In this document: positions 1 through 64,000 of the stretch, in pieces
How the letters are laid out: every line of letters begins with the position of its first letter
Position numbering within the stretch: position 1 is the first letter of the stretch
DNA from: Lachnospiraceae bacterium M18-1
GTDB lineage: Bacteria; Bacillota; Clostridia; Lachnospirales; Lachnospiraceae
DNA: 64,000 nt
Direction: 5' to 3'
NCBI GenBank assembly: GCA_000403295.2
Contig: KE159612.1
Location: 1-64,000 of the forward strand
Notes under the pieces: model-generated
What the model was told of the DNA's origin: nothing
The model's database searches: none
The model's input: the letters and a program-made list of their open reading frames with translations, nothing else
Program-made: the position numbers and the translations under genes

Positions 1-832
<832 letters not shown>

Positions 833-991
833 AGTTCTTTCCGTCAGGATCAACCTTTCTGGCTAATCCATCCTTTTTTACTGTTTTCCGCTTCTTCCGA
901 AGCAGAGGTGCATCATTCGATCTCTCTTTTGATGCTCGTTCTTTGAATTTCTCTCTTTAAGAAATTTTCAAGGATCGTTGTCTATTGTTTA

Positions 992-1167
992 ATTATCAAG
1001 GTTCGTCTTTTTCTCTGTCAAGCGACAGCTCGTATATATTATCACATCACTTTTCGCTTGTCAAGAACTTTTTTCAAGTTTTTTGAAGTTTTTTTCGAAC
1101 TCCTTTTTCTTGGCCGTCCCTCACGAGTCAGCTTGCATATAATATCACTTGCTTTATCAGATGTCAA
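992..1167 (-). promoter_or_regulatory. Three tandem rRNA promoters
   Basis: Reading the minus strand toward the 16S gene there are three sigma-A-like promoters. One has TTGACA (1162-1167), a 17 nt spacer and TATTAT (1139-1144). The second has TTGACA (1059-1064), 17 nt and TAATAT (1036-1041). The third has TTGACA (1016-1021), 18 nt and GATAAT (992-997). All three -35 boxes are perfect consensus. Tandem strong promoters before an rRNA leader are usual for rrn operons. The remaining leader down to about 833 carries no gene. Confidence 0.8.
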
Positions 1168-1267
1168 TAGTTTTTTTTATTTTTTTTACTTTTTTTCATC
1201 TGAAGCATTTTGATACTATTTAGCATTGTTTCAGATATCCAATCACAAGCACATCATATTATCAAAT

Positions 1268-1299
1268 GCAAAAACTACTGGACAGCCAGTAGTTTTTTG
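1268..1299 (-). terminator. Rho-independent terminator after tRNA-Ser
   Basis: The arms ACTACTGG and CCAGTAGT flank a 4-base loop and are followed on the minus strand by a T-run. The hairpin lies directly downstream of tRNA-Ser and before the rRNA promoters, so it separates the two transcription units. A-rich and T-rich flanks on both sides mean it could work in both directions. Confidence 0.8.
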
Positions 1300-1312
1300 A
1301 TTGAATATCAAA

Positions 1313-1400
1313 CGGAGAAAGAGGGATTTGAACCCTCGCGCCGGTTCCCCGACCTACACCCTTAGCAGGGGCGCCTCTTCAGCCTCTTGAGTATTTCTCC
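1313..1400 (-). tRNA. tRNA-Ser (anticodon GCU)
   Basis: The complement folds as an 88 nt class II tRNA. Acceptor arms GGAGAAA (1394-1400) and TTTCTCC pair, with discriminator G at 1313. The anticodon loop CTGCTAA gives anticodon GCU, there is a long variable arm of the kind expected for serine, and the T-loop is GTTCAAATC. No CCA is encoded. A terminator follows directly. Confidence 0.95.
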
Positions 1401-1644
1401 TGATTCTGAAATATGACCTGTATTGCTACAGGACTATTTTCGGTTATATTCTTTATAAAAAACCACACTCATTGAAATCTATAAATTCAATAAGGCATAC
1501 GCAACAGCGCATTGTTAATTATACACAAACATATAATGAATGTCAACGTTTTTTTTAATTTTTATAATATTTCTTGTTACTATGCGTTACAGTTCACGGC
1601 ATCTTATAGAACAGGGATATTGTGTACGTTCTATATAAATAATA

Positions 1645-2361
1645 TTACATATATTCATGTTTGTTGATTGTATCCTGAATTTTGTCATGAACAAGCGCTG
1701 CAATCTCCGTCGTCCTCATATCTTTATATTCATCATAATACATTGGCTTAAGAAAATGTACCTGAACTTTTACATGACTGATCGATTTCGTATCGAATGG
1801 TTTGAATGAATCAATAAGTGCAACTGGAACAATGGGACACTTTGCTTTAGTGGCTGATTTAAAGCTGCCTCCTTTAAATTCACCAATACGGTTTCCATTT
1901 TTTGATCTGGTTCCTTCAGCAAATATAAGATAATTTCTCCCTTTTTTTACTTCTTCTGCTACACTGTTGATGATCTGAAGAGCTTGTCGCACATCACTGC
2001 GGTCCAGCATGTATGCTCTCAGACATATAAAAACCTGTTTTAAAAATGGAATATTTTCCACTTCTTTTTTGGCTACAACAGAAAATGGAACAGGACATGC
2101 TTCTAAGATTGCAAGAACATCATACAGTCCCTGATGATTTGGAAAAAAAATAAATCCATTTTCTTTTGGCAGATTTTCCTGACCATGAATCTCTATTTGA
2201 ACATTCCCGCCTTTATTTGCCCGATGATCAATAAACTTCAGCAACTTATAATGTTCTTCTTCTGTATAATTATCTACATGAGAAGCATAATAGCATAGTT
2301 TAAACCACATGATCGGTACTAATAGTATATTTCTTATTACCATTAATATAATACGTCTCAT
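1645..2361 (-). CDS. plsC: 1-acyl-sn-glycerol-3-phosphate acyltransferase
   Basis: This 238 aa protein is a PlsC-type acyltransferase, which makes phosphatidic acid by transferring an acyl chain to lysophosphatidic acid at the membrane. An N-terminal hydrophobic stretch (residues 5-20) is followed by the catalytic NHQGLYD box (H-x4-D, near residue 76) and the FAEGTR box (glycerophosphate binding, near residue 147). The length fits the family. It stands alone on the minus strand between tRNA-Ser and gyrA, with about 390 bp of AT-rich sequence upstream that must hold its promoter. Confidence 0.85.
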   Translation of the reverse strand: MRRIILMVIRNILLVPIMWFKLCYYASHVDNYTEEEHYKLLKFIDHRANKGGNVQIEIHGQENLPKENGFIFFPNHQGLYDVLAILEACPVPFSVVAKKEVENIPFLKQVFICLRAYMLDRSDVRQALQIINSVAEEVKKGRNYLIFAEGTRSKNGNRIGEFKGGSFKSATKAKCPIVPVALIDSFKPFDTKSISHVKVQVHFLKPMYYDEYKDMRTTEIAALVHDKIQDTINKHEYM

Positions 2362-2700
2362 CTCATTTATCCTTTACTTTTCTTCGGAAATACAGCATTA
2401 TAAATCTTAATAAAATTGTATATTTTCTATAGTAAACTAATTATTTTCTTATGTCACTTTTTGTAATTTTATAAAAAATAATTATTTCTTTAGTAATAAA
2501 AATAGTTAAAAGCTTAAAAGCAATTATAATATTTCTTATAACATTAGATACTATCTTTATACATTTTTGTGTAAAAATATAAAAGTATCTATATCTTATA
2601 GATTGTATAGCTTATTAAGTATATTATCTTTGATATTATAACACTTAACTCATATAATCACAATTAAATATTCATCTTTTTTATATTCATATATTAATTA
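2362..2700. other. AT-rich intergenic region between plsC and gyrA
   Basis: About 340 bases, strongly AT-rich, without an open frame that looks coding on either strand. It presumably contains the plsC promoter, but many AT-rich hexamers fit weakly and I cannot single one out. No further structure is seen. Confidence 0.6.
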
Positions 2701-2703
2701 AAA

Positions 2704-2749
2704 TAGGCCGATAATCTTTGTTTCTTTTAGATCATCGGCACTATTTTTA
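2704..2749 (-). terminator. gyrA terminator
   Basis: On the minus strand, just after the gyrA stop codon, GCCGATGATCT pairs imperfectly with AGATTATCGGC across a short A-rich loop, and a T-rich tail follows. The position directly behind gyrA supports a terminator of the gyrB-gyrA transcript. Confidence 0.7.
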
Positions 2750-2753
2750 GATT

Positions 2754-5264
2754 TTACTGTTCTACGTTCTCTTCACTGTCATCGTCTTCTTCAATCTCTA
2801 TCTCTTCTCCATCTATCTCTGCAGAAGCTTTTCTAACCTTTGCAAGACTAACTACTTTTTCTTCTTCCTTCAAGTTAATCAGTTTGACCCCAGAAGTAAT
2901 TCTGCCCAATTTTGAGATATCAGCACAGGACATTCTGATAATAATTCCTTCGCTGTTAATCATCATAATCTCATCATCTTCGCTGACAGCTTTCATTCCT
3001 ATGACATCGCCGGTCTTTTCTGTGATCTTATAACATTTTACACCTTTTCCGCCCCGGTTCTGTATAGTAAATTCACCCATAATAGTACGTTTTCCAATTC
3101 CATTTTCTGAAACAATAAGCAGGCATTCGCCCTGGGTGTGAACCTGCATACCTATCACAAGATCCCCGTCAGATAAGTTAATTCCACGGACTCCCATAGA
3201 AGTCCTTCCGGTTGAGCGGACATCCTTTTCATCAAACCGTATACACTGGCCATATTTTGTTACAAGAAGAATCTCCTTCTCGTTGTCAGTAATTTTGACT
3301 TCAATCAGGTTGTCATCCTCTCGGAGTGTAATGGCCGCCAGACCTTTTTTGCGGACATTGTTATACTCATACAGCGGTGTCTTTTTCACAAGGCCGTTCT
3401 CTGTTGCCATGAACAGATACTGATTATCATCATACACCTTAATCGGAATCATTGCCGTAATCTTTTCATCAGGCATCAGCTGTAGCAGGTTGATGATTGC
3501 CGTTCCTCTGGAGGTTCTTCCTGCTTCGGGAATTTCATAAGCTTTCATCCGGTATACACGTCCTTTATTTGTAAAGAACATGATATAATTGTGGGTAAAT
3601 GTTATAAAAAGCTCTTGAATAAAATCATCATCCAGCTTCTGCATTCCCTTTATACCTTTGCCTCCGCGGTTCTGATTTTTAAAGTTGTCAATAGTCATAC
3701 GCTTGATATAGCCAAGCTTTGTCATGGTGACAACGACATCTTCCTTTGGAATCATATCTTCCATAGATATGTCAAATTCGTCATAGCCTATGCTTGTCCT
3801 TCTTTCATCCCCATATTTATCAGAAATGATCAGAATTTCTTTTTTTATTACTCCGAGTAAAAGCTTTCTATCGGCAAGGATTGCTTTTAATTCACTGATT
3901 TTTTTCATCAATTCCGCGTATTCTGCCTCAAGCTTTTCCCGTTCCAGACCTGTCAATGCACGCAGACGCATGTCAACAATTGCCTGTGCCTGTACATCTG
4001 TCAGTTCAAATCGCTTCATCAGCTCTTCTTTTGCTATTTGGACAGTCTTGGAACCTCGGATGATCTTGATTACTTCATCAATATGATCTAACGCAATCAA
4101 CAAACCTTGTAATATATGTGCACGTTCTTCCGCTTTATTTAGTTCATATTTTGTTCTTCTGGTAACGACCTCTTCCTGATGCTGAAGATAATATTTCAGC
4201 ATATCCAGCAGATTCATGACCTTTGGCTGGTTATTTACCAGAGCAAGCATAATAACTCCAAATGTATCCTGAAGCTGTGTATGCTTATAAAGCTGATTCA
4301 AAATGATATTTGGATTTACATCCCGGCGCAGCTCAATACAGATACGCATTCCTTCCCTGCTGGACTGGTCGCTAAGTTCTGTAATTCCATCAATTCTTTT
4401 ATCTTTTACAAGTTCTGCAATTTTCTCAATGAGTCTTGCTTTATTTACCATAAATGGAAGTTCTGTTACAACAATTCGATTCTTTCCATTCTGCATGGGT
4501 TCGATATTTGAAACCGCACGTACCCGAATCTTACCGCGTCCGGTCCTGTAAGATTCCTCTATCCCTCTTGTTCCAAGTATCTCCGCACCTGTAGGAAAGT
4601 CAGGACCCTTGATAATCTCCATCACATCCTCCAGGGATGTTTCACCATTCTCATCAATCTGGTCATCTATGATCTTTACAACTGCAGTAATCACTTCCTT
4701 TAGATTGTGCGGAGGAATGTTTGTTGCCATACCGACAGCAATACCATTTGTCCCATTTACCAAAAGATTAGGAAATCTGGATGGAAGTACGTCAGGCTCC
4801 TTCTCCGTCTCATCAAAGTTTGGAGAAAAGTCTACGGTATCTTTTCCTATATCTGCCGTCATTTCCATAGAAATCTTACTCAGACGAGCCTCTGTATAAC
4901 GCATGGCTGCCGCCCCGTCGCCGTCCACAGAACCGAAATTTCCATGACCATCTACCAGAGGATATCTGGTAGACCATTCCTGAGCAAGATTAACCAGGGC
5001 TCCATAGATGGAACTGTCGCCGTGGGGATGATATTTTCCCATCGTATCCCCGACAATACGCGCACATTTACGGTGTGGTTTGTCCGGGCCATTATTCAGT
5101 TCTATCATGGAATATAAAATTCTGCGCTGAACTGGTTTCAGACCATCCCTTACATCTGGAAGCGCACGGGCAGCAATTACACTCATGGCATAGTCAATGT
5201 AGGAATTTTCCATTGTCTTTTTCAGATCAACTTCATGGACTTTATCAAAAATATTATCTTCCAT
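2754..5264 (-). CDS. gyrA: DNA gyrase subunit A
   Basis: An 836 aa protein that forms the DNA-cleaving and rejoining half of gyrase and with GyrB introduces negative supercoils. The catalytic tyrosine lies in AAMRYTEAR (Tyr about 122). The quinolone region [10 protein letters not shown] starts near residue 79, so Ser is present at the position of E. coli Ser83 and Gly stands at the position of Asp87. The C-terminal beta-pinwheel carries the GyrA box as QNRGGKG near residue 530, and a second related QNRGGKG further on. The tail is very acidic. It lies 69 bp downstream of gyrB on the same strand, probably in one transcript. Confidence 0.98.
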
Positions 5265-5333
5265 ATTATCTCCTTTATTATTTTATGTTACGGATAATCC
5301 AGTTCATTTACGCCAGACAGGATCAAAATAATA

Positions 5334-7271
<1,938 letters not shown>

Positions 7272-7316
7272 TCAATAACCTCCTCAAACGGTAAAACAAC
7301 ACAAAACCTTTCGGAT

Positions 7317-8405
7317 TTATGCCTTTTTTTCTACAATGCTTCCATCTTTTACATAAAAAACTCTATTGACAGCAAACCTGTGGCTGATCAATTCCTCCAG
7401 CCCTGTACAAGTCACTATTGTCTGTATATCGTGGATACTATCCAATAAATAGTTTTGCCTGTTTTTATCCAGTTCAGACAAAACATCATCCAACAAAAGC
7501 ACGGGCGTATCTCCCGTCACGGACCGGACCAGTTCGATTTCCGACATTTTCAATGATAACGCCGCTGTCCTCTGCTGTCCCTGGGAACCAAATCTACGGA
7601 TATCCAGGCTTCCTTCCTGAAATCCCATATCATCCCTGTGCGGGCCGACTGATGTGCTTTTAAACTTCAGGTCCCGTTCCCTGTATCTCTTCACCGCCTG
7701 CTCCAGAGTCATGTCTCCGGTAGACATTTCATAGGACAAGGAGATGTGCTCCTTTCCCCCTGTCAGACGAAGATGAATATCTGAAATTATTTTATTAACC
7801 TGGTCCACAAATTCTTTTCTCCGGTCAATGATCTTTGTTCCATACTCAATTAATTGCATATCCCAGATATCCAATGTCTCTATCAGGCTTTGTTGATGTA
7901 CAATTTCTTTTAGCAAGGAATTTCTTTGATTAATAATACGATTATAGTTAGAAAGGTTACTCAGATATACCTTATCAAGCTGCGATAGCTCAAGGTCAAT
8001 GAATCTCCTTCTGCCAGCAGGCCCTTCCTTAATGATATTTAAGTCTTCCGGAGAAAAAAAAACAAAATGGACGATGCCGAACAATTCAACTGCCTTCCGT
8101 ATGGGAATCTTATTCACTGCTATCCCTTTTGGACTGTTCTTCTTCAGATGCAGATCAATCTGATACTCCATTCCCCGCTTCTCAATGATTGTCTCTATAT
8201 GGGACTCATCATATCCAAGCCTGATCAAATCTCTGTCCTTTGCCCCTCTGTGTGACTTTGTAGTTCCTGATAAATACAAAGCCTCCAGAACATTTGTCTT
8301 TCCCTGCGCGTTATCTCCATAGAGGATATTGGTATTCGCGTCCAGATGAAGATTAAGCAAATCATAATTTCTGTAATTCTTTAGTTTTAAAGACTTGATT
8401 ATCAT
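7317..8405 (-). CDS. recF: DNA replication/repair protein RecF
   Basis: A 362 aa SMC-like ATPase that helps load RecA at single-strand gaps through the RecFOR pathway. Walker A is GDNAQGKT (near residue 30), the ABC-type signature is FGSQGQQRT, and Walker B is PVLLLDDVLSELD. I set the start at the ATG at 8403-8405, where GGAGAAGAT sits just ahead and where family members begin (MIIKSLKLKNYRN). An upstream in-frame ATG at 8432 would add nine unusual residues. Confidence 0.96.
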   Translation of the reverse strand: MIIKSLKLKNYRNYDLLNLHLDANTNILYGDNAQGKTNVLEALYLSGTTKSHRGAKDRDLIRLGYDESHIETIIEKRGMEYQIDLHLKKNSPKGIAVNKIPIRKAVELFGIVHFVFFSPEDLNIIKEGPAGRRRFIDLELSQLDKVYLSNLSNYNRIINQRNSLLKEIVHQQSLIETLDIWDMQLIEYGTKIIDRRKEFVDQVNKIISDIHLRLTGGKEHISLSYEMSTGDMTLEQAVKRYRERDLKFKSTSVGPHRDDMGFQEGSLDIRRFGSQGQQRTAALSLKMSEIELVRSVTGDTPVLLLDDVLSELDKNRQNYLLDSIHDIQTIVTCTGLEELISHRFAVNRVFYVKDGSIVEKKA

Positions 8406-8516
8406 ATCTTCTCCAAAGTCAACATCATCCAAAAAATATCCAATATATATTTTACACTGTTTTTACCAATTTTTCAATTTATTTTTTCAATATTCCCAAC
8501 AGACGTGTGAGAAAAT

Positions 8517-8554
8517 GGTTACTGTAAACTCCCGGTCGGGGTGTTCACAGTAAC
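8517..8554. repeat. Palindromic repeat, GTTACTGTTCACACC family (copy near recF)
   Basis: Outer arms GGTTACTGT and ACAGTAAC are inverted, with a GC-rich centre (CCCGGTCGGGG). Related copies lie near 52.1, 56.0, 56.1, 57.9, 58.1 and 60.8 kb. It sits in the gap between recF and the S4 gene and could also form a stem on RNA. Confidence 0.6.
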
Positions 8555-8587
8555 AGAAAATGTGAATGTTTAAATAATCATAATATT

Positions 8588-8809
8588 TTATTTTCCACTG
8601 GAAATGTGAATCGTTTTCCCGTTATATTTTACAATGTCACCGTCATAGAGTTTTCTGCCTCTTCTTGTATCAATCTCTCCGTTGACCATTACCTCTCCGT
8701 CCTGTACCGCCTGTTTTGCATCTGCTCCGGATTCCGCCAGTCCGGCTGCCTTTAATACCTGTCCCAGCTTTATATATTCTTCCGAATCCCTTAAAAAAAA
8801 TTTTTCCAT
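8588..8809 (-). CDS. yaaA: S4-domain RNA-binding protein (YaaA type)
   Basis: A 73 aa protein made almost entirely of one S4 RNA-binding domain, including the typical VMVNGE and RRGRKLYDGD segments. Small S4 proteins are regularly placed between dnaN and recF in Firmicutes and are thought to act on rRNA or ribosome assembly. The function is not proven for this one. The start chosen is the ATG at 8807-8809, 9 nt after AAGGAG; earlier in-frame ATGs overlap the ribosome site. Confidence 0.88.
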   Translation of the reverse strand: MEKFFLRDSEEYIKLGQVLKAAGLAESGADAKQAVQDGEVMVNGEIDTRRGRKLYDGDIVKYNGKTIHISSGK

Positions 8810-8883
8810 TCGATTCATCTCCTTTTCAAAAAACAATCATTGCTGTGGGTATCTGTCAGATATCCACAGCAACCTGTTTCCCT

Positions 8884-9993
8884 CTACACTACTGCATTAA
8901 AATTAACAGGCAGTATAAGGTAAATATACGTCTGCTGTTTATCTTTAATAAAACAGGGAGCCTTTGCATTCATAAAATACAGTTCTACCTCTTCATCGTC
9001 GATTACCCTGAGTGCATCAATTAGAAATTTGGGGTTAAATCCAATAAGGAGATCTTTTCCCTCTTTGTTGATAAAAATATCTTCATCCATAGATCCTATC
9101 TGAGATTTAATCTTCAGCTGCATAGATTCATCCCCGATATCAATGATAATCGGCTTTTTATCGCCTTCCTTGATCAGGAGCGTAGCACGGTCGATACAAT
9201 CTAATAGTTCCCGTTTATTCACAGTAATCTTCGTATCATAATCACTGGAAAGCATCTGATCAATCTTAAAATAATCTCCTTCGATCAGACGAGATACGAC
9301 TACAGTCTTATCAAATTCAAATACAATATGATTTTTGGTAAAAGAAATATCCACATATTCCTCAGCTTCTCCTCCAATGATCTTGCTGATCTCCTGCAAA
9401 GTCTTACCAGGTACGATCACCTTTCTTGGCTCGTAGGAATCCTTCAATTCAATCTTACGGATAGAAATTCTATGTCCGTCCAGAGAAACTACCCTGAGTT
9501 TATCATCCGTAATCTCGAATAACTCACCGGTCATCATTTTATTTGAATCATTATCCGCAATAGAAAAAATCGTCTGCCGGATGGCTTCCTTCAGCGTAAA
9601 CTCTGAAATTGTGAAAAAGTTTTCTTTTTCAATCGCCGGAAGGTATGAAAAATCTTCACCGGACTGTGCCGCAATATTAAACTTTGCCTTCTCACAAGTG
9701 ATCAATGCCTGGCTGTCTGATTCTGCATCAATGACCACATCATTATCCGGCAGTTTTCTGACGATTTCTGAAAATATCTTTGCATTCAGGGCCAGGATTC
9801 CATGCTCAACAACCTCACCTTCAATGGTTGTCTCTATGCCAAGCTCCATATCGTTTGCCGTCAGCTTGATCGTATCTAAAGATGCGTCGATCAATATACA
9901 TTCCAGGATTGGCATTGTAGTTTTAGAAGGTACGGCCTTTGATACGATACTTACTCCTTTGACCAAATTATTTCTGCTGCAGATTATCTTCAT
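8884..9993 (-). CDS. dnaN: DNA polymerase III beta subunit (sliding clamp)
   Basis: A 369 aa protein that forms the ring clamp tethering the replicative polymerase to DNA. The N-terminus (MKIICSRNNLVKGV...) and the three repeated clamp domains of about 120 residues are typical, and the length is normal. It follows dnaA on the same strand with a 436 bp spacer that carries further DnaA boxes. Confidence 0.97.
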   Translation of the reverse strand: MKIICSRNNLVKGVSIVSKAVPSKTTMPILECILIDASLDTIKLTANDMELGIETTIEGEVVEHGILALNAKIFSEIVRKLPDNDVVIDAESDSQALITCEKAKFNIAAQSGEDFSYLPAIEKENFFTISEFTLKEAIRQTIFSIADNDSNKMMTGELFEITDDKLRVVSLDGHRISIRKIELKDSYEPRKVIVPGKTLQEISKIIGGEAEEYVDISFTKNHIVFEFDKTVVVSRLIEGDYFKIDQMLSSDYDTKITVNKRELLDCIDRATLLIKEGDKKPIIIDIGDESMQLKIKSQIGSMDEDIFINKEGKDLLIGFNPKFLIDALRVIDDEEVELYFMNAKAPCFIKDKQQTYIYLILPVNFNAVV

Positions 9994-10429
9994 GTTGAAA
10001 ACTCCTTTCTTTCATCATGGAGGAATACCTTTGTTCTGAGAGGAATGTCCCCATGCGCGTTTTATGTATCTATAAATAAATTCACTTCCGACTTCGTCTC
10101 CGTAGGGGCTGTAGATAAGTTTAAAAGTGCTTCGCTCCCTTATGATATCGCGGTTTGTGTGTATGGATAAGCTTGTGGAAATGGGAGGGAAGGGAAGGGG
10201 GATGATGGGGAAAAATTCAGGGATGAAGTTTTCTCTGTGTTCCTCTCAACTTTAATATTTCCCAGTGTCCACATCCTTTTTACATTTTTTCAACAAGCTT
10301 ATTCACAAATTGTGTGTAAATAAATTTGTGATCTGTCATTTAAGACAGATTAAGGTGAATAATTGTTACAGTTTATAGTTGTACAGGAAGAGGATCCATC
10401 TGTAGGTATCTTCTTCCTGTGTGTAAGAA
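9994..10429. other. dnaA-dnaN spacer with DnaA-box-like sites
   Basis: No gene is seen. The plus strand has a perfect DnaA box TTATTCACA at 10299-10307. Two one-mismatch boxes lie on the minus strand: TTATCCATA at 10162-10170 and TTACACACA at 10311-10319. GTGTCCACA near 10265-10273 is weaker. Together with the cluster upstream of dnaA this suggests a bipartite origin of the Bacillus subtilis kind. The dnaN promoter should also be in here. Confidence 0.55.
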
Positions 10430-11800
10430 TCACAATGGATTAAGCTTTTTACGGATAATACTGACTGTATTGTTCAGAGCTTCGTCTGTTTCAAGGTCAG
10501 CGGTGATCTTCTTTACCCCGTGGCTGATAGATGCATGGTCTTTTCCACCAAGCAGAACGCCTACGGCCTTCAGAGGGGTATCTGTCATTTCACGGCAGAG
10601 ATACATAATAATCTGCCGGGGAAGTACGATCTCGGCATTTCTCTTCCTGCCTTTCAAGTCAGCGATGGATACGTTAAAATGATCTGATACGACGTCCATG
10701 ATCAGCTCCGGCGTAATCTCACGGATATTATCAGGAGAGATCATGTCCTTTAGTGCTTCTGCAGCAAGCGAAATATCAATCGGTTTCTTTTCCAGATTGG
10801 AAAGAGCGATAAGCTTGTTCAGAGAGCCTTCCAGTTCCCGAATGTTGGACTTGATGTTGTTGGCAATGTACTGCATGACATCGTCCGGAATATGGTAGCG
10901 TTCCAGCCCGTCCAACTCTTCTTTTTTTCTTAAAATAGCCATCCTTGTTTCATAGTCCGGGGATGAAATATCAGCAATCAGACCCCATTCAAACCTTGTC
11001 CGAAGGCGCGCCTCCAATGTCTCTATATCCTTGGGAGGTTTATCACTAGATATGATGATCTGCCTGCCGGATACATGGAGGTGGTTGAAAGTGTGGAAAA
11101 ATTCTTCCTGTGTGCTTTCTTTTCCGATAATGAACTGAATATCATCAATGAGCAATACATCGTTGTTGCGGTATTTCTCACGGAAGGTCGTCATTGCAAG
11201 CTCATTTCCGTTTTTACCAATCTTCAGCGCATCGATCAGTTCGTTTGTGAAAGTCTCGCTGGTTACATAAAGCACCTTTTTTGAATCATCCTTCTCCAGA
11301 ATGTGGTGGGCAATGGAATGCATCAGATGCGTCTTGCCGAGTCCTACGCCTCCGTAAATGAAAAGAGGATTGTAGATATCTCCGGGAGACTCCGCAACTG
11401 CAAGGGATGCGGCATGTGCAAAGTTATTATTGCTGCCGACCACAAAGGTGTCAAAGGTATATTTTGGATTCAGGTTGGCAGATTCAAGGACAGCATTGTT
11501 CTTCTGCTTCCTGGCTGCCTGTTCTTTTTTTCTGTGGATCACTAAATTATCTTCCGTGACAAAGGACACTTCGTATTCGTGTCCGGTCACTTCCGCAATG
11601 CAGACCTTGAAGGGGAGCATGTACTTTTCTTCGATATGCTCCAGGCTTGCTTTCAGCTTCACAAGAATGTATACGGTGTCATCGGAGACTTCGTATACGG
11701 TCAATGGTTCGATCCACGTGGTGTACGCAATATTTGATGAGCAATACTCTGATTTCATTTTTCCCAGGATCTGTGGCCAGTTTTCTTCTACAATGTTCAT
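10430..11800 (-). CDS. dnaA: Chromosomal replication initiator protein DnaA
   Basis: A 456 aa initiator that binds DnaA boxes, assembles on oriC and melts DNA. Domain I (about 1-90) is followed by a short linker. The AAA+ domain has Walker A GGVGLGKTH and Walker B DVLLIDDIQF. The C-terminal helix-turn-helix ends with the DnaA signature LGGKDHASISHGVKKI. The ATG at 11798-11800 lies 9 nt after GGAG; an in-frame TTG directly before it is a possible alternative. Its promoter and the main box cluster lie just upstream. Confidence 0.98.
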   Translation of the reverse strand: MNIVEENWPQILGKMKSEYCSSNIAYTTWIEPLTVYEVSDDTVYILVKLKASLEHIEEKYMLPFKVCIAEVTGHEYEVSFVTEDNLVIHRKKEQAARKQKNNAVLESANLNPKYTFDTFVVGSNNNFAHAASLAVAESPGDIYNPLFIYGGVGLGKTHLMHSIAHHILEKDDSKKVLYVTSETFTNELIDALKIGKNGNELAMTTFREKYRNNDVLLIDDIQFIIGKESTQEEFFHTFNHLHVSGRQIIISSDKPPKDIETLEARLRTRFEWGLIADISSPDYETRMAILRKKEELDGLERYHIPDDVMQYIANNIKSNIRELEGSLNKLIALSNLEKKPIDISLAAEALKDMISPDNIREITPELIMDVVSDHFNVSIADLKGRKRNAEIVLPRQIIMYLCREMTDTPLKAVGVLLGGKDHASISHGVKKITADLETDEALNNTVSIIRKKLNPL

Positions 11801-11862
11801 CAATAATAACTCCTGATTAATTTGGATTTAAAGAGCCTGATAAGAAACTCTCTTCTTACCCT

Positions 11863-11891
11863 ATTCTACATCAAAAAGAGATTTGGCGCAA
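11863..11891 (-). promoter_or_regulatory. Predicted dnaA promoter
   Basis: On the minus strand TTGCGC (11886-11891) and TAGAAT (11863-11868) are 17 nt apart, about 65 bp before the dnaA start. A perfect DnaA box (11902-11910) sits just upstream, which would allow autoregulation by DnaA. This is prediction from sequence only. Confidence 0.55.
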
Positions 11892-11901
11892 TCATAAAAG
11901 A

Positions 11902-12042
11902 TGTGCATAACTATGAGAAAAGTTATTCATATCGATTTTTATAAGTGAATAGTTTATATTTTTCTTAAAAAAAATTTTTATCCACAGGATATTTTGCAGT
12001 TATCCACAAAAATTTACTAAGTTATTCACATTTTGGGGATAA
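11902..12042. other. oriC: DnaA-box cluster
   Basis: Plus-strand boxes TTATCCACA at 11978-11986 and 12000-12008 and TTATTCACA at 12022-12030 match TTATNCACA exactly. On the minus strand there is TTATGCACA at 11902-11910 and a one-mismatch box (TTATCCCCA) at 12034-12042. A one-mismatch box TTATTCATA lies at 11933-11941. An AT-rich stretch of roughly 150 bp follows (12045-12200) and could unwind. Gene orientation flips here, which fits bidirectional replication from this point. Confidence 0.85.
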
Positions 12043-12095
12043 CTCTGTGAAAAGAATAAAAAACGAAAAAAATGTGATAAAATGGTTGGATTAGC

Positions 12096-12124
12096 TTGAC
12101 TTAAAAGGGTTTTTTGCATATAAT
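12096..12124 (+). promoter_or_regulatory. Predicted rpmH promoter
   Basis: TTGACT (12096-12101), a 17 nt spacer and a perfect TATAAT (12119-12124) point toward rpmH, giving a leader of roughly 140 nt. This is the only strong plus-strand promoter seen before the rpmH-rnpA-yidD-yidC operon. Confidence 0.7.
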
Positions 12125-12269
12125 TTATGAGAATCTTTTTGTAATATATATTGTTATTAAGGTAATTTTGATTGATTTTATATTATAAGAAAGATAATAG
12201 TTTCTATCTGAGACATCTTTACCGGTTTTGCCGGGGCAGGATAGTATTTATAAGGGAGGTGTATAGATT

Positions 12270-12404
12270 ATGAAGATGACATTTCAGCCGAAGAAGAAAT
12301 CCAGAGCAAGAGTTCATGGATTCAGGGCAAGAATGAGAACAGCAGGCGGAAGAAAAGTATTGGCTGCCAGAAGAGCAAAAGGAAGAAAGCAATTATCAGC
12401 TTAG
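12270..12404 (+). CDS. rpmH: 50S ribosomal protein L34
   Basis: A 44 aa, very basic protein ([20 protein letters not shown]..., ending KGRKQLSA) that is the complete L34 of the large ribosomal subunit. GGGAGGTG lies 9 nt before the ATG. It is the first gene to the right of oriC, as in most bacteria. A hairpin overlaps its stop codon and may reduce read-through into rnpA. Confidence 0.97.
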
Positions 12405-12428
12405 GCCGCATTTAATGTGGCCTTTTTA
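12404..12428 (+). terminator. Hairpin with T-run after rpmH
   Basis: GGCCGCA and TGTGGCC pair across a 5-base loop and are followed by TTTTTAT. It lies inside the rpmH-rnpA unit and may act as a partial terminator that keeps L34 mRNA more abundant than rnpA mRNA. Confidence 0.75.
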
Positions 12429-12627
12429 TAACTATCATTGCAGGACTGCGCATTTCTGAGTTGTCCGCATAAAAAAGCAGATGTTGTATAAAAGCAAGCC
12501 ATATAGCCGCAGGATGTTTTTATCCCAATTGGACGAAGAAAAGCTTACAGTGGAAAGTTTTTTGAATGGGTTTGCGGCTGTATCCGCAGGATACGCCTTT
12601 TCTTCTATATTAAATAGGAAGAGAATC

Positions 12628-12981
12628 ATGTTATATTCGGAATCTTTAAAGAAGAATAAAGATTTTCAAATCGTGTATCGTAAGGGAAAATCCTATGCCA
12701 ACAGGTTTTTGGTCATGTATATAAAGAAGAATGACATAGGTAAAAATCGGCTCGGAATTTCTGTAAGTAAAAAAGTAGGGAACAGTATTGTGAGGCACCG
12801 CCTCACAAGGCTGATCCGGGAAAGCTATCGACTTCAAGAAGAACATTTTCTGTGTGGATATGACATTGTTGCCGTGGTCAGAGTCAATGCAAAGAATAGT
12901 ACATTTGCAGACATGAAAAGTGCGTTGATCCACTTGGGAAAGCTTCATAAAATATATATCAGCGAAAAAGAAGATTGCTGA
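12628..12981 (+). CDS. rnpA: Ribonuclease P protein component
   Basis: A 117 aa basic protein that assists the RNase P RNA in cutting tRNA 5' leaders. The family signature [19 protein letters not shown] is seen, followed by [11 protein letters not shown] chose the ATG at 12628, with AGGAAGAG about 5 nt ahead, because homologues begin there ([14 protein letters not shown]). The open frame runs 49 codons further upstream, but that part looks non-coding. It overlaps no neighbour and yidD follows within 20 bp. Confidence 0.95.
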
Positions 12982-12998
12982 AAAAGGAAGTGGTTTGG

Positions 12999-13211
12999 TT
13001 GAAGAAGCTCCTGATCGGATTGATCCGATTCTATCAAAAGTATTTGTCTGGGATGAAGGCAGGCTCCTGCTGTAAATATACACCCACTTGTTCACAGTAC
13101 GGGATCGAGGCAATCGAGAAGTATGGTGCATTAAAGGGAGGGGTTCTGGCTGTCTGGAGGATTCTTCGATGCAACCCATTTGCAAAAGGCGGATTTGATC
13201 CGGTACCTTAA
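12999..13211 (+). CDS. yidD: Membrane protein insertion efficiency factor YidD
   Basis: A 70 aa protein with the family pattern [10 protein letters not shown], then the cysteines in [13 protein letters not shown], and [13 protein letters not shown]. YidD is a small membrane-associated helper for membrane protein insertion together with YidC. The TTG at 12999 is chosen because AGGAAG ends 8 nt before it and homologues begin MKKLLI at this point. A more upstream TTG at 12975 overlaps rnpA and has no good ribosome site. Confidence 0.93.
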
Positions 13212-13223
13212 GGAGGATGAGAA

Positions 13224-14561
13224 ATGTATGGTATTTTAGCTGCAGGAATATATGATTGGCCTGTCATTAAGCAGATTTCATGGCTGCTTGGCAAGGTGAT
13301 GAATGTAATCTATAATATGATGGACGGGGTATTCGGCATACAGAATATTGGGATCTGTATCATTATTTTTACAATTGTGACTTATTTTCTGATGATTCCG
13401 CTTACGATCAAGCAGCAGAAGTGGTCTAAGATGCAGGCAGTCATGAATCCTGAGATCCAGAAGATCAGTAAAAAGTACGCGGGAAAAAAGGATCAGGCAT
13501 CCATGATGAAACAGCAGGAAGAGATGAATGCGGTATATGAAAAATATGGAACCAGCATGACAAGCGGGTGCCTTCCGATGTTTGCCTCAACTGCGATACT
13601 TTTTGGATTGTATCCTGTGATCATGTTTATTCCCAATCACGTACAGAGGGTAAAAGATGTCTACATGCCGGTTGTGGAAAAAATCATGTCCATTGACGGT
13701 TTTCAGAAGATTATGGAGGGAATCGGTTCCGCTTCTCCGGTATTGATGAATCCGAAGTCCTATGATTATTCACAGGCAGATACCCTGGTAACCGTATTGT
13801 ACAAGTTCCAGGATTCCACATGGGATGCGCTTGTGGATAAGATGCCTTCGCTGGAAAGCATGGCCAATTCTACGATCGAGACGATCGGACATATGAACAG
13901 CTTTTTGGGAATCAATATCGGTGAGACTCCCATGACTATGCTGATGGCATCAATTCGGAACTTTACCATCGGAGGGATCATCTTGGCGGTGATCATCCCG
14001 GTGCTTGCAGGTCTGACCCAGTTTATCAGCGTGAAGCTGATGCCTCAGCAGCCGCAGACTGATACGGATAATCCGATGGCAAATTCTATGAAGACCATGA
14101 CTTATACGATGCCGCTGTTTTCTGTGTTTATCGGATTTACGCTTCCGGCCGGACTTGGTCTTTATTGGGCGGCGAGCGCGGCAGTCAGATCTGTACAGCA
14201 GATTGCAATCAACAAATATCTGAATAGCAAATCTACGGAAGATCTGATTGCAGAGAATCAGAAGAAGGCGGCTAAGAAGCGGGAAAAGAAAGGAACATCT
14301 GCCAAAGAAATCAACCATATGGCAGCAACGAGTACACGGCGTGTGGAGAGAAAGTCGAATATCTCAGAGGAAGAGAGACAGAAGCTTTTAGACAGGGCTT
14401 CGGAACTGAACCGCAATGCAAAAAAAGGAAGTCTTACGGATATAGCAAATATGGTGAGCCGTTACAATACCGGACAGGTGGATGAGCCTGATAGAAAGGA
14501 TTCTGACAGTAAGACAGAGAGCAGTGAGAATCGGAATCATGGAAAAAGAAAAAATAGATAG
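13224..14561 (+). CDS. yidC: Membrane protein insertase YidC/Oxa1
   Basis: A 445 aa polytopic membrane protein that inserts and folds proteins into the cytoplasmic membrane with or without SecYEG. Transmembrane segments are seen near residues 40-62, 115-135, 245-270 and 290-320. The cytoplasmic hairpin between the first two contains the usual basic/Gln-rich coiled-coil helices (KQQKWSKMQ). The C-terminal 90 residues are hydrophilic and strongly basic, as expected for ribosome contact. AAGGAGG lies 7 nt before the ATG. No lipobox is visible at the N-terminus. Confidence 0.96.
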   Translation: MYGILAAGIYDWPVIKQISWLLGKVMNVIYNMMDGVFGIQNIGICIIIFTIVTYFLMIPLTIKQQKWSKMQAVMNPEIQKISKKYAGKKDQASMMKQQEEMNAVYEKYGTSMTSGCLPMFASTAILFGLYPVIMFIPNHVQRVKDVYMPVVEKIMSIDGFQKIMEGIGSASPVLMNPKSYDYSQADTLVTVLYKFQDSTWDALVDKMPSLESMANSTIETIGHMNSFLGINIGETPMTMLMASIRNFTIGGIILAVIIPVLAGLTQFISVKLMPQQPQTDTDNPMANSMKTMTYTMPLFSVFIGFTLPAGLGLYWAASAAVRSVQQIAINKYLNSKSTEDLIAENQKKAAKKREKKGTSAKEINHMAATSTRRVERKSNISEEERQKLLDRASELNRNAKKGSLTDIANMVSRYNTGQVDEPDRKDSDSKTESSENRNHGKRKNR

Positions 14562-14682
14562 AAACAGCAGTAAAATTTTTTATTTATGTTTTAACAGGTA
14601 AAGGGTATATTAAATACATGCCCTTCGAAACGGGCGGACTTCGTCCAACAAAGTTTGGTAAATGGAAAGGCAGGGGTCGGAA

Positions 14683-15618
14683 ATGGATGGCAGTATCAGA
14701 GTATCAGCAAAAACTGTAGACGATGCAATCACAGAGGCAATGATTCAGTTGGGAGTTACCAGCGACAGATTGGAATACGAAGTGATAGAAAAAGGAAGCG
14801 CCGGTTTTCTTGGAATTGGCATGAAGCAGGCAGTTATTGAAGCCAGAAGAAAAAAGGGTGCCGAAAAAGAAAATGATATTTTAGAAGAAATAAAAAAAGA
14901 AGTAAAAATGGAAGAAAAGAAATCATTTAAAAGTGATTTCAAGAAAGAAGTTAAAAAAGAAATAAAAAAAGATACTAAGAAATCGCAGAAGGAACTTGTA
15001 AACGAAATAAAGGATACTGCTGTTAAAGAAGAGAGTGAAAAAGATGTTGTAACAGAGAAGACGGAGGCAGGCGAAAAGAAAAAAGAAAAAAATGCTGCTA
15101 CAGAGACTTCTGCTGAAAAAGAAAATTCTTCGTCCAGAAAATCTTCAGAGGTTGTCGAAGTAACGGAGGAGACAAAAAGGGCTGTTGAAAAATTCCTTTC
15201 CGATGTATTTCAGGTGATGGGAATGGAGGTTCAGATTAAATCTGAAATCGATAAGGATGGCGTTCTCTGTATAGATATGTCTGGAGATAATATGGGAATA
15301 ATCATTGGAAAGCGCGGACAGACTCTGGATTCTCTGCAGTATCTTTCGAACCGGGTTGCGAACAAGCAGCAGGCAGGTTATGTGAGAGTGAAGCTGGATA
15401 CGGAGAATTACCGTGTGAGAAGGGAAGAGACCTTGAGACATCTGGCGAAGAATATTGCGCATAAGGTGAAGAGAAACAGAAAGCCGATCGCACTGGAGCC
15501 GATGAATCCTTATGAGAGAAGAATCATTCACTATTCTCTGCAGTCAGATCCTTATGTGACTACACACAGTGAAGGGGAAGATCCTTATCGGAAGGTTGTT
15601 GTAACATTAAAGAGATAG
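14683..15618 (+). CDS. khpB: RNA-binding protein Jag/KhpB
   Basis: A 311 aa protein with three parts. The Jag N-terminal domain (about 1-52, with AGFLGIGMKQA) is followed by a lysine/glutamate-rich linker of about 110 residues. Then comes a KH domain with GIIIGKRGQTLD (near residue 205) and a C-terminal R3H domain (near 245-305). KhpB binds RNA together with KhpA and influences cell elongation in several Firmicutes. I prefer the ATG at 14683, preceded by AGGGG; an in-frame ATG at 14662 is possible. It sits directly after yidC as usual. Confidence 0.93.
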   Translation: MDGSIRVSAKTVDDAITEAMIQLGVTSDRLEYEVIEKGSAGFLGIGMKQAVIEARRKKGAEKENDILEEIKKEVKMEEKKSFKSDFKKEVKKEIKKDTKKSQKELVNEIKDTAVKEESEKDVVTEKTEAGEKKKEKNAATETSAEKENSSSRKSSEVVEVTEETKRAVEKFLSDVFQVMGMEVQIKSEIDKDGVLCIDMSGDNMGIIIGKRGQTLDSLQYLSNRVANKQQAGYVRVKLDTENYRVRREETLRHLAKNIAHKVKRNRKPIALEPMNPYERRIIHYSLQSDPYVTTHSEGEDPYRKVVVTLKR

Positions 15619-15671
15619 GGAATCCCATAATGTATGCGTTATTTTGAAAATGAGTCGAAAGGCGGGGGCTG

Positions 15672-15720
15672 CCGTATTAAGTAAGAATGTATCCTTAATG
15701 CGGTGGTCCTGTTTTAATAT
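15672..15720 (+). terminator. Hairpin between jag and mnmE
   Basis: CCGTATTAAG pairs with CTTAATGCGG across an 11-base loop, and a weak T-rich tail (TGTTTTAAT) follows about 6 nt later. It may end the rpmH-jag transcript or act as an attenuator for mnmE. Confidence 0.45.
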
Positions 15721-15796
15721 TGGACAGAATTTGCATAAACATCAGACAAATATAGTTCTGTTGTTTTTGAATCATTAGAGTATTTGGAGATTTTTT

Positions 15797-17248
15797 ATGT
15801 TATATAAGGATACGATCGCGGCGATTTCTTCGGGAATGTCAGCTTCTGGAATAGGTATTGTCCGAATCAGCGGAGATAAAGCATTCGATGTGATCGACCG
15901 CATTTACTTTGGGAAGGATAAATTATCGGAGGCAGAAAGCCATACGATTCATTATGGTTTTATTAAGGATGGATCTGAGACAATTGATGAGGTGCTGATT
16001 TCTGTGATGCGTTCGCCCAGGACATTTACCGGAGAGGATACAGTGGAAATTAATTGTCATGGCGGCATATTTGTTGTAAAAAAGGTTTTGGAAATTGTGT
16101 TGAAAAATGGTGCAAAGCTTGCGGAACCGGGAGAATTTACAAAGCGGGCTTTTCTGAATGGACGAATGGATCTGTCTCAGGCGGAAGCAGTGATAGATGT
16201 GATTAATTCGGAAAATAAATATGCGTTGAAAAGTTCTGTGGGACAGCTGCGCGGAAGTATAAAAAATGCGGTTAATAAAATCAGGGAAGAAATTATTTAT
16301 CATACTGCGTTTATTGAAACTGCTCTGGACGATCCAGAACATATTAGTATAGATGGATATAGTGAAAAACTGGATCGGATTTTGATAGAAGTGATGAATC
16401 AATTGGGCAAGCTTATATCTTCCTACGAAAGCGGAAGGATTATTAAAGATGGAATCCAGACAGTGATTCTGGGAAAACCGAATGTAGGAAAATCTTCTCT
16501 TTTGAATATTCTTTCTGGAAGGGAGAGGGCGATTGTTACAGATATTGAAGGGACAACCCGGGATATCCTGGAGGAAAAGGTAAGGATTCAAGGTTTGAAT
16601 CTGAATGTAATAGATACTGCCGGAATCCGTGATACCAGTGATAAGATTGAGAAAATAGGTGTGGATAAGGCAAAGGAATATGCAGATCAGGCGGATTTGA
16701 TCGTATATGTTGCCGATGCGTCCCGGAAGTTGGATGAGAATGATATTCACATTGCGGAGTTGATCTATGGAAGAAAATGTGTGATATTATTGAATAAGTC
16801 AGATTTGAATACTGTAATAACAAAGGAAGATGTGAAAAGCTTTCTTCGAGGTGTTTTTTGTGGTGTGGAAAAAAGAATCAGCCATGAATGTGTAGATAAT
16901 CATGTTAACATTGATTCTTTGATCGAGCAAATTCCGTTGATAGATATTTCTGTAAAAATGGAACAGGGAATCCAGGAATTTGGATCTGTTTTGCAGAAGA
17001 TCTTTTTTGAGGGGAAAATTGCTTTAAATGAAGAAATTCATATAACGAATCTGCGGCAAAAAGAAGCATTGTCAAATGCATATGCTTCTCTGGAGCGGGT
17101 GCGGGACAGTATCTGCAATCAGATGCCGGAAGATTTTTATTCTATTGATCTGATGGATGCATATGAGACTTTGGGAAGTATAACAGGTGAAACGATAGGA
17201 GAAGATTTGGTAAATGAAATATTCAGCAAGTTCTGTATGGGAAAATAA
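15797..17248 (+). CDS. mnmE: tRNA-modification GTPase MnmE
   Basis: A 483 aa GTPase that with MnmG installs the carboxymethylaminomethyl group on wobble U34 of certain tRNAs. The N-terminal folate-binding domain (1-120) precedes a helical domain that holds the G domain. G motifs are [21 protein letters not shown] and NKSD. The C-terminus ends FCMGK, the invariant Cys-x-Gly-Lys. Its last 35 bases overlap the start of mnmG, suggesting translational coupling. Confidence 0.97.
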
Positions 17249-19106
17249 GGATTCTTACGATATTGTTGTGGTTGGCGCAGGGCATGCCGGTTGTGAAGCG
17301 GCATTGGCAGGGGCCAGACTTGGATTCCATACGTTATTGTTTACAATCAGTATTGACAGTATAGCGATGATGCCCTGTAATCCGAATATCGGTGGAAGTT
17401 CCAAAGGACATTTGGTCAGAGAGGTTGATGCTCTGGGCGGAGAGATGGGAAAAGTAATTGATCAGGCATTTATCCAGTCAAAGATGCTGAATAAGTCGAA
17501 GGGGCCTGCAGTTCATTCACTCCGTGCGCAGGCAGATAAAGCTGATTACAGCAGAAAAATGAGAAATGTTCTTCAGAATCAGAAAAATTTGGAAGTCCGT
17601 CAAATGGAAGTCACGGACATCCTTGTTGAAGATGGAAAGGTTATGGGTGTACAGACTTATTCTGGTGCGATTTATCATTGCAGTGCGGTAGTGCTGTGTA
17701 CGGGAACTTATTTGCGTGCGCGATGTATTTATGGCGATGTAAGCACTCAGACAGGACCAAATGGCTTACAGCCTGCTAATTATCTTACAGAAAGTCTGGA
17801 AAAGCTTGGAATCAGGATGTACCGTTTTAAGACAGGTACTCCTGCAAGAATTGATAAAAATTCGATAGATTTTTCTAAGATGGAAGAACAGAAAGGTGAT
17901 GATTTTGTTGTACCATTTTCGTTTACAACAAAAGTGGAGGATGTGCAGATTGATCAGATATCATGCTGGCTGACATATACGAATAATAAAACGCATGAGA
18001 TTATTAGAAATAATCTTGATAGATCGCCTTTATTTTCCGGTATGATTGAAGGAACAGGACCTAGATATTGTCCGTCAATTGAAGATAAAGTGGTTAAATT
18101 TTCAGATAAAAACAGACATCAAGTCTTTATTGAGCCAGAGGGAATTGATACAAATGAAATGTATGTTGGAGGAATGTCTAGTTCCCTTCCGGAGGATGTA
18201 CAGTATGCCATGTATCGGAGTGTTCCTGGTTTGGAAAATGCAAGGATCGTAAGAAATGCATATGCAATAGAGTATGACTGTATTGATTCCAGACAGCTGA
18301 AGAGCACATTGGAATTTAAAAATGTAGAAGGATTATTCAGTGGCGGACAGTTTAATGGAAGTTCAGGATATGAGGAGGCTGCTGCACAGGGGTTGATTGC
18401 GGGAATCAATGCCGCGAGGAAGCTTCAGGGAAAAGATGGAATTGTAATAGATCGTTCTCAGGGGTATATAGGAGTGCTGATTGACGATCTTGTGACTAAA
18501 AAAAATCACGAGCCATACAGGATGATGACATCCAGAGCGGAATATAGGCTTCTTCTGCGTCAGGATAATGCGGATTTGAGGCTTACAAAGTTAGGATATG
18601 AGATTGGCTTGATCGATGAGGATCGTTATCAGAAATTGCTTGAGAAAGAAAGGCTGATTCAGGAAGAGATAGAAAGAGTGAGACATACGAATATTGGCAC
18701 ATCAGAAGAGGTTCAATTATTGTTAAAAATTTATGGCAGCACTCCTTTGATCTCCGGGATAAAATTATGTGAGCTTATACGAAGACCGGAGTTAGATTAT
18801 CAGTGTCTGGCTCCGATCGATCCAGGAAGGGGAAGGCTTCCATATGATGTGGCAGAACAGGTAAATATTAACATAAAATATGATGGATATATAAAGCGAC
18901 AGCAGAGGCAGGTAGAGCAGTTTAAAAAGCTTGAGGGCAAAAGAATACCTGAGGATATTGATTACGATTCAGTTCATAGCCTTCGGATTGAAGCGAAGCA
19001 GAAGCTGAAGGAAATCAGGCCGGCATCGATTGGTCAGGCGTCCAGGATATCTGGAGTGTCACCTGCGGATGTTTCAGTGCTTTTAGTTTATTTGCAGTCG
19101 AATTAG
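17214..19106 (+). CDS. mnmG: tRNA uridine-5-carboxymethylaminomethyl synthesis enzyme MnmG
   Basis: A 630 aa FAD-dependent partner of MnmE. The Rossmann motif [20 protein letters not shown] begins near residue 20. The conserved [23 protein letters not shown] region, the catalytic cysteine-containing segments and the C-terminal GidA domain ([11 protein letters not shown]...) are all present. The start at ATG 17214 lies inside mnmE. Length is normal for the family. Confidence 0.97.
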
Positions 19107-19123
19107 AAAGGTAAAATAATATT

Positions 19124-19837
19124 TTGAATGATAAATTTTTAGAACAGTTGAAGTTGTTAAATATTGATTTAGATCATGAGAAGCAGGAGAAGTTTCATCA
19201 ATTTTATAAGTTATTGGTTGAATGGAATAAGGTGATGAATTTAACTGCAATTACGGATTATGATGATGTGTATGAGAAGCATTTTATAGATAGTCTTGCC
19301 GTTGCCAAAGTGATTGATCTTTGTAAGGTGGGTTGTATCATTGATATAGGTACAGGTGCAGGTTTTCCGGGAATTCCGCTGAAAATCGCATTCCCACATT
19401 TGGAGCTTGTATTGTTGGATTCGCTTCAGAAGAGGATACATTTTTTGAATGAGGTCGTTTCTGAGTTGAGTTTAAAAAATGTGGTTACTTTGCACGGAAG
19501 AGCAGAGGATTATGCAAGAAAATCGGAGTATAGAGAAGTATTTGATTTGTGTGTATCGAGGGCAGTGGCAAATTTGGCTATTTTGAGTGAATATTGTGTT
19601 CCGTATGTATGTGTTGGAGGGTATTTTATTTCTTATAAAGGTGGAAATGCAGATGAGGAGATAAAGCAGGCTGATACATCGATTCGTGTGCTCGGAGGAA
19701 AAGTGGACGAAGTTGTGAAGTTTAAGCTTCCGAAGAGTGAGATTGATAGATCATTTGTGAAGATTTATAAAGCAAATAGTACGAAAAATAAATATCCTAG
19801 AAAGGCCGGAATCCCAGAAAAAAATCCTATTGTGTAG
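19124..19837 (+). CDS. rsmG: 16S rRNA (guanine-N7)-methyltransferase G
   Basis: A 237 aa SAM-dependent enzyme that methylates G527 of 16S rRNA. The SAM motif IDIGTGAGFPGIPLKI is near residues 68-83, and NKVMNLTAI marks the N-terminal helix typical of the family. The start codon is TTG at 19124, giving MNDKFLEQL; the ribosome site (AGAAAGG) is rather far ahead. It is the last gene of the run and a terminator follows. Confidence 0.96.
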   Translation: MNDKFLEQLKLLNIDLDHEKQEKFHQFYKLLVEWNKVMNLTAITDYDDVYEKHFIDSLAVAKVIDLCKVGCIIDIGTGAGFPGIPLKIAFPHLELVLLDSLQKRIHFLNEVVSELSLKNVVTLHGRAEDYARKSEYREVFDLCVSRAVANLAILSEYCVPYVCVGGYFISYKGGNADEEIKQADTSIRVLGGKVDEVVKFKLPKSEIDRSFVKIYKANSTKNKYPRKAGIPEKNPIV

Positions 19838-19871
19838 GAATTAGGTATGAAATAGAGCCGTAGGTTAAAGA

Positions 19872-19905
19872 AGAGTTGATATGTTAGTGTATCGACTCTT
19901 TTTCT
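19872..19905 (+). terminator. rsmG terminator
   Basis: AGAGTTGATA pairs with TATCGACTCT across an 8-base loop and a T5 run follows. It closes the mnmE-mnmG-rsmG transcript and marks the start of the AT-rich desert. Confidence 0.85.
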
Positions 19906-20137
19906 ATATTTAAATTAGTTGTGCTCATTAGATATTTGTTTTCGAGGCGCGATGAGTCAAGTGGGCATGATTGTATGGATATTTTATTAAATTATATTTT
20001 AAAATTATTTCAAGAAGGATGTTGTTTTGGTTTTTATTTGATACTATTTTAGGTTTAAGAGATATAGGTTGATTTATGTATAATAAAAGTGTGTTTTATA
20101 TTTTTATTAGATGGATTTTATCCTGTTAAAAATACTA

Positions 20138-20290
20138 TAAGCATTCTGTTATGACTATACGGTTATTTCATATATTTATACTTAAGAACATTTCTTTATG
20201 ACTATTTGGAAGTTCTATATATCGTATATATTAGAAACATTTCTTTATGACTATTTGGGAATTATATATATTGTAAATATTAAGAATATT
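20138..20290. repeat. Degenerate tandem repeats, about 49 bp unit
   Basis: The 20-mer CATTTCTTTATGACTATTTG occurs at 20189-20208 and 20238-20257, 49 bp apart. It is followed each time by a similar AT-rich stretch ending in ATATATTA/AAATATTAA. A weaker third unit (TTCTGTTATGACTATACGG) lies just upstream near 20143. The role is unknown. Confidence 0.6.
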
Positions 20291-21048
20291 TTGAAAGGTG
20301 TTTTTATGGTTTTTATGGAATATCTATATAGTGTTTCTAAGGATATTCCGTTATGTCCATTCAGTCGTATCACAAGATATATCCGAGAGCATCTTATTAT
20401 TGCCATGAGGACGTATTACAAGGTATATACAGGGGTCATTCAATAATTCATGTTCTGATGGGACAGGTAGACTTTGTTCATTAAGGTGATTTTGTGTATA
20501 AGATACTTTATGTGATATTTTTTATAATTCATTTAGATGATTTTTTATTTGGTTAGTTGGAGATTAATATTTGATACTATTATAGGATGTATTTTCTTAA
20601 TACGCTGAGATTCAATTATATTAATTTTTGGTTTATCCTAAACAATATATATGTGTTGCAAATACAAAGTCTGTATTGACTATGTATATCTTAATATAGA
20701 AATACTACGAGTAATTATATATGATCTTTTAAAGAATAGAGTATTCTGATTATTTATGATAAAAAGCTAAAATAGCAAAGAGGATAAATTAAATTTGTTG
20801 TTTTGATGTTCTGTAAAGAAAATTGGCAAAATTGCTGATAAAGTCGTATACGGTATATAATAATGAAAATAATAAATAATGAAAAATTAAAGTAGTTACG
20901 CTTATAATGAAATAGTAGAAAAGGTTGTGATATCATAATTCATAAAATATCGTAATAATTATAAGTGGGCTGAAACTAAAATAATATTTAAATTCGTAGT
21001 ATTGACTTGGATAATGTTATATAGTGATTGATAAAAGTGTATTAGTAA

Positions 21049-21064
21049 TGTTTCACGTGAAACA
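21049..21064. promoter_or_regulatory. parS site 1
   Basis: TGTTTCACGTGAAACA is a perfect match to the 16 bp chromosomal parS consensus bound by ParB/Spo0J. It lies about 2.5 kb upstream of parB in the AT-rich desert. Confidence 0.95.
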
Positions 21065-21113
21065 TTATAGAAATATATGATATTTATAATGTTGTAAAAT
21101 TATTAAACGGTAT

Positions 21114-21153
21114 ATATGATGATTATTTTATTTAAATAAAATAATCATCATAT
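21114..21153. repeat. 40 bp perfect AT-only-core palindrome
   Basis: The arm ATATGATGATTATTTTATTT is followed at once by its exact reverse complement, with no loop bases, ending at 21153. It lies 49 bp after parS site 1. It could extrude as a cruciform or act as a bidirectional terminator hairpin, but no gene reads into it from close by. Confidence 0.8.
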
Positions 21154-21531
21154 TTTGCAACTAAATATTTATTTTAGAGATAATAATCTAATAAATTAGG
21201 AAAGTGCTATCATTTAGTCTAAAACTACAATTTTAATTTGCTCAATAGATTCTGTAAGTATTTTTATATAAGTAAATGGTTTATGTAGGAATTGTCCAGA
21301 AATTATGAAATCGAGTTGTTATTAACTTTCAGGCCGTGTACTTTTACAATACTGCATGGGAATATGCCACTATGCCAGTATATAATGGAGTTGTAATCTA
21401 ACCTTTTAATTACATAAAGATAATAATATATGATTACGCAAACTATTAAATATATGAAAAATACTGTTAAAATGCTAAAAGGGAAATAATGCAAAATACG
21501 TCAGTATAAAATATATAAATATAGAAAAACA

Positions 21532-21698
21532 CTAGTGTACTGACCGCATTATATTCCAGCAAACCTCCTTGTCTAATTTTCCATCGGACTGCGTTGGCTT
21601 CAATCGACGTAGCTACCGGCTACGCCTCATTCAGCCGCCTTGCCGATGAAAAATTATCCTGCGGAGTTTCATTGGATATAATGCGGTCAGTACACTAG
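21532..21698. repeat. Hairpin miniature element, copy 1 (167 bp)
   Basis: The ends are inverted repeats of at least 23 bp (CTAGTGTACTGACCGCATTA at the left, its complement at the right). The whole element is one long imperfect palindrome centred on GTAGCTACCGGCTAC. It has no coding capacity and is much more GC-rich than its surroundings. Other copies lie at 21729-21859 and 49577-49791. It looks like a non-autonomous transposon (MITE). TA next to both ends could be the target duplication. Confidence 0.75.
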
Positions 21699-21728
21699 AA
21701 TAACCTACGATAATTACCGCTACCTTAC

Positions 21729-21859
21729 ACGCAGGATAAATTTTTATGTGCAAGGAGGCTGAATGAGGCGATGTGGTTATATCGTCGATGAAAGTCAACG
21801 TAGTCCGATGAAAAATTAGACAAGGAGGTTTATTGGAATATAATGCGGTCAGTACACTG
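21729..21859. repeat. Hairpin miniature element, copy 2 (diverged, one end lost)
   Basis: About 130 bp that matches copy 1 in the opposite orientation with many changes. GCAGGATAAATTTTTATG and AAGGAGGCTGAATGAGGCG match one arm, and GACAAGGAGGTTTATTGGAA then ATAATGCGGTCAGTACACT match the other. The outermost end of the first arm is missing. It begins about 30 bp after copy 1 ends. Confidence 0.65.
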
Positions 21860-22486
21860 GTAATGTATTTGTGATGTGAAAGAAGTAAAAAAGAAAATAA
21901 ATACTTTAGAAAATATTTAAAAATCTATTTGTCATATTTGTATTGGACCAGGTTGGCTTTAGTTAATATTTATATGATAAGATATTATTGTAGGCTTTGG
22001 CCGATTAAGTGCAACGGAGTTTTTTGTGTTCTGAAAAATGAAGGCGTTGGAAACCAAAAATCATTTGTTATGCGGGTGTTACAGCAAGTGATTATAGCAC
22101 AAAAATCCCTCTTTCATAATGATAGAGTCATTTAAACTACTATATAACGAAAAAAGAAGGTGATTAATCAAGTGGACTTTTTATTTAAAAATAAGGATTG
22201 TGTTGTTTGATTTAGTTATTTTATAATACTGTTTTATAGAGATGTTTTTTAGATATAATGCATATATATAGGAGTTCTGATTATGACTAAATAACGTAAA
22301 ATTGATTTTATTAGGGAAATGATAAAAGTTTGTATTGAAATAATTTTTCTGATTGTTATATTATAAAAAATTAATATTTTTAACTCAACTCTTTCTATAT
22401 CATAAAAATATTATCCCCTACTGCAATATTAATGTTTTTATATAGTTTAAAGAAATTTCTTTCAAAAAAGCTTTACTATTATAAAA

Positions 22487-22502
22487 TGTTTCACGTGAAA
22501 CA
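22487..22502. promoter_or_regulatory. parS site 2
   Basis: A second perfect TGTTTCACGTGAAACA, 287 bp before the parA start. With site 1 it gives ParB two loading points 1.4 kb apart. Confidence 0.95.
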
Positions 22503-22788
22503 TTTTATTTTTTATAATAGTCTAAAATAATTATGTTTACAAATATTTTTTGCTTTTTAAATTTAAAATGAAAAGGCTACATTTTTTGAAATGAAATAAG
22601 TAATGATTGTTGTATTCAATTTTGAATGTAATATAAATTATGTTTATCGTCTTATTTTTCTTATGTATGATAAAATATTATAAATAGCAAATGATAAATA
22701 AAATATGATTAATATTTTAAATATTTAGTGTAGATTCTATATTTGAATGGTGTTATAATAAACAGTATTAAAGAAAGGAGTACAACAG

Positions 22789-23559
22789 ATGAATAGAGTT
22801 ATTGCAATAGCAAACCAGAAAGGTGGCGTGGGAAAGACAACAACAGCCATAAACTTATCAGCATGTCTGGCAGATCTTGGAAAGAAAGTTCTTGCGCTTG
22901 ATCTGGATCCACAGGGAAATATGACAAGTGGATTAGGAGTTGATAAAGATGAAATTGAAAGAAGCGTATATGATTTAATTATAGGTAATGCAGGAATAGA
23001 AGAATGTATTTGCAAAAATGTATTGGACAATCTTGATGTACTCCCTTCAAATATTGATTTATCAGCAGCAGAGATTGAAATGATAGGTATAGAGAATAAA
23101 GAGTTTATTCTTAAAAATGAGATGGAAAAAATAAAGGATGTTTATGACTTTGTGATTGTAGATTGTCCGCCTGCACTGAGTATGCTGACAATCAATGCTA
23201 TGACCACGGCAGATTCTGTCTTGGTTCCTATTCAGTGTGAATACTACGCTCTGGAAGGGCTGACTCAGTTGATACATACAATTGAGTTGGTCCAGGAACG
23301 CTTAAATTCTTCACTGCAGATAGAAGGAGTTGTATTCACAATGTATGATGCGAGGACAAATCTTTCTTTACAGGTAGTGGAAAATGTAAAAGATAATTTG
23401 AATCAGAATATTTATAAGACAATCATTCCAAGGAATATACGGCTTGCTGAGGCACCGAGTTATGGAATGCCTATTAATATATATGATCCAAAATCAGCAG
23501 GAGCAGAAAGTTATATGCAGCTGGCAGATGAAGTGATCCACAAAGGAGAGGAGGAGTAA
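22789..23559 (+). CDS. parA: Chromosome partitioning ATPase ParA/Soj
   Basis: A 256 aa deviant-Walker ATPase that with ParB segregates the origin region and in Bacillus also modulates DnaA. The P-loop KGGVGKTTTAINL is near residue 10, the switch DLDPQGN near 41, and VDCPPAL near 123. AAAGGAGT lies 9 nt ahead of the ATG. parB starts 5 bp after its stop, so the two form an operon. Confidence 0.97.
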   Translation: MNRVIAIANQKGGVGKTTTAINLSACLADLGKKVLALDLDPQGNMTSGLGVDKDEIERSVYDLIIGNAGIEECICKNVLDNLDVLPSNIDLSAAEIEMIGIENKEFILKNEMEKIKDVYDFVIVDCPPALSMLTINAMTTADSVLVPIQCEYYALEGLTQLIHTIELVQERLNSSLQIEGVVFTMYDARTNLSLQVVENVKDNLNQNIYKTIIPRNIRLAEAPSYGMPINIYDPKSAGAESYMQLADEVIHKGEEE

Positions 23560-23563
23560 ATGA

Positions 23564-24511
23564 ATGCCAATAAAAAGAAATGGCCTTGGCAAAGGTTTGG
23601 ACAGCCTGATACCAGATAAAAATGTAAAACCGGAAGCGGAGGCGAAAGTATCTGCTGAAAAGTTGAAAAATAAAAATCCTAAGGATGAACAAGCGGATCA
23701 GGCAAATATTTACGATAATCCTACAGGAGAGTTGTTGCTGAATATTAATGAAGTTGAACCAAATAGAAGTCAGCCCAGAAAAGAATTTGATGAGGATACG
23801 CTGCTGGAACTTGCAGATTCTGTAAGACAGTATGGCATATTGCAGCCTCTTATTGTCCAGAAAAATAAAGGATATTATGAAATTATAGCTGGAGAAAGAA
23901 GATGGCGTGCTGCAAAGCTTGCCGGATTAAAAGAAGTACCTGTTATTATAAAAGAGTATACATCACAGCAAGTCGTTGAGATTTCATTGATAGAAAATAT
24001 CCAGAGAGAAAATCTGAATCCAATAGAAGAGGCAATGGCATTCAAAAGACTTCTTGAGGAATTTAACTTAAAACAAGATGAAGTTGCAGAAAGAGTATCA
24101 AAAAGCAGAACTGCCGTTACAAATTCCATGAGACTTTTAAAGCTGGATAATAAAGTACAGCAGATGATCATAGATGATATGATATCTACTGGACACGCCA
24201 GAGCCTTACTTGCAATTGATAATAAAGAACAGCAGTATTCGATTGCTACAAAAATATTTGATGAAAAGCTGAGTGTCAGAGAAACAGAAAAGCTGGTAAA
24301 ATCTCTGAAAAATCCCAAGAAAAAAAATGAAAAAGAAAAAATAGAACACGTGTTTGTGTACAATGACCTGGTGGATAAAATGAAAAATATAATGGGAACA
24401 AAGGTCAACATTAATGCAAAAGCGAATGGAAAAGGGAAAATTGAAATAGAATACTATTCAGAAGAAGAGTTAGAAAGAATTTATGATCTGATTATGACGA
24501 TCAGCCAATAA
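23564..24511 (+). CDS. parB: Chromosome partitioning protein ParB/Spo0J
   Basis: A 315 aa CTP-dependent DNA clamp that loads at parS. It has the N-terminal ParA-interaction motif GLGKGLDSLIPD, the CTP-binding ParB/Srx fold with GERRWRAAKLAG (near residue 107) and ENIQRENLNPIEE. The helix-turn-helix (KQDEVAERVSKSRTAVTNS) and a C-terminal dimerisation domain follow. GGAGAGGAGG precedes the ATG. Its targets are the two parS sites upstream. Confidence 0.97.
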   Translation: MPIKRNGLGKGLDSLIPDKNVKPEAEAKVSAEKLKNKNPKDEQADQANIYDNPTGELLLNINEVEPNRSQPRKEFDEDTLLELADSVRQYGILQPLIVQKNKGYYEIIAGERRWRAAKLAGLKEVPVIIKEYTSQQVVEISLIENIQRENLNPIEEAMAFKRLLEEFNLKQDEVAERVSKSRTAVTNSMRLLKLDNKVQQMIIDDMISTGHARALLAIDNKEQQYSIATKIFDEKLSVRETEKLVKSLKNPKKKNEKEKIEHVFVYNDLVDKMKNIMGTKVNINAKANGKGKIEIEYYSEEELERIYDLIMTISQ

Positions 24512-24558
24512 TAAGAAAGCAGAACAGATATAATTTTTTCAAGTAAGAGAGGACTTTT

Positions 24559-25095
24559 ATGATAAGCGAATTTATTTCAAAAATAGGGATTCAGATTGAA
24601 TACCTGGTCGCTTTACTTTTTCTGATTCAGATCATTTTATTTGTCCTGCTGATAGGCATTAATCTGAAATATTCCAGATTAAAAAGAAACTATTCTATGT
24701 TTATGAGAGGAAAAGATGGGAAAAATCTTGAAGAAAGCATATTAGAGAAATTTATGGAGCTGGATAAGATTGCAAGAGTTGTAAAGAAAAATGAAGAGAA
24801 TATCCGTAAAATTAAAAAGAAAATAAAAAAAAGTTATCAGAAGGCAGGAATCGTAAGATACAATGCATTTCAAGAAATGGGAGGGAATTTAAGTTTTGCA
24901 CTGACGATGCTTGATGATGAGAATAGCGGATGGGTGTTTAATGCAATGCACAGCAGAGATGCTTGTTATACTTATATTAAGGAGATTGTCAAGGGAGAGA
25001 GTTATATTGAACTATGTGAAGAAGAAAAAGAATCTCTGGAACGTGCTATTTTCCAGGAAGCATATGATCTGAAAAGTATGGATATAAATATTTAA
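24559..25095 (+). CDS. DUF4446 family membrane-anchored protein
   Basis: A 178 aa protein with one transmembrane segment (about 16-37), a short basic coiled stretch (residues 75-97), and the conserved block YNAFQEMGGNLSFALTMLD near residue 105. This matches the DUF4446 family commonly found next to parB in Clostridia. Its function is unknown; the position after parAB suggests a link to the cell envelope or segregation, but that is inference. Confidence 0.8.
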   Translation: MISEFISKIGIQIEYLVALLFLIQIILFVLLIGINLKYSRLKRNYSMFMRGKDGKNLEESILEKFMELDKIARVVKKNEENIRKIKKKIKKSYQKAGIVRYNAFQEMGGNLSFALTMLDDENSGWVFNAMHSRDACYTYIKEIVKGESYIELCEEEKESLERAIFQEAYDLKSMDINI

Positions 25096-25205
25096 AAGAA
25101 TTGCAGGCTAATGAAAATAAAAAAACAGCCGAAAACAATAGATAGTGTAATGTTAAATTGTCGTCACAAAAGCAGATTGGTTACTAATTGATGGAGGAAT
25201 GAAAA

Positions 25206-26492
25206 ATGCTGGATATTAAATTTGTAAGAACGAATCCTGAAATTGTAAAAAAGAATATAAAAAATAAATTTCAGGATGAAAAATTACCGTTGGTTGATGA
25301 GGTTCTGGAATTGGATGCCAGAAACCGGTCAATCAAGCAGGAGGTTGAATCGCTTCGAGCGGATAAAAATAAGATTTCCAAGCAGATTGGCGCTCTGATG
25401 GCACAGGGAAAGAAAGAAGAGGCGGAAGAACTGAAACGGCAGATTGCTGAAAATGCAGATCGCATAGAGGCTTTATCTATAGAAGAAAAAGAAGTGGAAG
25501 AGAAAATTAAGAAGGATATGATGACAATTCCAAATATTATCGATCCTTCTGTGCCAATAGGAAAAGACGACAGTGAAAATGTTGAAGTTGAGCGGTTTGG
25601 TGAGCCGCTAGTTCCTGACTTTGAGATCCCTTATCATACAGAGATTATGGAACGGTTCTGTGGAATTGATATGGAAAGCGCAAGAAAGGTTGCAGGAAAT
25701 GGTTTCTATTATCTGATGGGTGATATTGCAAGGCTACATTCCGCAGTTATTGCATATGCGAGAGACTTTATGATAAACCGTGGATTTACTTATTGTGTAC
25801 CTCCTTTTATGATTCGGAGCAATGTGGTAACAGGAGTAATGAGTTTTGCGGAAATGGATGCAATGATGTATAAGATTGAAGGAGAAGATTTGTATCTGAT
25901 TGGAACCAGTGAGCATTCCATGATTGGAAAATTTATTGATACACAATTAAAGGAGGAAGAACTTCCGCAGACACTGACCAGTTATTCTCCGTGTTTTAGA
26001 AAAGAAAAAGGAGCACATGGAATAGAAGAGAGGGGCGTATACCGGATTCATCAATTTGAGAAGCAGGAAATGATCGTAGTCTGCAAACCAGAAGATAGCC
26101 CTGAATGGTATAACAAACTTTGGCAGAATACTGTTGATCTGTTCTGCTCTCTGGATATACCTGTCCGCACCTTGGAATGCTGTTCCGGCGACCTTGCAGA
26201 TCTAAAGGTAAAATCTGTTGATGTAGAGGCGTGGTCTCCAAGGCAGAAAAAGTATTTTGAAGTAGGAAGCTGTTCCAATCTGGGAGATGCTCAGGCAAGA
26301 AGATTGGGTATCCGTGTTAAAGGAAAAGAAAACAGATATTTTGCTCATACATTGAATAATACGGTAGTTGCACCTCCGAGAATGCTGATCGCATTTTTGG
26401 AAAATAATCTTCAGGAAGATGGTTCCGTAAAAATTCCGGCAGCATTGCAGCCCTATATGGGTGGGAACACCCTGATTAAACCAAAGAAATAG
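25206..26492 (+). CDS. serS: Seryl-tRNA synthetase
   Basis: A 428 aa class II synthetase charging tRNA-Ser with serine. The N-terminal helical arm (about 27-105, rich in Lys/Glu) binds the long variable arm of tRNA-Ser. Motif 2 is FRKEKGAHG...YRIHQFEKQE and motif 3 is NNTVVAPPRMLIAFLEN. Length and ends are normal. The 110 bp in front shows no T-box structure that I can recognise. Confidence 0.97.
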   Translation: MLDIKFVRTNPEIVKKNIKNKFQDEKLPLVDEVLELDARNRSIKQEVESLRADKNKISKQIGALMAQGKKEEAEELKRQIAENADRIEALSIEEKEVEEKIKKDMMTIPNIIDPSVPIGKDDSENVEVERFGEPLVPDFEIPYHTEIMERFCGIDMESARKVAGNGFYYLMGDIARLHSAVIAYARDFMINRGFTYCVPPFMIRSNVVTGVMSFAEMDAMMYKIEGEDLYLIGTSEHSMIGKFIDTQLKEEELPQTLTSYSPCFRKEKGAHGIEERGVYRIHQFEKQEMIVVCKPEDSPEWYNKLWQNTVDLFCSLDIPVRTLECCSGDLADLKVKSVDVEAWSPRQKKYFEVGSCSNLGDAQARRLGIRVKGKENRYFAHTLNNTVVAPPRMLIAFLENNLQEDGSVKIPAALQPYMGGNTLIKPKK

Positions 26493-26651
26493 AATAAAGA
26501 TGGGTATTAGAGACAGCAGATCAGTACAACAGTAAAGCAGGACAATAACAGATCAAGTATAACAGCACAGCAGAACATAAGTGTGTCTGCTGTGCAGATT
26601 GTATTTTCATACTACTGTAGTTTCGAATATATACAAAAAGTGGAGATCATC

Positions 26652-27527
26652 ATGCATCAATATTTGAAAGCAATTGGATTCGGAAATTTATCTACAAAGA
26701 AGGAATTAAAAGAAATACTGAATCAGGTTGAAAAAAAATTTACACATCAGACAATTATATCATTTAATAAATCCGCTGATTTTTGTGAATTCGAAAAAGA
26801 ATTTGGCCAGCAAATAGGAATCGCTTTGTATGGGGAAATAGATGAAAATGAAAATTTTGATGCAGATTATTATATGCCCTATTTTCAAGGCGGTGGAATC
26901 ACCACATACTCAGAAGTCATTGTAGAAAAGCGAATTGACAGAGAACAATACGTGGGTATCTGTGAGGATCCGAAGGTGGGGATTAGTCTCATATTTACTC
27001 TGAAAAATGGAATCGATTATCAGAAGGAATGCCAGATTAGCGGTATGTCCAGGCCGAATACTTCTGTAACATTTTCAGGTCTTGCATTATCAGGAAAAAT
27101 ACTGCTTCCTGTCCAAAAAAGCCAAAACCAGATTAAAAACGTGAGTGATGCTTCCGATAATCGCAAGAACCTTCTCAATGCAGCCAGGAATGGCGATCAG
27201 AATGCTATTGAAACATTGACCTTGGATGATATCGATATCTATTCCCAAGTATCAAGGCGGCTTCTTTATGAGGATGTATTTACAATTGTGGATACATATT
27301 TTATGCCATATGGAGTTGAGTGTGATATCTATTCGATCATGGGCGAAATTTTGAATGTTAAGGAGGCAGAGAACCTGGTTACGAAAGAGAAACTATATCA
27401 GCTTCGACTGGATGTGAACGAACTGCAGTTCGATATATGCGTTCCTAAAAAAGAAGTTCTAGGAGAGCCTGAAATTGGAAGACGGTTTAAGGGAAATATA
27501 TGGCTTCAGGGGGAGATTAACTTTTAG
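26652..27527 (+). CDS. DUF3881 family protein
   Basis: A 291 aa soluble protein beginning MHQYLKAIGFGNL, the typical start of DUF3881, a family I know mainly from Lachnospiraceae. A middle segment (GGGITTYSEVIVEKR) and a C-terminal part (GEILNVKEAENLVTKEKLYQL) resemble family members. The function is unknown. The start at 26652 is 6 nt after GGAG; the open frame extends further upstream without support. Confidence 0.7.
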   Translation: MHQYLKAIGFGNLSTKKELKEILNQVEKKFTHQTIISFNKSADFCEFEKEFGQQIGIALYGEIDENENFDADYYMPYFQGGGITTYSEVIVEKRIDREQYVGICEDPKVGISLIFTLKNGIDYQKECQISGMSRPNTSVTFSGLALSGKILLPVQKSQNQIKNVSDASDNRKNLLNAARNGDQNAIETLTLDDIDIYSQVSRRLLYEDVFTIVDTYFMPYGVECDIYSIMGEILNVKEAENLVTKEKLYQLRLDVNELQFDICVPKKEVLGEPEIGRRFKGNIWLQGEINF

Positions 27528-27677
27528 GAGAACTTTTAGAACAGCAGAAATGTGAAATCTTTAAATATTTTATAGAAATAGAAGAAAAAGATTGATTTTA
27601 TAATGATGTAGTGATAAAATATTTAGTGTTGAATATTTATAAGAAGTAAGTTATAAAAAAGAGTGGATATTGTGGAT

Positions 27678-27720
27678 TTTTGTAGCTTAGATGGATAGAA
27701 TGTCTTCCACCTAAAAAGTG
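27678..27720 (+). other. Possible decayed tRNA 5' half
   Basis: TAGCTTAGATGGATAGAAT resembles a tRNA D-arm (TAGCTCAGTTGGATAGAGC), and the next bases (GTCTTCCACCTAAAAAG) resemble an anticodon arm, but the pairing is lost. It lies about 60 bp upstream of tRNA-Arg and may be a decayed duplicate of it. The resemblance could be chance. Confidence 0.3.
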
Positions 27721-27777
27721 TTAAAATATTTGTTTAGGAAAAGGAGACAAGTAAAAATAAGTATAGATATTCAAACT

Positions 27778-27851
27778 GTCGCTATAGCTCAGTTGGATAG
27801 AGCGACCGCCTCCTAAGCGGTAGGTCGGAGGTTCAAATCCTCTTAGCGACG
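27778..27851 (+). tRNA. tRNA-Arg (anticodon CCU)
   Basis: A 74 nt cloverleaf. Acceptor arms GTCGCTA and TAGCGAC pair, with discriminator G at 27851. The anticodon loop CTCCTAA gives CCU, and the T-loop is GTTCAAATC. CCA is not encoded. A terminator follows. The 3' half is partly repeated at 29612-29660 beside integrase remains, marking this tRNA as an integration site. Confidence 0.95.
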
Positions 27852-27859
27852 CTTTCAGA

Positions 27860-27902
27860 AATGCCGAAAACACTGGATTTCCAGAGTTTTCGGCATTTTA
27901 CT
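27860..27902 (+). terminator. tRNA-Arg terminator
   Basis: ATGCCGAAAACACTGG pairs with CCAGAGTTTTCGGCAT with one bulge and is followed by TTTTA. The hairpin begins 9 bp after the tRNA. Confidence 0.8.
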
Positions 27903-27913
27903 ATATCTGAGTT

Positions 27914-27974
27914 TGCTAATCAAAATGGCGTTTCTGCTAATTATTCTAAAAATTTTGCTGAAAATCTTGCTAAT
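27914..27974. repeat. TGCTAAT repeats near tRNA-Arg (candidate integrase arm sites)
   Basis: TGCTAAT occurs at 27914-27920, 27935-27941 and 27968-27974. The same heptamer recurs at 29467-29473 and four times at 29762-29850, next to the integrase remains. Short direct repeats on both sides of att cores are typical arm-type binding sites for tyrosine integrases; the assignment is inferred. Confidence 0.45.
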
Positions 27975-28035
27975 TGAAAAGGTGAGAGTTTCAAGTTCAA
28001 GATTATAACTTTGTCACAAGTTGGGACGAAGTTAA

Positions 28036-28165
28036 AACTTATTGTGTAGGAACATCTTCAAAATATGCAGAAAAAATGTTTTGATATCAAACTTATTCAA
28101 GATGAAGGCAAGATTATGGATATCCTCATAAAAAAATGTATGATATACTCTAAATGTAAACAATA
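28036..28165 (+). pseudogene. C-terminal remnant of an ORF6N-domain protein
   Basis: Two overlapping frames translate as YCVGTSSKYAEKMF and QKKCFDIKLIQDEGKIMDIL. They match in order the end of the intact protein encoded at 28314-29279 (YHVGASLKDAGKKCFGINL...). One frameshift separates them. The rest of the gene is gone. This shows that another copy once stood just upstream of the intact gene. Confidence 0.7.
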
Positions 28166-28228
28166 AGCGTACATAAAATTTGATATTCCGATTTGGAATT
28201 TCGAGTTTATGGATAGACGAAGTAACAG

Positions 28229-28293
28229 AACTTGAAGTCGCAAATTGTGATTTCAAGTTACTCATAGTTTTGAGGTTCCAATCTGGCACTTCA
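28229..28293. repeat. Two palindromes upstream of the ORF6N gene
   Basis: 28229-28259 has AACTTGAAGTCGCAA, one central base, and the nearly exact inverse TTGTGATTTCAAGTT. 28271-28293 has TGAGGTTCCA and TGGCACTTCA around ATC. They belong to the same palindrome family as the one inside the coding sequence (28560-28590) and those downstream. Confidence 0.75.
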
Positions 28294-28313
28294 TAATAGA
28301 AAGGACGATAAAG

Positions 28314-29279
28314 ATGGCTGATACAGAACAAACAGCTCTGACAAAGGCAAATAATGATACCCAAGAAATAAGTATTGAATCAGCAGAGTCCGATATAAAA
28401 AGCATGATATATGTTATCCGCAACCAGCAGGTTATGATAGACAGCGATTTAGCGATGTTGTATCAAGTAGAAACAAAGCGATTAAATGAAGCGGCAAAAC
28501 GTAATATTTCAAGATTTCCAGAAAGATTCCGATTCCAACTGACGAAAGAGGAATATGAAAACTTGAAGTCGCAAATTGCGACTTCAAGTTTGGAGGATGA
28601 TAATGGATATGGTGGGCGTAGGAAACTGCCGTTTGTTTTTACAGAACAAGGAATTGCAATGCTTTCTGCGGTTTTGCGTAGTGATGTTGCTATCCGAGTA
28701 AGCATTAGGATTATGGACACTTTTGTGGAGATGCGGAAGTATATGGCAAATACCTCTTTGCTGTATGAGCGATTAAATGCAATGGAGGTTCGCCAGATAA
28801 ATTACCAGACGGAAACTGACGAGCGTTTTGAAAGAGTCTTTGCGTACATATCCGAGCATGAGGAATCCAGTCAAAAAGTATTTTTTGACGGACAGATTTA
28901 CGATGCATTCAGTCTGATCGTAAGTCTAATTCAAAAATCAGAGAAAGAAATCACTCTGATAGACGGATATGTGGATGTTGGAACATTGAATCTGCTTTCA
29001 AAGAAAAAGTCTGATGTTGCAGTAACTATTTATACGCAGAAGCAGACGAAGCTAACAAAAGCCGATGTTAAGAATTTCAATGCACAGTACCCGACATTGA
29101 AAATAAAATATACCAAAGTATTCCATGACAGGTTTTTGATTCTTGACCGAGCGACAGCCTATCATGTAGGAGCGTCTTTGAAAGATGCGGGAAAAAAGTG
29201 TTTTGGAATCAATCTAATTCAAGATGCAGGCATCATCAAAGACATCCTGCAAAGGTTGGAACTGGAAACGGAGAACTAA
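28314..29279 (+). CDS. ORF6N-domain protein with PLD-like C-terminal region
   Basis: A 321 aa protein. Residues about 22-120 form an ORF6N-type DNA-binding domain (MIYVIRNQQVMIDSDLAMLY, then KRNISRFPERFRFQL and FVFTEQGIAMLSAVLRS). A middle segment (about 125-190) looks coiled. The C-terminal 110 residues (LIDGYVDVGTLNLLSKK, then HDRFLILDRATAYHVGASLKD) resemble the half-site of phospholipase-D-like proteins, with H-x-R-F-L-I-L-D in place of HxKxxxxD. The cellular role is unknown; ORF6N domains occur in phage and mobile-element regulators. Codons 83-92 lie within a perfect 31 bp palindrome. A degraded relative lies just upstream and others lie at 47.9 and 49.0 kb. Confidence 0.8.
   Translation: MADTEQTALTKANNDTQEISIESAESDIKSMIYVIRNQQVMIDSDLAMLYQVETKRLNEAAKRNISRFPERFRFQLTKEEYENLKSQIATSSLEDDNGYGGRRKLPFVFTEQGIAMLSAVLRSDVAIRVSIRIMDTFVEMRKYMANTSLLYERLNAMEVRQINYQTETDERFERVFAYISEHEESSQKVFFDGQIYDAFSLIVSLIQKSEKEITLIDGYVDVGTLNLLSKKKSDVAVTIYTQKQTKLTKADVKNFNAQYPTLKIKYTKVFHDRFLILDRATAYHVGASLKDAGKKCFGINLIQDAGIIKDILQRLELETEN
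28560..28590. repeat. Perfect 31 bp palindrome inside the ORF6N gene
   Basis: AACTTGAAGTCGCAA, a central A, then its exact inverse TTGCGACTTCAAGTT. It encodes NLKSQIATSS in the reading frame. The same outer arms with a different inner pair set occur at 28229, 47871 and 49192. Confidence 0.9.
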
Positions 29280-29283
29280 GAAG

Positions 29284-29361
29284 TTCTTTGAGGTCACAAT
29301 TTGTGACCTTAGAAAAAGCAAAGAGGAATGAGAAACTCTTTGAGGTCGCAATTTGCGACCT
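29284..29361. repeat. Two palindromes downstream of the ORF6N gene
   Basis: AGGTCACAATTTGTGACCT (29291-29309) and AGGTCGCAATTTGCGACCT (29343-29361) are perfect. Both sit between CTTTG on the left and TAGAA on the right, within 80 bp of the stop codon. They share the GTC(A/G)CAA core with the coding-sequence palindrome but have different outer arms. Confidence 0.85.
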
Positions 29362-29611
29362 TAGAATAAATGCAAACAGCTTAAACTATTCTGGGATTAG
29401 TTGTGAAATGCAGGTATCAATCGGGAAAGGCTTTACAACATAACATTTCCCTAAATTCAAGCCCCTTGCTAATCGTCTGCTAAAAGGAACATTTAAAACA
29501 CCTTATAATCAGCAGTCACAGGTCGATACGAGATAACATTCTGAATCCGTGACAAGCAAGGAAATACAGGGATTAGATTACACTAAAAGGGAGCTGCCTA
29601 CTAGCAAACGG

Positions 29612-29660
29612 GGCTACTCCTAAGCGAAGGGTCGGACGTTCAAATCGTCTCAGGGACGCT
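29612..29660 (+). other. att-like partial copy of tRNA-Arg 3' half
   Basis: The stretch CTCCTAAGCG, then GGTCGGA, GTTCAAATC and GACGCT follows the anticodon-to-3' end of tRNA-Arg at 27778-27851 with about seven differences. No 5' half is present. This is what an attachment-site duplication left by tRNA integration looks like after drift. A hairpin terminator follows, as behind the real tRNA. Confidence 0.65.
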
Positions 29661-29664
29661 AAGG

Positions 29665-29702
29665 GTGCTGGAAATCAAGGATTTCCGGCACTTTTTCTTT
29701 TT
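29665..29702 (+). terminator. Hairpin with T-run after the att-like site
   Basis: GTGCTGGAAATC pairs with GATTTCCGGCAC across AAG, then TTTTTCTTTTTG follows. It mirrors the terminator behind the intact tRNA-Arg. Confidence 0.75.
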
Positions 29703-29761
29703 GAAAATCGCATATGCATAGTTAAATTGTAAAAATCTAAATGCATATTTAGTAAATATCC

Positions 29762-29850
29762 TGCTAATTGGTAGACGAACTATTATTTTAAGGATTCGAA
29801 CAATTGCTAATTGTCTGCTAATAAGAAATATTAGCCAAAAACCTGCTAAT
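29762..29850. repeat. TGCTAAT repeats beside the integrase pseudogene
   Basis: TGCTAAT occurs at 29762-29768, 29805-29811, 29816-29822 and 29844-29850, between the att-like site and the 3' end of the integrase. They are candidate arm-type sites. Confidence 0.45.
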
Positions 29851-29867
29851 AGGGTAATCTTGATAAT

Positions 29868-31147
29868 TCAATTAGCCTTTGCTCCAACTTGTGCAATTAA
29901 ATTACTTAACATGGATGTTAATTCAGGGGAGTCCTGAAGCAGTTGGACAATATTTGCAACCTCTGGCGCCAATTTCTTTTCTTCAGACGGAGTAATTTTC
30001 CGCAGATCACAATTAGCATAAAAAGCCTCTTCAAACCTTTGGGCATTGACTTTTCGATCTTCATCAAGAATATGTGCATATACGTCTGTGATCATATCAA
30101 TCTATGCATGTCCGGTATCGCCCTGTGTTGCTTTAATATCCCCTTTATTTAATTTCAGTTTGTAAGTCGTGCTTGAATGTCTGAGGGAATGAAAAACGAC
30201 ATTGGGAAGATTAAGTTTTTCTTTTAGCTTATTAAATTCCTTCTCTATAACTCTGGATTCGCACGGTCTGCCATTTGGTAAAGCAACGACCAGATTATAG
30301 TTGTAATATTCATCGCCAAAGAATGATTTTACCTCTTCTTGTTCTTCTTTCCACTTTCTCAAAATATAGGCAACAGTTTTGGGAAGCCATACCTTACGGA
30401 CACTGGATTCAGTTTTAGGGGTTTTTAATATCAAATTAGTGCTGGTTCCATTCATCATAGAAGGAAATACCTGAATAATATCTTTTTCATCCATAAACTG
30501 TCTTGCATCCTTTGAAACTCTTGAAAGTTCCTGAATAATAATAACATGCGCACCGTCAGCAGCTATATCAGAATCTGAGATGTGAACATTGTCCCATTGA
30601 AGACCAATGATCTCGCCCAAACGCAAAGAACATGCAAATGCCAGATTCATAGCAATATATAATTTTGGTTCTTTGCAACCATCCAGAGCAGTACGAATCA
30701 TTTCAGCATCCCAAATTTCTCTTTTTTTGTAAGCTGTCTTTGGACGATTGCCCATTGGAAACAGATTCCTTGACATCATCTCCCATTTTACAGCCTGATC
30801 AAAAGCACACCTTAAAACCTTGTGGATACTATTAATAACACCAGATGTTACATACTCAGATCTTGGTTTCATATTTCTTTTCAACACTGATTTTGTCTTT
30901 TTAAGGGTCTGATAGTATTCATCAACTACTTTTGGAGTGATACTTTGTATTGCTAAATCCCCAATGATCGGATTGATATAATTTGCTATCAGTGCACAAT
31001 TTGACTCGTAGGTAGATAATGCCCAGTGAGCACTGCCATAGATTTTGATGAAATCATATAAGAAATCTTTTGCTTTTTCTCTCCCTTTTCATCCTCATAA
31101 TAGTAAACAACAGAATATTTCTTCTTACGTTTAATAATTGTAGCCAT
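29868..31147 (-). pseudogene. Tyrosine recombinase (integrase), broken
   Basis: The start at 31145-31147 gives MATIIKRKKKYSVVYYYED, the usual N-terminal end of Tn916/phage-type integrases. The frame is then lost near 31080 and resumes as the core-binding and catalytic domains. Catalytic motifs seen are SLRLGEIIGL (Arg) and HSLRHSS (H-x-x-R). A TAG at 30102-30104 follows GDTGHA, cutting off the last 75 residues, which continue in frame as IDMITDVYAHILDEDRK and contain the catalytic Tyr. At least two lesions make it inactive. It sits next to the att-like site and a small excisionase-like gene. Confidence 0.85.
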
Positions 31148-31162
31148 ACGTTTTCTCCTTTT

Positions 31163-31321
31163 TTACTGTGCTCCGCTATTCAGCCAGTCCTCAAAGGATC
31201 TCTTATTTATCCGTATGATTCTGCCGATTCGTTTTGAGATAAAGAAGTTCTCTTTACATAATTTGTATGCTAATTTTTTGCTTATACCTAACCCGGATAA
31301 ACCGGAAAAGTTATTTTGCAT
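31163..31321 (-). CDS. Small excisionase-like DNA-binding protein
   Basis: A 52 aa basic protein (MQNNFSGLSGLGISKKLAYK...RINKRSFEDWLNSG) with the pattern of a winged-helix excisionase/HTH_17 domain (GISKKLAYKLC then GRIIRINKRSFEDWL). It lies just upstream of the integrase, where such genes are usual. The first helix seems short compared with the family, so the N-terminus may have been replaced at the junction with the next element. Confidence 0.6.
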   Translation of the reverse strand: MQNNFSGLSGLGISKKLAYKLCKENFFISKRIGRIIRINKRSFEDWLNSGAQ

Positions 31322-31369
31322 TTCCTCCAAATTTCAAGTACAATAAAGAAAAACATTGGAGGATGTGTC

Positions 31370-32329
31370 ATGTTACTTACGGATAAATATGCTGACAAAA
31401 TGAATGGTATGATCACTTGCTATGACCGTATGATTATCCAGGGCTATATCCCTGGATGGAGTTATGCAGAAGGCATGACCAGCTATTTAAAAGCCAACAA
31501 CATCCGTATTTTTGATTTTTCTAGTTTCTCCCAGCCTCTTACGGAACAGGTCCGTGCCAATGCCCAGCATGCATGACAACGCCTTCCTTGAAATCTCAGA
31601 TGTCGAAACTGCCCAGAAACTCTCTGACAGAATCAACCCGGAAGGGCTCCATAAAATCCTGGATGCTTTTGCAAAACGCTACTGTCCTGTTACGGAAACA
31701 CTTGGCCTGGGCTATACATGGACCGTCCAGCAGATTGAGTGCGCAACGGATCTCATGTTCAAACAGGCTAGTGTGACCTGGAACTACTTTATGATGCGAT
31801 CATCCGGACAGCAATCTTTACAGTAAAGCCGGATAACATCGCCACCTTCCTGGGGCAGCGCATTACTTATAACTGTAAGAAAGAAGTCGGAACAAACTAC
31901 AACAAGCGTATCCTCGGCACGAGAATCAAACACCACATGGGTGATGTATCAATTAAAATGTATGATAAATTTGGCTGCGTCTTACGGATAGAAAGTACCT
32001 GCAATGACATCGGGACTTTCCGGGTAAAACGGAAAGTGGAACACAAGGACGGCAGTACCACGGAACAAAAGGCCCCTCTGAAAAAAAGCATTTACAGCCT
32101 GTACCAGTTGTTTACGATTATGAAAGCCGTCAATTACCGGTATCTGGAATTTATTTCAGGGTTCGATGACCACAGCAGTGGAAACGGGAACCTTACAAAA
32201 GCGACAGAGGCTGTCAAGGAGAAAGGCCGTTCCTATCGTGGGCTGAATTTCTTTTCAGAAAAGGATCTGAAGGCACTTATAAATATTTTGCTACGGCCTA
32301 CGGAAAAGAAGTCATTGCTGCGGGATTAA
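31370..32329 (+). pseudogene. Fragments of a large conserved protein of unnamed family
   Basis: Three open stretches belong to one gene. The first starts at ATG 31370 after GGAGG and reads MLLTDKYADKMNGMITCYDR to about 31576. The second continues from about 31570 (DNAFLEISDVETAQKLSDR...) to 31826. The third runs from 31890 to 32329 (KHHMGDVSIKMYDKFGCVLR...). I recognise the pattern from multi-copy proteins of about 500 residues in bacterial genomes but cannot give a function. An internal deletion of perhaps 200 residues and at least one further frameshift are inferred. Its multi-copy nature suggests a mobile or repeat-associated gene. Confidence 0.55.
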
Positions 32330-32857
32330 CCGTCAGAAACCTTGTGCTTATACCAACATTGGCATAAGTGTTTTTCCCATGCAGAAATTTTGCCATTTTG
32401 CGTCAAAAATCATTTATAAGTGGCCTAATAATTTCTTAGCCATCATTTGTATCACCTCACTTATTTCTTATATTCTACATGAGATATGCACTATATGAAA
32501 TGCGCTAAGATACCTATTTTCGTGTATTATATTGCGTGTTTGTATTCTAACAGGCAGGAAAACAAGGAATTAAATTTTATATATGGCAGGAAAGGAACAT
32601 ATGCAGTAAGTAGTTTGTTAAAAAAATTGTAACCGCATGGTGGCTGAATAGAGCTTATGGATATGCAGTATATGATGTGCTGACATTTTATATAACACGT
32701 GGATTTCGGTTGGGTTTCAATACTGTCAGACTGGAAATATTCTGGTTTGGCGGTATTTTTTATGCAGAAATACTGCATGTTACCATGTGGAGATGTCGTT
32801 CCCCGCCTTCAGAAATCTTTGAAACAGGTTGATTTTGAAGATTTTGGAGGGAAGAAT
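32330..32857. other. Intergenic remnant region
   Basis: A small hairpin (CTTATACCAA / TTGGCATAAG followed by TGTTTTT) lies at about 32346-32373 and could end the preceding transcript. The rest is a patchwork without a convincing gene. Confidence 0.4.
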
Positions 32858-33076
32858 ATGAACGAATATGATTATACCGGAGATAAAACGAAGAATCACT
32901 TTACAGCATATCTGCAAAAGTGTATTCGGTGAAGGAGATTGATTTATCAGCATGTATTTGAGGAAAAGTCATTTGAAGAAATGAGTTTTTTAAATGAAAT
33001 AGCAAAAGAAAAGTTAAAAAGTATTTACTATTATGCTATTCAAAAAATTCGTAAACAGATGAGAGGTGATAAATAA
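32858..33076 (+). pseudogene. Decayed sigma-factor-like gene of a conjugative element
   Basis: ATG 32858 after GGAGGG reads MNEYDYTGDKTKNHFTAYLQ then KCIR and a stop. In another frame the sequence continues with EEKSFEEMSFLNEIAKEKLK and ends IRKQMRGDK. The combination resembles the small sigma-like regulators of Tn916-type elements (FTAYLQKCIR...RRDYL). Part of the middle is deleted. Its stop overlaps the next start (TAATG). Confidence 0.5.
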
Positions 33077-33257
33077 TGGAGTTTAAAGAAGTCCTGTTTT
33101 ATGCTCAACAGGAAAAAAGTGTGCTATGGAACAGATTATAGAAATATACCGGCAAATGTTAGTCAGATATTCATTGGTAAATGGAAAATTTAATGAAGAT
33201 TTGCATCAGGAAATATTAATAGAAACCTTAAAATGTATCAAATCTTTTAAAGAATAA
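33076..33257 (+). pseudogene. Frameshifted helix-turn-helix protein of a conjugative element
   Basis: The gene starts MEFKEVLFYAQQ. After a frame change near 33115 it reads CAMEQIIEIYRQMLVRYSLV, then NGKFNEDLHQEILIETLKCI to a stop at 33257. This matches the short regulators that follow the sigma-like gene in Tn916-like elements. The frameshift makes it non-functional. Confidence 0.6.
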
Positions 33258-33458
33258 AACATAAAGTATAATATATTCCAAGAGGTGTTTGATTATTTAT
33301 GACCTTCGGATATAAATAGAATAGCATTGAAAGGACTTCTGAATGCTGACGGTATATGACCAGACAGATATATTTTTTTGTACATTCTTGACAAAATAAC
33401 GAATATCAACAATACTAGACTTAGTTTAACGTATAAAGGCAGAGGAGTTTGGAAAATT

Positions 33459-34493
33459 ATGGTAACGATGAAAGACATAGCCCGTGAAGCCGGAGTCAGT
33501 TTTATGACGGTTTCCAATGTAATACATGGCAATCATAAAAAAGTTTCTGAAAAGACGGCACAGAGAGTTTGGGAGATCATTGATAAGATGGGATATGTGC
33601 CCAATATGGGAGCGCGTGCCTTGGTAAGCAGAACCACACATTTGATCGCCTTTGCGTATCAGGCAATCCGTTCAGTTGAAGCACGTAATACGATGGAGGA
33701 CCCATTTGTCAGTGAGCTTGTTGGAGCCCTGGAAACGGAATTTCGTGCAGCTGGATACGATATGATACTCTCGATATTTGGCGTATCCGATGATGTACTC
33801 GAAACAGCGTTCCGATGGAACGTAGACGGTTTGATCGTGACAGGAGCGAAGCAGTCTCAGTGTCAGAAGCTTCTCCATGGATTGAATAAGCCAATTGCGT
33901 TTATTGACAGCCGCCTCGAAGGCTCAGAGGAAAAACCATATGTCAATGTCACAGTAGATGACCGCACATCTGCAAGAAAAATGGTTCGGTATCTCATTGA
34001 GCAGGGGCACAGAAAAATTGCGTTTTGCAGCGGAATGGGCGGATATTTGGGAGGACCGGACACGGAACGCAGGCAGGGATATCTGGATGCAATGCAGGAA
34101 GCCGGGATTGAAGTGCCTGAAGATTGGGTTATTAAGGTCGGTGTAACTGATCCGGAATTACACGTGGGATTTAACGAACTGGTAAAACGGCTGGATGATT
34201 TTACAGCGCTTTTCTTTACCGCCGATCGAACCGCAGCCTATATGATTAATTATCTGAAAGATATTGGCATTGACGTTCCGAAACAGGTTTCGGTTACAGG
34301 ATTTGATGATAATTTTTATTCTACTTTAGTCCGGCCCCAGTTAACGACAATACGTCAAAACAATGTGCAGAAGGCCCAAATAGCAGCGCAGCGGCTGCTG
34401 AGTCTGATCAGAAAAGAACAAATTACAGATAAAACAATCTATTTGCCGACAAGGTTAATTGTCCGTGAGTCGGTATCATCCATCAAGTCATAA
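33459..34493 (+). CDS. LacI-family transcriptional regulator (alpha-glucoside operon)
   Basis: A 344 aa repressor-type protein. The helix-turn-helix MVTMKDIAREAGVSFMTVSN is at the N-terminus, and the ligand-binding domain has LIAFAY..., DGLIVTGA and VTGFDDNFYSTLVRPQLTTI. I start it at ATG 33459, where homologues begin; the open frame extends 27 codons upstream. It ends in a terminator and faces the operator pair in front of the binding-protein gene, so it very probably controls that operon in response to an alpha-glucoside. A MalR-like role is inferred. Confidence 0.88.
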   Translation: MVTMKDIAREAGVSFMTVSNVIHGNHKKVSEKTAQRVWEIIDKMGYVPNMGARALVSRTTHLIAFAYQAIRSVEARNTMEDPFVSELVGALETEFRAAGYDMILSIFGVSDDVLETAFRWNVDGLIVTGAKQSQCQKLLHGLNKPIAFIDSRLEGSEEKPYVNVTVDDRTSARKMVRYLIEQGHRKIAFCSGMGGYLGGPDTERRQGYLDAMQEAGIEVPEDWVIKVGVTDPELHVGFNELVKRLDDFTALFFTADRTAAYMINYLKDIGIDVPKQVSVTGFDDNFYSTLVRPQLTTIRQNNVQKAQIAAQRLLSLIRKEQITDKTIYLPTRLIVRESVSSIKS

Positions 34494-34504
34494 GTCATTT
34501 AAAT

Positions 34505-34545
34505 AACTGCTTTCCAGATAATCGCGGAAAGCAGTTGTTTAATTT
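34505..34545 (+). terminator. Terminator after the LacI-family regulator
   Basis: AACTGCTTTCC pairs exactly with GGAAAGCAGTT across a 10-base loop and is followed by GTTTAATTT. It separates the regulator from the operon it controls. Confidence 0.75.
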
Positions 34546-34581
34546 GTACAATTATTCCTTCTTTCTATTGTAACATATTAC

Positions 34582-34654
34582 GTTTTACGTAAAACTAATT
34601 GCGTTTCTTATTACTTGGTATTATAATGACATCACAATAAGTTTTACGTAAAAC
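34582..34654 (+). promoter_or_regulatory. Operon promoter flanked by two identical LacI-type operators
   Basis: GTTTTACGTAAAAC, a 14 bp perfect palindrome with the central CG typical of LacI-family sites, occurs at 34582-34595 and 34641-34654 (59 bp apart). Between them lie TTGCGT (34599-34604), a 17 nt spacer and TATAAT (34622-34627). The downstream operator covers the likely transcription start and the upstream one abuts the -35 box, which would allow a repression loop. Confidence 0.88.
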
Positions 34655-34681
34655 AAACAAAAAATAAAAAGGAGATTTATT

Positions 34682-35998
34682 ATGAAACGTCATATTTTAA
34701 TGAAGCGTTCTTTTGCGGCAATCATGTCAGCAGCCATGTTAACTGCGGGTTTAAGTGGTTGTACAAACAGCAAGCAGCCAGAATCAACCGGGACAAAAAC
34801 AGAGACATCCAATGAAACGGAAGCAGGTGGAGGAACACCGGACGCAAATGAGAACGGTCTTCGGAGGGTGAGCGATGCGAAAGATGTCAAGCTGAAGGTT
34901 TGGGTGGAGACGGCGTCAGTAGAAATGGTAAGCGGCATGGCTGATGATTTTGCGGCAATGTATCCGGATAAGAATTTTTCGATTGAAGTTCTGGCGAATT
35001 CGCCTTCTAAGGCCCAGGAAAATATTAAGAAGGATCCGGATGCTGCTGCCGATGTTTTTTATATGCCCCATGATCAACTCGGACAAATGGTTGAATCTGG
35101 CGTTATCTACGAGAATACACTTTATGCGGATAAAATTAAAGAAGAACAGACGGATACCGCTTATGATTCAGTTACCTACAAAGGCGCAGTCTATGGCTAT
35201 CCATATGGACTTGAATCTATGATTCTGTACTATAATAAATCCAAATTATCAGAAGAAGATGTCAAGTCATTTGACAGCCTGACATCAAAGGGGAAAATAG
35301 GGCTGAATCTCTTGACTGCAGGAAGTTCTTATGCGCTGCTGCCGGTATTTTTCTCAAACGGATGCGTACTGTACGGAGAGGACGGAGAGGATCCGGCAGG
35401 TTCGACCTTTAACACGGAGCAAGGCGTCCAGGCGCTCCAGTGGATTGCCGATTTAAAAAATAATCCGAATGTTGTGGCGGCCAATGAAGAGATCTTATCG
35501 AATCTGGAGAGTGGCGTGATTGACGCAGCGATTGCCGGCCCCTGGCAAAAGAATGATATGATGGACGCGCTGGGCGAGAATTTTGCATGTGCGCCCTATC
35601 CAACCATAGATCTGGGGAATGGTCCAGTTCAGCAGATGTCATTTCAGGGGGTGAAGATTATTGCAGTGAATGCGGCAACGCAATTTCCGCTGGAGGCAAT
35701 GGCGTTCGCAGATTATTTATCCAGTAAAGAAATGCAGGAAAAACGATATGAGGTAATCGGTACACTGCCGTCTAACAAAGAACTGCTGAAGTCTGAACAG
35801 GTTACCTCCAACGAGTTTTCCACTGCAGTCGCTGAGATGATTGAACCGGATCATTCCGTTCTGACACCGAAGATCCCGCAGACTGTAACGTTGTGGCAGC
35901 AGTCTGAGGCAATTATCAGCGATGCATACAATGGCGTGTTGAAATCAGAAGATGACATGATGACAAAATTAGAAGAGCTTGTGCAGAATATCCAGTAA
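34682..35998 (+). CDS. malE: Maltose/maltodextrin-type extracellular binding lipoprotein
   Basis: A 438 aa solute-binding protein of an ABC importer. The signal peptide ends in the lipobox LSGC (Cys about 26), after which a Thr/Glu-rich linker leads to the binding domain. Typical type 1 binding-protein segments include KLKVWVETASVEMV, YGYPYGLESMILYYNKS and AIAGPWQKND. AAAAGGAG precedes the ATG. It is the first gene after the operator-promoter and is followed by malF and malG. The ligand is inferred from the three alpha-glucosidases downstream. Confidence 0.88.
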   Translation: MKRHILMKRSFAAIMSAAMLTAGLSGCTNSKQPESTGTKTETSNETEAGGGTPDANENGLRRVSDAKDVKLKVWVETASVEMVSGMADDFAAMYPDKNFSIEVLANSPSKAQENIKKDPDAAADVFYMPHDQLGQMVESGVIYENTLYADKIKEEQTDTAYDSVTYKGAVYGYPYGLESMILYYNKSKLSEEDVKSFDSLTSKGKIGLNLLTAGSSYALLPVFFSNGCVLYGEDGEDPAGSTFNTEQGVQALQWIADLKNNPNVVAANEEILSNLESGVIDAAIAGPWQKNDMMDALGENFACAPYPTIDLGNGPVQQMSFQGVKIIAVNAATQFPLEAMAFADYLSSKEMQEKRYEVIGTLPSNKELLKSEQVTSNEFSTAVAEMIEPDHSVLTPKIPQTVTLWQQSEAIISDAYNGVLKSEDDMMTKLEELVQNIQ

Positions 35999-36294
35999 TC
36001 CGGATTCTGCTGCCTGCATCATTAAGGAAGGAGCCATATGAGTCAAAAAAAAGTCGGTAATCATTTTTATCTGTCTACGTTTTCTCAGGGAACCTGGTGG
36101 GTAAAGCTATCCTATATTTTGATGGGAACGGCAAATTTCGCTTCCCGTCAGATCGTGAAAGGCTTCCTGTTTTTAGGAGCTGAGGCAGCCTGGCTGTTTT
36201 TTATCTATTAGGAAATTTCTCCATTTTTGCATAAAGAAAAATAACCTACCAAAATAATAGGTTATCGAAAGGGCATAATGACTCATGAGAACGA

Positions 36295-36477
36295 TTAGAA
36301 GATATAGAAACCATCTTCAGAGTCATTCCCGTCAAGATCCTCATCTTCAGTTAGAAAGTAATGCATGTCGAGCAGGTCGGAATCCGTCATGTTTTTTACC
36401 AGCTTGGATGTCATACCTTCTGGCGGGTTTTTCATATAGCGTTGTCTGAGTTCCTCTAAAAATTTTGAATTCATCAT
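36295..36477 (-). CDS. Small acidic protein within the IS91-like element
   Basis: A 60 aa protein starting MMNSKFLEELRQRYMKNPPE and ending in an acidic tail (EDEDLDGNDSEDG). GGGAGG precedes the start at 36477. It lies downstream of the transposase, transcribed in the same direction. I do not recognise a family; it may be an accessory gene of the element. Confidence 0.55.
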   Translation of the reverse strand: MMNSKFLEELRQRYMKNPPEGMTSKLVKNMTDSDLLDMHYFLTEDEDLDGNDSEDGFYIF

Positions 36478-36529
36478 GGAGCCTCCCATCTTTATATTAC
36501 GTTTAGTATGGGACAGATGGGAAATAAAA

Positions 36530-37696
36530 TCAAGCACATTTACCGGGAGGGCCTTTGGATTGACATCGGTAGGGTGCCATGGCCTTTTCGTATAATTCTT
36601 CTAGAGGGACACGCTTATGCTTCTGGTAGAGTTCCATAAAAACCATTTTGTGTTTGCATTTTGGACATTCTAAAGGGTCATATCCAAAAGAGAGAAAAAT
36701 GAGATTCCGCCATTGATTCCAATCCAAAATGATTTTATGTTTACAAGGATCAACGGCTTTGCGTATGGTTTTATCAAGTTCCCGCCGCCGGGCATAGAGT
36801 CCATAATAGCGGGTTATCTTGAAATGCTTTTCCGGGATATGCTGGATCAGAAGTTGTATAAAATCCAACACGGGAAGCGTTTTTTCCACATAAGAGTCAT
36901 CTTCATGCTTGTTATAATGAAAAGTCACGTTTTCGCCATCATAGGAATCAACTCTGGAAGAGGCGATCGTGGGACGTCCAAGATATCTGCTGATATATTT
37001 TACCACAGTATCAGGATCACAAAGGTTTGGTTTTGCATAGACATAAAATCCTTCTTTATCCTTACGGTAGATGGCTCCTTTCATTTTTTTAAAAGAAGGG
37101 CCGATCTTCTTCTCCATTTCATTTAGGAGAGCGGTCTGGAAAGCTTTCCGGAGATAAGTGTAATTGAAATAGTTCACATTACGCCAGAATCCATCATCGG
37201 AAAATCCACCTTCGGTAAGGAGGCAGTGGATATGAGGGTTCCATTCAAGGGGGCGTCCAAAGGTATGAAGAACACAGACAAAACCAGGGACGAAATTTTT
37301 ACGTTTGTTTAATTTGTGAAAGAGTTCCATGATGACACTGCGGACAGAGCGAAAGAGGCAGTCCAACAGGGAACGGTCTTCGAGAAAAAAAGGACGGAGT
37401 TTTTCGTCAATCGTAAAAACAAGATGGCGATGGGGCCCGTGGAGCAATTTAAACGACATTTTAGTGGAACGGTCAATGCAATATTTATTGCCGCAGGTGG
37501 GGCAAAACTTGGAATGGCATCGGAAAGGGACAAATTTAAAATTACCACAATGAGGGCATCCATACATGGCACCGCCATAGGAAGGATCCCCACAATTAAT
37601 CATCTTTTCGATATTTTCCATCACAACAGGACGAGGATGAAGGATATATTGAATTTCTTCAAAATGCTCTGTGAATATTTTCTTTAGTATGTTCAT
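36530..37696 (-). CDS. IS91-family transposase
   Basis: A 388 aa HUH-type transposase. The N-terminus has a zinc-binding domain (GCPHCGNFKFVPFRC, then CPTCGNKYC, residues about 47-75). HRHLVFTIDEKLRPF and EWNPHIHCLLTEGG give the HUH motif (H-I-H) near residues 149-151. A conserved Tyr region (YISRYLGRPTIASSRVDSYD) follows. A C-terminal zinc-finger-like CPKCKHKM is also present. The gene appears intact, so the element could still be active. Confidence 0.88.
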   Translation of the reverse strand: MNILKKIFTEHFEEIQYILHPRPVVMENIEKMINCGDPSYGGAMYGCPHCGNFKFVPFRCHSKFCPTCGNKYCIDRSTKMSFKLLHGPHRHLVFTIDEKLRPFFLEDRSLLDCLFRSVRSVIMELFHKLNKRKNFVPGFVCVLHTFGRPLEWNPHIHCLLTEGGFSDDGFWRNVNYFNYTYLRKAFQTALLNEMEKKIGPSFKKMKGAIYRKDKEGFYVYAKPNLCDPDTVVKYISRYLGRPTIASSRVDSYDGENVTFHYNKHEDDSYVEKTLPVLDFIQLLIQHIPEKHFKITRYYGLYARRRELDKTIRKAVDPCKHKIILDWNQWRNLIFLSFGYDPLECPKCKHKMVFMELYQKHKRVPLEELYEKAMAPYRCQSKGPPGKCA

Positions 37697-38979
37697 GAGA
37701 CTATTATGAACTAGAATGGGAAAAAATGGAACCCCCTAATTCCCCTCATGAATGAGGGGCTAGGGGAGTTGATGTGCCGTAGGCACTTTCTTGTGCTTAC
37801 CAGGGGAGTGGACGCTCTAAAAAACTTTTATACATTAGGCACTGTGGCCCAAGACTGGGTTATGGATGAAAGTCTTGGTATCAAGGTTCAGGTAGACGGA
37901 GATAATTCAATGCTTTGTCTGCTTTATGGAATCGCAACAATTATGATAACGATCGCCTTTATTCTGATCTACCTGATAAATATCAAAAGTGCTGCATATA
38001 TGCAGCACTTACAGAAAGAAGGGCAAAGGCCGAACTCGTTTCGAGAGGATGTAAAGACATTATTAGACAGGCGGTTTCATATAACCTTGATGTCCCTGCC
38101 GATGGTCAGTGTGGTCGTCTTTACGTTGATACCTCTTATCTATATGATCTTGCTGGCATTTACCAATTACGATCATGACCATCATCCACCGAAAAACCTT
38201 TTCGACTGGGTAGGGATTTCAAATTTTGGTTCGATGATTGGCGGAAAGATATCCGGTACGTTTCTTCCACTGCTGACATGGACGTTATTCTGGGCGGTAT
38301 TTGCAACTGCTACGTGTTTTCTTGCCGGTGTCATTGTTGCCGTACTAATTAACGTTAAGGGAGTTCGGTTCAAGAGCCTGTACCGGTCTACGTTCGTACT
38401 GACAATTGCGATTCCGCAGTTCGTGTCGCTGCTGCTCATGAGGAATTTACTTCATTTGTCAGGACCGGTCAATGCGTGGCTGGTTCGTACCGGGCTGGTA
38501 GATAACCCGGTTCCGTTTCTGACGGACGGGCTATTGGCGAAAATAGTGGTTATATTAGTGAACGTCTGGGTAGGAATGCCGTATGCGCTTCTGGTTGTCA
38601 ACGGGGTATTGATGAATCTGCCCGAGGATCAGTATGAGGCGGCTCGGGTTGACGGAGCGAATGCACTGCAGATCTTCAGGAAAATTACGTTGCCGCAGAT
38701 CATTTTTGTCATGACACCCAATTTGATTCAGTCGTTTATCAGCAACATCAACAGCTTTACCGTAATCTATCTGCTGACCGGCGGCACGCCGTTTAACAGT
38801 AATTACTACAATGCCGGTGAAACCGACCTGCTGGTGACCTGGCTGTATAAGCTGACAGTGGAAGTGGGCGATTATAATCTGGCTTCGACCGTCGGAATTA
38901 TAACATTCATTTGCTGTGCGGTATTTTCCTTAATTACGTATTCCCGGTCAGCTGCCTTTAAGAGGGAGGAGGATTTTCA

Positions 38980-39822
38980 ATGACGAAAAACAAATTTAAG
39001 AAAAGTGCGCTGTCTGCCCAGATAGTCCTCACTATCCTTGCAATCGTCTGGTTTCTGCCGATCCTGTGGATTGTGCTGACCTCATTTCGGGGCGAGGGCG
39101 GGAGATTTGTACCTTATTTTATTCCAAAAGAGCTGACGATTCAGAATTACCGGACGCTATTTCAGTCGATACATTATCCGTTCCCGCAATGGTTTGCCAA
39201 TACACTGAAGATTGCCGTCTGCTCCTGTTTGATCAGCACAACCATTACACTGTGCATGGCCTATGTATTTTCGCGGCTGCGCTTTAAACTGCGGAAACGG
39301 ATGATGCAGGTAGCATTAGTATTGAATATGTTTCCATCATTTATGAGTATGATTGCGGTATATTATCTGCTAAAAGCAGTGGGGCTGGTACAAAGCCATC
39401 TTGCGCTGGTTTTGCTCTATTCGTCCGGGGCGGCATTGTCATTCTATATTGCCAAAGGCTTTTTTGATACGGTTCCCCGCGCGTTGGATGAGTCGGCCCT
39501 GATTGATGGGGCGACCAAAGCGCAGGTGTTTACAAAGATCACTCTGCCGCTTTCGAAACCGATTATTGTTTATACGGCTCTGACCGCCTTCATGTCTCCG
39601 TGGATGGATTTTATTTTTGCCAAGGTTATTTTGGGAGATGATATCAAAAAATATACTGTCGCCATCGGATTATTTACAATGATGGATAAGGAGGTCGGCG
39701 CTTCTATGTTTATGCCGTTTACTGCCGGCTGCGTTTTGGTTGCCATTCCTATTTCGATGGTGTTTATGTTCATGCAGAGATTTTATGTGGAAGGAGTGAC
39801 CGGCGGAGCGGTCAAAGGGTAA
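38980..39822 (+). CDS. malG: Maltose-type ABC transporter permease MalG
   Basis: A 280 aa inner-membrane permease with six hydrophobic segments, the first at about 12-32. The EAA loop DESALIDGATKAQVFTKITLPLSKP (near residues 174-198) contacts the transport ATPase. Start and malF stop overlap by four bases (ATGA), so translation is coupled. No malK-like ATPase follows, which fits use of a shared MsmK-type ATPase encoded elsewhere. Confidence 0.92.
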   Translation: MTKNKFKKSALSAQIVLTILAIVWFLPILWIVLTSFRGEGGRFVPYFIPKELTIQNYRTLFQSIHYPFPQWFANTLKIAVCSCLISTTITLCMAYVFSRLRFKLRKRMMQVALVLNMFPSFMSMIAVYYLLKAVGLVQSHLALVLLYSSGAALSFYIAKGFFDTVPRALDESALIDGATKAQVFTKITLPLSKPIIVYTALTAFMSPWMDFIFAKVILGDDIKKYTVAIGLFTMMDKEVGASMFMPFTAGCVLVAIPISMVFMFMQRFYVEGVTGGAVKG

Positions 39823-41502
39823 ATGATGAAAAAGAAATGGTGGCATCATGCAATCGGATATCAAATCTATCCGAAAAGCTTTCAGGACAGCAATGGCGAC
39901 GGAATTGGTGATATTAAGGGAATCATAAGCCGCTTGGATTATCTGAAAGACCTGGGGATCAATATGCTCTGGGTCTGCCCGGTTTATCGTTCGCCGATGG
40001 TGGATCACGGCTATGATATATCGGACTATATGGATATTGATCCCAGCTTTGGCTGTAACCGGGATATTGATCGGCTTATCGCGGAGGCGAAAAAACGGGG
40101 GATTGGTGTGCTGATGGATCTGGTCGTCAATCATACTTCCGACCAGCATCCCTGGTTTCAGCAGGCGCTTAAAGATCCGGACGGTAAATATGGCAGGTAT
40201 TACATCATTAAGGAAGGGAAGGACGGCGGGCCGCCGAACAACTGGCGTTCTATTTTCCAGGGCAGCGCCTGGGAGCGGATCGGTGAAACGAATCAATATT
40301 ATCTGCATCTGTTTAATAAGGAACAGCCGGATCTGAACTGGGAGAACGAGGAGCTAAGGGAAGAGATTTACACGATGATCAACCAGTGGCTGGACCGTGG
40401 ACTTGCGGGTTTTCGGATTGACGCGATCAGCCATTTAAAAAAGGACTGGAGTTATACGGATCAGCCGGCCGACGGACCGGACGGGCTGGTGGATGGCCGT
40501 TCTTATTTCCGCAATGTGAAAGGGCTGGATGTATATCTGTCGGAGCTAAAAAGGCGCTGCTTTGCTCCCCGGGACTGCCTGACAATTGCCGAGATTGATG
40601 ATGTGAAATCCGGGGAGTTAGCGGACTATATCGGTGATGACGGCTATTTTTCGATGATATTTGATTTTAGCCATACCAAATACCGGATCAGGAACCAGGA
40701 ATGGACAGAACAGCCGCTGGCGCTGCTGGAAGAGTTAAAAGCGCGGATTTTTGAGAAGCAGGAGTATGCATATGGCAGGGGACTGCTCTGCACGATTCTG
40801 GAGAATCATGACAAACCCCGCGTTCCGGACCGCTTGATTCCGCAGGAGTGTATCTCCTTTTACAGTGAATCGCTGCTGGCTGTTACGTATCTGTTTCTGC
40901 AGGGAATTCCGTTTCTCTATCAGGGGCAGGAAATCGGGATGAGGGATTATCCGAAAACCAGTATTGATGAATACAAAGATGCGGCGACACATCAAAATTA
41001 CCGTGCATTTATAGAACGCGGGATGTCGGAAGCACAAGCTCTTGCCCAGATCAATATTGACTCCCGGGAACACAGCCGGACACCGATGCAGTGGGACAGT
41101 TCCCGGAATGCGGGTTTTACTTCCGGAACGCCCTGGTTTGACGTCAATCCAAACTATACGGAGATTAATGTTGAACTGCAGGAAGACGATCCGGCTTCTC
41201 TTCTTTCGTTTTACCGGAAAATTCTTAAAGTCAGGGCCCGCGAAGATTTGCAGGATGTACTCATTTTCGGAAAAACAATTCCGGAATACAGAAGAATGCC
41301 GGGAATATTTGCATACAGGAGGGAGTTTGAATCCAGGATTTTACTGATTATCAGCAATTGCAATTGCCAAAAAGCGGCGTTGCCGATGGAATATGATAAA
41401 GCGGAATGTATTGTTAATAATTACGGGGATTTTGATTGGAATGGGAACCAAATTACCTTATATCCGTTTCAGAGTATTGTATTTTTAATCAGTGACCGGT
41501 AG
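39823..41502 (+). CDS. GH13 alpha-glucosidase 1
   Basis: A 559 aa cytoplasmic glycoside hydrolase of family 13, acting on short alpha-glucosides. The nucleophile Asp is in GFRIDAISH (about 199) and the acid/base Glu in TIAEIDD (about 256). The third catalytic Asp is in ENHDKPR (about 328). An early conserved region LVVNHTSDQHPWF is present. Ala follows the nucleophile, rather than Val (typical of alpha-1,6 enzymes) or Thr (typical of maltases), so linkage preference cannot be read off. It starts directly at the malG stop. Confidence 0.88.
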   Translation: MMKKKWWHHAIGYQIYPKSFQDSNGDGIGDIKGIISRLDYLKDLGINMLWVCPVYRSPMVDHGYDISDYMDIDPSFGCNRDIDRLIAEAKKRGIGVLMDLVVNHTSDQHPWFQQALKDPDGKYGRYYIIKEGKDGGPPNNWRSIFQGSAWERIGETNQYYLHLFNKEQPDLNWENEELREEIYTMINQWLDRGLAGFRIDAISHLKKDWSYTDQPADGPDGLVDGRSYFRNVKGLDVYLSELKRRCFAPRDCLTIAEIDDVKSGELADYIGDDGYFSMIFDFSHTKYRIRNQEWTEQPLALLEELKARIFEKQEYAYGRGLLCTILENHDKPRVPDRLIPQECISFYSESLLAVTYLFLQGIPFLYQGQEIGMRDYPKTSIDEYKDAATHQNYRAFIERGMSEAQALAQINIDSREHSRTPMQWDSSRNAGFTSGTPWFDVNPNYTEINVELQEDDPASLLSFYRKILKVRAREDLQDVLIFGKTIPEYRRMPGIFAYRREFESRILLIISNCNCQKAALPMEYDKAECIVNNYGDFDWNGNQITLYPFQSIVFLISDR

Positions 41503-41628
41503 TGTAAAGTATCGTATGAAAAAAATGACACGGGTATTGCCCGCATTTAAAATCTGCTTCGCAGATGGCGGGCAAGTAGGCAATCAATTTGCTATGCAAA
41601 TTGGTTACAAAAAGGGAGAGGGCAGGAT

Positions 41629-43248
41629 ATGAAAGAATATAAGTGGTGGCAGAATGCAGTGATCTATCAGATTTATCCAAAGAGTTTTCAGGACAGCAAC
41701 GGCGATGGGATCGGTGATTTGCCGGGAATTATTGACCGGCTTGATTATCTGAAGGAATTGGGGATCGACGGGATTTGGCTGAGTCCGGTTTGTCAGTCGC
41801 CGCAGTTTGACAATGGTTATGATATCTCGGATTACCAGAATATTGATCCGATGTTCGGAACGATGGAGGATATGCGAAGGCTGATCAGCGAGGCGAAGAA
41901 ACGTGATATCCGCATTATATTTGACCTGGTCCTGAATCATTCCTCGGATCAGCATCCGTGGTTTTTAGAAGCGAAAAAGGGGCGGGATAATCCCTGTCAC
42001 AGTTTTTATATATGGCGGGACGGAGTCGAGGGGCAGCCGCCCAATGACATGGCCTCCACCTTCGGCGGCCCTGCCTGGGAATGGGTGCCGGAGCTTGGGC
42101 AGTATTATTTTCACCAGTTTGCCCCGCAGCAGCCGGATTTGAATTGGGAGAATCCGGATTTAAGGGAAGCGCTGTATAGGATGCTTAACTTCTGGATTGC
42201 TGAGGGAATAGGCGGATTCCGTCTGGATGTCATTGATTTGATCGGAAAAGACCCGGATCAGAAGGTTACCAGTAATGGACCGAAGCTTCATGACTATATT
42301 AAGGAAATGAATTTAAACACCTTCGGCGGAACGGATTTGGTAACGGTAGGGGAAACGTGGGGAGCAACGCCGGAACTCGGACGCCGGTACAGCAATCCGG
42401 CAGGGAATGAGTTCTCTATGGTGTTTCAGTTTGAGCATGTCCGCCTCGATCAGCAGCCGGGAGGAAAGAAGTGGGATTTGGCGCCGCTGGATTTCCGGAA
42501 GCTAAAGCAGGTGATTGCCAAGTGGCAGACAGAGCTTCATGATACCGGCTGGAACAGCTTGTTCTGGAATAACCACGACCTGCCGCGGATTGTATCACGA
42601 TGGGGCAATGACCGGGAATACAGGGAGAAATCTGCCAAAATGCTGGCGACTGTGCTGTATGGACTGGAGGGTACGCCGTATATATATCAGGGAGAAGAGC
42701 TGGGCATGACGAATGCCCGCTATTCCATAGAGGATTATCGGGATATCGAACTGCTGAACCTGTATAAGGAACGGATTCAGGCGGGATACACGGAGCAGGA
42801 GGTAATGAGGTCCATTCATGCAAAAGGCCGTGACACTGCCAGAACTCCGATGCAGTGGGATAACAGCAGGAATGCCGGATTTACAAGAGGTGAACCATGG
42901 ATTAAGGTGAATCCTGACTATACCGAGATTAATGCAGCGAGCCAGATCACGGATCCGCAGTCCGTATTCTGCTATTACCGCCGGTTGATTCAGCTGCGGA
43001 AGAAGAATGAGATTATCCGGTTTGGAGCGTTTCGCCTGCATCTGCCGGAGGATGAGGATTTGTTTGTATATTCACGTATGTGGCAGGGGCGGGAGATTTT
43101 CATTGCCTGCAATTTCCATGACAAAGAGCGGGAGTTTATCTGGGCAGATTACCTCTCTGAATCTTCGGAACTGCTGATAACAAATGAACTGGAGAATTTG
43201 GAAGCCAGAAGTATTAAACCTTATGAAGCGAGGATGTATCTGATATGA
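41629..43248 (+). CDS. dexB: GH13 glucan 1,6-alpha-glucosidase (DexB-like)
   Basis: A 539 aa GH13 enzyme. The nucleophile Asp in GFRLDVIDLIGKD (about 199) is followed by Val, the residue linked with alpha-1,6 specificity. The acid/base Glu is in TVGETWGATPE (about 241) and the third Asp in NNHDLPR (about 316). The stretch around NGPKLHDYIKEMN is typical of DexB. It should cut isomaltose-type linkages from the non-reducing end in the cytoplasm. A hairpin (TTGCCCGC...GCGGGCAA) occupies the 126 bp gap in front and may modulate expression. The gene overlaps the next by four bases. Confidence 0.88.
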   Translation: MKEYKWWQNAVIYQIYPKSFQDSNGDGIGDLPGIIDRLDYLKELGIDGIWLSPVCQSPQFDNGYDISDYQNIDPMFGTMEDMRRLISEAKKRDIRIIFDLVLNHSSDQHPWFLEAKKGRDNPCHSFYIWRDGVEGQPPNDMASTFGGPAWEWVPELGQYYFHQFAPQQPDLNWENPDLREALYRMLNFWIAEGIGGFRLDVIDLIGKDPDQKVTSNGPKLHDYIKEMNLNTFGGTDLVTVGETWGATPELGRRYSNPAGNEFSMVFQFEHVRLDQQPGGKKWDLAPLDFRKLKQVIAKWQTELHDTGWNSLFWNNHDLPRIVSRWGNDREYREKSAKMLATVLYGLEGTPYIYQGEELGMTNARYSIEDYRDIELLNLYKERIQAGYTEQEVMRSIHAKGRDTARTPMQWDNSRNAGFTRGEPWIKVNPDYTEINAASQITDPQSVFCYYRRLIQLRKKNEIIRFGAFRLHLPEDEDLFVYSRMWQGREIFIACNFHDKEREFIWADYLSESSELLITNELENLEARSIKPYEARMYLI

Positions 43249-44912
43249 TGAGTAGAAAAAATTGGTGGAAAGAAGCAGTTGTTTATCAAATTTATCCGAA
43301 AAGTTTTCAAGATTCGAATGATGATGGAATAGGAGATCTGCAGGGGATTATACAGCGCCTGGATTATATAAAAGAATTAGGCGCCGATGTGATCTGGCTG
43401 AATCCCATTTACCAGTCGCCTCAGGTAGATAATGGTTATGATATATCGGATTACCAGTCTGTCAATCCGGATTTTGGTTCATTGGAGGATTTTAAAGAGC
43501 TGTTGGAGGAAACACACAGGCGCAAAATGAAATTGATATTAGATATGGTGCTGAACCATACTTCCGATGAACATATCTGGTTTCAGGAATCAAGGAAATC
43601 GAAAGAGAACCCGTACCGTGATTTCTATATCTGGCGTCCTGCAAGAAACGGAAAGGAACCCAACAACTGGGGAAACTATTTTTATGAAGGAGAGGGATCT
43701 GCCTGGGAATGGGATGAACACACACAAGAATACTATCTGCATAACTATTCTAAAAAGATGCCGGATCTAAACTGGAATTGTCAGAAAATGCGGGAACAGA
43801 TATATCAGATGCTGCGCTGGTGGTGTGACATGGGGGTTGATGGTTTTCGGCTTGATGCTGTCAACAGGCTGCAAAAGCCGGCGGGGCTTCCGGATTCCCA
43901 TCGTCCGCCGGCACCGCCGATTGGGATTCATGGCTATGTTGTAGACAGAGAAATGTGTGCAAACCAGCCGGGGATTCATGAACTGTTAAAGAAATTGAAT
44001 CAAGAGGTGTTTGGCAGGTATGATATCATGACTGTCGGAGAAACCGGAAATCTGAAGTCCGATATAGCGCTGGATTATGTAGGTGAAGAAAGTAAGGAAA
44101 TTAATATGGTGTTTCATTTTGAAATTGCCAAGAATCCGTATCTTGTTACAGTGCCGGAGTTTAAAGAAATACAAAAGCGATGGGCAAAGGTAGTGGAAGA
44201 CGGTGGATGGATTACTCAATACCTGACAAATCATGATTCACCAAGGCAGATTTCGCGGTTTGGCAATGACAAGGAATACCGGATGGAGTCCGGGAAAATG
44301 CTGGCAATGCTCATGCATACGCTTCCGGGAACCATTTATGTGTATCAGGGTGAGGAGATCGGAATGGTTAATGTAGATTTCCCATCTATTGAGTATTATG
44401 ATGAAAAATATACGGTCGGGAAATATCACACCATGGTAGAAGCAGGGGAAGACCCTGTAAAAGCGCTGGATTCTCTGAAAATGATGAGCAGGGATAATGT
44501 GAGAACGCCCATGCAGTGGAATGACAGTAAAAATGCCGGATTTTCGAAGACGAAACCATGGCTGGCAGTAAATCCGAATTATAAACAGATTAATGTGGAA
44601 AAAGACATGTCAGATAAGGAGTCTGTGTATTATACTTATAAGACATTGATTGCTATGAGGAAGCGGCATCCTGTTATGGTATATGGTTCTTATACGCCCG
44701 TGATGGAAGAACAGGAAAATATAGTTGCCTATATCAGACAATATGAAGAAGAATCCTGGTTTATGATTTTTAATTTTCAGGAAAAATCTCAGAAGATTAA
44801 AATACCGGAAAGGCTGAGAAATGAAAAAATGAATCTGCTCATGAGTAATTATAATAAGAATGATCAGGAAATAATGAAACCGTATGAAGGAAGAATTTAT
44901 ATGCTGAGCTAG
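43245..44912 (+). CDS. GH13 oligo-1,6-glucosidase-type enzyme
   Basis: A 555 aa GH13 hydrolase. The nucleophile Asp is in GFRLDAVNRL (about 203), the acid/base Glu in TVGETGN (about 265) and the third Asp in TNHDSPRQ (about 330). A proline-rich insertion (SHRPPAPPIG) follows the nucleophile region. The start overlaps the dexB stop (ATGA). It is the third paralogue in a row; divergence among the three suggests different chain lengths or linkages. Its codon use is more AT-rich than that of the two preceding genes. Confidence 0.87.
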   Translation: MMSRKNWWKEAVVYQIYPKSFQDSNDDGIGDLQGIIQRLDYIKELGADVIWLNPIYQSPQVDNGYDISDYQSVNPDFGSLEDFKELLEETHRRKMKLILDMVLNHTSDEHIWFQESRKSKENPYRDFYIWRPARNGKEPNNWGNYFYEGEGSAWEWDEHTQEYYLHNYSKKMPDLNWNCQKMREQIYQMLRWWCDMGVDGFRLDAVNRLQKPAGLPDSHRPPAPPIGIHGYVVDREMCANQPGIHELLKKLNQEVFGRYDIMTVGETGNLKSDIALDYVGEESKEINMVFHFEIAKNPYLVTVPEFKEIQKRWAKVVEDGGWITQYLTNHDSPRQISRFGNDKEYRMESGKMLAMLMHTLPGTIYVYQGEEIGMVNVDFPSIEYYDEKYTVGKYHTMVEAGEDPVKALDSLKMMSRDNVRTPMQWNDSKNAGFSKTKPWLAVNPNYKQINVEKDMSDKESVYYTYKTLIAMRKRHPVMVYGSYTPVMEEQENIVAYIRQYEEESWFMIFNFQEKSQKIKIPERLRNEKMNLLMSNYNKNDQEIMKPYEGRIYMLS

Positions 44913-44928
44913 CATATGTATATAATTT

Positions 44929-44991
44929 ATTACCCTGCTGCAGACAGGAAGTGAATTCAAAGTAATTCCTTACTGTCTGCAGCAGGGTAAT
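44929..44991. repeat. Long inverted repeat after the glucosidase operon
   Basis: ATTACCCTGCTGCAGACAG (44929-44947) is exactly inverted at 44973-44991, and GGAA/TTCC plus GAATT/AATTC extend the pairing inward. There is no proper T-run. It could end the operon or be the boundary of the recombinase fragment that starts at its right arm. Confidence 0.75.
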
Positions 44992-45498
44992 TGGTTCTTG
45001 TAGAAGATGTTCTTCGGGAGGGAGATGTCCTGCTTGTAACAGAGCTGGACCGGTTAGGCCGGAATAAGCGGGATACTATGGAGCAGATCCGAAAACTACA
45101 GAGCAGGGATGTCAGGCTGATGGTATTGGAACTTCCTACAACCCTGATGGATCTGTCTAAGATGGACAACTCCATGGCATGCCTGATGATGGAAACGATC
45201 AATAACATGATGCTGGAGCTTTACGCCTCCATCAGCGAATCCGAAATTCAGAAGAAGGAGAAGCGCCAGCATGAAGGCATTGCCATGAAGAAGCTCCGTG
45301 GAGAATGGGATGACTATGGACGGCCGCCAGCAATCAAAGGAGAGGAATTTTTCTGAAGCTTACCAGAGAGTGACTGCGGGTGAGATCTCACAGGCAGAGC
45401 TGAAACGGGAGTTAGGATTATCTCACACTACTTTTTACCGCTATCGGAAAAAATATTTTGAAAAAAATGCAGAAATTTTCCAATCTCAGAGAAAATGA
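44991..45498 (+). pseudogene. Serine recombinase, truncated and frameshifted
   Basis: The visible part begins inside the catalytic domain (LREGDVLLVTELDRLGRNK) and lacks about the first 50 residues with the catalytic Ser. It continues to GRPPAIKGEEF, where a frameshift in a T-run leads to a stop at 45356. The other frame carries on with EAYQRVTAGEISQAELKREL and GLSHTTFYRYRKKY, the C-terminal helix-turn-helix, to 45498. It is related to resolvases/invertases of the DNA-invertase type. Confidence 0.8.
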
Positions 45499-45545
45499 CA
45501 CTATTACTTATATGAAAGATAAATTTTAGAGGAGGTAATAGCGTT

Positions 45546-45719
45546 ATGAGTGAAAAAAGAGAAGGAGCATTGTTCTATGATAAAGAAAGCGGACGGTATG
45601 ATATCCGGTTCGGTCTGGATTCGTATTACGGCGGGCTGCACTGTGGGGACTGCTTTGACCTTGCCATGCATCCGGAGGAAGCTGCCAGTGGCGGGTTCTG
45701 TAGTTGGGATAATCTGTAG
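45546..45719 (+). CDS. DUF5348-like protein, probably truncated
   Basis: A 57 aa product (MSEKREGALFYDKESGRYDI...GGLHCGDCFDL...) similar to the small DUF5348 proteins of conjugative elements. The family usually continues with a WxPTRIE-type segment, but here the end (SGGFCSWDNL) looks foreign, so a truncation is likely. AGGAGG lies 9 nt before the ATG. Function unknown. Confidence 0.5.
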   Translation: MSEKREGALFYDKESGRYDIRFGLDSYYGGLHCGDCFDLAMHPEEAASGGFCSWDNL

Positions 45720-45827
45720 TTGATTTTCCTGGCCTGATTACATACAATATGATTATTAATTGCGAATGATAAACAGCCAGCAATCAAAATAATTTGCTAG
45801 GATTACAAGATAAGCAGGTGAGATAGA

Positions 45828-46463
45828 TTGAGATATTATATTGCAGACCCACATTTCTTCCATGGGAACCTGAATACAAAGATGGATTACCGTGGATTTG
45901 CGGATGTGGAGGAAATGAATGCATATATGCTGCAGAGATGGAATGAAAAGGTACGGAAGAATGACGAGGTGGTGATTCTGGGTGACCTGTCATGGGGAAA
46001 GGCGGAAGAAACCAATGAACTGCTAGGGAAGCTGAATGGACGTCTCTACCTAATCCAGGGGAACCATGACCGGTTCCTGAAGAATAAGGATTATAATGCC
46101 AGCCGTTTTGTGTGGATCAAACCTTATGAGGAACTGCAGGATAACAAACGGAAGGTCATTCTCTGCCTCTATCCTATCATATGTTATAACGGGCAGTATC
46201 GTCTGGACGGAAATGGGAATCCTAAAGTATATATGCTTTATGGCCATGTGCATGATACCTATGACCAGCGGCTGATTGAACAATTCCAGGAAATAACAAG
46301 GGGCAGTATCCGTAAAAATCCGGACGGGGAGAAACGGGCAATTCCGTCGAATATGATTAATTGTTTCTGCATGTATTCGGACTATACCCCACTCACGCTG
46401 GATGAATGGATACTCTGCGACAGGAAAAGGAGAGAAAAATTATGTGCGGACGGTTCTATGTAG
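45828..46463 (+). CDS. Metallophosphoesterase
   Basis: A 211 aa calcineurin-like phosphoesterase. Metal-binding motifs are ADPHFFHGN (D-x-H, residues 6-14), VILGDLSWG (GD, near 49), GNHDRF (near 83) and YGHVHD (near 139). The TTG start at 45828 follows AGGTGAG. Substrates are unknown; similar short enzymes occur on phages and mobile elements. Its 3' end overlaps the SRAP gene by 22 bases, so the two are co-expressed. Confidence 0.82.
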   Translation: MRYYIADPHFFHGNLNTKMDYRGFADVEEMNAYMLQRWNEKVRKNDEVVILGDLSWGKAEETNELLGKLNGRLYLIQGNHDRFLKNKDYNASRFVWIKPYEELQDNKRKVILCLYPIICYNGQYRLDGNGNPKVYMLYGHVHDTYDQRLIEQFQEITRGSIRKNPDGEKRAIPSNMINCFCMYSDYTPLTLDEWILCDRKRREKLCADGSM

Positions 46464-47074
46464 ATGAGGGGACAGCCAAAGAGATTGAACGGGTGATCCG
46501 CGGCGTAGATCTGCGGATACAGAAAATGCGTACAGGGGATATTTACCCCTCCCAGCCTGCCGGTATTCTGACTTGCCACAGCCGGCAGAAAAATCCGTTA
46601 TCGGCAGGTTCTGCAGCGGAAAATTCATCGGCATTGGAACTGAATGAAATGCACTGGGGATTCCTGCAGTATCAGAAAAAAGGACTGCTGATTAATGCCA
46701 GAGCAGAGACGGCACTGGAACGGAGGACATTTCGTGAAAGCGTATTGCACAGGCGCTGCGTGATTCCGGCCAGGCATTTTTATGAGTGGGATTCAGATAA
46801 GAATAAGGTGATATTTTTCAGAGAAGACAGGCCGGTTTTATTTATGGCAGGATTCTATAACCGGTTTCAGGATGGGGCGCGTTTTATTATTCTTACGACA
46901 GAGGCGAACGCTTCTGTAGGTCCTGTTCATAATCGTATGCCGCTGGTTTTGGATGAGGGTGAATTGGAGGACTGGGTTTATGATGACAAATTTACGGAGT
47001 ATGCGCTTCATAAGACTCCGCCAGAGCTTTGGCGGGAACAGGAATATGAGCAGCAGAGCTTGTTCCTGACATGA
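46442..47074 (+). CDS. SRAP-domain protein (HMCES/YedK type)
   Basis: A 210 aa protein whose second residue is the catalytic Cys of the SRAP family (MCGRFYVDEG). Other conserved parts are LLINARAET, RRCVIPARHFYEW (Glu of the active site) and the His in VGPVHNRMPLV. SRAP proteins form a crosslink with abasic sites in single-stranded DNA to protect them. AGGAGA precedes the ATG within the upstream gene. The middle (about residues 48-70) is a little longer than in YedK. Confidence 0.88.
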   Translation: MCGRFYVDEGTAKEIERVIRGVDLRIQKMRTGDIYPSQPAGILTCHSRQKNPLSAGSAAENSSALELNEMHWGFLQYQKKGLLINARAETALERRTFRESVLHRRCVIPARHFYEWDSDKNKVIFFREDRPVLFMAGFYNRFQDGARFIILTTEANASVGPVHNRMPLVLDEGELEDWVYDDKFTEYALHKTPPELWREQEYEQQSLFLT

Positions 47075-47120
47075 AAAAACCATCTGGTGATTATGGTAAT
47101 CTTATCACCAGATGGCACAG
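47074..47120 (-). terminator. Terminator hairpin between SRAP gene and the next region
   Basis: CCATCTGGTGAT is exactly inverted as ATCACCAGATGG (47104-47115). The minus-strand reading ends in TTTTTTC, so it would stop transcripts coming from the right. A weak plus-strand function is also possible. Confidence 0.7.
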
Positions 47121-47387
47121 AAATTCAGTCTATTTAGTTACCCTGCTGTTTCTTTTTTTATCACTGATACCCCGGTTTAAAATAGTTCTTGCTTCTGTTT
47201 GAATCAATGGTCCTCTCATCATAGCACCTTTTCTACGCTCCGCTTCGGTCCGCGCAGTGCAGAGGTCCACTGGACCTCTTGCGCCCTTTCTGCACGTTTT
47301 CATACTTTCGTGCGATTTCACGGATCACATCACTTGAAAGCTCTAGGATTGAACTGATTGTATATGGTGCGAAAAAGGAAGAAGGTA
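47121..47387. other. Remnant region, minus-strand fragment
   Basis: On the minus strand a broken frame reads VIREIARKYENVQKG and then, after a repeat-like GC-rich stretch, GPLIQTEARTILNRGISDKK to a stop near 47130. It looks like the tail of a degraded protein that I do not recognise. The inserted GC-rich stretch contains the self-complementary AGAGGTCCACTGGACCTCT (about 47259-47278). Confidence 0.35.
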
Positions 47388-47597
47388 CTAAAATCCAAAC
47401 ATTTTCCTTATTTCGGCATCGGAAGGTTCGGTTTCTTCGTGTTCATATTTTTCGGCAGTATAGTCTCCAGAACCACCGTTATCAAACTGTTCTAAAAATT
47501 TGAGGGTTCCAGTAACGCCTAATGCAGTTTTTAAAGCATTTATTCCATTTTTTCGTAATTCTGTGGTATTTGTAACATTTAACCTTGTTGCTATCAT
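47388..47597 (-). CDS. Small hypothetical protein, possible antitoxin partner
   Basis: A 69 aa acidic protein (MIATRLNVTNTTELRKNGIN... ending EPSDAEIRKMFGF). The start at 47597 follows GGAGG and overlaps the stop of a PIN-like fragment (TAATG), so it was made from the same transcript. I do not recognise a named family. Its size and coupling suggest a toxin-antitoxin partner, which is inference. Confidence 0.5.
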   Translation of the reverse strand: MIATRLNVTNTTELRKNGINALKTALGVTGTLKFLEQFDNGGSGDYTAEKYEHEETEPSDAEIRKMFGF

Positions 47598-47700
47598 TAA
47601 TATAACACCTCCAACAACCATTCATTAGGATTCATAACCTTTGTATAAGTCGTAATCCGCTGACAGTTATTCAAAAATTTTTTATCTGTGGTTAACAATA
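47597..47700 (-). pseudogene. C-terminal fragment of a PIN-domain-like protein
   Basis: The frame reads VLLTTDKKFLNNCQRITTYT, then KVMNPNEWLLEVLY and a stop. The TTDKKFL pattern resembles the last acidic strand of PIN-domain ribonuclease toxins. Everything upstream is replaced by the terminator and promoter of a small RNA, so the gene is truncated. Confidence 0.5.
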
Positions 47701-47705
47701 CATAC

Positions 47706-47834
47706 AAAAAAGTAACCGCCCCTCGACCAAAGGTATACGGTTACTTTTTTGTAACTAAATAAATTTGGATCAACCGTCTATCGGTAGTACTCTTTTCTCT
47801 TCTTAATTTTAGCAAAGAGATATATAATTGTCAA
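47706..47834 (-). ncRNA. Candidate small RNA with its own promoter and terminator
   Basis: On the minus strand TTGACA (47829-47834), a 17 nt spacer and TAAAAT (47806-47811) form a near-consensus promoter. About 90 nt downstream is a strong terminator: GTAACCGTATACC...GGGGCGGTTAC followed by T6. No protein is encoded between them. The terminator stem and layout resemble antisense RNAs of type I toxin-antitoxin loci of the TxpA/Fst kind, but no toxin frame is seen on the opposite strand. Confidence 0.55.
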
Positions 47835-47870
47835 ATTTTTCTTTAAAAGTTTTGTCTGATAATCTATGAA

Positions 47871-47901
47871 AACTTGAAATCACAATTTGTGATTTCAAGT
47901 T
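47871..47901. repeat. Perfect 31 bp palindrome at the break point of copy 2
   Basis: AACTTGAAATCACAA, a central T, and its exact inverse TTGTGATTTCAAGTT. The outer arms are as in the palindrome of copy 1, but the inner bases are changed symmetrically (GTCGCAA to ATCACAA). Confidence 0.9.
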
Positions 47902-48590
47902 TGGAGGATGATAATGGATATGGTGGGCGTAGGAAACTGCCGTTTGTTTTTACAGAACAAGGAATTGCAATGCTTTCTGCGGTTTTGCGTAGTGATGTTG
48001 CTATCCGAGTAAGCATTAGGATTATGGACACTTTTGTGGAGATGCGGAAGTATATGGCAAATACCTCTTTGCTGTATGAGCGATTAAATGCAATGGAGGT
48101 TCGCCAGATAAATTACCAGACGGAAACTGACGAGCGTTTTGAAAGAGTCTTTGCGTACATATCCGAGCATGAGGAATCCAGTCAAAAAGTATTTTTTGAC
48201 GGACAGATTTACGATGCATTCAGTCTGATCGTAAGTCTAATTCAAAAATCAGAGAAAGAAATCACTCTGATAGACGGATATGTGGATGTTGGAACATTGA
48301 ATCTGCTTTCAAAGAAAAAGTCTGATGTTGCAGTAACTATTTATACGCAGAAGCAGACGAAGCTAACGAAAGCTGATGTTAAGAATTTCAATGCACAGTA
48401 CCCGACATTGAAAATAAAATATACCAAAGTATTCCATAACAGGTTTTTGATTCTTGACCGAGCGACAGCCTATCATGTAGGAGCGTCTTTGAAAGATGCA
48501 GGAAAAAAGTGTTTTGGAATCAATCTAATTCAAGATGCAGGCATCATCAAAGACATCCTGCAAAGGTTGGAACTGGAAACGGAGAAATAA
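47871..48590 (+). pseudogene. ORF6N-domain gene, second copy, 5' part missing
   Basis: From the 31 bp palindrome onward this is nearly identical to 28560-29279, with few base changes (for example Asp to Asn in HNRFLILD). The duplication continues past the stop codon through both downstream palindromes to about 48839. The first 82 codons are absent: to the left of the palindrome the sequence is unrelated, and no start codon with ribosome site is present. The remaining 238 codons begin with TTG inside the palindrome. Confidence 0.85.
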
Positions 48591-48601
48591 GAAGTTCTTT
48601 G

Positions 48602-48673
48602 AGGTCACAATTTGTGACCTTAGAAAAATGCAAAGAAGAATGAGAAGCCCTTTGAAGTTGTAAATTGCGACCT
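48602..48673. repeat. Palindromes downstream of ORF6N copy 2
   Basis: AGGTCACAATTTGTGACCT (48602-48620) is perfect and identical to that at 29291. AAGTTGTAAATTGCGACCT (48655-48673) is the decayed counterpart of 29343-29361. Confidence 0.8.
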
Positions 48674-48833
48674 TAGAAAAAATGCAAACAGCTTAAATTA
48701 TTCTGGGATTTGTTGTGAAATGCAGGTATCAATCGGGAAAGATTTTACAGCGTAACATTTCCCTAAATGCAAGCCCCTTGCTAATCGCCTGCTAAAAGGA
48801 GCATCTAAAACGTCTTAAAATCAGCAGTCACAG

Positions 48834-49233
48834 GTCGACAAAGGCAAATGATGATACCCAAGAATTAAGCATTGAATCAGCAAAGTCCTACTTTCTATGA
48901 CTTGCTCAAAAAGAAATCATTTAAGACCGTAAAGGTCGGGATGTATCTGCAAATTTACAAGAGAAAACAGAAGCTTTGTCACAAATAGAGGTAGAAATAC
49001 CCGCCATAGAAATTGTGCAGCCTGCCATAGAAAAACTGATATATATAATTCGTGATAAACAGGTTATGGTAGACAGTGATTTAGCAATGCTTTATCAAGT
49101 CGAAACAGGAGCATTAAACAGAGCTGTAAAAAGAAATATAAAGAGATTTCCAGAAGATTTTAGATTTCAACTAACCGCAGAGGAATATAAGAACTTGAAA
49201 TGTCAATCTGGCATTTCAAGTTTGAACAAATAA
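48834..49233 (+). pseudogene. ORF6N-domain gene, third copy, N-terminal fragments
   Basis: Directly after the end of the copy 2 duplication, CAAAGGCAAATGATGATACC... matches the first codons of copy 1 (TKAND-TQE-SIESA-S) and then breaks off. A better frame from TTG 48976 (SQIEVEIPAIEIVQPAIEKL then IYIIRDKQVMVDSDLAMLYQ) encodes an ORF6N domain that is related but distinct. It ends LKCQSGISSLNK just after a family palindrome at 49192-49222, where homology stops. Confidence 0.75.
49192..49222. repeat. 31 bp palindrome at the break point of copy 3
   Basis: AACTTGAAATGTCA, ATC, TGGCATTTCAAGTT: the outer arms are those of the family, with a different inner core and one mismatch. The core CAATCTGGCA is shared with the upstream palindrome at 28271-28293. 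Confidence 0.8.
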
Positions 49234-49235
49234 AA

Positions 49236-49372
49236 AAGAGCCATTAAGTGACCGCAGGGTGCGGCTATCCTAATGACTCTGATTTCCAAACTTAAACTCG
49301 CGTGTGCTCTGGAAGAACGGTCCAGACTCCCAATGTGGGATAACACAAAAACTTAAATACATGATTATAATA
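49236..49372 (-). ncRNA. Candidate structured RNA with terminator
   Basis: On the minus strand a TATAAT-like box near 49367-49372 (weak -35) precedes a non-coding stretch with hairpins (TCTGGA...TCCAGA). It ends in a compound hairpin (GAGTCATTA ... TAATGGCTC enclosing GCCGCACCCTGCGGT) followed by T6. No protein frame fits. I could not match it to a known RNA class. Confidence 0.4.
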
Positions 49373-49503
49373 ATACAAGATATAGCGCGTATCGCTATCA
49401 AAAAAACACAATATATAATATTCCGAATTCAAGAAGTGAATTTATATGCCACAAATTTTGAACTTTTCTAAAATTGTGGCATAATATGTGTAGGAGGGAT
49501 TTT

Positions 49504-50100
49504 ATGTATATAAAAAGAGAAAAATATCTTCAGAAAATTCGCCCTTTTTATAATGTTGATTTGATAAAAGTATTAACTGGTGTACTGACCGCATTATATT
49601 CCAGCAAACCTCCTTGTCTAATTTTCCATTGGACTGCGTTGGCTTCAATCGACGATTAGGTCATAAGGAATCCTCCCGCAAGCGGGTCCCTCCTTGTGAC
49701 AACAGCTACCGGCTACGCCTCATTCAGCCGCCTTGCCGATGAAAAATTATCCTGCGGAGTTTCATTGGATATAATGCGGCCAGCACACTAGTGTCAGGCG
49801 CTGTGGAAAATCAATTCTTTTAAAGCAGATAGAGCAGGAATTTCTTGAAAAAGAAGTAATTTAAAGCTACTGTCAGGGAAAATGGCCACACTTTTAGTTG
49901 GAAGATGCGTGCAGTTTAGGATCATGCCATTTTCATTTTTGGAAGCTTATGATTTAATGAAATTAAACAGAAAAGATGTGGTGCAGGATGAATTTATATT
50001 TGACTATATTAATTGGGGAGGCTTCCCATTAAGGTTTTCGTTTACACAAGAAAGAGAGGTAAAAACATATATGGCAAATGCAGGTAATGATTCCCCTAAG
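49504..50100 (+). pseudogene. AAA ATPase of the DUF4143 type, broken by a miniature element
   Basis: ATG 49504 after GGAGGG reads MYIKREKYLQKIRPFYNVDL then IKVLTGV, where the hairpin element enters. On the other side the frame resumes as GVRRCGKSILLKQIEQEFLE, restoring the Walker A loop (GVRRCGKS). A stop follows near 49862. Later pieces (LVGRCVQFRIMPFSFLEAYD, then FIFDYINWGGFPLRF) match downstream parts of the same family, so the gene also carries internal deletions. Confidence 0.75.
49577..49791. repeat. Hairpin miniature element, copy 3 (inserted in the ATPase gene)
   Basis: About 215 bp nearly identical to 21532-21698 at both ends and in both arms. Relative to copy 1 it has about 48 extra bases near the centre (ATTAGGTCATAAGGAATCCT...CCTTGTGACAAC), which themselves contain an inverted repeat. 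The ATPase reading frame flanks it on both sides, which fixes it as an insertion. The exact target duplication is not clear. Confidence 0.82.
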
Positions 50101-50101
50101 C

Positions 50102-50212
50102 ATGCTTCCTGTTGGTTTATCTAAGGAGATAGGGGCAACAAAATTTTCTGGTGATGAATTGAGATTTTGGGGTGAGAATTATCAGATTAAATATAAACTT
50201 ACGAAATTGTAA
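50102..50212 (+). other. Short open frame, remnant of unknown gene
   Basis: A 36 aa frame (MLPVGLSKEIGATKFSGDEL...) that ends in a lysine-rich C-terminus and looks like the tail of a larger protein. I do not recognise it. A ribosome site is not evident. Confidence 0.3.
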
Positions 50213-50463
50213 GACTATTGTAAGGGAATCGTAAGCTATACCTGATATTATATTACTAAAGATATCCTGATAGACGGCATGGCTGTCTGGATTAGAAGGT
50301 AACTTCAAAAACTGCCCCCATCAAAGAATATATTTTTGTTTAAGTATATAATGTATTGTGCTTTAAAAGTATATAACAAAATGGGGGATGGTTTTTGAAA
50401 AGGAAATCCAGAAGTTTTATGTGAGATGGATTTTAAGGCCTAAGTATACGGGGAGGAAAGAAA

Positions 50464-50790
50464 ATGAAAAAAAGAATTATGTTGGCAGCCTTATGTTTGA
50501 GCTTGAGCCTTGGTTCTACCCCGCTTGCTGCAATGACATCAAGCACAGATACAGCTGGCGTACAGCGGGTACAAGAATATGTGAATTACGGTAACCGTGG
50601 TTCATACAGACTTTATGAGACAGCTGGTTATTGGGTCGATGTTGGGACGGCCGATTGTAAAAAACTTCAGTCAGGGATAGATATAATTAGGGAAAGACCA
50701 ATTTATGGTGAGTATAGGTGTAGTTCATGTGGCTTTTTTCAGCCGGTAGGGACAACAAGGACAGAACGCACGGTGGTATGCAGCCATTAG
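50464..50790 (+). CDS. Small secreted protein of unknown function
   Basis: A 108 aa protein with a clear signal peptide (MKKRIMLAALCLSLSLGSTP, cleavage likely after LAA near residue 23). The mature part has several Tyr/Gly segments and a C-terminal CSSC...C pattern (RCSSCGFFQ, VVCSH), which may bind metal or form a disulfide. GGGGAGGAAAG lies just ahead of the ATG. Neighbours give no clue to function. Confidence 0.6.
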   Translation: MKKRIMLAALCLSLSLGSTPLAAMTSSTDTAGVQRVQEYVNYGNRGSYRLYETAGYWVDVGTADCKKLQSGIDIIRERPIYGEYRCSSCGFFQPVGTTRTERTVVCSH

Positions 50791-51054
50791 GGTTCTATAA
50801 ATATTTGTATCTATAAGATAGTTTATAGCTTCAATGATTGCTGCGAATCCCATAAAATCAGCAAATATGTGAAGCTTTTCTTGAATTGTTATAGGACACA
50901 CGAAGGGATATGCTTAAAATACATGTTTGTAAGGTATAGTAAGAAATATCTTCAGCTGTACAGTTAGATCATTAAAAGGTCATCCAACCTTTTATCTATT
51001 TGCATAATTTGAGCCAAGGACGATGTATTTGACCAAAGAAATGAGGTGTTTTAT

Positions 51055-51834
51055 ATGCTAAAAAGACTTAATAAACTATTTATATTTCTATTGATACTTA
51101 TTTTGCTTGTATCGTGTAGTGAAAATCAACCGTCTGATTCAATGGCTGAGAAAATCATTCGAGACTTCTGGCAAGGACAGTATGAATATACAAAGACCAG
51201 CTATCTCGGTAAAAATCCCAAAATTATCACGGAGGAAATGGAAGGTAAATTAATATCTGATCCTTATCAACAGTATGAACGGGCGGTGAATGTTTCGGAA
51301 ACAGAGGGAATTACCGAGCAATATTGGTATATTCAGGACGGCAAGGTTGTACATAATGTAAAAATGTCTGTAGGGGATACACCAGATCAGTGCTTGTCTC
51401 ATGAGTCAGATGTAAAGGGAAGTGCTCTTTATATAAAAGATGATTTATCATTTAATCTTGACAGGAAGGAAAGCATTTCAGGAAGAGATGTATATATATA
51501 TCGGGCACAATATGAAGATGAACTACATATCGATTATTCTTATTTACCAGAAAAGGAAGTAAGCGACATTACAGAGATTAGCGTTCCATATACAACAGAA
51601 GTTGAATATTATATTGATTTTTCAAAAAAAGAAGTATTACGAATACGGATTGATGGAACTGGCTCTGCCAGAGCGGGAGCAATCGCTAATCTCATGTATT
51701 CGGGAATGTCTCAGGAGGAGGCGGAAAAGAAAATACAGGAAAAAGAAACCGTAGAACCTTATGAGGTCATAATAGAAATTAAAGCTTATAATGAAAAAAT
51801 CAAAATAGAAGTTCCGCAATATAAAACAAATTGA
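51055..51834 (+). CDS. Lipoprotein of unknown function
   Basis: A 259 aa protein with a short basic start, a hydrophobic segment (about 8-19) and the lipobox LVSC (Cys about 20), so it should be anchored outside the cell membrane. The rest is mostly beta-rich and hydrophilic without a motif I recognise. Near the C-terminus GMSQEEAEKKIQEKE looks like a short helix. The ATG at 51055 is 8 nt after GAGG. Confidence 0.7.
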   Translation: MLKRLNKLFIFLLILILLVSCSENQPSDSMAEKIIRDFWQGQYEYTKTSYLGKNPKIITEEMEGKLISDPYQQYERAVNVSETEGITEQYWYIQDGKVVHNVKMSVGDTPDQCLSHESDVKGSALYIKDDLSFNLDRKESISGRDVYIYRAQYEDELHIDYSYLPEKEVSDITEISVPYTTEVEYYIDFSKKEVLRIRIDGTGSARAGAIANLMYSGMSQEEAEKKIQEKETVEPYEVIIEIKAYNEKIKIEVPQYKTN

Positions 51835-52377
51835 TGAAATCTAGCGAAAGCGGGGGGATGGGCTGAGCATACCGGTAACAAAACACGAGTTATAACACAG
51901 GAAACAGGAAATAACGGGATAGCTGTCTTGACACTGGCTTAAGGTATGCCTTCGCCAAATGATCTGCCAACGTCTTCAGGTCCATATTCCTATATGCACG
52001 ATGGTGCAATTACATTTATGGATCACTACGATTTAGATGTGATTGTGATAAGGGCATATGATCGAACAATATTTGCTGATGGAGTATGTTACAGTTCACA
52101 CGGTGTCGTGCACTTGCTGCACGGCATCCGGCCAATTCAGTGATGGGGCGTGCATCCAGCCCCTCGCCGGGAGGCGACTTTTCAATGGGCTGGATGCCGT
52201 TACTGTGAGCACCCGGCCAGGGTGTGAACAGTAACACTCACGCTCCGTTTCCGTTGGAAAAAACAGGCATCATTGCAAAGAAATCTGGGAACAGGTATAA
52301 TTGAGGTATTGAATGCGGCGGTTGGAGTAATTGTGGTATTTATATCATGGAAAATGGTCAGGAGGATAGGTTGGATT
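51835..52377. other. Intergenic region with palindromic repeat and no clear gene
   Basis: The only structure seen is the large palindromic repeat at 52088-52235. A short plus-strand frame at 51946-52143 (MPSPNDLPTSSGPYSYMHDG...) reads into the repeat and has no ribosome site, so I do not call it a gene; it may be a remnant. Confidence 0.5.
52088..52235. repeat. Palindromic repeat, GTTACTGTTCACACC family (long copy)
   Basis: The ends GTTACAGTTCACAC and GTGTGAACAGTAAC are inverted. Nested inverted segments inside (GGCATCCGGCC..., GCATCCAGCCC / GGGCTGGATGC) make it able to fold on itself over nearly 150 bp. Confidence 0.7.
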
Positions 52378-52749
52378 ATGAGCAGACGTGGATATACTCC
52401 AGAGGACGAAAAACAGTTTACCGGGAATCAGCTGATGATTTTAAAGAAAGCGGCAGGGGAAGTGCAGTTCCTTTTAGACCGGGGATATGACGTAAAACCC
52501 GTGACGACATTTGTGGGAAATCATTATATGCTTTCCGAACGGCAGCGCCTGGCGCTGGCAAGATCCATTTCTCCTGCAGAATGGATTAAAAAGCGTAACA
52601 GCAAGGAATTACTGCAAAAAGAGGAAAAATCTTTTCCAGAAATCGTCCATATCGATGGCTTCAATACGGTGATCACTTTGGAGGTAGCATTGCCGGGTTC
52701 ACCAATCTTCGCTTACAGGGATGGAGCGGTATGGAAGATCCAATTATAA
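52378..52749 (+). pseudogene. DUF434/DUF5616-type protein, C-terminally truncated
   Basis: A 123 aa frame (MSRRGYTPEDEKQFTGNQLM...) with the conserved part FLLDRGYDVKPVTTFVGNHY, then LSERQRLALARSISP and HIDGFNTVITLEVALPGSP. Homologues continue with a CMDGxxRDLxGLRGTY segment. Here the frame ends FAYRDGAVWKIQL, so the last 80 or so residues are lost. Function unknown. Confidence 0.6.
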
Positions 52750-52804
52750 ACAGGATTTTGGAGCAGGGCAGAAAGGATATTTATAATATGGGAGATGTCA
52801 GGAT

Positions 52805-53617
52805 ATGAAAAAGATTTGGAAAAAGAAGAAAGTGGTCTTTCCGGCGGTAATCGGAGTTTTGCTGTTTCTTACAGGATTTTGGTATGTAAATGACTATTAT
52901 CACAGTGATGGGAATGTACAGGAAGATATGAAAATTAATGATATCGTATCCGTGGAAGAATTCCAGGACGGGCTGTATTTAGACGGGCCGGGAGAAGATA
53001 CGGCATTGATATTTTACCCAGGGGCTAAAGTGGAATATACGGCGTATCTCCCTCTGCTGGATAAGCTGGCTGGGCAGGGGAGCGATTGTTTTCTGGTGAA
53101 AATGCCGTGTAATCTGGCATTCCTTGGGCAGAATAAGGCCGAAAAGATCATGGATTCTTATGATTATGAGCACTGGTATCTGGCGGGACATTCCCTGGGC
53201 GGGGCAATGGCAGCGTCCTATGCCTCCGGGCATTTAGAAGTACTGGATGGTTTGGCACTTCTGGCTGCATATCCGACAAAAAGCCTGAAGACAGATGATT
53301 TTTCTGTAGTGTCGGTCTATGGGAGCGAAGACGGAGTCCTGAATATGGAAAAAGTGAAAGCCGGTGTTTCATTCATGCCCCCGGATTATACGGAAGTCTG
53401 CATAGAAGGCGGTAATCACGCACAGTTTGGAAATTATGGGAAACAAAAAGGGGATAGGGAAGCTGATATCAGCCGGGAAGAACAGCAGGAGCAGACAGCG
53501 GCGGCTATCCTGCAGATGATAGGAAATCATAAGGATCAGACGCAGGAGGATGTGGAGATGGACTATGAGCAGAAGAATCTGCAGAAGGAGCTATTGTTTC
53601 CTTTAAAGGCATGGTAA
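52805..53617 (+). CDS. Alpha/beta hydrolase, membrane-anchored
   Basis: A 270 aa protein with an N-terminal transmembrane anchor (about 9-28). The alpha/beta-hydrolase nucleophile elbow is GHSLGG (Ser about 130), the acid is probably in VYGSEDG, and the His is in GGNHAQFG near residue 204. The catalytic domain faces outside if the anchor is a signal anchor. The C-terminal 35 residues (after ILQMIGNHK) look unrelated and overlap a fragment of a different gene, so the original end may have been replaced. Confidence 0.75.
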   Translation: MKKIWKKKKVVFPAVIGVLLFLTGFWYVNDYYHSDGNVQEDMKINDIVSVEEFQDGLYLDGPGEDTALIFYPGAKVEYTAYLPLLDKLAGQGSDCFLVKMPCNLAFLGQNKAEKIMDSYDYEHWYLAGHSLGGAMAASYASGHLEVLDGLALLAAYPTKSLKTDDFSVVSVYGSEDGVLNMEKVKAGVSFMPPDYTEVCIEGGNHAQFGNYGKQKGDREADISREEQQEQTAAAILQMIGNHKDQTQEDVEMDYEQKNLQKELLFPLKAW

Positions 53618-53733
53618 AGTATCTGGAATGGGAAAATGCAGGGATCGTTTCTGCAAAAGCCTGTTATGTACTTGATGATATCATAAATTCTGGATATCCG
53701 AAGCAGGCGTATGAATTAGGAAAGAGTTTATAG
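53575..53733 (+). pseudogene. Flavodoxin-family reductase, C-terminal fragment
   Basis: In a frame different from the hydrolase the sequence reads GAIVSFKGMVKYLEWENAGI, then YVLDDIINSGYPKQAYELGK and a stop at 53733. This resembles the last 45 residues of NAD(P)H-dependent FMN reductases (flavodoxin-like fold). The N-terminal three quarters are missing. Confidence 0.5.
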
Positions 53734-53828
53734 GCATTTGGATCGTTGGTTTTTAAAAACAAATAACGGGGCGTATTTATAGTCAGCCTGATCAAAAAGA
53801 TCAATCAGAATCTGGAGGAAGGATCAAC

Positions 53829-54030
53829 ATGGATTTAAAGGAAGCTATGTGCCAACGGCATATGGTCCGGAATTATTTTATCATGGCCGGACTGACGCTG
53901 TATGCGCAGACTCTGGGGCTGAATACATGGTGAAAAGGCATTTATTTTGTATGCAGGTGTTTATCTGATATTTGGGATAGCCGCTATGACAATTTCTATG
54001 ATCATTCATAGGAAAATACAAAGGTAACGT
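53829..54030 (+). pseudogene. Nitroreductase fragment followed by membrane-protein tail
   Basis: ATG 53829 after GGAGGAAGG gives MDLKEAMCQRHMVRNYFIMA then GLTLYAQTLGLNTW and a stop. The first dozen residues match the start of nitroreductases and the rest matches an internal segment, so most of the gene is deleted between them. The next bases read KAFILYAGVYLIFGIAAMTI in frame to a stop near 54030, the tail of an unrelated membrane protein. Confidence 0.5.
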
Positions 54031-54159
54031 CTGATCTATTTTCTGTAAAGGTTGATGTTTATATGAAAAATATGTTTGGAAACAAAAAGGTAAGTTCGGC
54101 AAGCATTATTGGGGGAGATGATAAACCGACAGCTTTTTTATAGCGGGAGGGAAATATTG

Positions 54160-54579
54160 ATGAAAGAGTATATAACAAAACGGGTACATGAACTGTACTG
54201 GAAAGAAGATATCAATTGTGCAGGGACATCACTTGTCTGTTTGAGCGAATTATTTGAAATTGCCATCGAGCCGCAGACAAGCTGGTCTGCGGTTGGATTG
54301 CATGGCGCGGGTGGATATCGGGCACAATGCGGTTTAGTGGAAGGTACGCTTATGTTCATAGGAATATATCTTCATACGATAGGAAAAACAGAAGATGAAA
54401 TTGTATCGGCCTGTTATGATTTTGCCTCTGCCTTTGACAAAAAATTTGGTTCATTAAGATGTTTTGAACTGCGCCCTACGGGTTTTTCGGAGAGCGATCC
54501 ACCCCATATGTGTGAAAATCTGACTTGTAATGGAATCGAATTTGCATATCAATATATTTTGGAAATCACGAAAAAATAA
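54160..54579 (+). CDS. C_GCAxxG_C_C family protein
   Basis: A 139 aa protein with the motif spacing of the C_GCAxxG_C_C family: Cys in DINCAGTSLVC, HGAGGYRAQCGLVEGTLMF, CYDFASAFDKKFGSLRC and CENLTCNGIEFA. This redox-related family often accompanies flavin or molybdenum enzymes, but the substrate is unknown. The ATG at 54160 lies 9 nt after GGGAGG. Nearby flavodoxin and nitroreductase fragments hint at a former redox gene group. Confidence 0.7.
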   Translation: MKEYITKRVHELYWKEDINCAGTSLVCLSELFEIAIEPQTSWSAVGLHGAGGYRAQCGLVEGTLMFIGIYLHTIGKTEDEIVSACYDFASAFDKKFGSLRCFELRPTGFSESDPPHMCENLTCNGIEFAYQYILEITKK

Positions 54580-54602
54580 AGAAAATCTAAAGTGAGGACG
54601 TT

Positions 54603-54764
54603 ATGAAGAAAGCAGCTCTGATACTGAGTATAATATTTATCATTTTAACCTTTGCCGGTGCAGGATATGTTTTATATCATGGAGGGAATGTAAATGCGGG
54701 ATTTGCTGCTGTTCCGATGGTATTTGCCCTTGTCTGTACCGCCTTTTACAGAAATAAAAAGTGA
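54603..54764 (+). CDS. Small two-helix membrane protein
   Basis: A 53 aa product (MKKAALILSIIFIILTFAGA...) with two hydrophobic helices (about 4-24 and 30-47) and a basic C-terminus RNKK. GAGG lies before the ATG. It ends 40 bp before crcB. Function unknown. Confidence 0.55.
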   Translation: MKKAALILSIIFIILTFAGAGYVLYHGGNVNAGFAAVPMVFALVCTAFYRNKK

Positions 54765-54804
54765 CAATTTTATGTTTCCGATAATCTCAATAAAGGAGTC
54801 AATT

Positions 54805-55176
54805 ATGACAGAATGTATCATTGTGGGGATCGGAGGATTTATTGGAGCGGTCTGCAGATATCTGATCGGTCTGATCCCACTAAAAGAAGGATGTGTATTT
54901 CCAATAAAAACCTTTATCATAAATGCGGCAGGCTGTTTTCTCATCGGCATGATAGCGGCGTTGGCCGTGAAAACAAACTGGCTGAATCCCAAAGCCGTAC
55001 TGTTCCTGAAAGTTGGGATCTGCGGAGGATTTACGACATTTTCATCTTTTGCACTGGAAACAGGCGGTTTAATAGAAGATGGGAGAATGAATATCGCAGT
55101 GCTTTATGCGGTATTGAGTGTGGCGGCCGGAGTCATCGCGGTATTTGCAGGACAGGGAATTATCAAAAAGATATGA
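54805..55176 (+). CDS. crcB: Fluoride exporter CrcB/Fluc
   Basis: A 123 aa membrane protein with four transmembrane helices, which forms a dimeric fluoride channel. Family marks are GGFIGAVCRYLI near the start, the Asn-containing helix FIINAAGCFLIG, and GGFTTFSSFALE, which carries the phenylalanines lining the pore. AAAGGAG is 6 nt before the ATG at 54805. I see no fluoride riboswitch upstream. Many genomes carry two crcB genes in tandem; only one is seen here. Confidence 0.9.
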   Translation: MTECIIVGIGGFIGAVCRYLIGLIPLKEGCVFPIKTFIINAAGCFLIGMIAALAVKTNWLNPKAVLFLKVGICGGFTTFSSFALETGGLIEDGRMNIAVLYAVLSVAAGVIAVFAGQGIIKKI

Positions 55177-55280
55177 TAAAACACCAGGGTCACATAATAT
55201 ATTGGGCAGATGCGGTCACTTTCCGGCAGCCTTGTTATTCGGACAGCACAGTAAATGTATCATCCTGTCCGGAATAGATG

Positions 55281-55940
55281 TCAGTCGATCACCTTCACAG
55301 ATGTAATCGTGGGCTGGTCGTCTTTCTCTACGGTTCCATTGCTATCCTGGACAGGCGTATCCTCGCAGATGCTGTCCACGATCTCCATCCCTTCCGTTAC
55401 ATGCCCAAATCCAGCATAATTTCCGTCCAGGAACAGGCTGTCCTCATGGACAATGAAAAACTGCGAAGACGCGCTGTCAGGATCTTTGGATCTTGCCATG
55501 GAGATCACGCCCCGCACATGGGAAATATCATTCTCCACGCCGTTTTCGGAAAATTCCCCTTTGATCGTCTGATCAGAACCGCCGGTTCCATTTCCCTTAG
55601 GATCCCCGCCTTGGATCATAAAGCCGCTGATGATCCGGTGGAAGGTCAGGCCGTCATAGAACCCTTCCCTGGCAAGCCGAATGAAGTTGGTGACACTGAC
55701 CGGTGCGGTATCCGCATCCAACTCCAGCACGATAGTGCCGTAATCCTGAACTTCAATCTCAACATGATGAAGCCCTTCCAGATAGTCTTCCTCCTTTTCT
55801 GAGGCTGAGCTGTTTTCGCTTTCCGTAAGTTCTGTTCCGCTTGTATCCGTCTGCGCGGTATCTTCTTTTTTTGCTCCGCATCCTGTGAGAACGGCGGAAA
55901 AGAGAGTGGCACATAACAAGTATGTGAATAATTTTTTCAT
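55281..55940 (-). CDS. Cyclophilin-type peptidyl-prolyl isomerase lipoprotein
   Basis: A 219 aa protein. The signal peptide ends in the lipobox LTGC (Cys about 21), followed by a Ser/Glu-rich linker to residue 55. The cyclophilin domain then has FHRIISGFMIQGGDPKGNGT (catalytic Arg in FHRI), MARSKDPDSASSQFFI and GNYAGFGHVTEGM. It should help fold exported proteins at the outer face of the membrane. It is convergent with crcB, and its upstream region on the minus strand holds a palindromic repeat. Confidence 0.9.
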   Translation of the reverse strand: MKKLFTYLLCATLFSAVLTGCGAKKEDTAQTDTSGTELTESENSSASEKEEDYLEGLHHVEIEVQDYGTIVLELDADTAPVSVTNFIRLAREGFYDGLTFHRIISGFMIQGGDPKGNGTGGSDQTIKGEFSENGVENDISHVRGVISMARSKDPDSASSQFFIVHEDSLFLDGNYAGFGHVTEGMEIVDSICEDTPVQDSNGTVEKDDQPTITSVKVID

Positions 55941-55980
55941 GGTCGTACCTCCGATTTTTTACAAAGTTGATATATGGCTC

Positions 55981-56048
55981 TTCACGACACAATGCGCGGC
56001 CGGAAGGACCGTGAATCGTAGTGCCCCGTCCGGGAGTGAACCAGTAAC
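55981..56048. repeat. Palindromic repeat fragment, GTTACTGTTCACACC family
   Basis: TTCACGACAC ... GGGAGTGAACCAGTAAC has the right half of the family repeat and an internal inverted pair (GGACCGTGAATCG and neighbours). It lies just upstream of the cyclophilin gene. Confidence 0.5.
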
Positions 56049-56133
56049 ATATTACCATAAGCGGGGCGGGATTACAAATTCAATTTTCTGGCGAAAATGG
56101 AAGATAAGTGATATAATGGTTACTGTTCACACC

Positions 56134-57925
56134 CAATGTCATTAACTTAAAGGAAAATTACCATTAAATGCATAGGAGGTGCCAAAACAACAGTTAACTT
56201 AAGGGAAATCCGAGAAAAAATTAGGAGAAAATGCTGTCAGACAAGATGAAAAATGGAACATAGGGGATTTAAAAACAGATTCTTACGGATTGAATTTGAT
56301 GGGAAGGCATGACGATAAGACGAATGTGCCCATTTTTGAAAAAATGGTTGAATCCGCCTGGAGAAGTCGTATACTTAAGATGTTAGCTTTCCTTTTCGTT
56401 TAATTACGATAGCAAAAGCTGATTGGCAGTTTAAATCTTTGCTGGCGTGTGAAGGTTCTGCCCGGTCTGATCGGCTCAATATTTTGGGCGATCAGACCTT
56501 CCACATCCATGATCTTTTTCCTGTTATGGATCCGCAAAAAATTTCTGCAGATTTTAAACCCTTCTGAAAAATTCGCCTGATATCTATATTTGGTATTCCG
56601 GTTCTCAATCTCTACGTTCTGGATGATCTCAGAAGAAAAGTTATGGAGGATTGCCCTTGCCCAGACCTCCTGAACGATATAGTCATATTTTTTCGAATGG
56701 AATGCTTTGAGACAGAGGGGATATTTTAAATCCCGAAAGGAATTTTCCTCATTCCATCGAAGGTGGTAGAGATCTTTAAAATCTTCGATATCAAACTCAA
56801 GATCCGGAAGGTTTGTAATGATATTTTCAAAACATCCTTCTGAGATTTCAAACCGAACGACCCGGAGTGAGATCTCGTATTCGGTTTGCTTGTCCGTAAG
56901 GAAATCCATAGCGACATTTTTACAGACATGTCTGTAATCATCGGCTCTGTCAGGCTGCAGCCGTTTGCGTTTTGCCTGCAATCTGCTGAGAATACGATCA
57001 ACGCGGCAATCCAGTTCCCTGACATCGTCAAGTGGATAGCCAAGGATTCCCTTCGTTTTTTTGGGGTCACATCGGATGAGAAAGTATTGTCCGTTTTCGA
57101 TCACATGGGCATAGCTATTATAGGAGGCATAGCCCATGTCGGCAAAATAAACTGTTTTAGGGCCGGCCGAGCCTGCGGAATCGACCATATGGCAGAAAGC
57201 GGCAAATTCATTACGTTTTCGTCCAGGCTGTATGACAAGGTCAGTAAATCTTCGATCAAGAATCGAATAAAAAGCATTGATATGGATTTGGTTGAATCCC
57301 CTAGTGGATTTCCCGTTAGGTCCAAAAAAAGTATCCGGATCGTTCGGGTTTCTAAAAATATCACACCCGGAGCCATCACAGGCAATGAACTGGTATTTTC
57401 CGTTGTAAAGGTTCTTTTTGAGCTTTCTGTTAAAAGCAAAGAGGAGATTCCTGAGGGCATCCTGTCGGAGCTTGCTCCTCTGTTTGCAAAAAGCAGCTTT
57501 AGAGGGAGTAGAAATGTCACGATCAAAGTAATGGTAAAGTTCTTCTTTAATGCACTCAGCCTCCATGGTGAGAAAGAGAATGAGGAAATCCTGAAAGCCC
57601 AATTTTCTATTCCGAGTGAAATCCCTGCCCGGATGTTTGGCATAAAGATGAGGGTTGTCAGCGAGTTCATGGATGGAAGCGAATAAGATCGCTTTTACAG
57701 AAGATGAATATTTCATAATGTACCTCCTTAATCAGTTGAAAAGTGAACAATTCTTCCTGATTAATAGGCTTTTTTCTGATTTTATCAGAAAAAAGCCGCA
57801 CATTTTGAAAGGTTTGTCAATAGTTTTTTAGAAAAAGCTAAAAAAGATTATAAAGATTTGAGTTAGGGGTAAAAAAGAAGATTTCTGCGTATAGTACAGA
57901 AATCTTCCTTAAGTAAATGACATTG
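56134..57925. mobile_element. IS4-family insertion sequence (1792 bp)
   Basis: The ends CAATGTCATT (56134-56143) and AATGACATTG (57916-57925) are perfect inverted repeats, with pairing continuing imperfectly inward (AACTTAAAGGAAAAT against AATCTTCCTTAAGTA). GTTCACACC occurs directly outside both ends (56125-56133 and 57926-57934) as a 9 bp target duplication. One transposase gene lies inside on the minus strand. The element interrupts a copy of the palindromic repeat family. The 56150-56399 part holds no gene I can support. Confidence 0.88.
56400..57716 (-). CDS. IS4-family transposase
   Basis: A 438 aa DDE transposase. The first Asp is in ACDGSGCDIF (near residue 115) and the second in VYFADMGYASY (near 200). 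The catalytic Glu lies in YHLRWNEENSFRDLK, an exact Y-x2-R-x3-E-x6-K signature (near 320-334). The frame is full length without visible damage, and the element has intact ends, so it may be active. Confidence 0.92.
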   Translation of the reverse strand: MKYSSSVKAILFASIHELADNPHLYAKHPGRDFTRNRKLGFQDFLILFLTMEAECIKEELYHYFDRDISTPSKAAFCKQRSKLRQDALRNLLFAFNRKLKKNLYNGKYQFIACDGSGCDIFRNPNDPDTFFGPNGKSTRGFNQIHINAFYSILDRRFTDLVIQPGRKRNEFAAFCHMVDSAGSAGPKTVYFADMGYASYNSYAHVIENGQYFLIRCDPKKTKGILGYPLDDVRELDCRVDRILSRLQAKRKRLQPDRADDYRHVCKNVAMDFLTDKQTEYEISLRVVRFEISEGCFENIITNLPDLEFDIEDFKDLYHLRWNEENSFRDLKYPLCLKAFHSKKYDYIVQEVWARAILHNFSSEIIQNVEIENRNTKYRYQANFSEGFKICRNFLRIHNRKKIMDVEGLIAQNIEPIRPGRTFTRQQRFKLPISFCYRN

Positions 57926-58114
57926 GTTCACACCCTTTGGGTGCTCACAGCAATGAATCCGGCCTATTGAAAGTTGCCTTACGGCAAGAGTCCGGATTCC
58001 AGCCCCGGTACTGTACTGTCTGTGACCGTGCAGCGTAGTGCACGGTCCAGGAGTGAACAGTCACATATAATGGTTACAGTTCACACGGCGTCGTGTACCC
58101 TGTGAACAGTCACA
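57926..58114. repeat. Palindromic repeats, GTTACTGTTCACACC family (two units)
   Basis: 57926-58065 is the remainder of the repeat split by the IS: TTCACACCCTTTGGGTGCTCACAG, then nested arms (GAATCCGG / CCGGATTC) and GTGACCGTG...CACGGTC ending GAGTGAACAGTCAC. A second short unit (GGTTACAGTTCACAC ... GTGTACCCTGTGAACAGTCAC) is at 58072-58114. The Nudix gene begins just after. Confidence 0.65.
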
Positions 58115-58139
58115 ATAGGAATGAAAAGGTGTGTAGATT

Positions 58140-58796
58140 ATGAATAAAAAAGATCAGATGAATCAGGAAGATGCAGTATTCGTTGAAAAAACATCAGACA
58201 TGGCAGAACAGGAACACATGGAAAATCTGGCGTGGGAGGAAATCAGCACGGAACATATCGTGCAGGATGAATGGATCGACTTTAGAAAATCCGCCTACCG
58301 ATTCCCGGATGGAACCGTATTTGAGCCGTATTACAGCTACAGCCGCAGAGATTATGTGGTCATTGCGGCATCGGATGAGGAGGGAAGATATTTGTGCGTC
58401 CGGCAGTTCCGCCAGGGAATCGGGGAAGTGACGACGGAATTTCCGGCCGGGGGCATTGAACGGAAGGACGGCCGGGAGTATGGCTTCCGTCAGGGCTCTG
58501 ACCTGTCGGAGGACGCGCTGGCAGCAGCAAAAAGGGAACTGCTGGAAGAGACAGGTTACGCATCGGACAACTGGAAGCACCTGCTCACCATACCCTCAAA
58601 TGCCACGCTTGCAGATAATTACGCATATATCTTTATGGCGGAAAACTGCCGGAAATATGGAGAACAGAAGTTGGATGAGACGGAATTTCTAAATGTCAGA
58701 AAATATACCCCGGATGAGATCGAGGGACTGATCAGCCGGGGCGATTTCCAGCAGGCGGTTCATGTCATGGCGTGGCTTTTGGCCCGCAGGAAATAA
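58140..58796 (+). CDS. Nudix hydrolase (ADP-ribose pyrophosphatase type)
   Basis: A 218 aa protein. The Nudix box reads G-x..., with AAKRELLEETGYAS (REx2EExGY) near residues 124-137 and GGIERKDG ahead of it. The distance between the conserved Gly and the box is longer than usual because of an insert (REYGFRQGSDLSED). The N-terminal part (YVVIAASDEEGRYLCVRQFR) is typical of ADP-ribose pyrophosphatases. The likely substrate is ADP-ribose or a related nucleotide sugar. Confidence 0.8.
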   Translation: MNKKDQMNQEDAVFVEKTSDMAEQEHMENLAWEEISTEHIVQDEWIDFRKSAYRFPDGTVFEPYYSYSRRDYVVIAASDEEGRYLCVRQFRQGIGEVTTEFPAGGIERKDGREYGFRQGSDLSEDALAAAKRELLEETGYASDNWKHLLTIPSNATLADNYAYIFMAENCRKYGEQKLDETEFLNVRKYTPDEIEGLISRGDFQQAVHVMAWLLARRK

Positions 58797-58897
58797 GAAA
58801 ATTTTCTTAACAGAAGCCCGCTCCTGGACGATACTTAATATAAGTAGTGTTAAAATAGTACCCATAGCAGGAAACAGAACCGGAAAGGGGCAAAAAT

Positions 58898-59674
58898 ATG
58901 TATTTGAATATACAGTCAGGCGGGATCAAAAAAGGCAGCACCTGGAATAAGGTGCAGATGGCGGCGCATTCCATGAACCGGAAAGCTATGCGGGATACAC
59001 AGTCCGTAAAAGGGAAGGACGGAAAGGACCGCAGGAACGACAAGGTACAGATCACTCAGGAAAACCGGATGCAGGGCCGCTTGGATTTTCTGATGGAGCG
59101 CAAGCAGGAACTGATCGAAAGGAAGAATGAGCTGATGGCAAGCAACAGTGACTGGGATTCGATCAAGGCTATGGTCGCTCTTTATGAGGAACAGATCAGC
59201 AATGTGGAAACGGAGATCTCTCAGACACTGAAGGAGATGGTGGAAGAGCAGCTGGAGAAGGCAGAGGAAGAGAAGAAGGACGGGAAGGATCCGGAGACCA
59301 AGGAGGAACAGCAGATCCGGTATCTGAACAATATCAGCAATGCTTCTATGGATTATGAACAGGTCAGCCAGGTCCACAAGGCCCATGACCAGAAGGAAAG
59401 GGACGCAAGCGTGATCTCCATGGAGGTGAAGCTGGATGATAGCAGAGGCGGAGCCAGCAAGGGCAAGAGAGAACATCTCGGCGAAGTATTGAGCGAGGCC
59501 GACCAGCTTTACAAAAAAGCCATGAAAGGATATGTGCATCTGAACAAGTCTCTGGCTGAAGAGGAAGAAGAGAATATGGAAGAGCAGGAAAAGCTGAAAT
59601 CCGAGGAAGAACAGGAGAATGGTACTGTCTCCGGACCGGCAGGTGAGAATGAAGATCTGGAGGACGGAGAGTAA
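58898..59674 (+). CDS. Charged coiled-coil protein of unknown function
   Basis: A 258 aa, very charged protein with long predicted coiled coils (about 60-130 and 205-245, with runs of Glu and Lys such as LEKAEEEKKDGKD). No signal peptide or membrane segment is seen. The N-terminus (MYLNIQSGGIKKGSTWNKVQ) includes a stretch repeated in similar Lachnospiraceae proteins as far as I recall, but no function is known. GGAAAGG precedes the ATG; a terminator lies about 115 bp downstream. Confidence 0.65.
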   Translation: MYLNIQSGGIKKGSTWNKVQMAAHSMNRKAMRDTQSVKGKDGKDRRNDKVQITQENRMQGRLDFLMERKQELIERKNELMASNSDWDSIKAMVALYEEQISNVETEISQTLKEMVEEQLEKAEEEKKDGKDPETKEEQQIRYLNNISNASMDYEQVSQVHKAHDQKERDASVISMEVKLDDSRGGASKGKREHLGEVLSEADQLYKKAMKGYVHLNKSLAEEEEENMEEQEKLKSEEEQENGTVSGPAGENEDLEDGE

Positions 59675-59788
59675 GAGCTGCGGGGTACGCTTTTAACAGG
59701 TGTAACATCTATATTTTTCAGACAGTCAGTATGGTGACCGGCTTAAGGCGACATGAAAGGAAGAAGGAACAGCAGGGTTTGGTTTATG

Positions 59789-59826
59789 CGGCGCAGCTCG
59801 TTATAAGGGCTGCGCTGCCTTTTTCT
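59789..59826 (+). terminator. Terminator after the coiled-coil gene
   Basis: GGCGCAGC pairs with GCTGCGC(T)GCC across a short loop, then TTTTTC follows. Confidence 0.8.
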
Positions 59827-59989
59827 GATATTCTTGCCCTTTCCTTCCTGAATAAGACAACTTTGAAGCAGCAAAGAAACTTACAGGAAACCTTACTTAT
59901 ACACCTGCGGCAGAAAATGCGACCGATTACACATACAATCTGTTCACCGCCGAGTATCATAAGAAGGTTATTCAATCTATAACAGAATT
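59827..59989. other. Remnant of an unknown gene
   Basis: A plus-strand frame reads NFEAAKKLTGNLTYTPAAEN then YNLFTAEYHKKVIQSITEFY to a stop near 59998, without a start. It resembles a protein tail but I do not recognise it. Confidence 0.3.
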
Positions 59990-60418
59990 TTATGTTTGAG
60001 GAGTTTCAAACTGCATCATACAGTACCTTTCAGCCAACTGTATAAATTCATCTGCCACAGTAATCTGCCTCTCGGATTCTTCACGGCTGGCAATATAGAA
60101 ATCATCATAATCACTGGCATGGCGGATTTCTTCAGCTTCGCCGATTTTCCTCCCCATTTCTCTGGGAAAAATCTCAGTTTTAACATAGTCCTTGTTAAAA
60201 TTTCCGATTGCATCTTTATGGCGTTTATAAGCCTTTCCATTCAACGCATGAATAGCATTGATGGCGTGAAAAATGGCATAGTAAGCTCGATTATTCGCTC
60301 CCTTATATTCCTCCGCCGACAAAAGTATACCTGCAGATTTTAAGTCAGCTTTGGCAGTCTGAAGCCGATAGAGCACAAGGTTTTTTCTTGTTCCAATATC
60401 CTCTTTATGCTGCTCCAT
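59990..60418 (-). CDS. HEPN-domain protein (putative toxin of a HEPN/MNT pair)
   Basis: A 142 aa all-helical protein. RAYYAIFHA (near residues 44-52) carries the R-x(4-6)-H motif of HEPN ribonucleases. The ATG at 60416-60418 overlaps the end of the nucleotidyltransferase gene by 14 bases, so the two are translated together. In known pairs the HEPN protein is an RNase toxin that the MNT partner inactivates, in MntA by adding AMP. The exact action here is inferred. Confidence 0.8.
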   Translation of the reverse strand: MEQHKEDIGTRKNLVLYRLQTAKADLKSAGILLSAEEYKGANNRAYYAIFHAINAIHALNGKAYKRHKDAIGNFNKDYVKTEIFPREMGRKIGEAEEIRHASDYDDFYIASREESERQITVADEFIQLAERYCMMQFETPQT

Positions 60419-60746
60419 ACAAAACCACTCCTTCTTTATTAATATTTGCATAAAGCGGATAATTAACTACCCATTTTCTAAAATGCTCTTCACTCTTGAC
60501 AATAGGCTTTATATCAAGATCATTGTCAAGATTAAAATCATAGGTCATATAAGAAAGTTGCTGGCTGTATGCCTTTAAGTCCATATCAGACATATCAAGC
60601 AATATCATAATATCTACATCTGAATCAGGCCTGAAATCTCCTCTGGCATAAGAACCAAATAAAATCACTTTACGCAAATGCGTACCGTATATCTTTTTGA
60701 TTTCTGTAATGTACTGTTCTATCAAGCTTTGCATTGTCTGTAGCAT
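60405..60746 (-). CDS. MNT-type nucleotidyltransferase (putative antitoxin)
   Basis: A 113 aa minimal nucleotidyltransferase. The motif GSYARGDFRPDSDVDIMI (GSxxxG...DxD, near residues 33-50) holds the metal-binding aspartates, and a third acidic residue is in DNDLDIKPI. AGGAGG is 7 nt before the ATG at 60744-60746; an ATG two codons earlier overlaps the ribosome site. It is followed by and overlaps the HEPN gene. Confidence 0.85.
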   Translation of the reverse strand: MLQTMQSLIEQYITEIKKIYGTHLRKVILFGSYARGDFRPDSDVDIMILLDMSDMDLKAYSQQLSYMTYDFNLDNDLDIKPIVKSEEHFRKWVVNYPLYANINKEGVVLYGAA

Positions 60747-60842
60747 GGCCATACCTCCTAGCAATCACTTACTTACATTATACTCTCTAATCTGCCTTTA
60801 CACAACCGGATTTTTCGGTATCCGCTTTAGCACATGGCGATA

Positions 60843-60880
60843 TGGTTACTGTTCACACCCTTTGGGTACTCCAGTAACAG
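60843..60880. repeat. Palindromic repeat, GTTACTGTTCACACC family (short copy)
   Basis: GGTTACTGTTCACACCC, TTT, GGGTACTCCAGTAAC: a short version without the long internal part, about 100 bp upstream of the HEPN/MNT operon start and before the DUF4317 gene. Confidence 0.65.
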
Positions 60881-61005
60881 AGTGGATTTTATTGGATATA
60901 ATGCAGGAAAAATATGGATGTCAGATGAAAGAAAGTATGCTATACTGAAGAAAATGGCCGTCCAGAAAATTTGAGAGGAAGGCAATGAAGGGGAGGCACA
61001 GGGAT

Positions 61006-61632
61006 ATGATCAACAGGGAGGATATGCTGGAGCTGACGCGGCGGATGACGCCTGCGCGGACATCCATCACAAGGATCGCGGGCTGCTACGTGGACCGGGA
61101 CGGGGATTTTGACGGCAGCTTCAACACGAATTTTCTGAAACTTTCCGGAGCGGATAAAGCAAAAAATCTGAAGCTTGCAAAGGCAGTCCCCTTTTCCGAT
61201 ACCAATGAAAAGCTGAAAAAATACGAGTTTTCTTCAAATGCGCAGAAACCGGGAAGCATGTGGCAGCTGCTGATGGCACTCAAGGAATGCGGCTTAAAAA
61301 ATGATGCTCTTCTGGATACATTTTATGATGTTGTCATGGAACGCTACCATGCGGATTCGGAGTATGCGGTCCTGGTATTCCATGACCGCTATGATATTCC
61401 GGCAAAGGCGTCGGATAAGGAAAGGCTGTGGGAGTCGGAGGAGGTTTTCGAATATCTGATCTGTGTGGTCTGCCCGCTTGCGGGTGAATACGAGCCGGGG
61501 GAACCAGAATGCGGATTTTTATTTCCGGCATTTACGGAACGAAGCGGAGACCTGAACCATGTGAACGTTTTCCAGAAGAATCCAGACAGGCCGCATATGG
61601 AAATGGTAAGGGAGATTCTTGGGGCGGAGTGA
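61006..61632 (+). CDS. DUF4317 family protein, probably shortened
   Basis: A 208 aa protein starting MINREDMLELTRRMTPARTS, the hallmark start of DUF4317, with SFNTNFLKLSGADK and MWQLLMALKECGLKND further on. As I recall, family members are close to 400 residues, so this one seems to have lost its C-terminal half, ending VREILGAE. The ATG at 61006 follows GGGAGG; an upstream in-frame ATG at 60985 is possible. Function unknown. Confidence 0.65.
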   Translation: MINREDMLELTRRMTPARTSITRIAGCYVDRDGDFDGSFNTNFLKLSGADKAKNLKLAKAVPFSDTNEKLKKYEFSSNAQKPGSMWQLLMALKECGLKNDALLDTFYDVVMERYHADSEYAVLVFHDRYDIPAKASDKERLWESEEVFEYLICVVCPLAGEYEPGEPECGFLFPAFTERSGDLNHVNVFQKNPDRPHMEMVREILGAE

Positions 61633-61671
61633 AAAAAGACACGATAAAAGGAAATTTAAAGGAGGAACAAG

Positions 61672-62274
61672 ATGGATCTGACAAAATTTACATGGACAAG
61701 AGAACCGGAAAAATACGAAATAAACCAGGATACAATTGAGATCATCACAAAACCGCATACGGATCTGTGGCAGAGGACCTATTATCATTTTCAGAATGAT
61801 AACGCTCCGGTCCTGCAGATGGAAACGGAGGACGAATATTTCAGCTTTACTGTGAAAACGGAATTTGGTGACAGCCATCACAGATTCGACCAGTGCGGCA
61901 TCGTGATGTACCTGGACAGCGAGAACTGGCTGAAGGGCTCGATTGAATATGAAAATGAAGAATACCAGCATTTGGGGAGCGTAGTGACCAATAACGGATA
62001 CTCGGACTGGGCCACAACAGCGATCGGCGCTTCTGTAAAAACCATGTGGTATCGCTTCAGCAGGCGGGAGGATGATTACTGTATCGAATGTTCAGCGGAC
62101 GGGACCGCATTCAGCCAGATGCGGGTCTGCCATATGCACAAAGGAAAGGGGAAGATCCGGTTCGGCATCTATGCGTGTTCGCCGGAGGACTCTTCCTTTA
62201 GAGCGGTATTTTCCAATATGCAGCTCACGGAATGCCGGTGGAAGGCGCATGACGGGCAGCAGCCGGATGAGTGA
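61672..62274 (+). CDS. DUF1349 family protein
   Basis: A 200 aa protein with the concanavalin-like fold signature of DUF1349: DLWQRTYYHF near the start, then DQCGIVMYLDSENWLKGSIE and GKIRFGIYACSPEDSSFRAV near the end. AAAGGAGG lies 9 nt before the ATG. Members may bind carbohydrates, but this is not shown. Confidence 0.78.
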   Translation: MDLTKFTWTREPEKYEINQDTIEIITKPHTDLWQRTYYHFQNDNAPVLQMETEDEYFSFTVKTEFGDSHHRFDQCGIVMYLDSENWLKGSIEYENEEYQHLGSVVTNNGYSDWATTAIGASVKTMWYRFSRREDDYCIECSADGTAFSQMRVCHMHKGKGKIRFGIYACSPEDSSFRAVFSNMQLTECRWKAHDGQQPDE

Positions 62275-62381
62275 GCAGGCAGGATCGTACTGCGCGCATA
62301 AGAAAAACAGCGGATGCCGCAGCTGTACTTCTGCGTGAATGTGTGTTAGGATACACTCTCGCGCCGAAGCACAGCTGTCCG

Positions 62382-63314
62382 TCACTGCCTGTCGCCTTTG
62401 ACCGTCAGGATCGAGGCCGCGACGATCAGAAAACATCCGGTTATGGTACGGATATTTAGAGCTTCAGAAAAAATGACCGTTCCGGCAATCACGCTGACTA
62501 CAGGTTCCAGCATGTTCAGCATGGAAGAGGTAGACGCGCCCAGGGTACGGATCCCGTAGGTAAGCATTTTCAATGCAAATACGGTGCAGACCAGGGAAAT
62601 GACCAGCAGGCATCCCATCGCCGTTATGGAAGGAGGAAGCTGCAAGGTCCCTGCCAGAACACTTTTTCCTCCAAAAATAACAGAAGAAAATAAGCATACA
62701 AAGAAAATGACCTCCATAGAGGGCATCGCCGAAAAACTGCTTTTGCGTCCCGCAATGATAAAGGCAGCATAAGTGACGGCGGACAAAAGCGCAAAGGCGG
62801 CTCCTTTGGGTGAGAGTCCCTGAGAAAAATCTGCTAATAAAAAAATTCCGGCAATCGCGATCAGGATGACCGCTGCTTTAAACAGCGTCATTTTTTCTTT
62901 ATAAAAAAGTGCCATCACAAACAGAATGACCAATGGGTACGCAAAATGGAACATCGTTGCGAGTCCCACAGGGATATACTGATAGGATACGGTCAGCAGG
63001 TTTATAGTCAATCCAAATCCCAGGATCCCAAATACCAGCAGATGGAAGAATTGCTTTCTGCTGACGGACATCTTACAAGCTGCCCTCCACAAAAAAACAG
63101 CAGAAAACAGCGTGGAAAGTATAAAACGATAAAATACAACACTGTCCGCTTTCATTCCTTCATTCAAAGCAGTTTTCGTAAAAATGGGCATAATTCCATA
63201 AGCAACAGAAGCTGCTATGACAGCGATCACCCCTTTGAAAAATTTTGACGGATCAGATACTGCAGAATGTTTGACTGCATGAACATCGTCTTTATCTGTC
63301 ATACTATCGTACAT
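62382..63314 (-). CDS. EamA-family (DMT) transporter
   Basis: A 310 aa membrane protein with ten predicted transmembrane helices in two EamA repeats (about 30-165 and 175-300). Typical pieces are VAYGIMPIFTKTALNEG in repeat 1 and LGASTSSMLNMLEPVVSVIA in repeat 2. Substrates of this drug/metabolite group are varied and cannot be predicted. It is divergent from the response regulator gene 100 bp away. Confidence 0.85.
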   Translation of the reverse strand: MYDSMTDKDDVHAVKHSAVSDPSKFFKGVIAVIAASVAYGIMPIFTKTALNEGMKADSVVFYRFILSTLFSAVFLWRAACKMSVSRKQFFHLLVFGILGFGLTINLLTVSYQYIPVGLATMFHFAYPLVILFVMALFYKEKMTLFKAAVILIAIAGIFLLADFSQGLSPKGAAFALLSAVTYAAFIIAGRKSSFSAMPSMEVIFFVCLFSSVIFGGKSVLAGTLQLPPSITAMGCLLVISLVCTVFALKMLTYGIRTLGASTSSMLNMLEPVVSVIAGTVIFSEALNIRTITGCFLIVAASILTVKGDRQ

Positions 63315-63414
63315 GAAAAAAACTCCTTTACTAAATGTATAACCGTAGTATAAGATATAAACCCGCTGGTTTCAATATTGAAATCAATAAAATCAATTTG
63401 CGGAGAGAGCGAAG

Positions 63415-64000
63415 ATGAGTGTGAAAAAAATATTAGTCGTGGAAGATGACCTGGCCTTGAGCGCAGGTCTGTGTTTTGAACTGGATACAAATGGTCATCT
63501 GACCGTAGCGGCTTATGGCTGCCAGAAGGCGCGGTATTTTTTAGAAAACGAACATTTTGACCTTGTGATCCTGGATGTGAACCTTCCGGATGGAAATGGA
63601 TTTGACCTCTGCGGCGAGATTAAGGCGGCGAGGCCGGAACTGCCGGTCATCTTCCTGACAGCGAATGACCTGGAGGAGGATGTGCTGAACGGATTTGACC
63701 TTGGAGCGGACGATTACATCACCAAGCCGTTCCATACCCAGATTTTGATGCGGCGGGTGGAGGTCGCGCTGCGCCGGGGAAATTCCGGCGCAAAGGCTGT
63801 GGAGGAGGGCTATGACGACGGTTTCCTGCGGCTGGATTTCCAGGCGCTGACGGCTGTACGAAACGGGGAAAAACTGAATATCACCCCCAATGAATACAAG
63901 CTGCTGCGGCTTTTGACAGCCAATGCGGGAAATATCGTAACACGGCAGATCCTGCTGGAAAAGCTTTGGGACTGCGATGAAAATTTTATCGACGACCATA
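63415..64000 (+). CDS. OmpR-type response regulator (cut by window edge)
   Basis: The first 195 codons of a two-component regulator. The receiver domain has the acidic pair in VVEDD, the phosphorylated Asp in VILDVNLPDG (about 52), the Thr in FLTAND and the Lys in DDYITKPF. The winged-helix DNA-binding domain begins near residue 125 and has TPNEYKLLRLL and ILLEKLWD. The GAGAGAGCGAAG ahead of ATG 63415 is a weak ribosome site. A histidine kinase is expected to follow outside the window. Confidence 0.93.
   Translation, partial: MSVKKILVVEDDLALSAGLCFELDTNGHLTVAAYGCQKARYFLENEHFDLVILDVNLPDGNGFDLCGEIKAARPELPVIFLTANDLEEDVLNGFDLGADDYITKPFHTQILMRRVEVALRRGNSGAKAVEEGYDDGFLRLDFQALTAVRNGEKLNITPNEYKLLRLLTANAGNIVTRQILLEKLWDCDENFIDDH

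Follow-up and report, generated by a model that had tools for sequence, protein, structure and literature searches.

ORF6N gene, gene fragments, and palindromes in the window

The window, the 64-kb stretch of DNA analyzed here, carries one intact ORF6N gene, two fragments of related genes, and palindromes that lie around them and, in one case, inside the intact coding sequence (Table 1). The internal palindrome consists of two 16-base arms around one central base, position 28575, which is the first base of codon 88. All nine palindromes that a sequence-only reading of this DNA had listed are present, their coordinates exact or off by no more than a few bases, and the symmetric changes of inner bases on both arms that it had described are real. 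The two other gene copies that it had reported are indeed related sequences, but they are fragments, one C-terminal and one N-terminal, instead of copies. Beyond its palindrome, fragment 2 shares 99.3% identity with the intact gene over 689 nt, and fragment 3 resembles the intact gene up to 1 base past its palindrome, where the likeness stops. In both fragments (only two junctions), the junction falls 1 to 5 bases from the palindrome edge. With up to 3 mismatches allowed, a consensus scan of the window hit 10 sites and gave 20 strand matches, where shuffled sequences led us to expect 0.52. Core types TCA and TCG both occur in the flanks of the intact gene, which has arginine at residue 56 and glutamate at residue 59 (RE). 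Additional palindromes in the window include a weak one at 28180 to 28204 and another at 28003 to 28037.

Table 1. Coordinates of the ORF6N gene, its parts, the gene fragments, and the palindromes in the window
Feature	Position	Strand	Remarks
Upstream flanking palindrome	28229..28259	.	Near-perfect; mixed core GTCGCAA / ATCACAA
Upstream flanking palindrome near start codon	28270..28294	.	Imperfect, weaker
Intact ORF6N gene	28314..29279	+	321 aa; ORF6N domain (residues 31-120) and C-terminal PLD-like domain (predicted)
Predicted recognition helix, codons 54-63	28473..28502	+	Covariation and structure model
Codon of helix residue K55	28476..28478	+	
Codon of helix residue R56	28479..28481	+	
Codon of helix residue E59	28488..28490	+	
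Putative internal self-site	28559..28591	.	Perfect palindrome AAACTTGAAGTCGCAA-A-TTGCGACTTCAAGTTT; codons 82-93; core TCG
Low-confidence loop of ORF6N domain, codons 87-100	28572..28613	+	pLDDT <50; encodes right arm of palindrome
PLD-like domain, residues ~188-317	28875..29264	+	Predicted fold and conserved residues
Downstream flanking palindrome	29288..29312	.	Near-perfect; core GTCACAA, differs from gene's own
Downstream flanking palindrome	29340..29364	.	Near-perfect; core GTCGCAA, the gene's own
Palindrome at 5' junction of fragment 2	47870..47902	.	Perfect; core ATCACAA
Gene fragment 2	47874..48590	+	C-terminal part; starts at its palindrome
Palindrome 3' of fragment 2	48599..48623	.	Near-perfect; core GTCACAA
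Decayed palindrome 3' of fragment 2	48652..48676	.	Weaker
Gene fragment 3	48976..49233	+	N-terminal part of another allele; A56, R59 (translation, by eye)
Palindrome at end of fragment 3	49192..49222	.	Near-perfect; right arm TGCC type, fitting R59; left arm changed

Domain architecture and predicted structure

The protein matches the Pfam profile of the ORF6N domain (PF10543) at 117.1 bits, above the cut-off of 27.8, and the model of the PADLOC phage defense candidate PDC-S05 at an E value of 1.2e-127, with residues 19 to 317 aligned to model positions 8 to 302 of 306; shorter PDC-S05 models cover either the ORF6N portion or the C-terminal portion. Five of the six PHROG matches are annotated as anti-repressors. 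A sequence search found no relatives among solved structures, the C-terminal half has no Pfam match, and a DNA-level search returned one short match in a plasmid record and none in phage records.

We built a structure model of the protein from a 67-row alignment (mean pLDDT, 77; pTM, 0.42). For the C-terminal half, the predicted model and a structure search with the PLD-like part gave a phospholipase D (PLD)-like fold, and the TrmB sugar-binding domain has the same fold. In this part, H271 and R273 are invariant and D278 is nearly invariant (HxRx4D). We take this pattern to be a variant of the HKD motif (HxKx4D) of the PLD superfamily, in which R273 stands in the place of the lysine while H271 and D278 are kept. 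In the ORF6N domain, residues 54 to 63 form the second of two short helices in the model and hold residues 55, 56, and 59; we take the two helices for a helix-turn-helix. The left arm of the palindrome is encoded in a helix end and a turn of the model and the right arm in the loop of residues 87 to 100, which is probably disordered. Because the right arm is encoded in this probably disordered loop, a fixed DNA site can sit within the coding sequence: the loop would let the protein tolerate very different sequences, in more than one reading frame, at the right arm. A DNA target of the protein written into its own codons would account for a nonconserved loop that keeps a perfect palindrome.

The palindrome across the ORF6N family

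In a first listing of 96 matches to the ORF6N segment on fetched contigs, most had near-perfect arms at the same codons, and the carriers included Lachnospiraceae, Bacteroidota, Treponema, Pasteurella, Campylobacteraceae, and Verrucomicrobia. At least 7,998 ORF6N relatives were scored. After loci from further genomes had been added, palindrome pairs k2 to k12 (11 pairs) were scored in 216 distinct stretches encoding the ORF6N domain, the majority of them from Bacillota, Bacteroidota, and Pseudomonadota. All 11 pairs were found at the expected place in 94 stretches, 10 pairs in 70, 9 in 30, and fewer in 22, so that 194 of the 216 have at least 9 pairs there; codon shuffles reached 10 pairs at the expected place in 0.5% of cases. 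Symmetry in most homologues, on which the sequence-only reading had staked its idea, is therefore seen in the 164 stretches with at least 10 of 11 pairs. When the best palindrome anywhere in the stretch was counted, 209 of 216 had at least 9 pairs, some of them sited elsewhere. Off-place palindromes occur, for example, in distant genes with residues AHQVYLMA. Anywhere in a 450-nt piece, at least 10 pairs were present in 81% of ORF6N stretches versus 12 of 352 pieces of neighboring open reading frames, an unscreened control set that may include self-sites of other families. Seven distant ORF6N genes (L230, L233, L235, and L237 to L240) have only 6 or 7 of the 11 pairs at the place, and several distant genes carry other palindromes there, such as ATGTCCGAA-T-TTCGGACAT. 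The palindrome is a feature of the ORF6N family, beyond this locus, the Lachnospiraceae, and the PLD-like domain.

ORF6N genes of about 160 to 210 codons, too short to encode a PLD-like domain, carry the palindrome too, and this domain therefore cannot be the general reason for the site. The same short genes speak against the idea that the palindrome serves for recombination or cleavage, with the protein, perhaps through its PLD-like domain, rearranging its own gene there and shuffling alleles. Such a role would fit the breakpoints of the two fragments in the window, the mosaic appearance of the proteins (judged by eye in the alignment), and the predicted PLD-like fold with its conserved H and D. 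However, the breakpoints amount to two junctions, and intact genes mostly retain the site, which self-cleavage would disfavor. We consider rearrangement of this kind improbable, and other roles taken together, recombination or cleavage at the site included, unlikely.

Selection on the DNA duplex

Among 161 representatives with less than 85% mutual protein identity, drawn from 190 of the 216 stretches, each of the pairs k2 to k13 was complementary more often than independent columns would predict; k1 was not, and the excess was gone by k16. At k4, 93% of the representatives were complementary versus an expected 35%. The excess over k2 to k13 points to two half-sites of about 12 bp around a free center.

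Mismatches at k2 to k12 comprised 19 G-T, 41 A-C, and 56 other combinations among 1,771 cells. Since G-T was not favored over A-C, the arms give no sign of an RNA hairpin or of wobble pairing, and the corresponding counts in the RhuM family described below were 7 and 5. A hairpin in the coding region of the mRNA would explain a perfect inverted repeat in the transcript and the covariation of its arms, but there is no reason to expect an RNA structure to vary along with a DNA-recognition helix, as the palindrome does (see below), and together with the mismatch counts this makes a hairpin extremely unlikely.

In a second group of genes, the palindrome occupies that position but is read in a shifted frame, and the encoded residues are unrelated (VTNCD or VANCD where the others have SQIVT or SQIAT); the viral ORF6N gene L130 likewise carries a same-place palindrome in a shifted frame. 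The computation shows that selection acts on the DNA duplex rather than on the protein. Selection for dyad symmetry over the protein sequence, as suggested earlier from the window, is thus borne out by the second reading frame, the symmetric arm changes, and the lack of a G-T preference.

Template-switch mutagenesis of quasi-palindromes is a known process, and the changes it produces are symmetric and free of strand bias, like those observed. A palindrome without function, perfected in this way and otherwise maintained by shared ancestry, is nevertheless highly improbable, as template switching predicts no link to the helix, no fixed arm length, and no return to the consensus in another frame, all three of which are seen.

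Covariation of helix residues and palindrome core

The covariation table includes 158 frame-0 genes with at least 9 pairs, scores of at least 100 bits, and less than 97% identity, and genes that lack the site are thus excluded from it. Mutual information with the three core bases was 1.71 bits for residue 59 and 1.21 bits for residue 56 (window numbering); for the other columns outside the palindrome codons, it was at most 0.37 bits, with the highest value at the adjacent residue 60. Residue 55 shared 0.75 bits with k7. In terms of the window protein, the covarying combinations are K55 with k7, R56 with k5 and k4, and E59 with k4. Internal cores and ORF6N domain residues, which the earlier reading had expected to vary together, therefore do so at residues 56 and 59.

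Glutamine at residue 59 is accompanied by A:T at k4 in 66 of 69 genes, glutamate by G:C in 48 of 48, and lysine by C:G in 15 of 15; arginine occurs with C:G in 13 of 21 genes and with C/T in 6, and the five genes with leucine are mixed at k4. Read as combinations of residues 56 and 59, RE pairs with GTCGCA; VQ, AQ, TQ, and KQ mostly pair with RTCACA; and NK, YR, and SL pair with GTTCCA, GTG(C/A)CA, and GTTTCA, respectively. Glutamine-adenine and arginine-guanine are familiar contacts. The window gene (R56, E59, TCG) and the gene L010 (V56, Q59, TCA) have different cores although their domains, leaving aside the palindrome codons, are 95% identical and differ at six positions. Among held-out frame-shifted genes with a clear helix, some of which are close relatives of one another, 13 of 13 fit the table. 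For six distant frame-shifted genes, the helix alignment is uncertain: L225 and L228 fit, L189 and L232 do not, and the remaining two have residues outside the table.

An in-frame TGA would arise at codon 86 if the mismatched core GTG[C/T]CAA...TTGTCAC were perfectly symmetric. Among rows with Y, H, or F at residue 56 and R at residue 59 (omitting L040, which was scored on the wrong palindrome), GTGACA occurs in the right arm in 6 of 9 and in the left arm in 0 of 9, and two frame-shifted genes have GTGACA in the left arm. These counts lend some support to avoidance of the stop codon as the origin of the mismatch. A perfect core was expected in the flanks of such loci and was absent in all three with a listed flank (L040, L035, and L044).

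To account for kinship, the columns of the helix and of the palindrome were left out of a control tree, on which the core must have changed no fewer than 46 times. In 12 independent supported pairs that contrast CA with CG, residue 59 agreed with the core in an average of 11.5 and opposed it in 0 (median P value = 0.0005), and residue 56 behaved in the same way; seven control columns changed with the core in 0.2 to 2.6 of these pairs and against it in 0.6 to 1.8. Rarer cores provided 2 to 4 independent pairs each, every one in the expected direction. When cores were predicted from genes less than 60% identical, residues 56 and 59 gave the core in 145 of the 158 genes, compared with 47 of 158 for the most similar remaining domain. 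The 13 missed cores include 7 with rare residue pairs that lack a full match, that of L040, and that of L028 (A56 and Q59, yet TCG), which is a plain exception to the code. The palindrome coevolves with the helix, and the computation shows this coevolution to survive the tree control. The covariation shows a functional link, in which a partner protein with the same helix could instead be the binder.

Internal palindromes in related families

RhuM, Bro-N, and KilA-N genes were first taken as control families and also show internal palindromes. In RhuM (PF13310), at least 10 pairs were found somewhere in the first 900 nt of 40 of 59 distinct genes, and at least 9 pairs at one alignment column in 48, leaving 11 without. 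In the 48 site carriers, alignment residues 42 to 44, 46, and 47 covary with successive bases, by statistics that ignore kinship, and this code resembles the one in ORF6N. Residue 44 covaries with k4 and with k5 (1.13 bits), with T accompanying CG, N mostly AA, V GC, and A TC. In Bro-N, 14 of 30 genes reached at least 10 pairs, and 13 of these 14 palindromes lie within alignment columns 326 to 332. KilA-N is the weakest case (7 of 17 genes, two with the same palindrome, at less consistent places). Codon shuffles of the three families reached at least 10 pairs in 1 to 2% of cases. A survey of pRha gave 14 matches in 68 genomes, and the 10 loci inspected showed no clear pattern. The bstA gene, which is KilA-N-like, has no internal palindrome beyond chance.

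Genomic distribution and flanking sites

When 198 Bacteroidota genomes were searched for the TTGA-type consensus, 18 of them yielded a total of 21 sites. Of these, 14 fall within ORF6N domains, 1 lies at the margin of a broken one, 3 are within 300 bp of an ORF6N domain, and 3 are elsewhere. Seventeen of the 18 site-bearing genomes belong to the 58 in which ORF6N was matched, and a reversed control pattern gave 0 sites in the same 198 genomes. The computation shows that, in the single phylum covered, close matches hardly occur outside ORF6N genes and the sequences flanking them. A cryptic regulon was considered and rejected, as the TTGA-type sites (one core type and close matches in the 198 Bacteroidota genomes) are nearly all in or beside ORF6N genes.

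Flanking half-sites match the core of their own gene weakly (50 of 128 versus 34.4 ± 5.4 after permutation; P value = 0.0035). Upstream sites with the gene's own core were found in 24 of 157 ORF6N genes and, at the same score, in 0 of 49 RhuM genes; this score was reached by 7.9% with the sites of other genes and by 0.2% in shuffled regions. What is general is thus the internal site; flanking sites come in addition, and some of them may be remnants of earlier alleles. The proposed pairing of every variant protein with a core of its own is accordingly supported for the internal sites, on sequence evidence, but is followed weakly by the flanking palindromes.

Genomes with more than one ORF6N gene had different cores in 17 of 21 co-resident pairs, which is not beyond chance, since random pairs share a core in 26% of cases. 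Pattern scans of viral sequences (41 and 6 stretches) returned mostly intergenic positions, often terminator-like hairpins, in stretches without an ORF6N match, and were set aside as probably unrelated.

Proposed function of the internal site

Very probably, the ORF6N domain of the protein has the internal palindrome of its own gene as its DNA target, a reading that draws on the covariation and on the form of the site. The core of the sequence-only interpretation, binding of these palindromes by the ORF6N domain, is supported by these comparisons. We infer binding, the dimeric state, and the role as follows. The protein would act as a dimer that contacts two half-sites, each about 12 bp long (k2 to k13), around the free center, and residues 55, 56, and 59 on the second helix of the helix-turn-helix would read k7, k5, and k4. 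Reader and site, about 90 bp apart in one gene, would be inherited together, and because they travel together, a variant would keep its cognate site behind any promoter.

What the protein does at this site may be one of two things. The palindrome may well be an autoregulatory operator, almost an even call in our judgment, at which the bound protein would block elongation or loop to an upstream copy in negative feedback. Such feedback would be portable, the operator moving along with the gene. The own-core upstream palindromes in some ORF6N genes, the few other targets in the scanned genomes, and the anti-repressor annotation of most PHROG matches favor an operator. However, RhuM genes have no upstream cognate site at the score used, flanking cores often mismatch the gene's own core, and the near-perfect symmetry exceeds the needs of weak feedback.

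By analogy with the element aba of BstA, the palindrome may also be a cis-acting tag for self-immunity or self-recognition by a phage defense protein, which we regard as a tentative yet quite possible role. Binding of its own palindrome would then restrain the protein or mark the resident element as self. BstA of phage BTP1 is an abortive-infection protein with a KilA-N-like domain and is held off by its cognate DNA element; aba covers 63 bp across the start codon, overlapping the bstA gene, and has terminal direct repeats, and the accessible part of that paper leaves the mechanism of its action on BstA open (PMC8585504). The near-confinement of sites to ORF6N genes and their flanks, together with RhuM genes that lack upstream copies, fits a tag better than a classical operator. 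The strong match of the window protein to the phage defense candidate PDC-S05 also speaks for a tag. On the other hand, aba is not a palindrome within a DNA-binding domain, bstA itself lacks an internal palindrome beyond chance, and PDC-S05 is a candidate only, the validation of most such candidates being described as pending in the part of PMC12988326 available to us.

Comparison with known systems

The likeness to BstA and aba lies in a protein with a DNA-binding domain whose own gene overlaps a DNA element, and in the cognate pairing of variant and element: the tested BstA variants pair only with their own element in the portion of the study available to us (PMC8585504), and here the helix-core covariation suggests such pairing from sequence comparison. 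The difference is one of form and position: codons 82 to 93 of the window gene hold a palindrome, whereas aba lies at the start of its gene with direct repeats. As the window element is not at the start codon, we do not file the window gene as a BstA system. PDC-S05 is alike in that one PADLOC model spans nearly the whole window protein; unlike a described system, it is a set of sequence models, and the accessible parts of the two papers that name it, PMC12988326 among them, give no mechanism or self-site.

ORF6N stands beside KilA-N in one domain network: the domain-swapping network lists ORF6N, Bro-N, and KilA-N and, in the part of the paper available, does not mention an embedded target site (PMC10111431). 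ORF6N genes are listed as antirepressors in PMC6591296, in whose accessible text "palindrom" occurs within the word CRISPR. We found nothing on ORF6N with an inverted repeat, or on KilA-N with an operator and autoregulation, in the literature searched, outside of which lie preprints and most subscription papers. Nor is a self-embedded target site described among the matches listed for RhuM palindromes, the KilA-N domain, intragenic operators, and the joint families, including the part of PMC12629846 that could be accessed. Within the same body of literature, preprints and most subscription papers aside, we found no description of a DNA-binding domain whose target lies in its own codons and coevolves with it.

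On balance, we favor the view that ORF6N and RhuM genes, and probably Bro-N and KilA-N genes, encode a phage-type DNA-binding domain in codons that also contain the sequence it recognizes, so that specificity would switch as a pair and the site would serve each mobile element as a private self-label, for feedback, immunity of the resident element, or both. If so, BstA and aba would be an instance, already known from experiment, of a more general principle, and gene sequence alone would suffice to read how thousands of uncharacterized proteins recognize their DNA. The little-characterized ORF6N family would become a collection of self-annotated protein-DNA pairs from which to derive a recognition code, and the model would offer a precise, testable account of how BstA-type proteins recognize their own DNA element.

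The lac operator O2, within lacZ, is an operator inside a gene. Autoregulators of that type resemble the window gene in having a DNA-binding protein and an operator within coding sequence. The ORF6N genes differ from them in two respects: most of the genes tested are without a clear upstream copy, and the site falls within the very stretch that encodes the DNA-binding domain, at one position shared across several phyla and two reading frames.

Break points of the ORF6N gene copies

Comparison of the two broken ORF6N gene copies in the window (47865-49230) with the intact ORF6N-PLD gene placed both break points 1 to 5 bases from a palindrome edge. In the C-terminal copy, similarity to the intact gene begins 5 bases to the left of the palindrome, and the 689 nt after the palindrome match the intact gene at 99.3% identity; in the N-terminal copy, similarity stops 1 base to the right of the palindrome. 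These positions suggest recombination at the palindrome.

Upstream of the intact gene lies the remnant of another ORF6N-PLD gene (28003-28140), in which a palindrome is followed by a decayed C-terminal end resembling positions 29193-29248. The ORF6N gene is flanked by a tRNA gene and a phage-type integrase gene, and the stretch 27778-30887 could be a small integrated element.

Features surrounding the intact ORF6N gene
Feature	Coordinates	Strand
tRNA gene, one side of the ORF6N gene	27778-27851	
Palindrome in the upstream remnant	28003-28037	
Phage-type integrase gene, other side of the ORF6N gene	30102-30887	minus

In locus L001, an insert of ~210 bases (about 3718-3925) with inverted repeats at both bounds (ACTAAGGCGGTTAAAT...) splits the PLD-like region of a gene that is otherwise a close relative; the insert looks like a small mobile element. 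In locus L005 (2950-4293), an intact ORF6N gene is immediately preceded on its 5' side by a broken one that carries its own palindrome, and their cores differ.

Palindrome cores and similar hairpins

Among distant ORF6N genes, the palindrome occupies its usual place with different cores, namely loop core GTCCGAA in L231, L234, and L241-L243 and core GACGAA in L236-L240, although only 7 of 11 positions pair in L237-L240. These cores again vary with the recognition helix (TARK versus TASR or TAGR). In genomes with several ORF6N copies, cores differ in 17 of 21 co-resident pairs, which is what private labels would show, but they also differ in 74% of random pairs.

Many viral stretches that lack an ORF6N match (L090-L128) also contain the 21-base palindrome pattern, there in the form of an intergenic hairpin. 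These hairpins, often adjoined by poly-A or poly-T, are probably terminators and possibly decoys.
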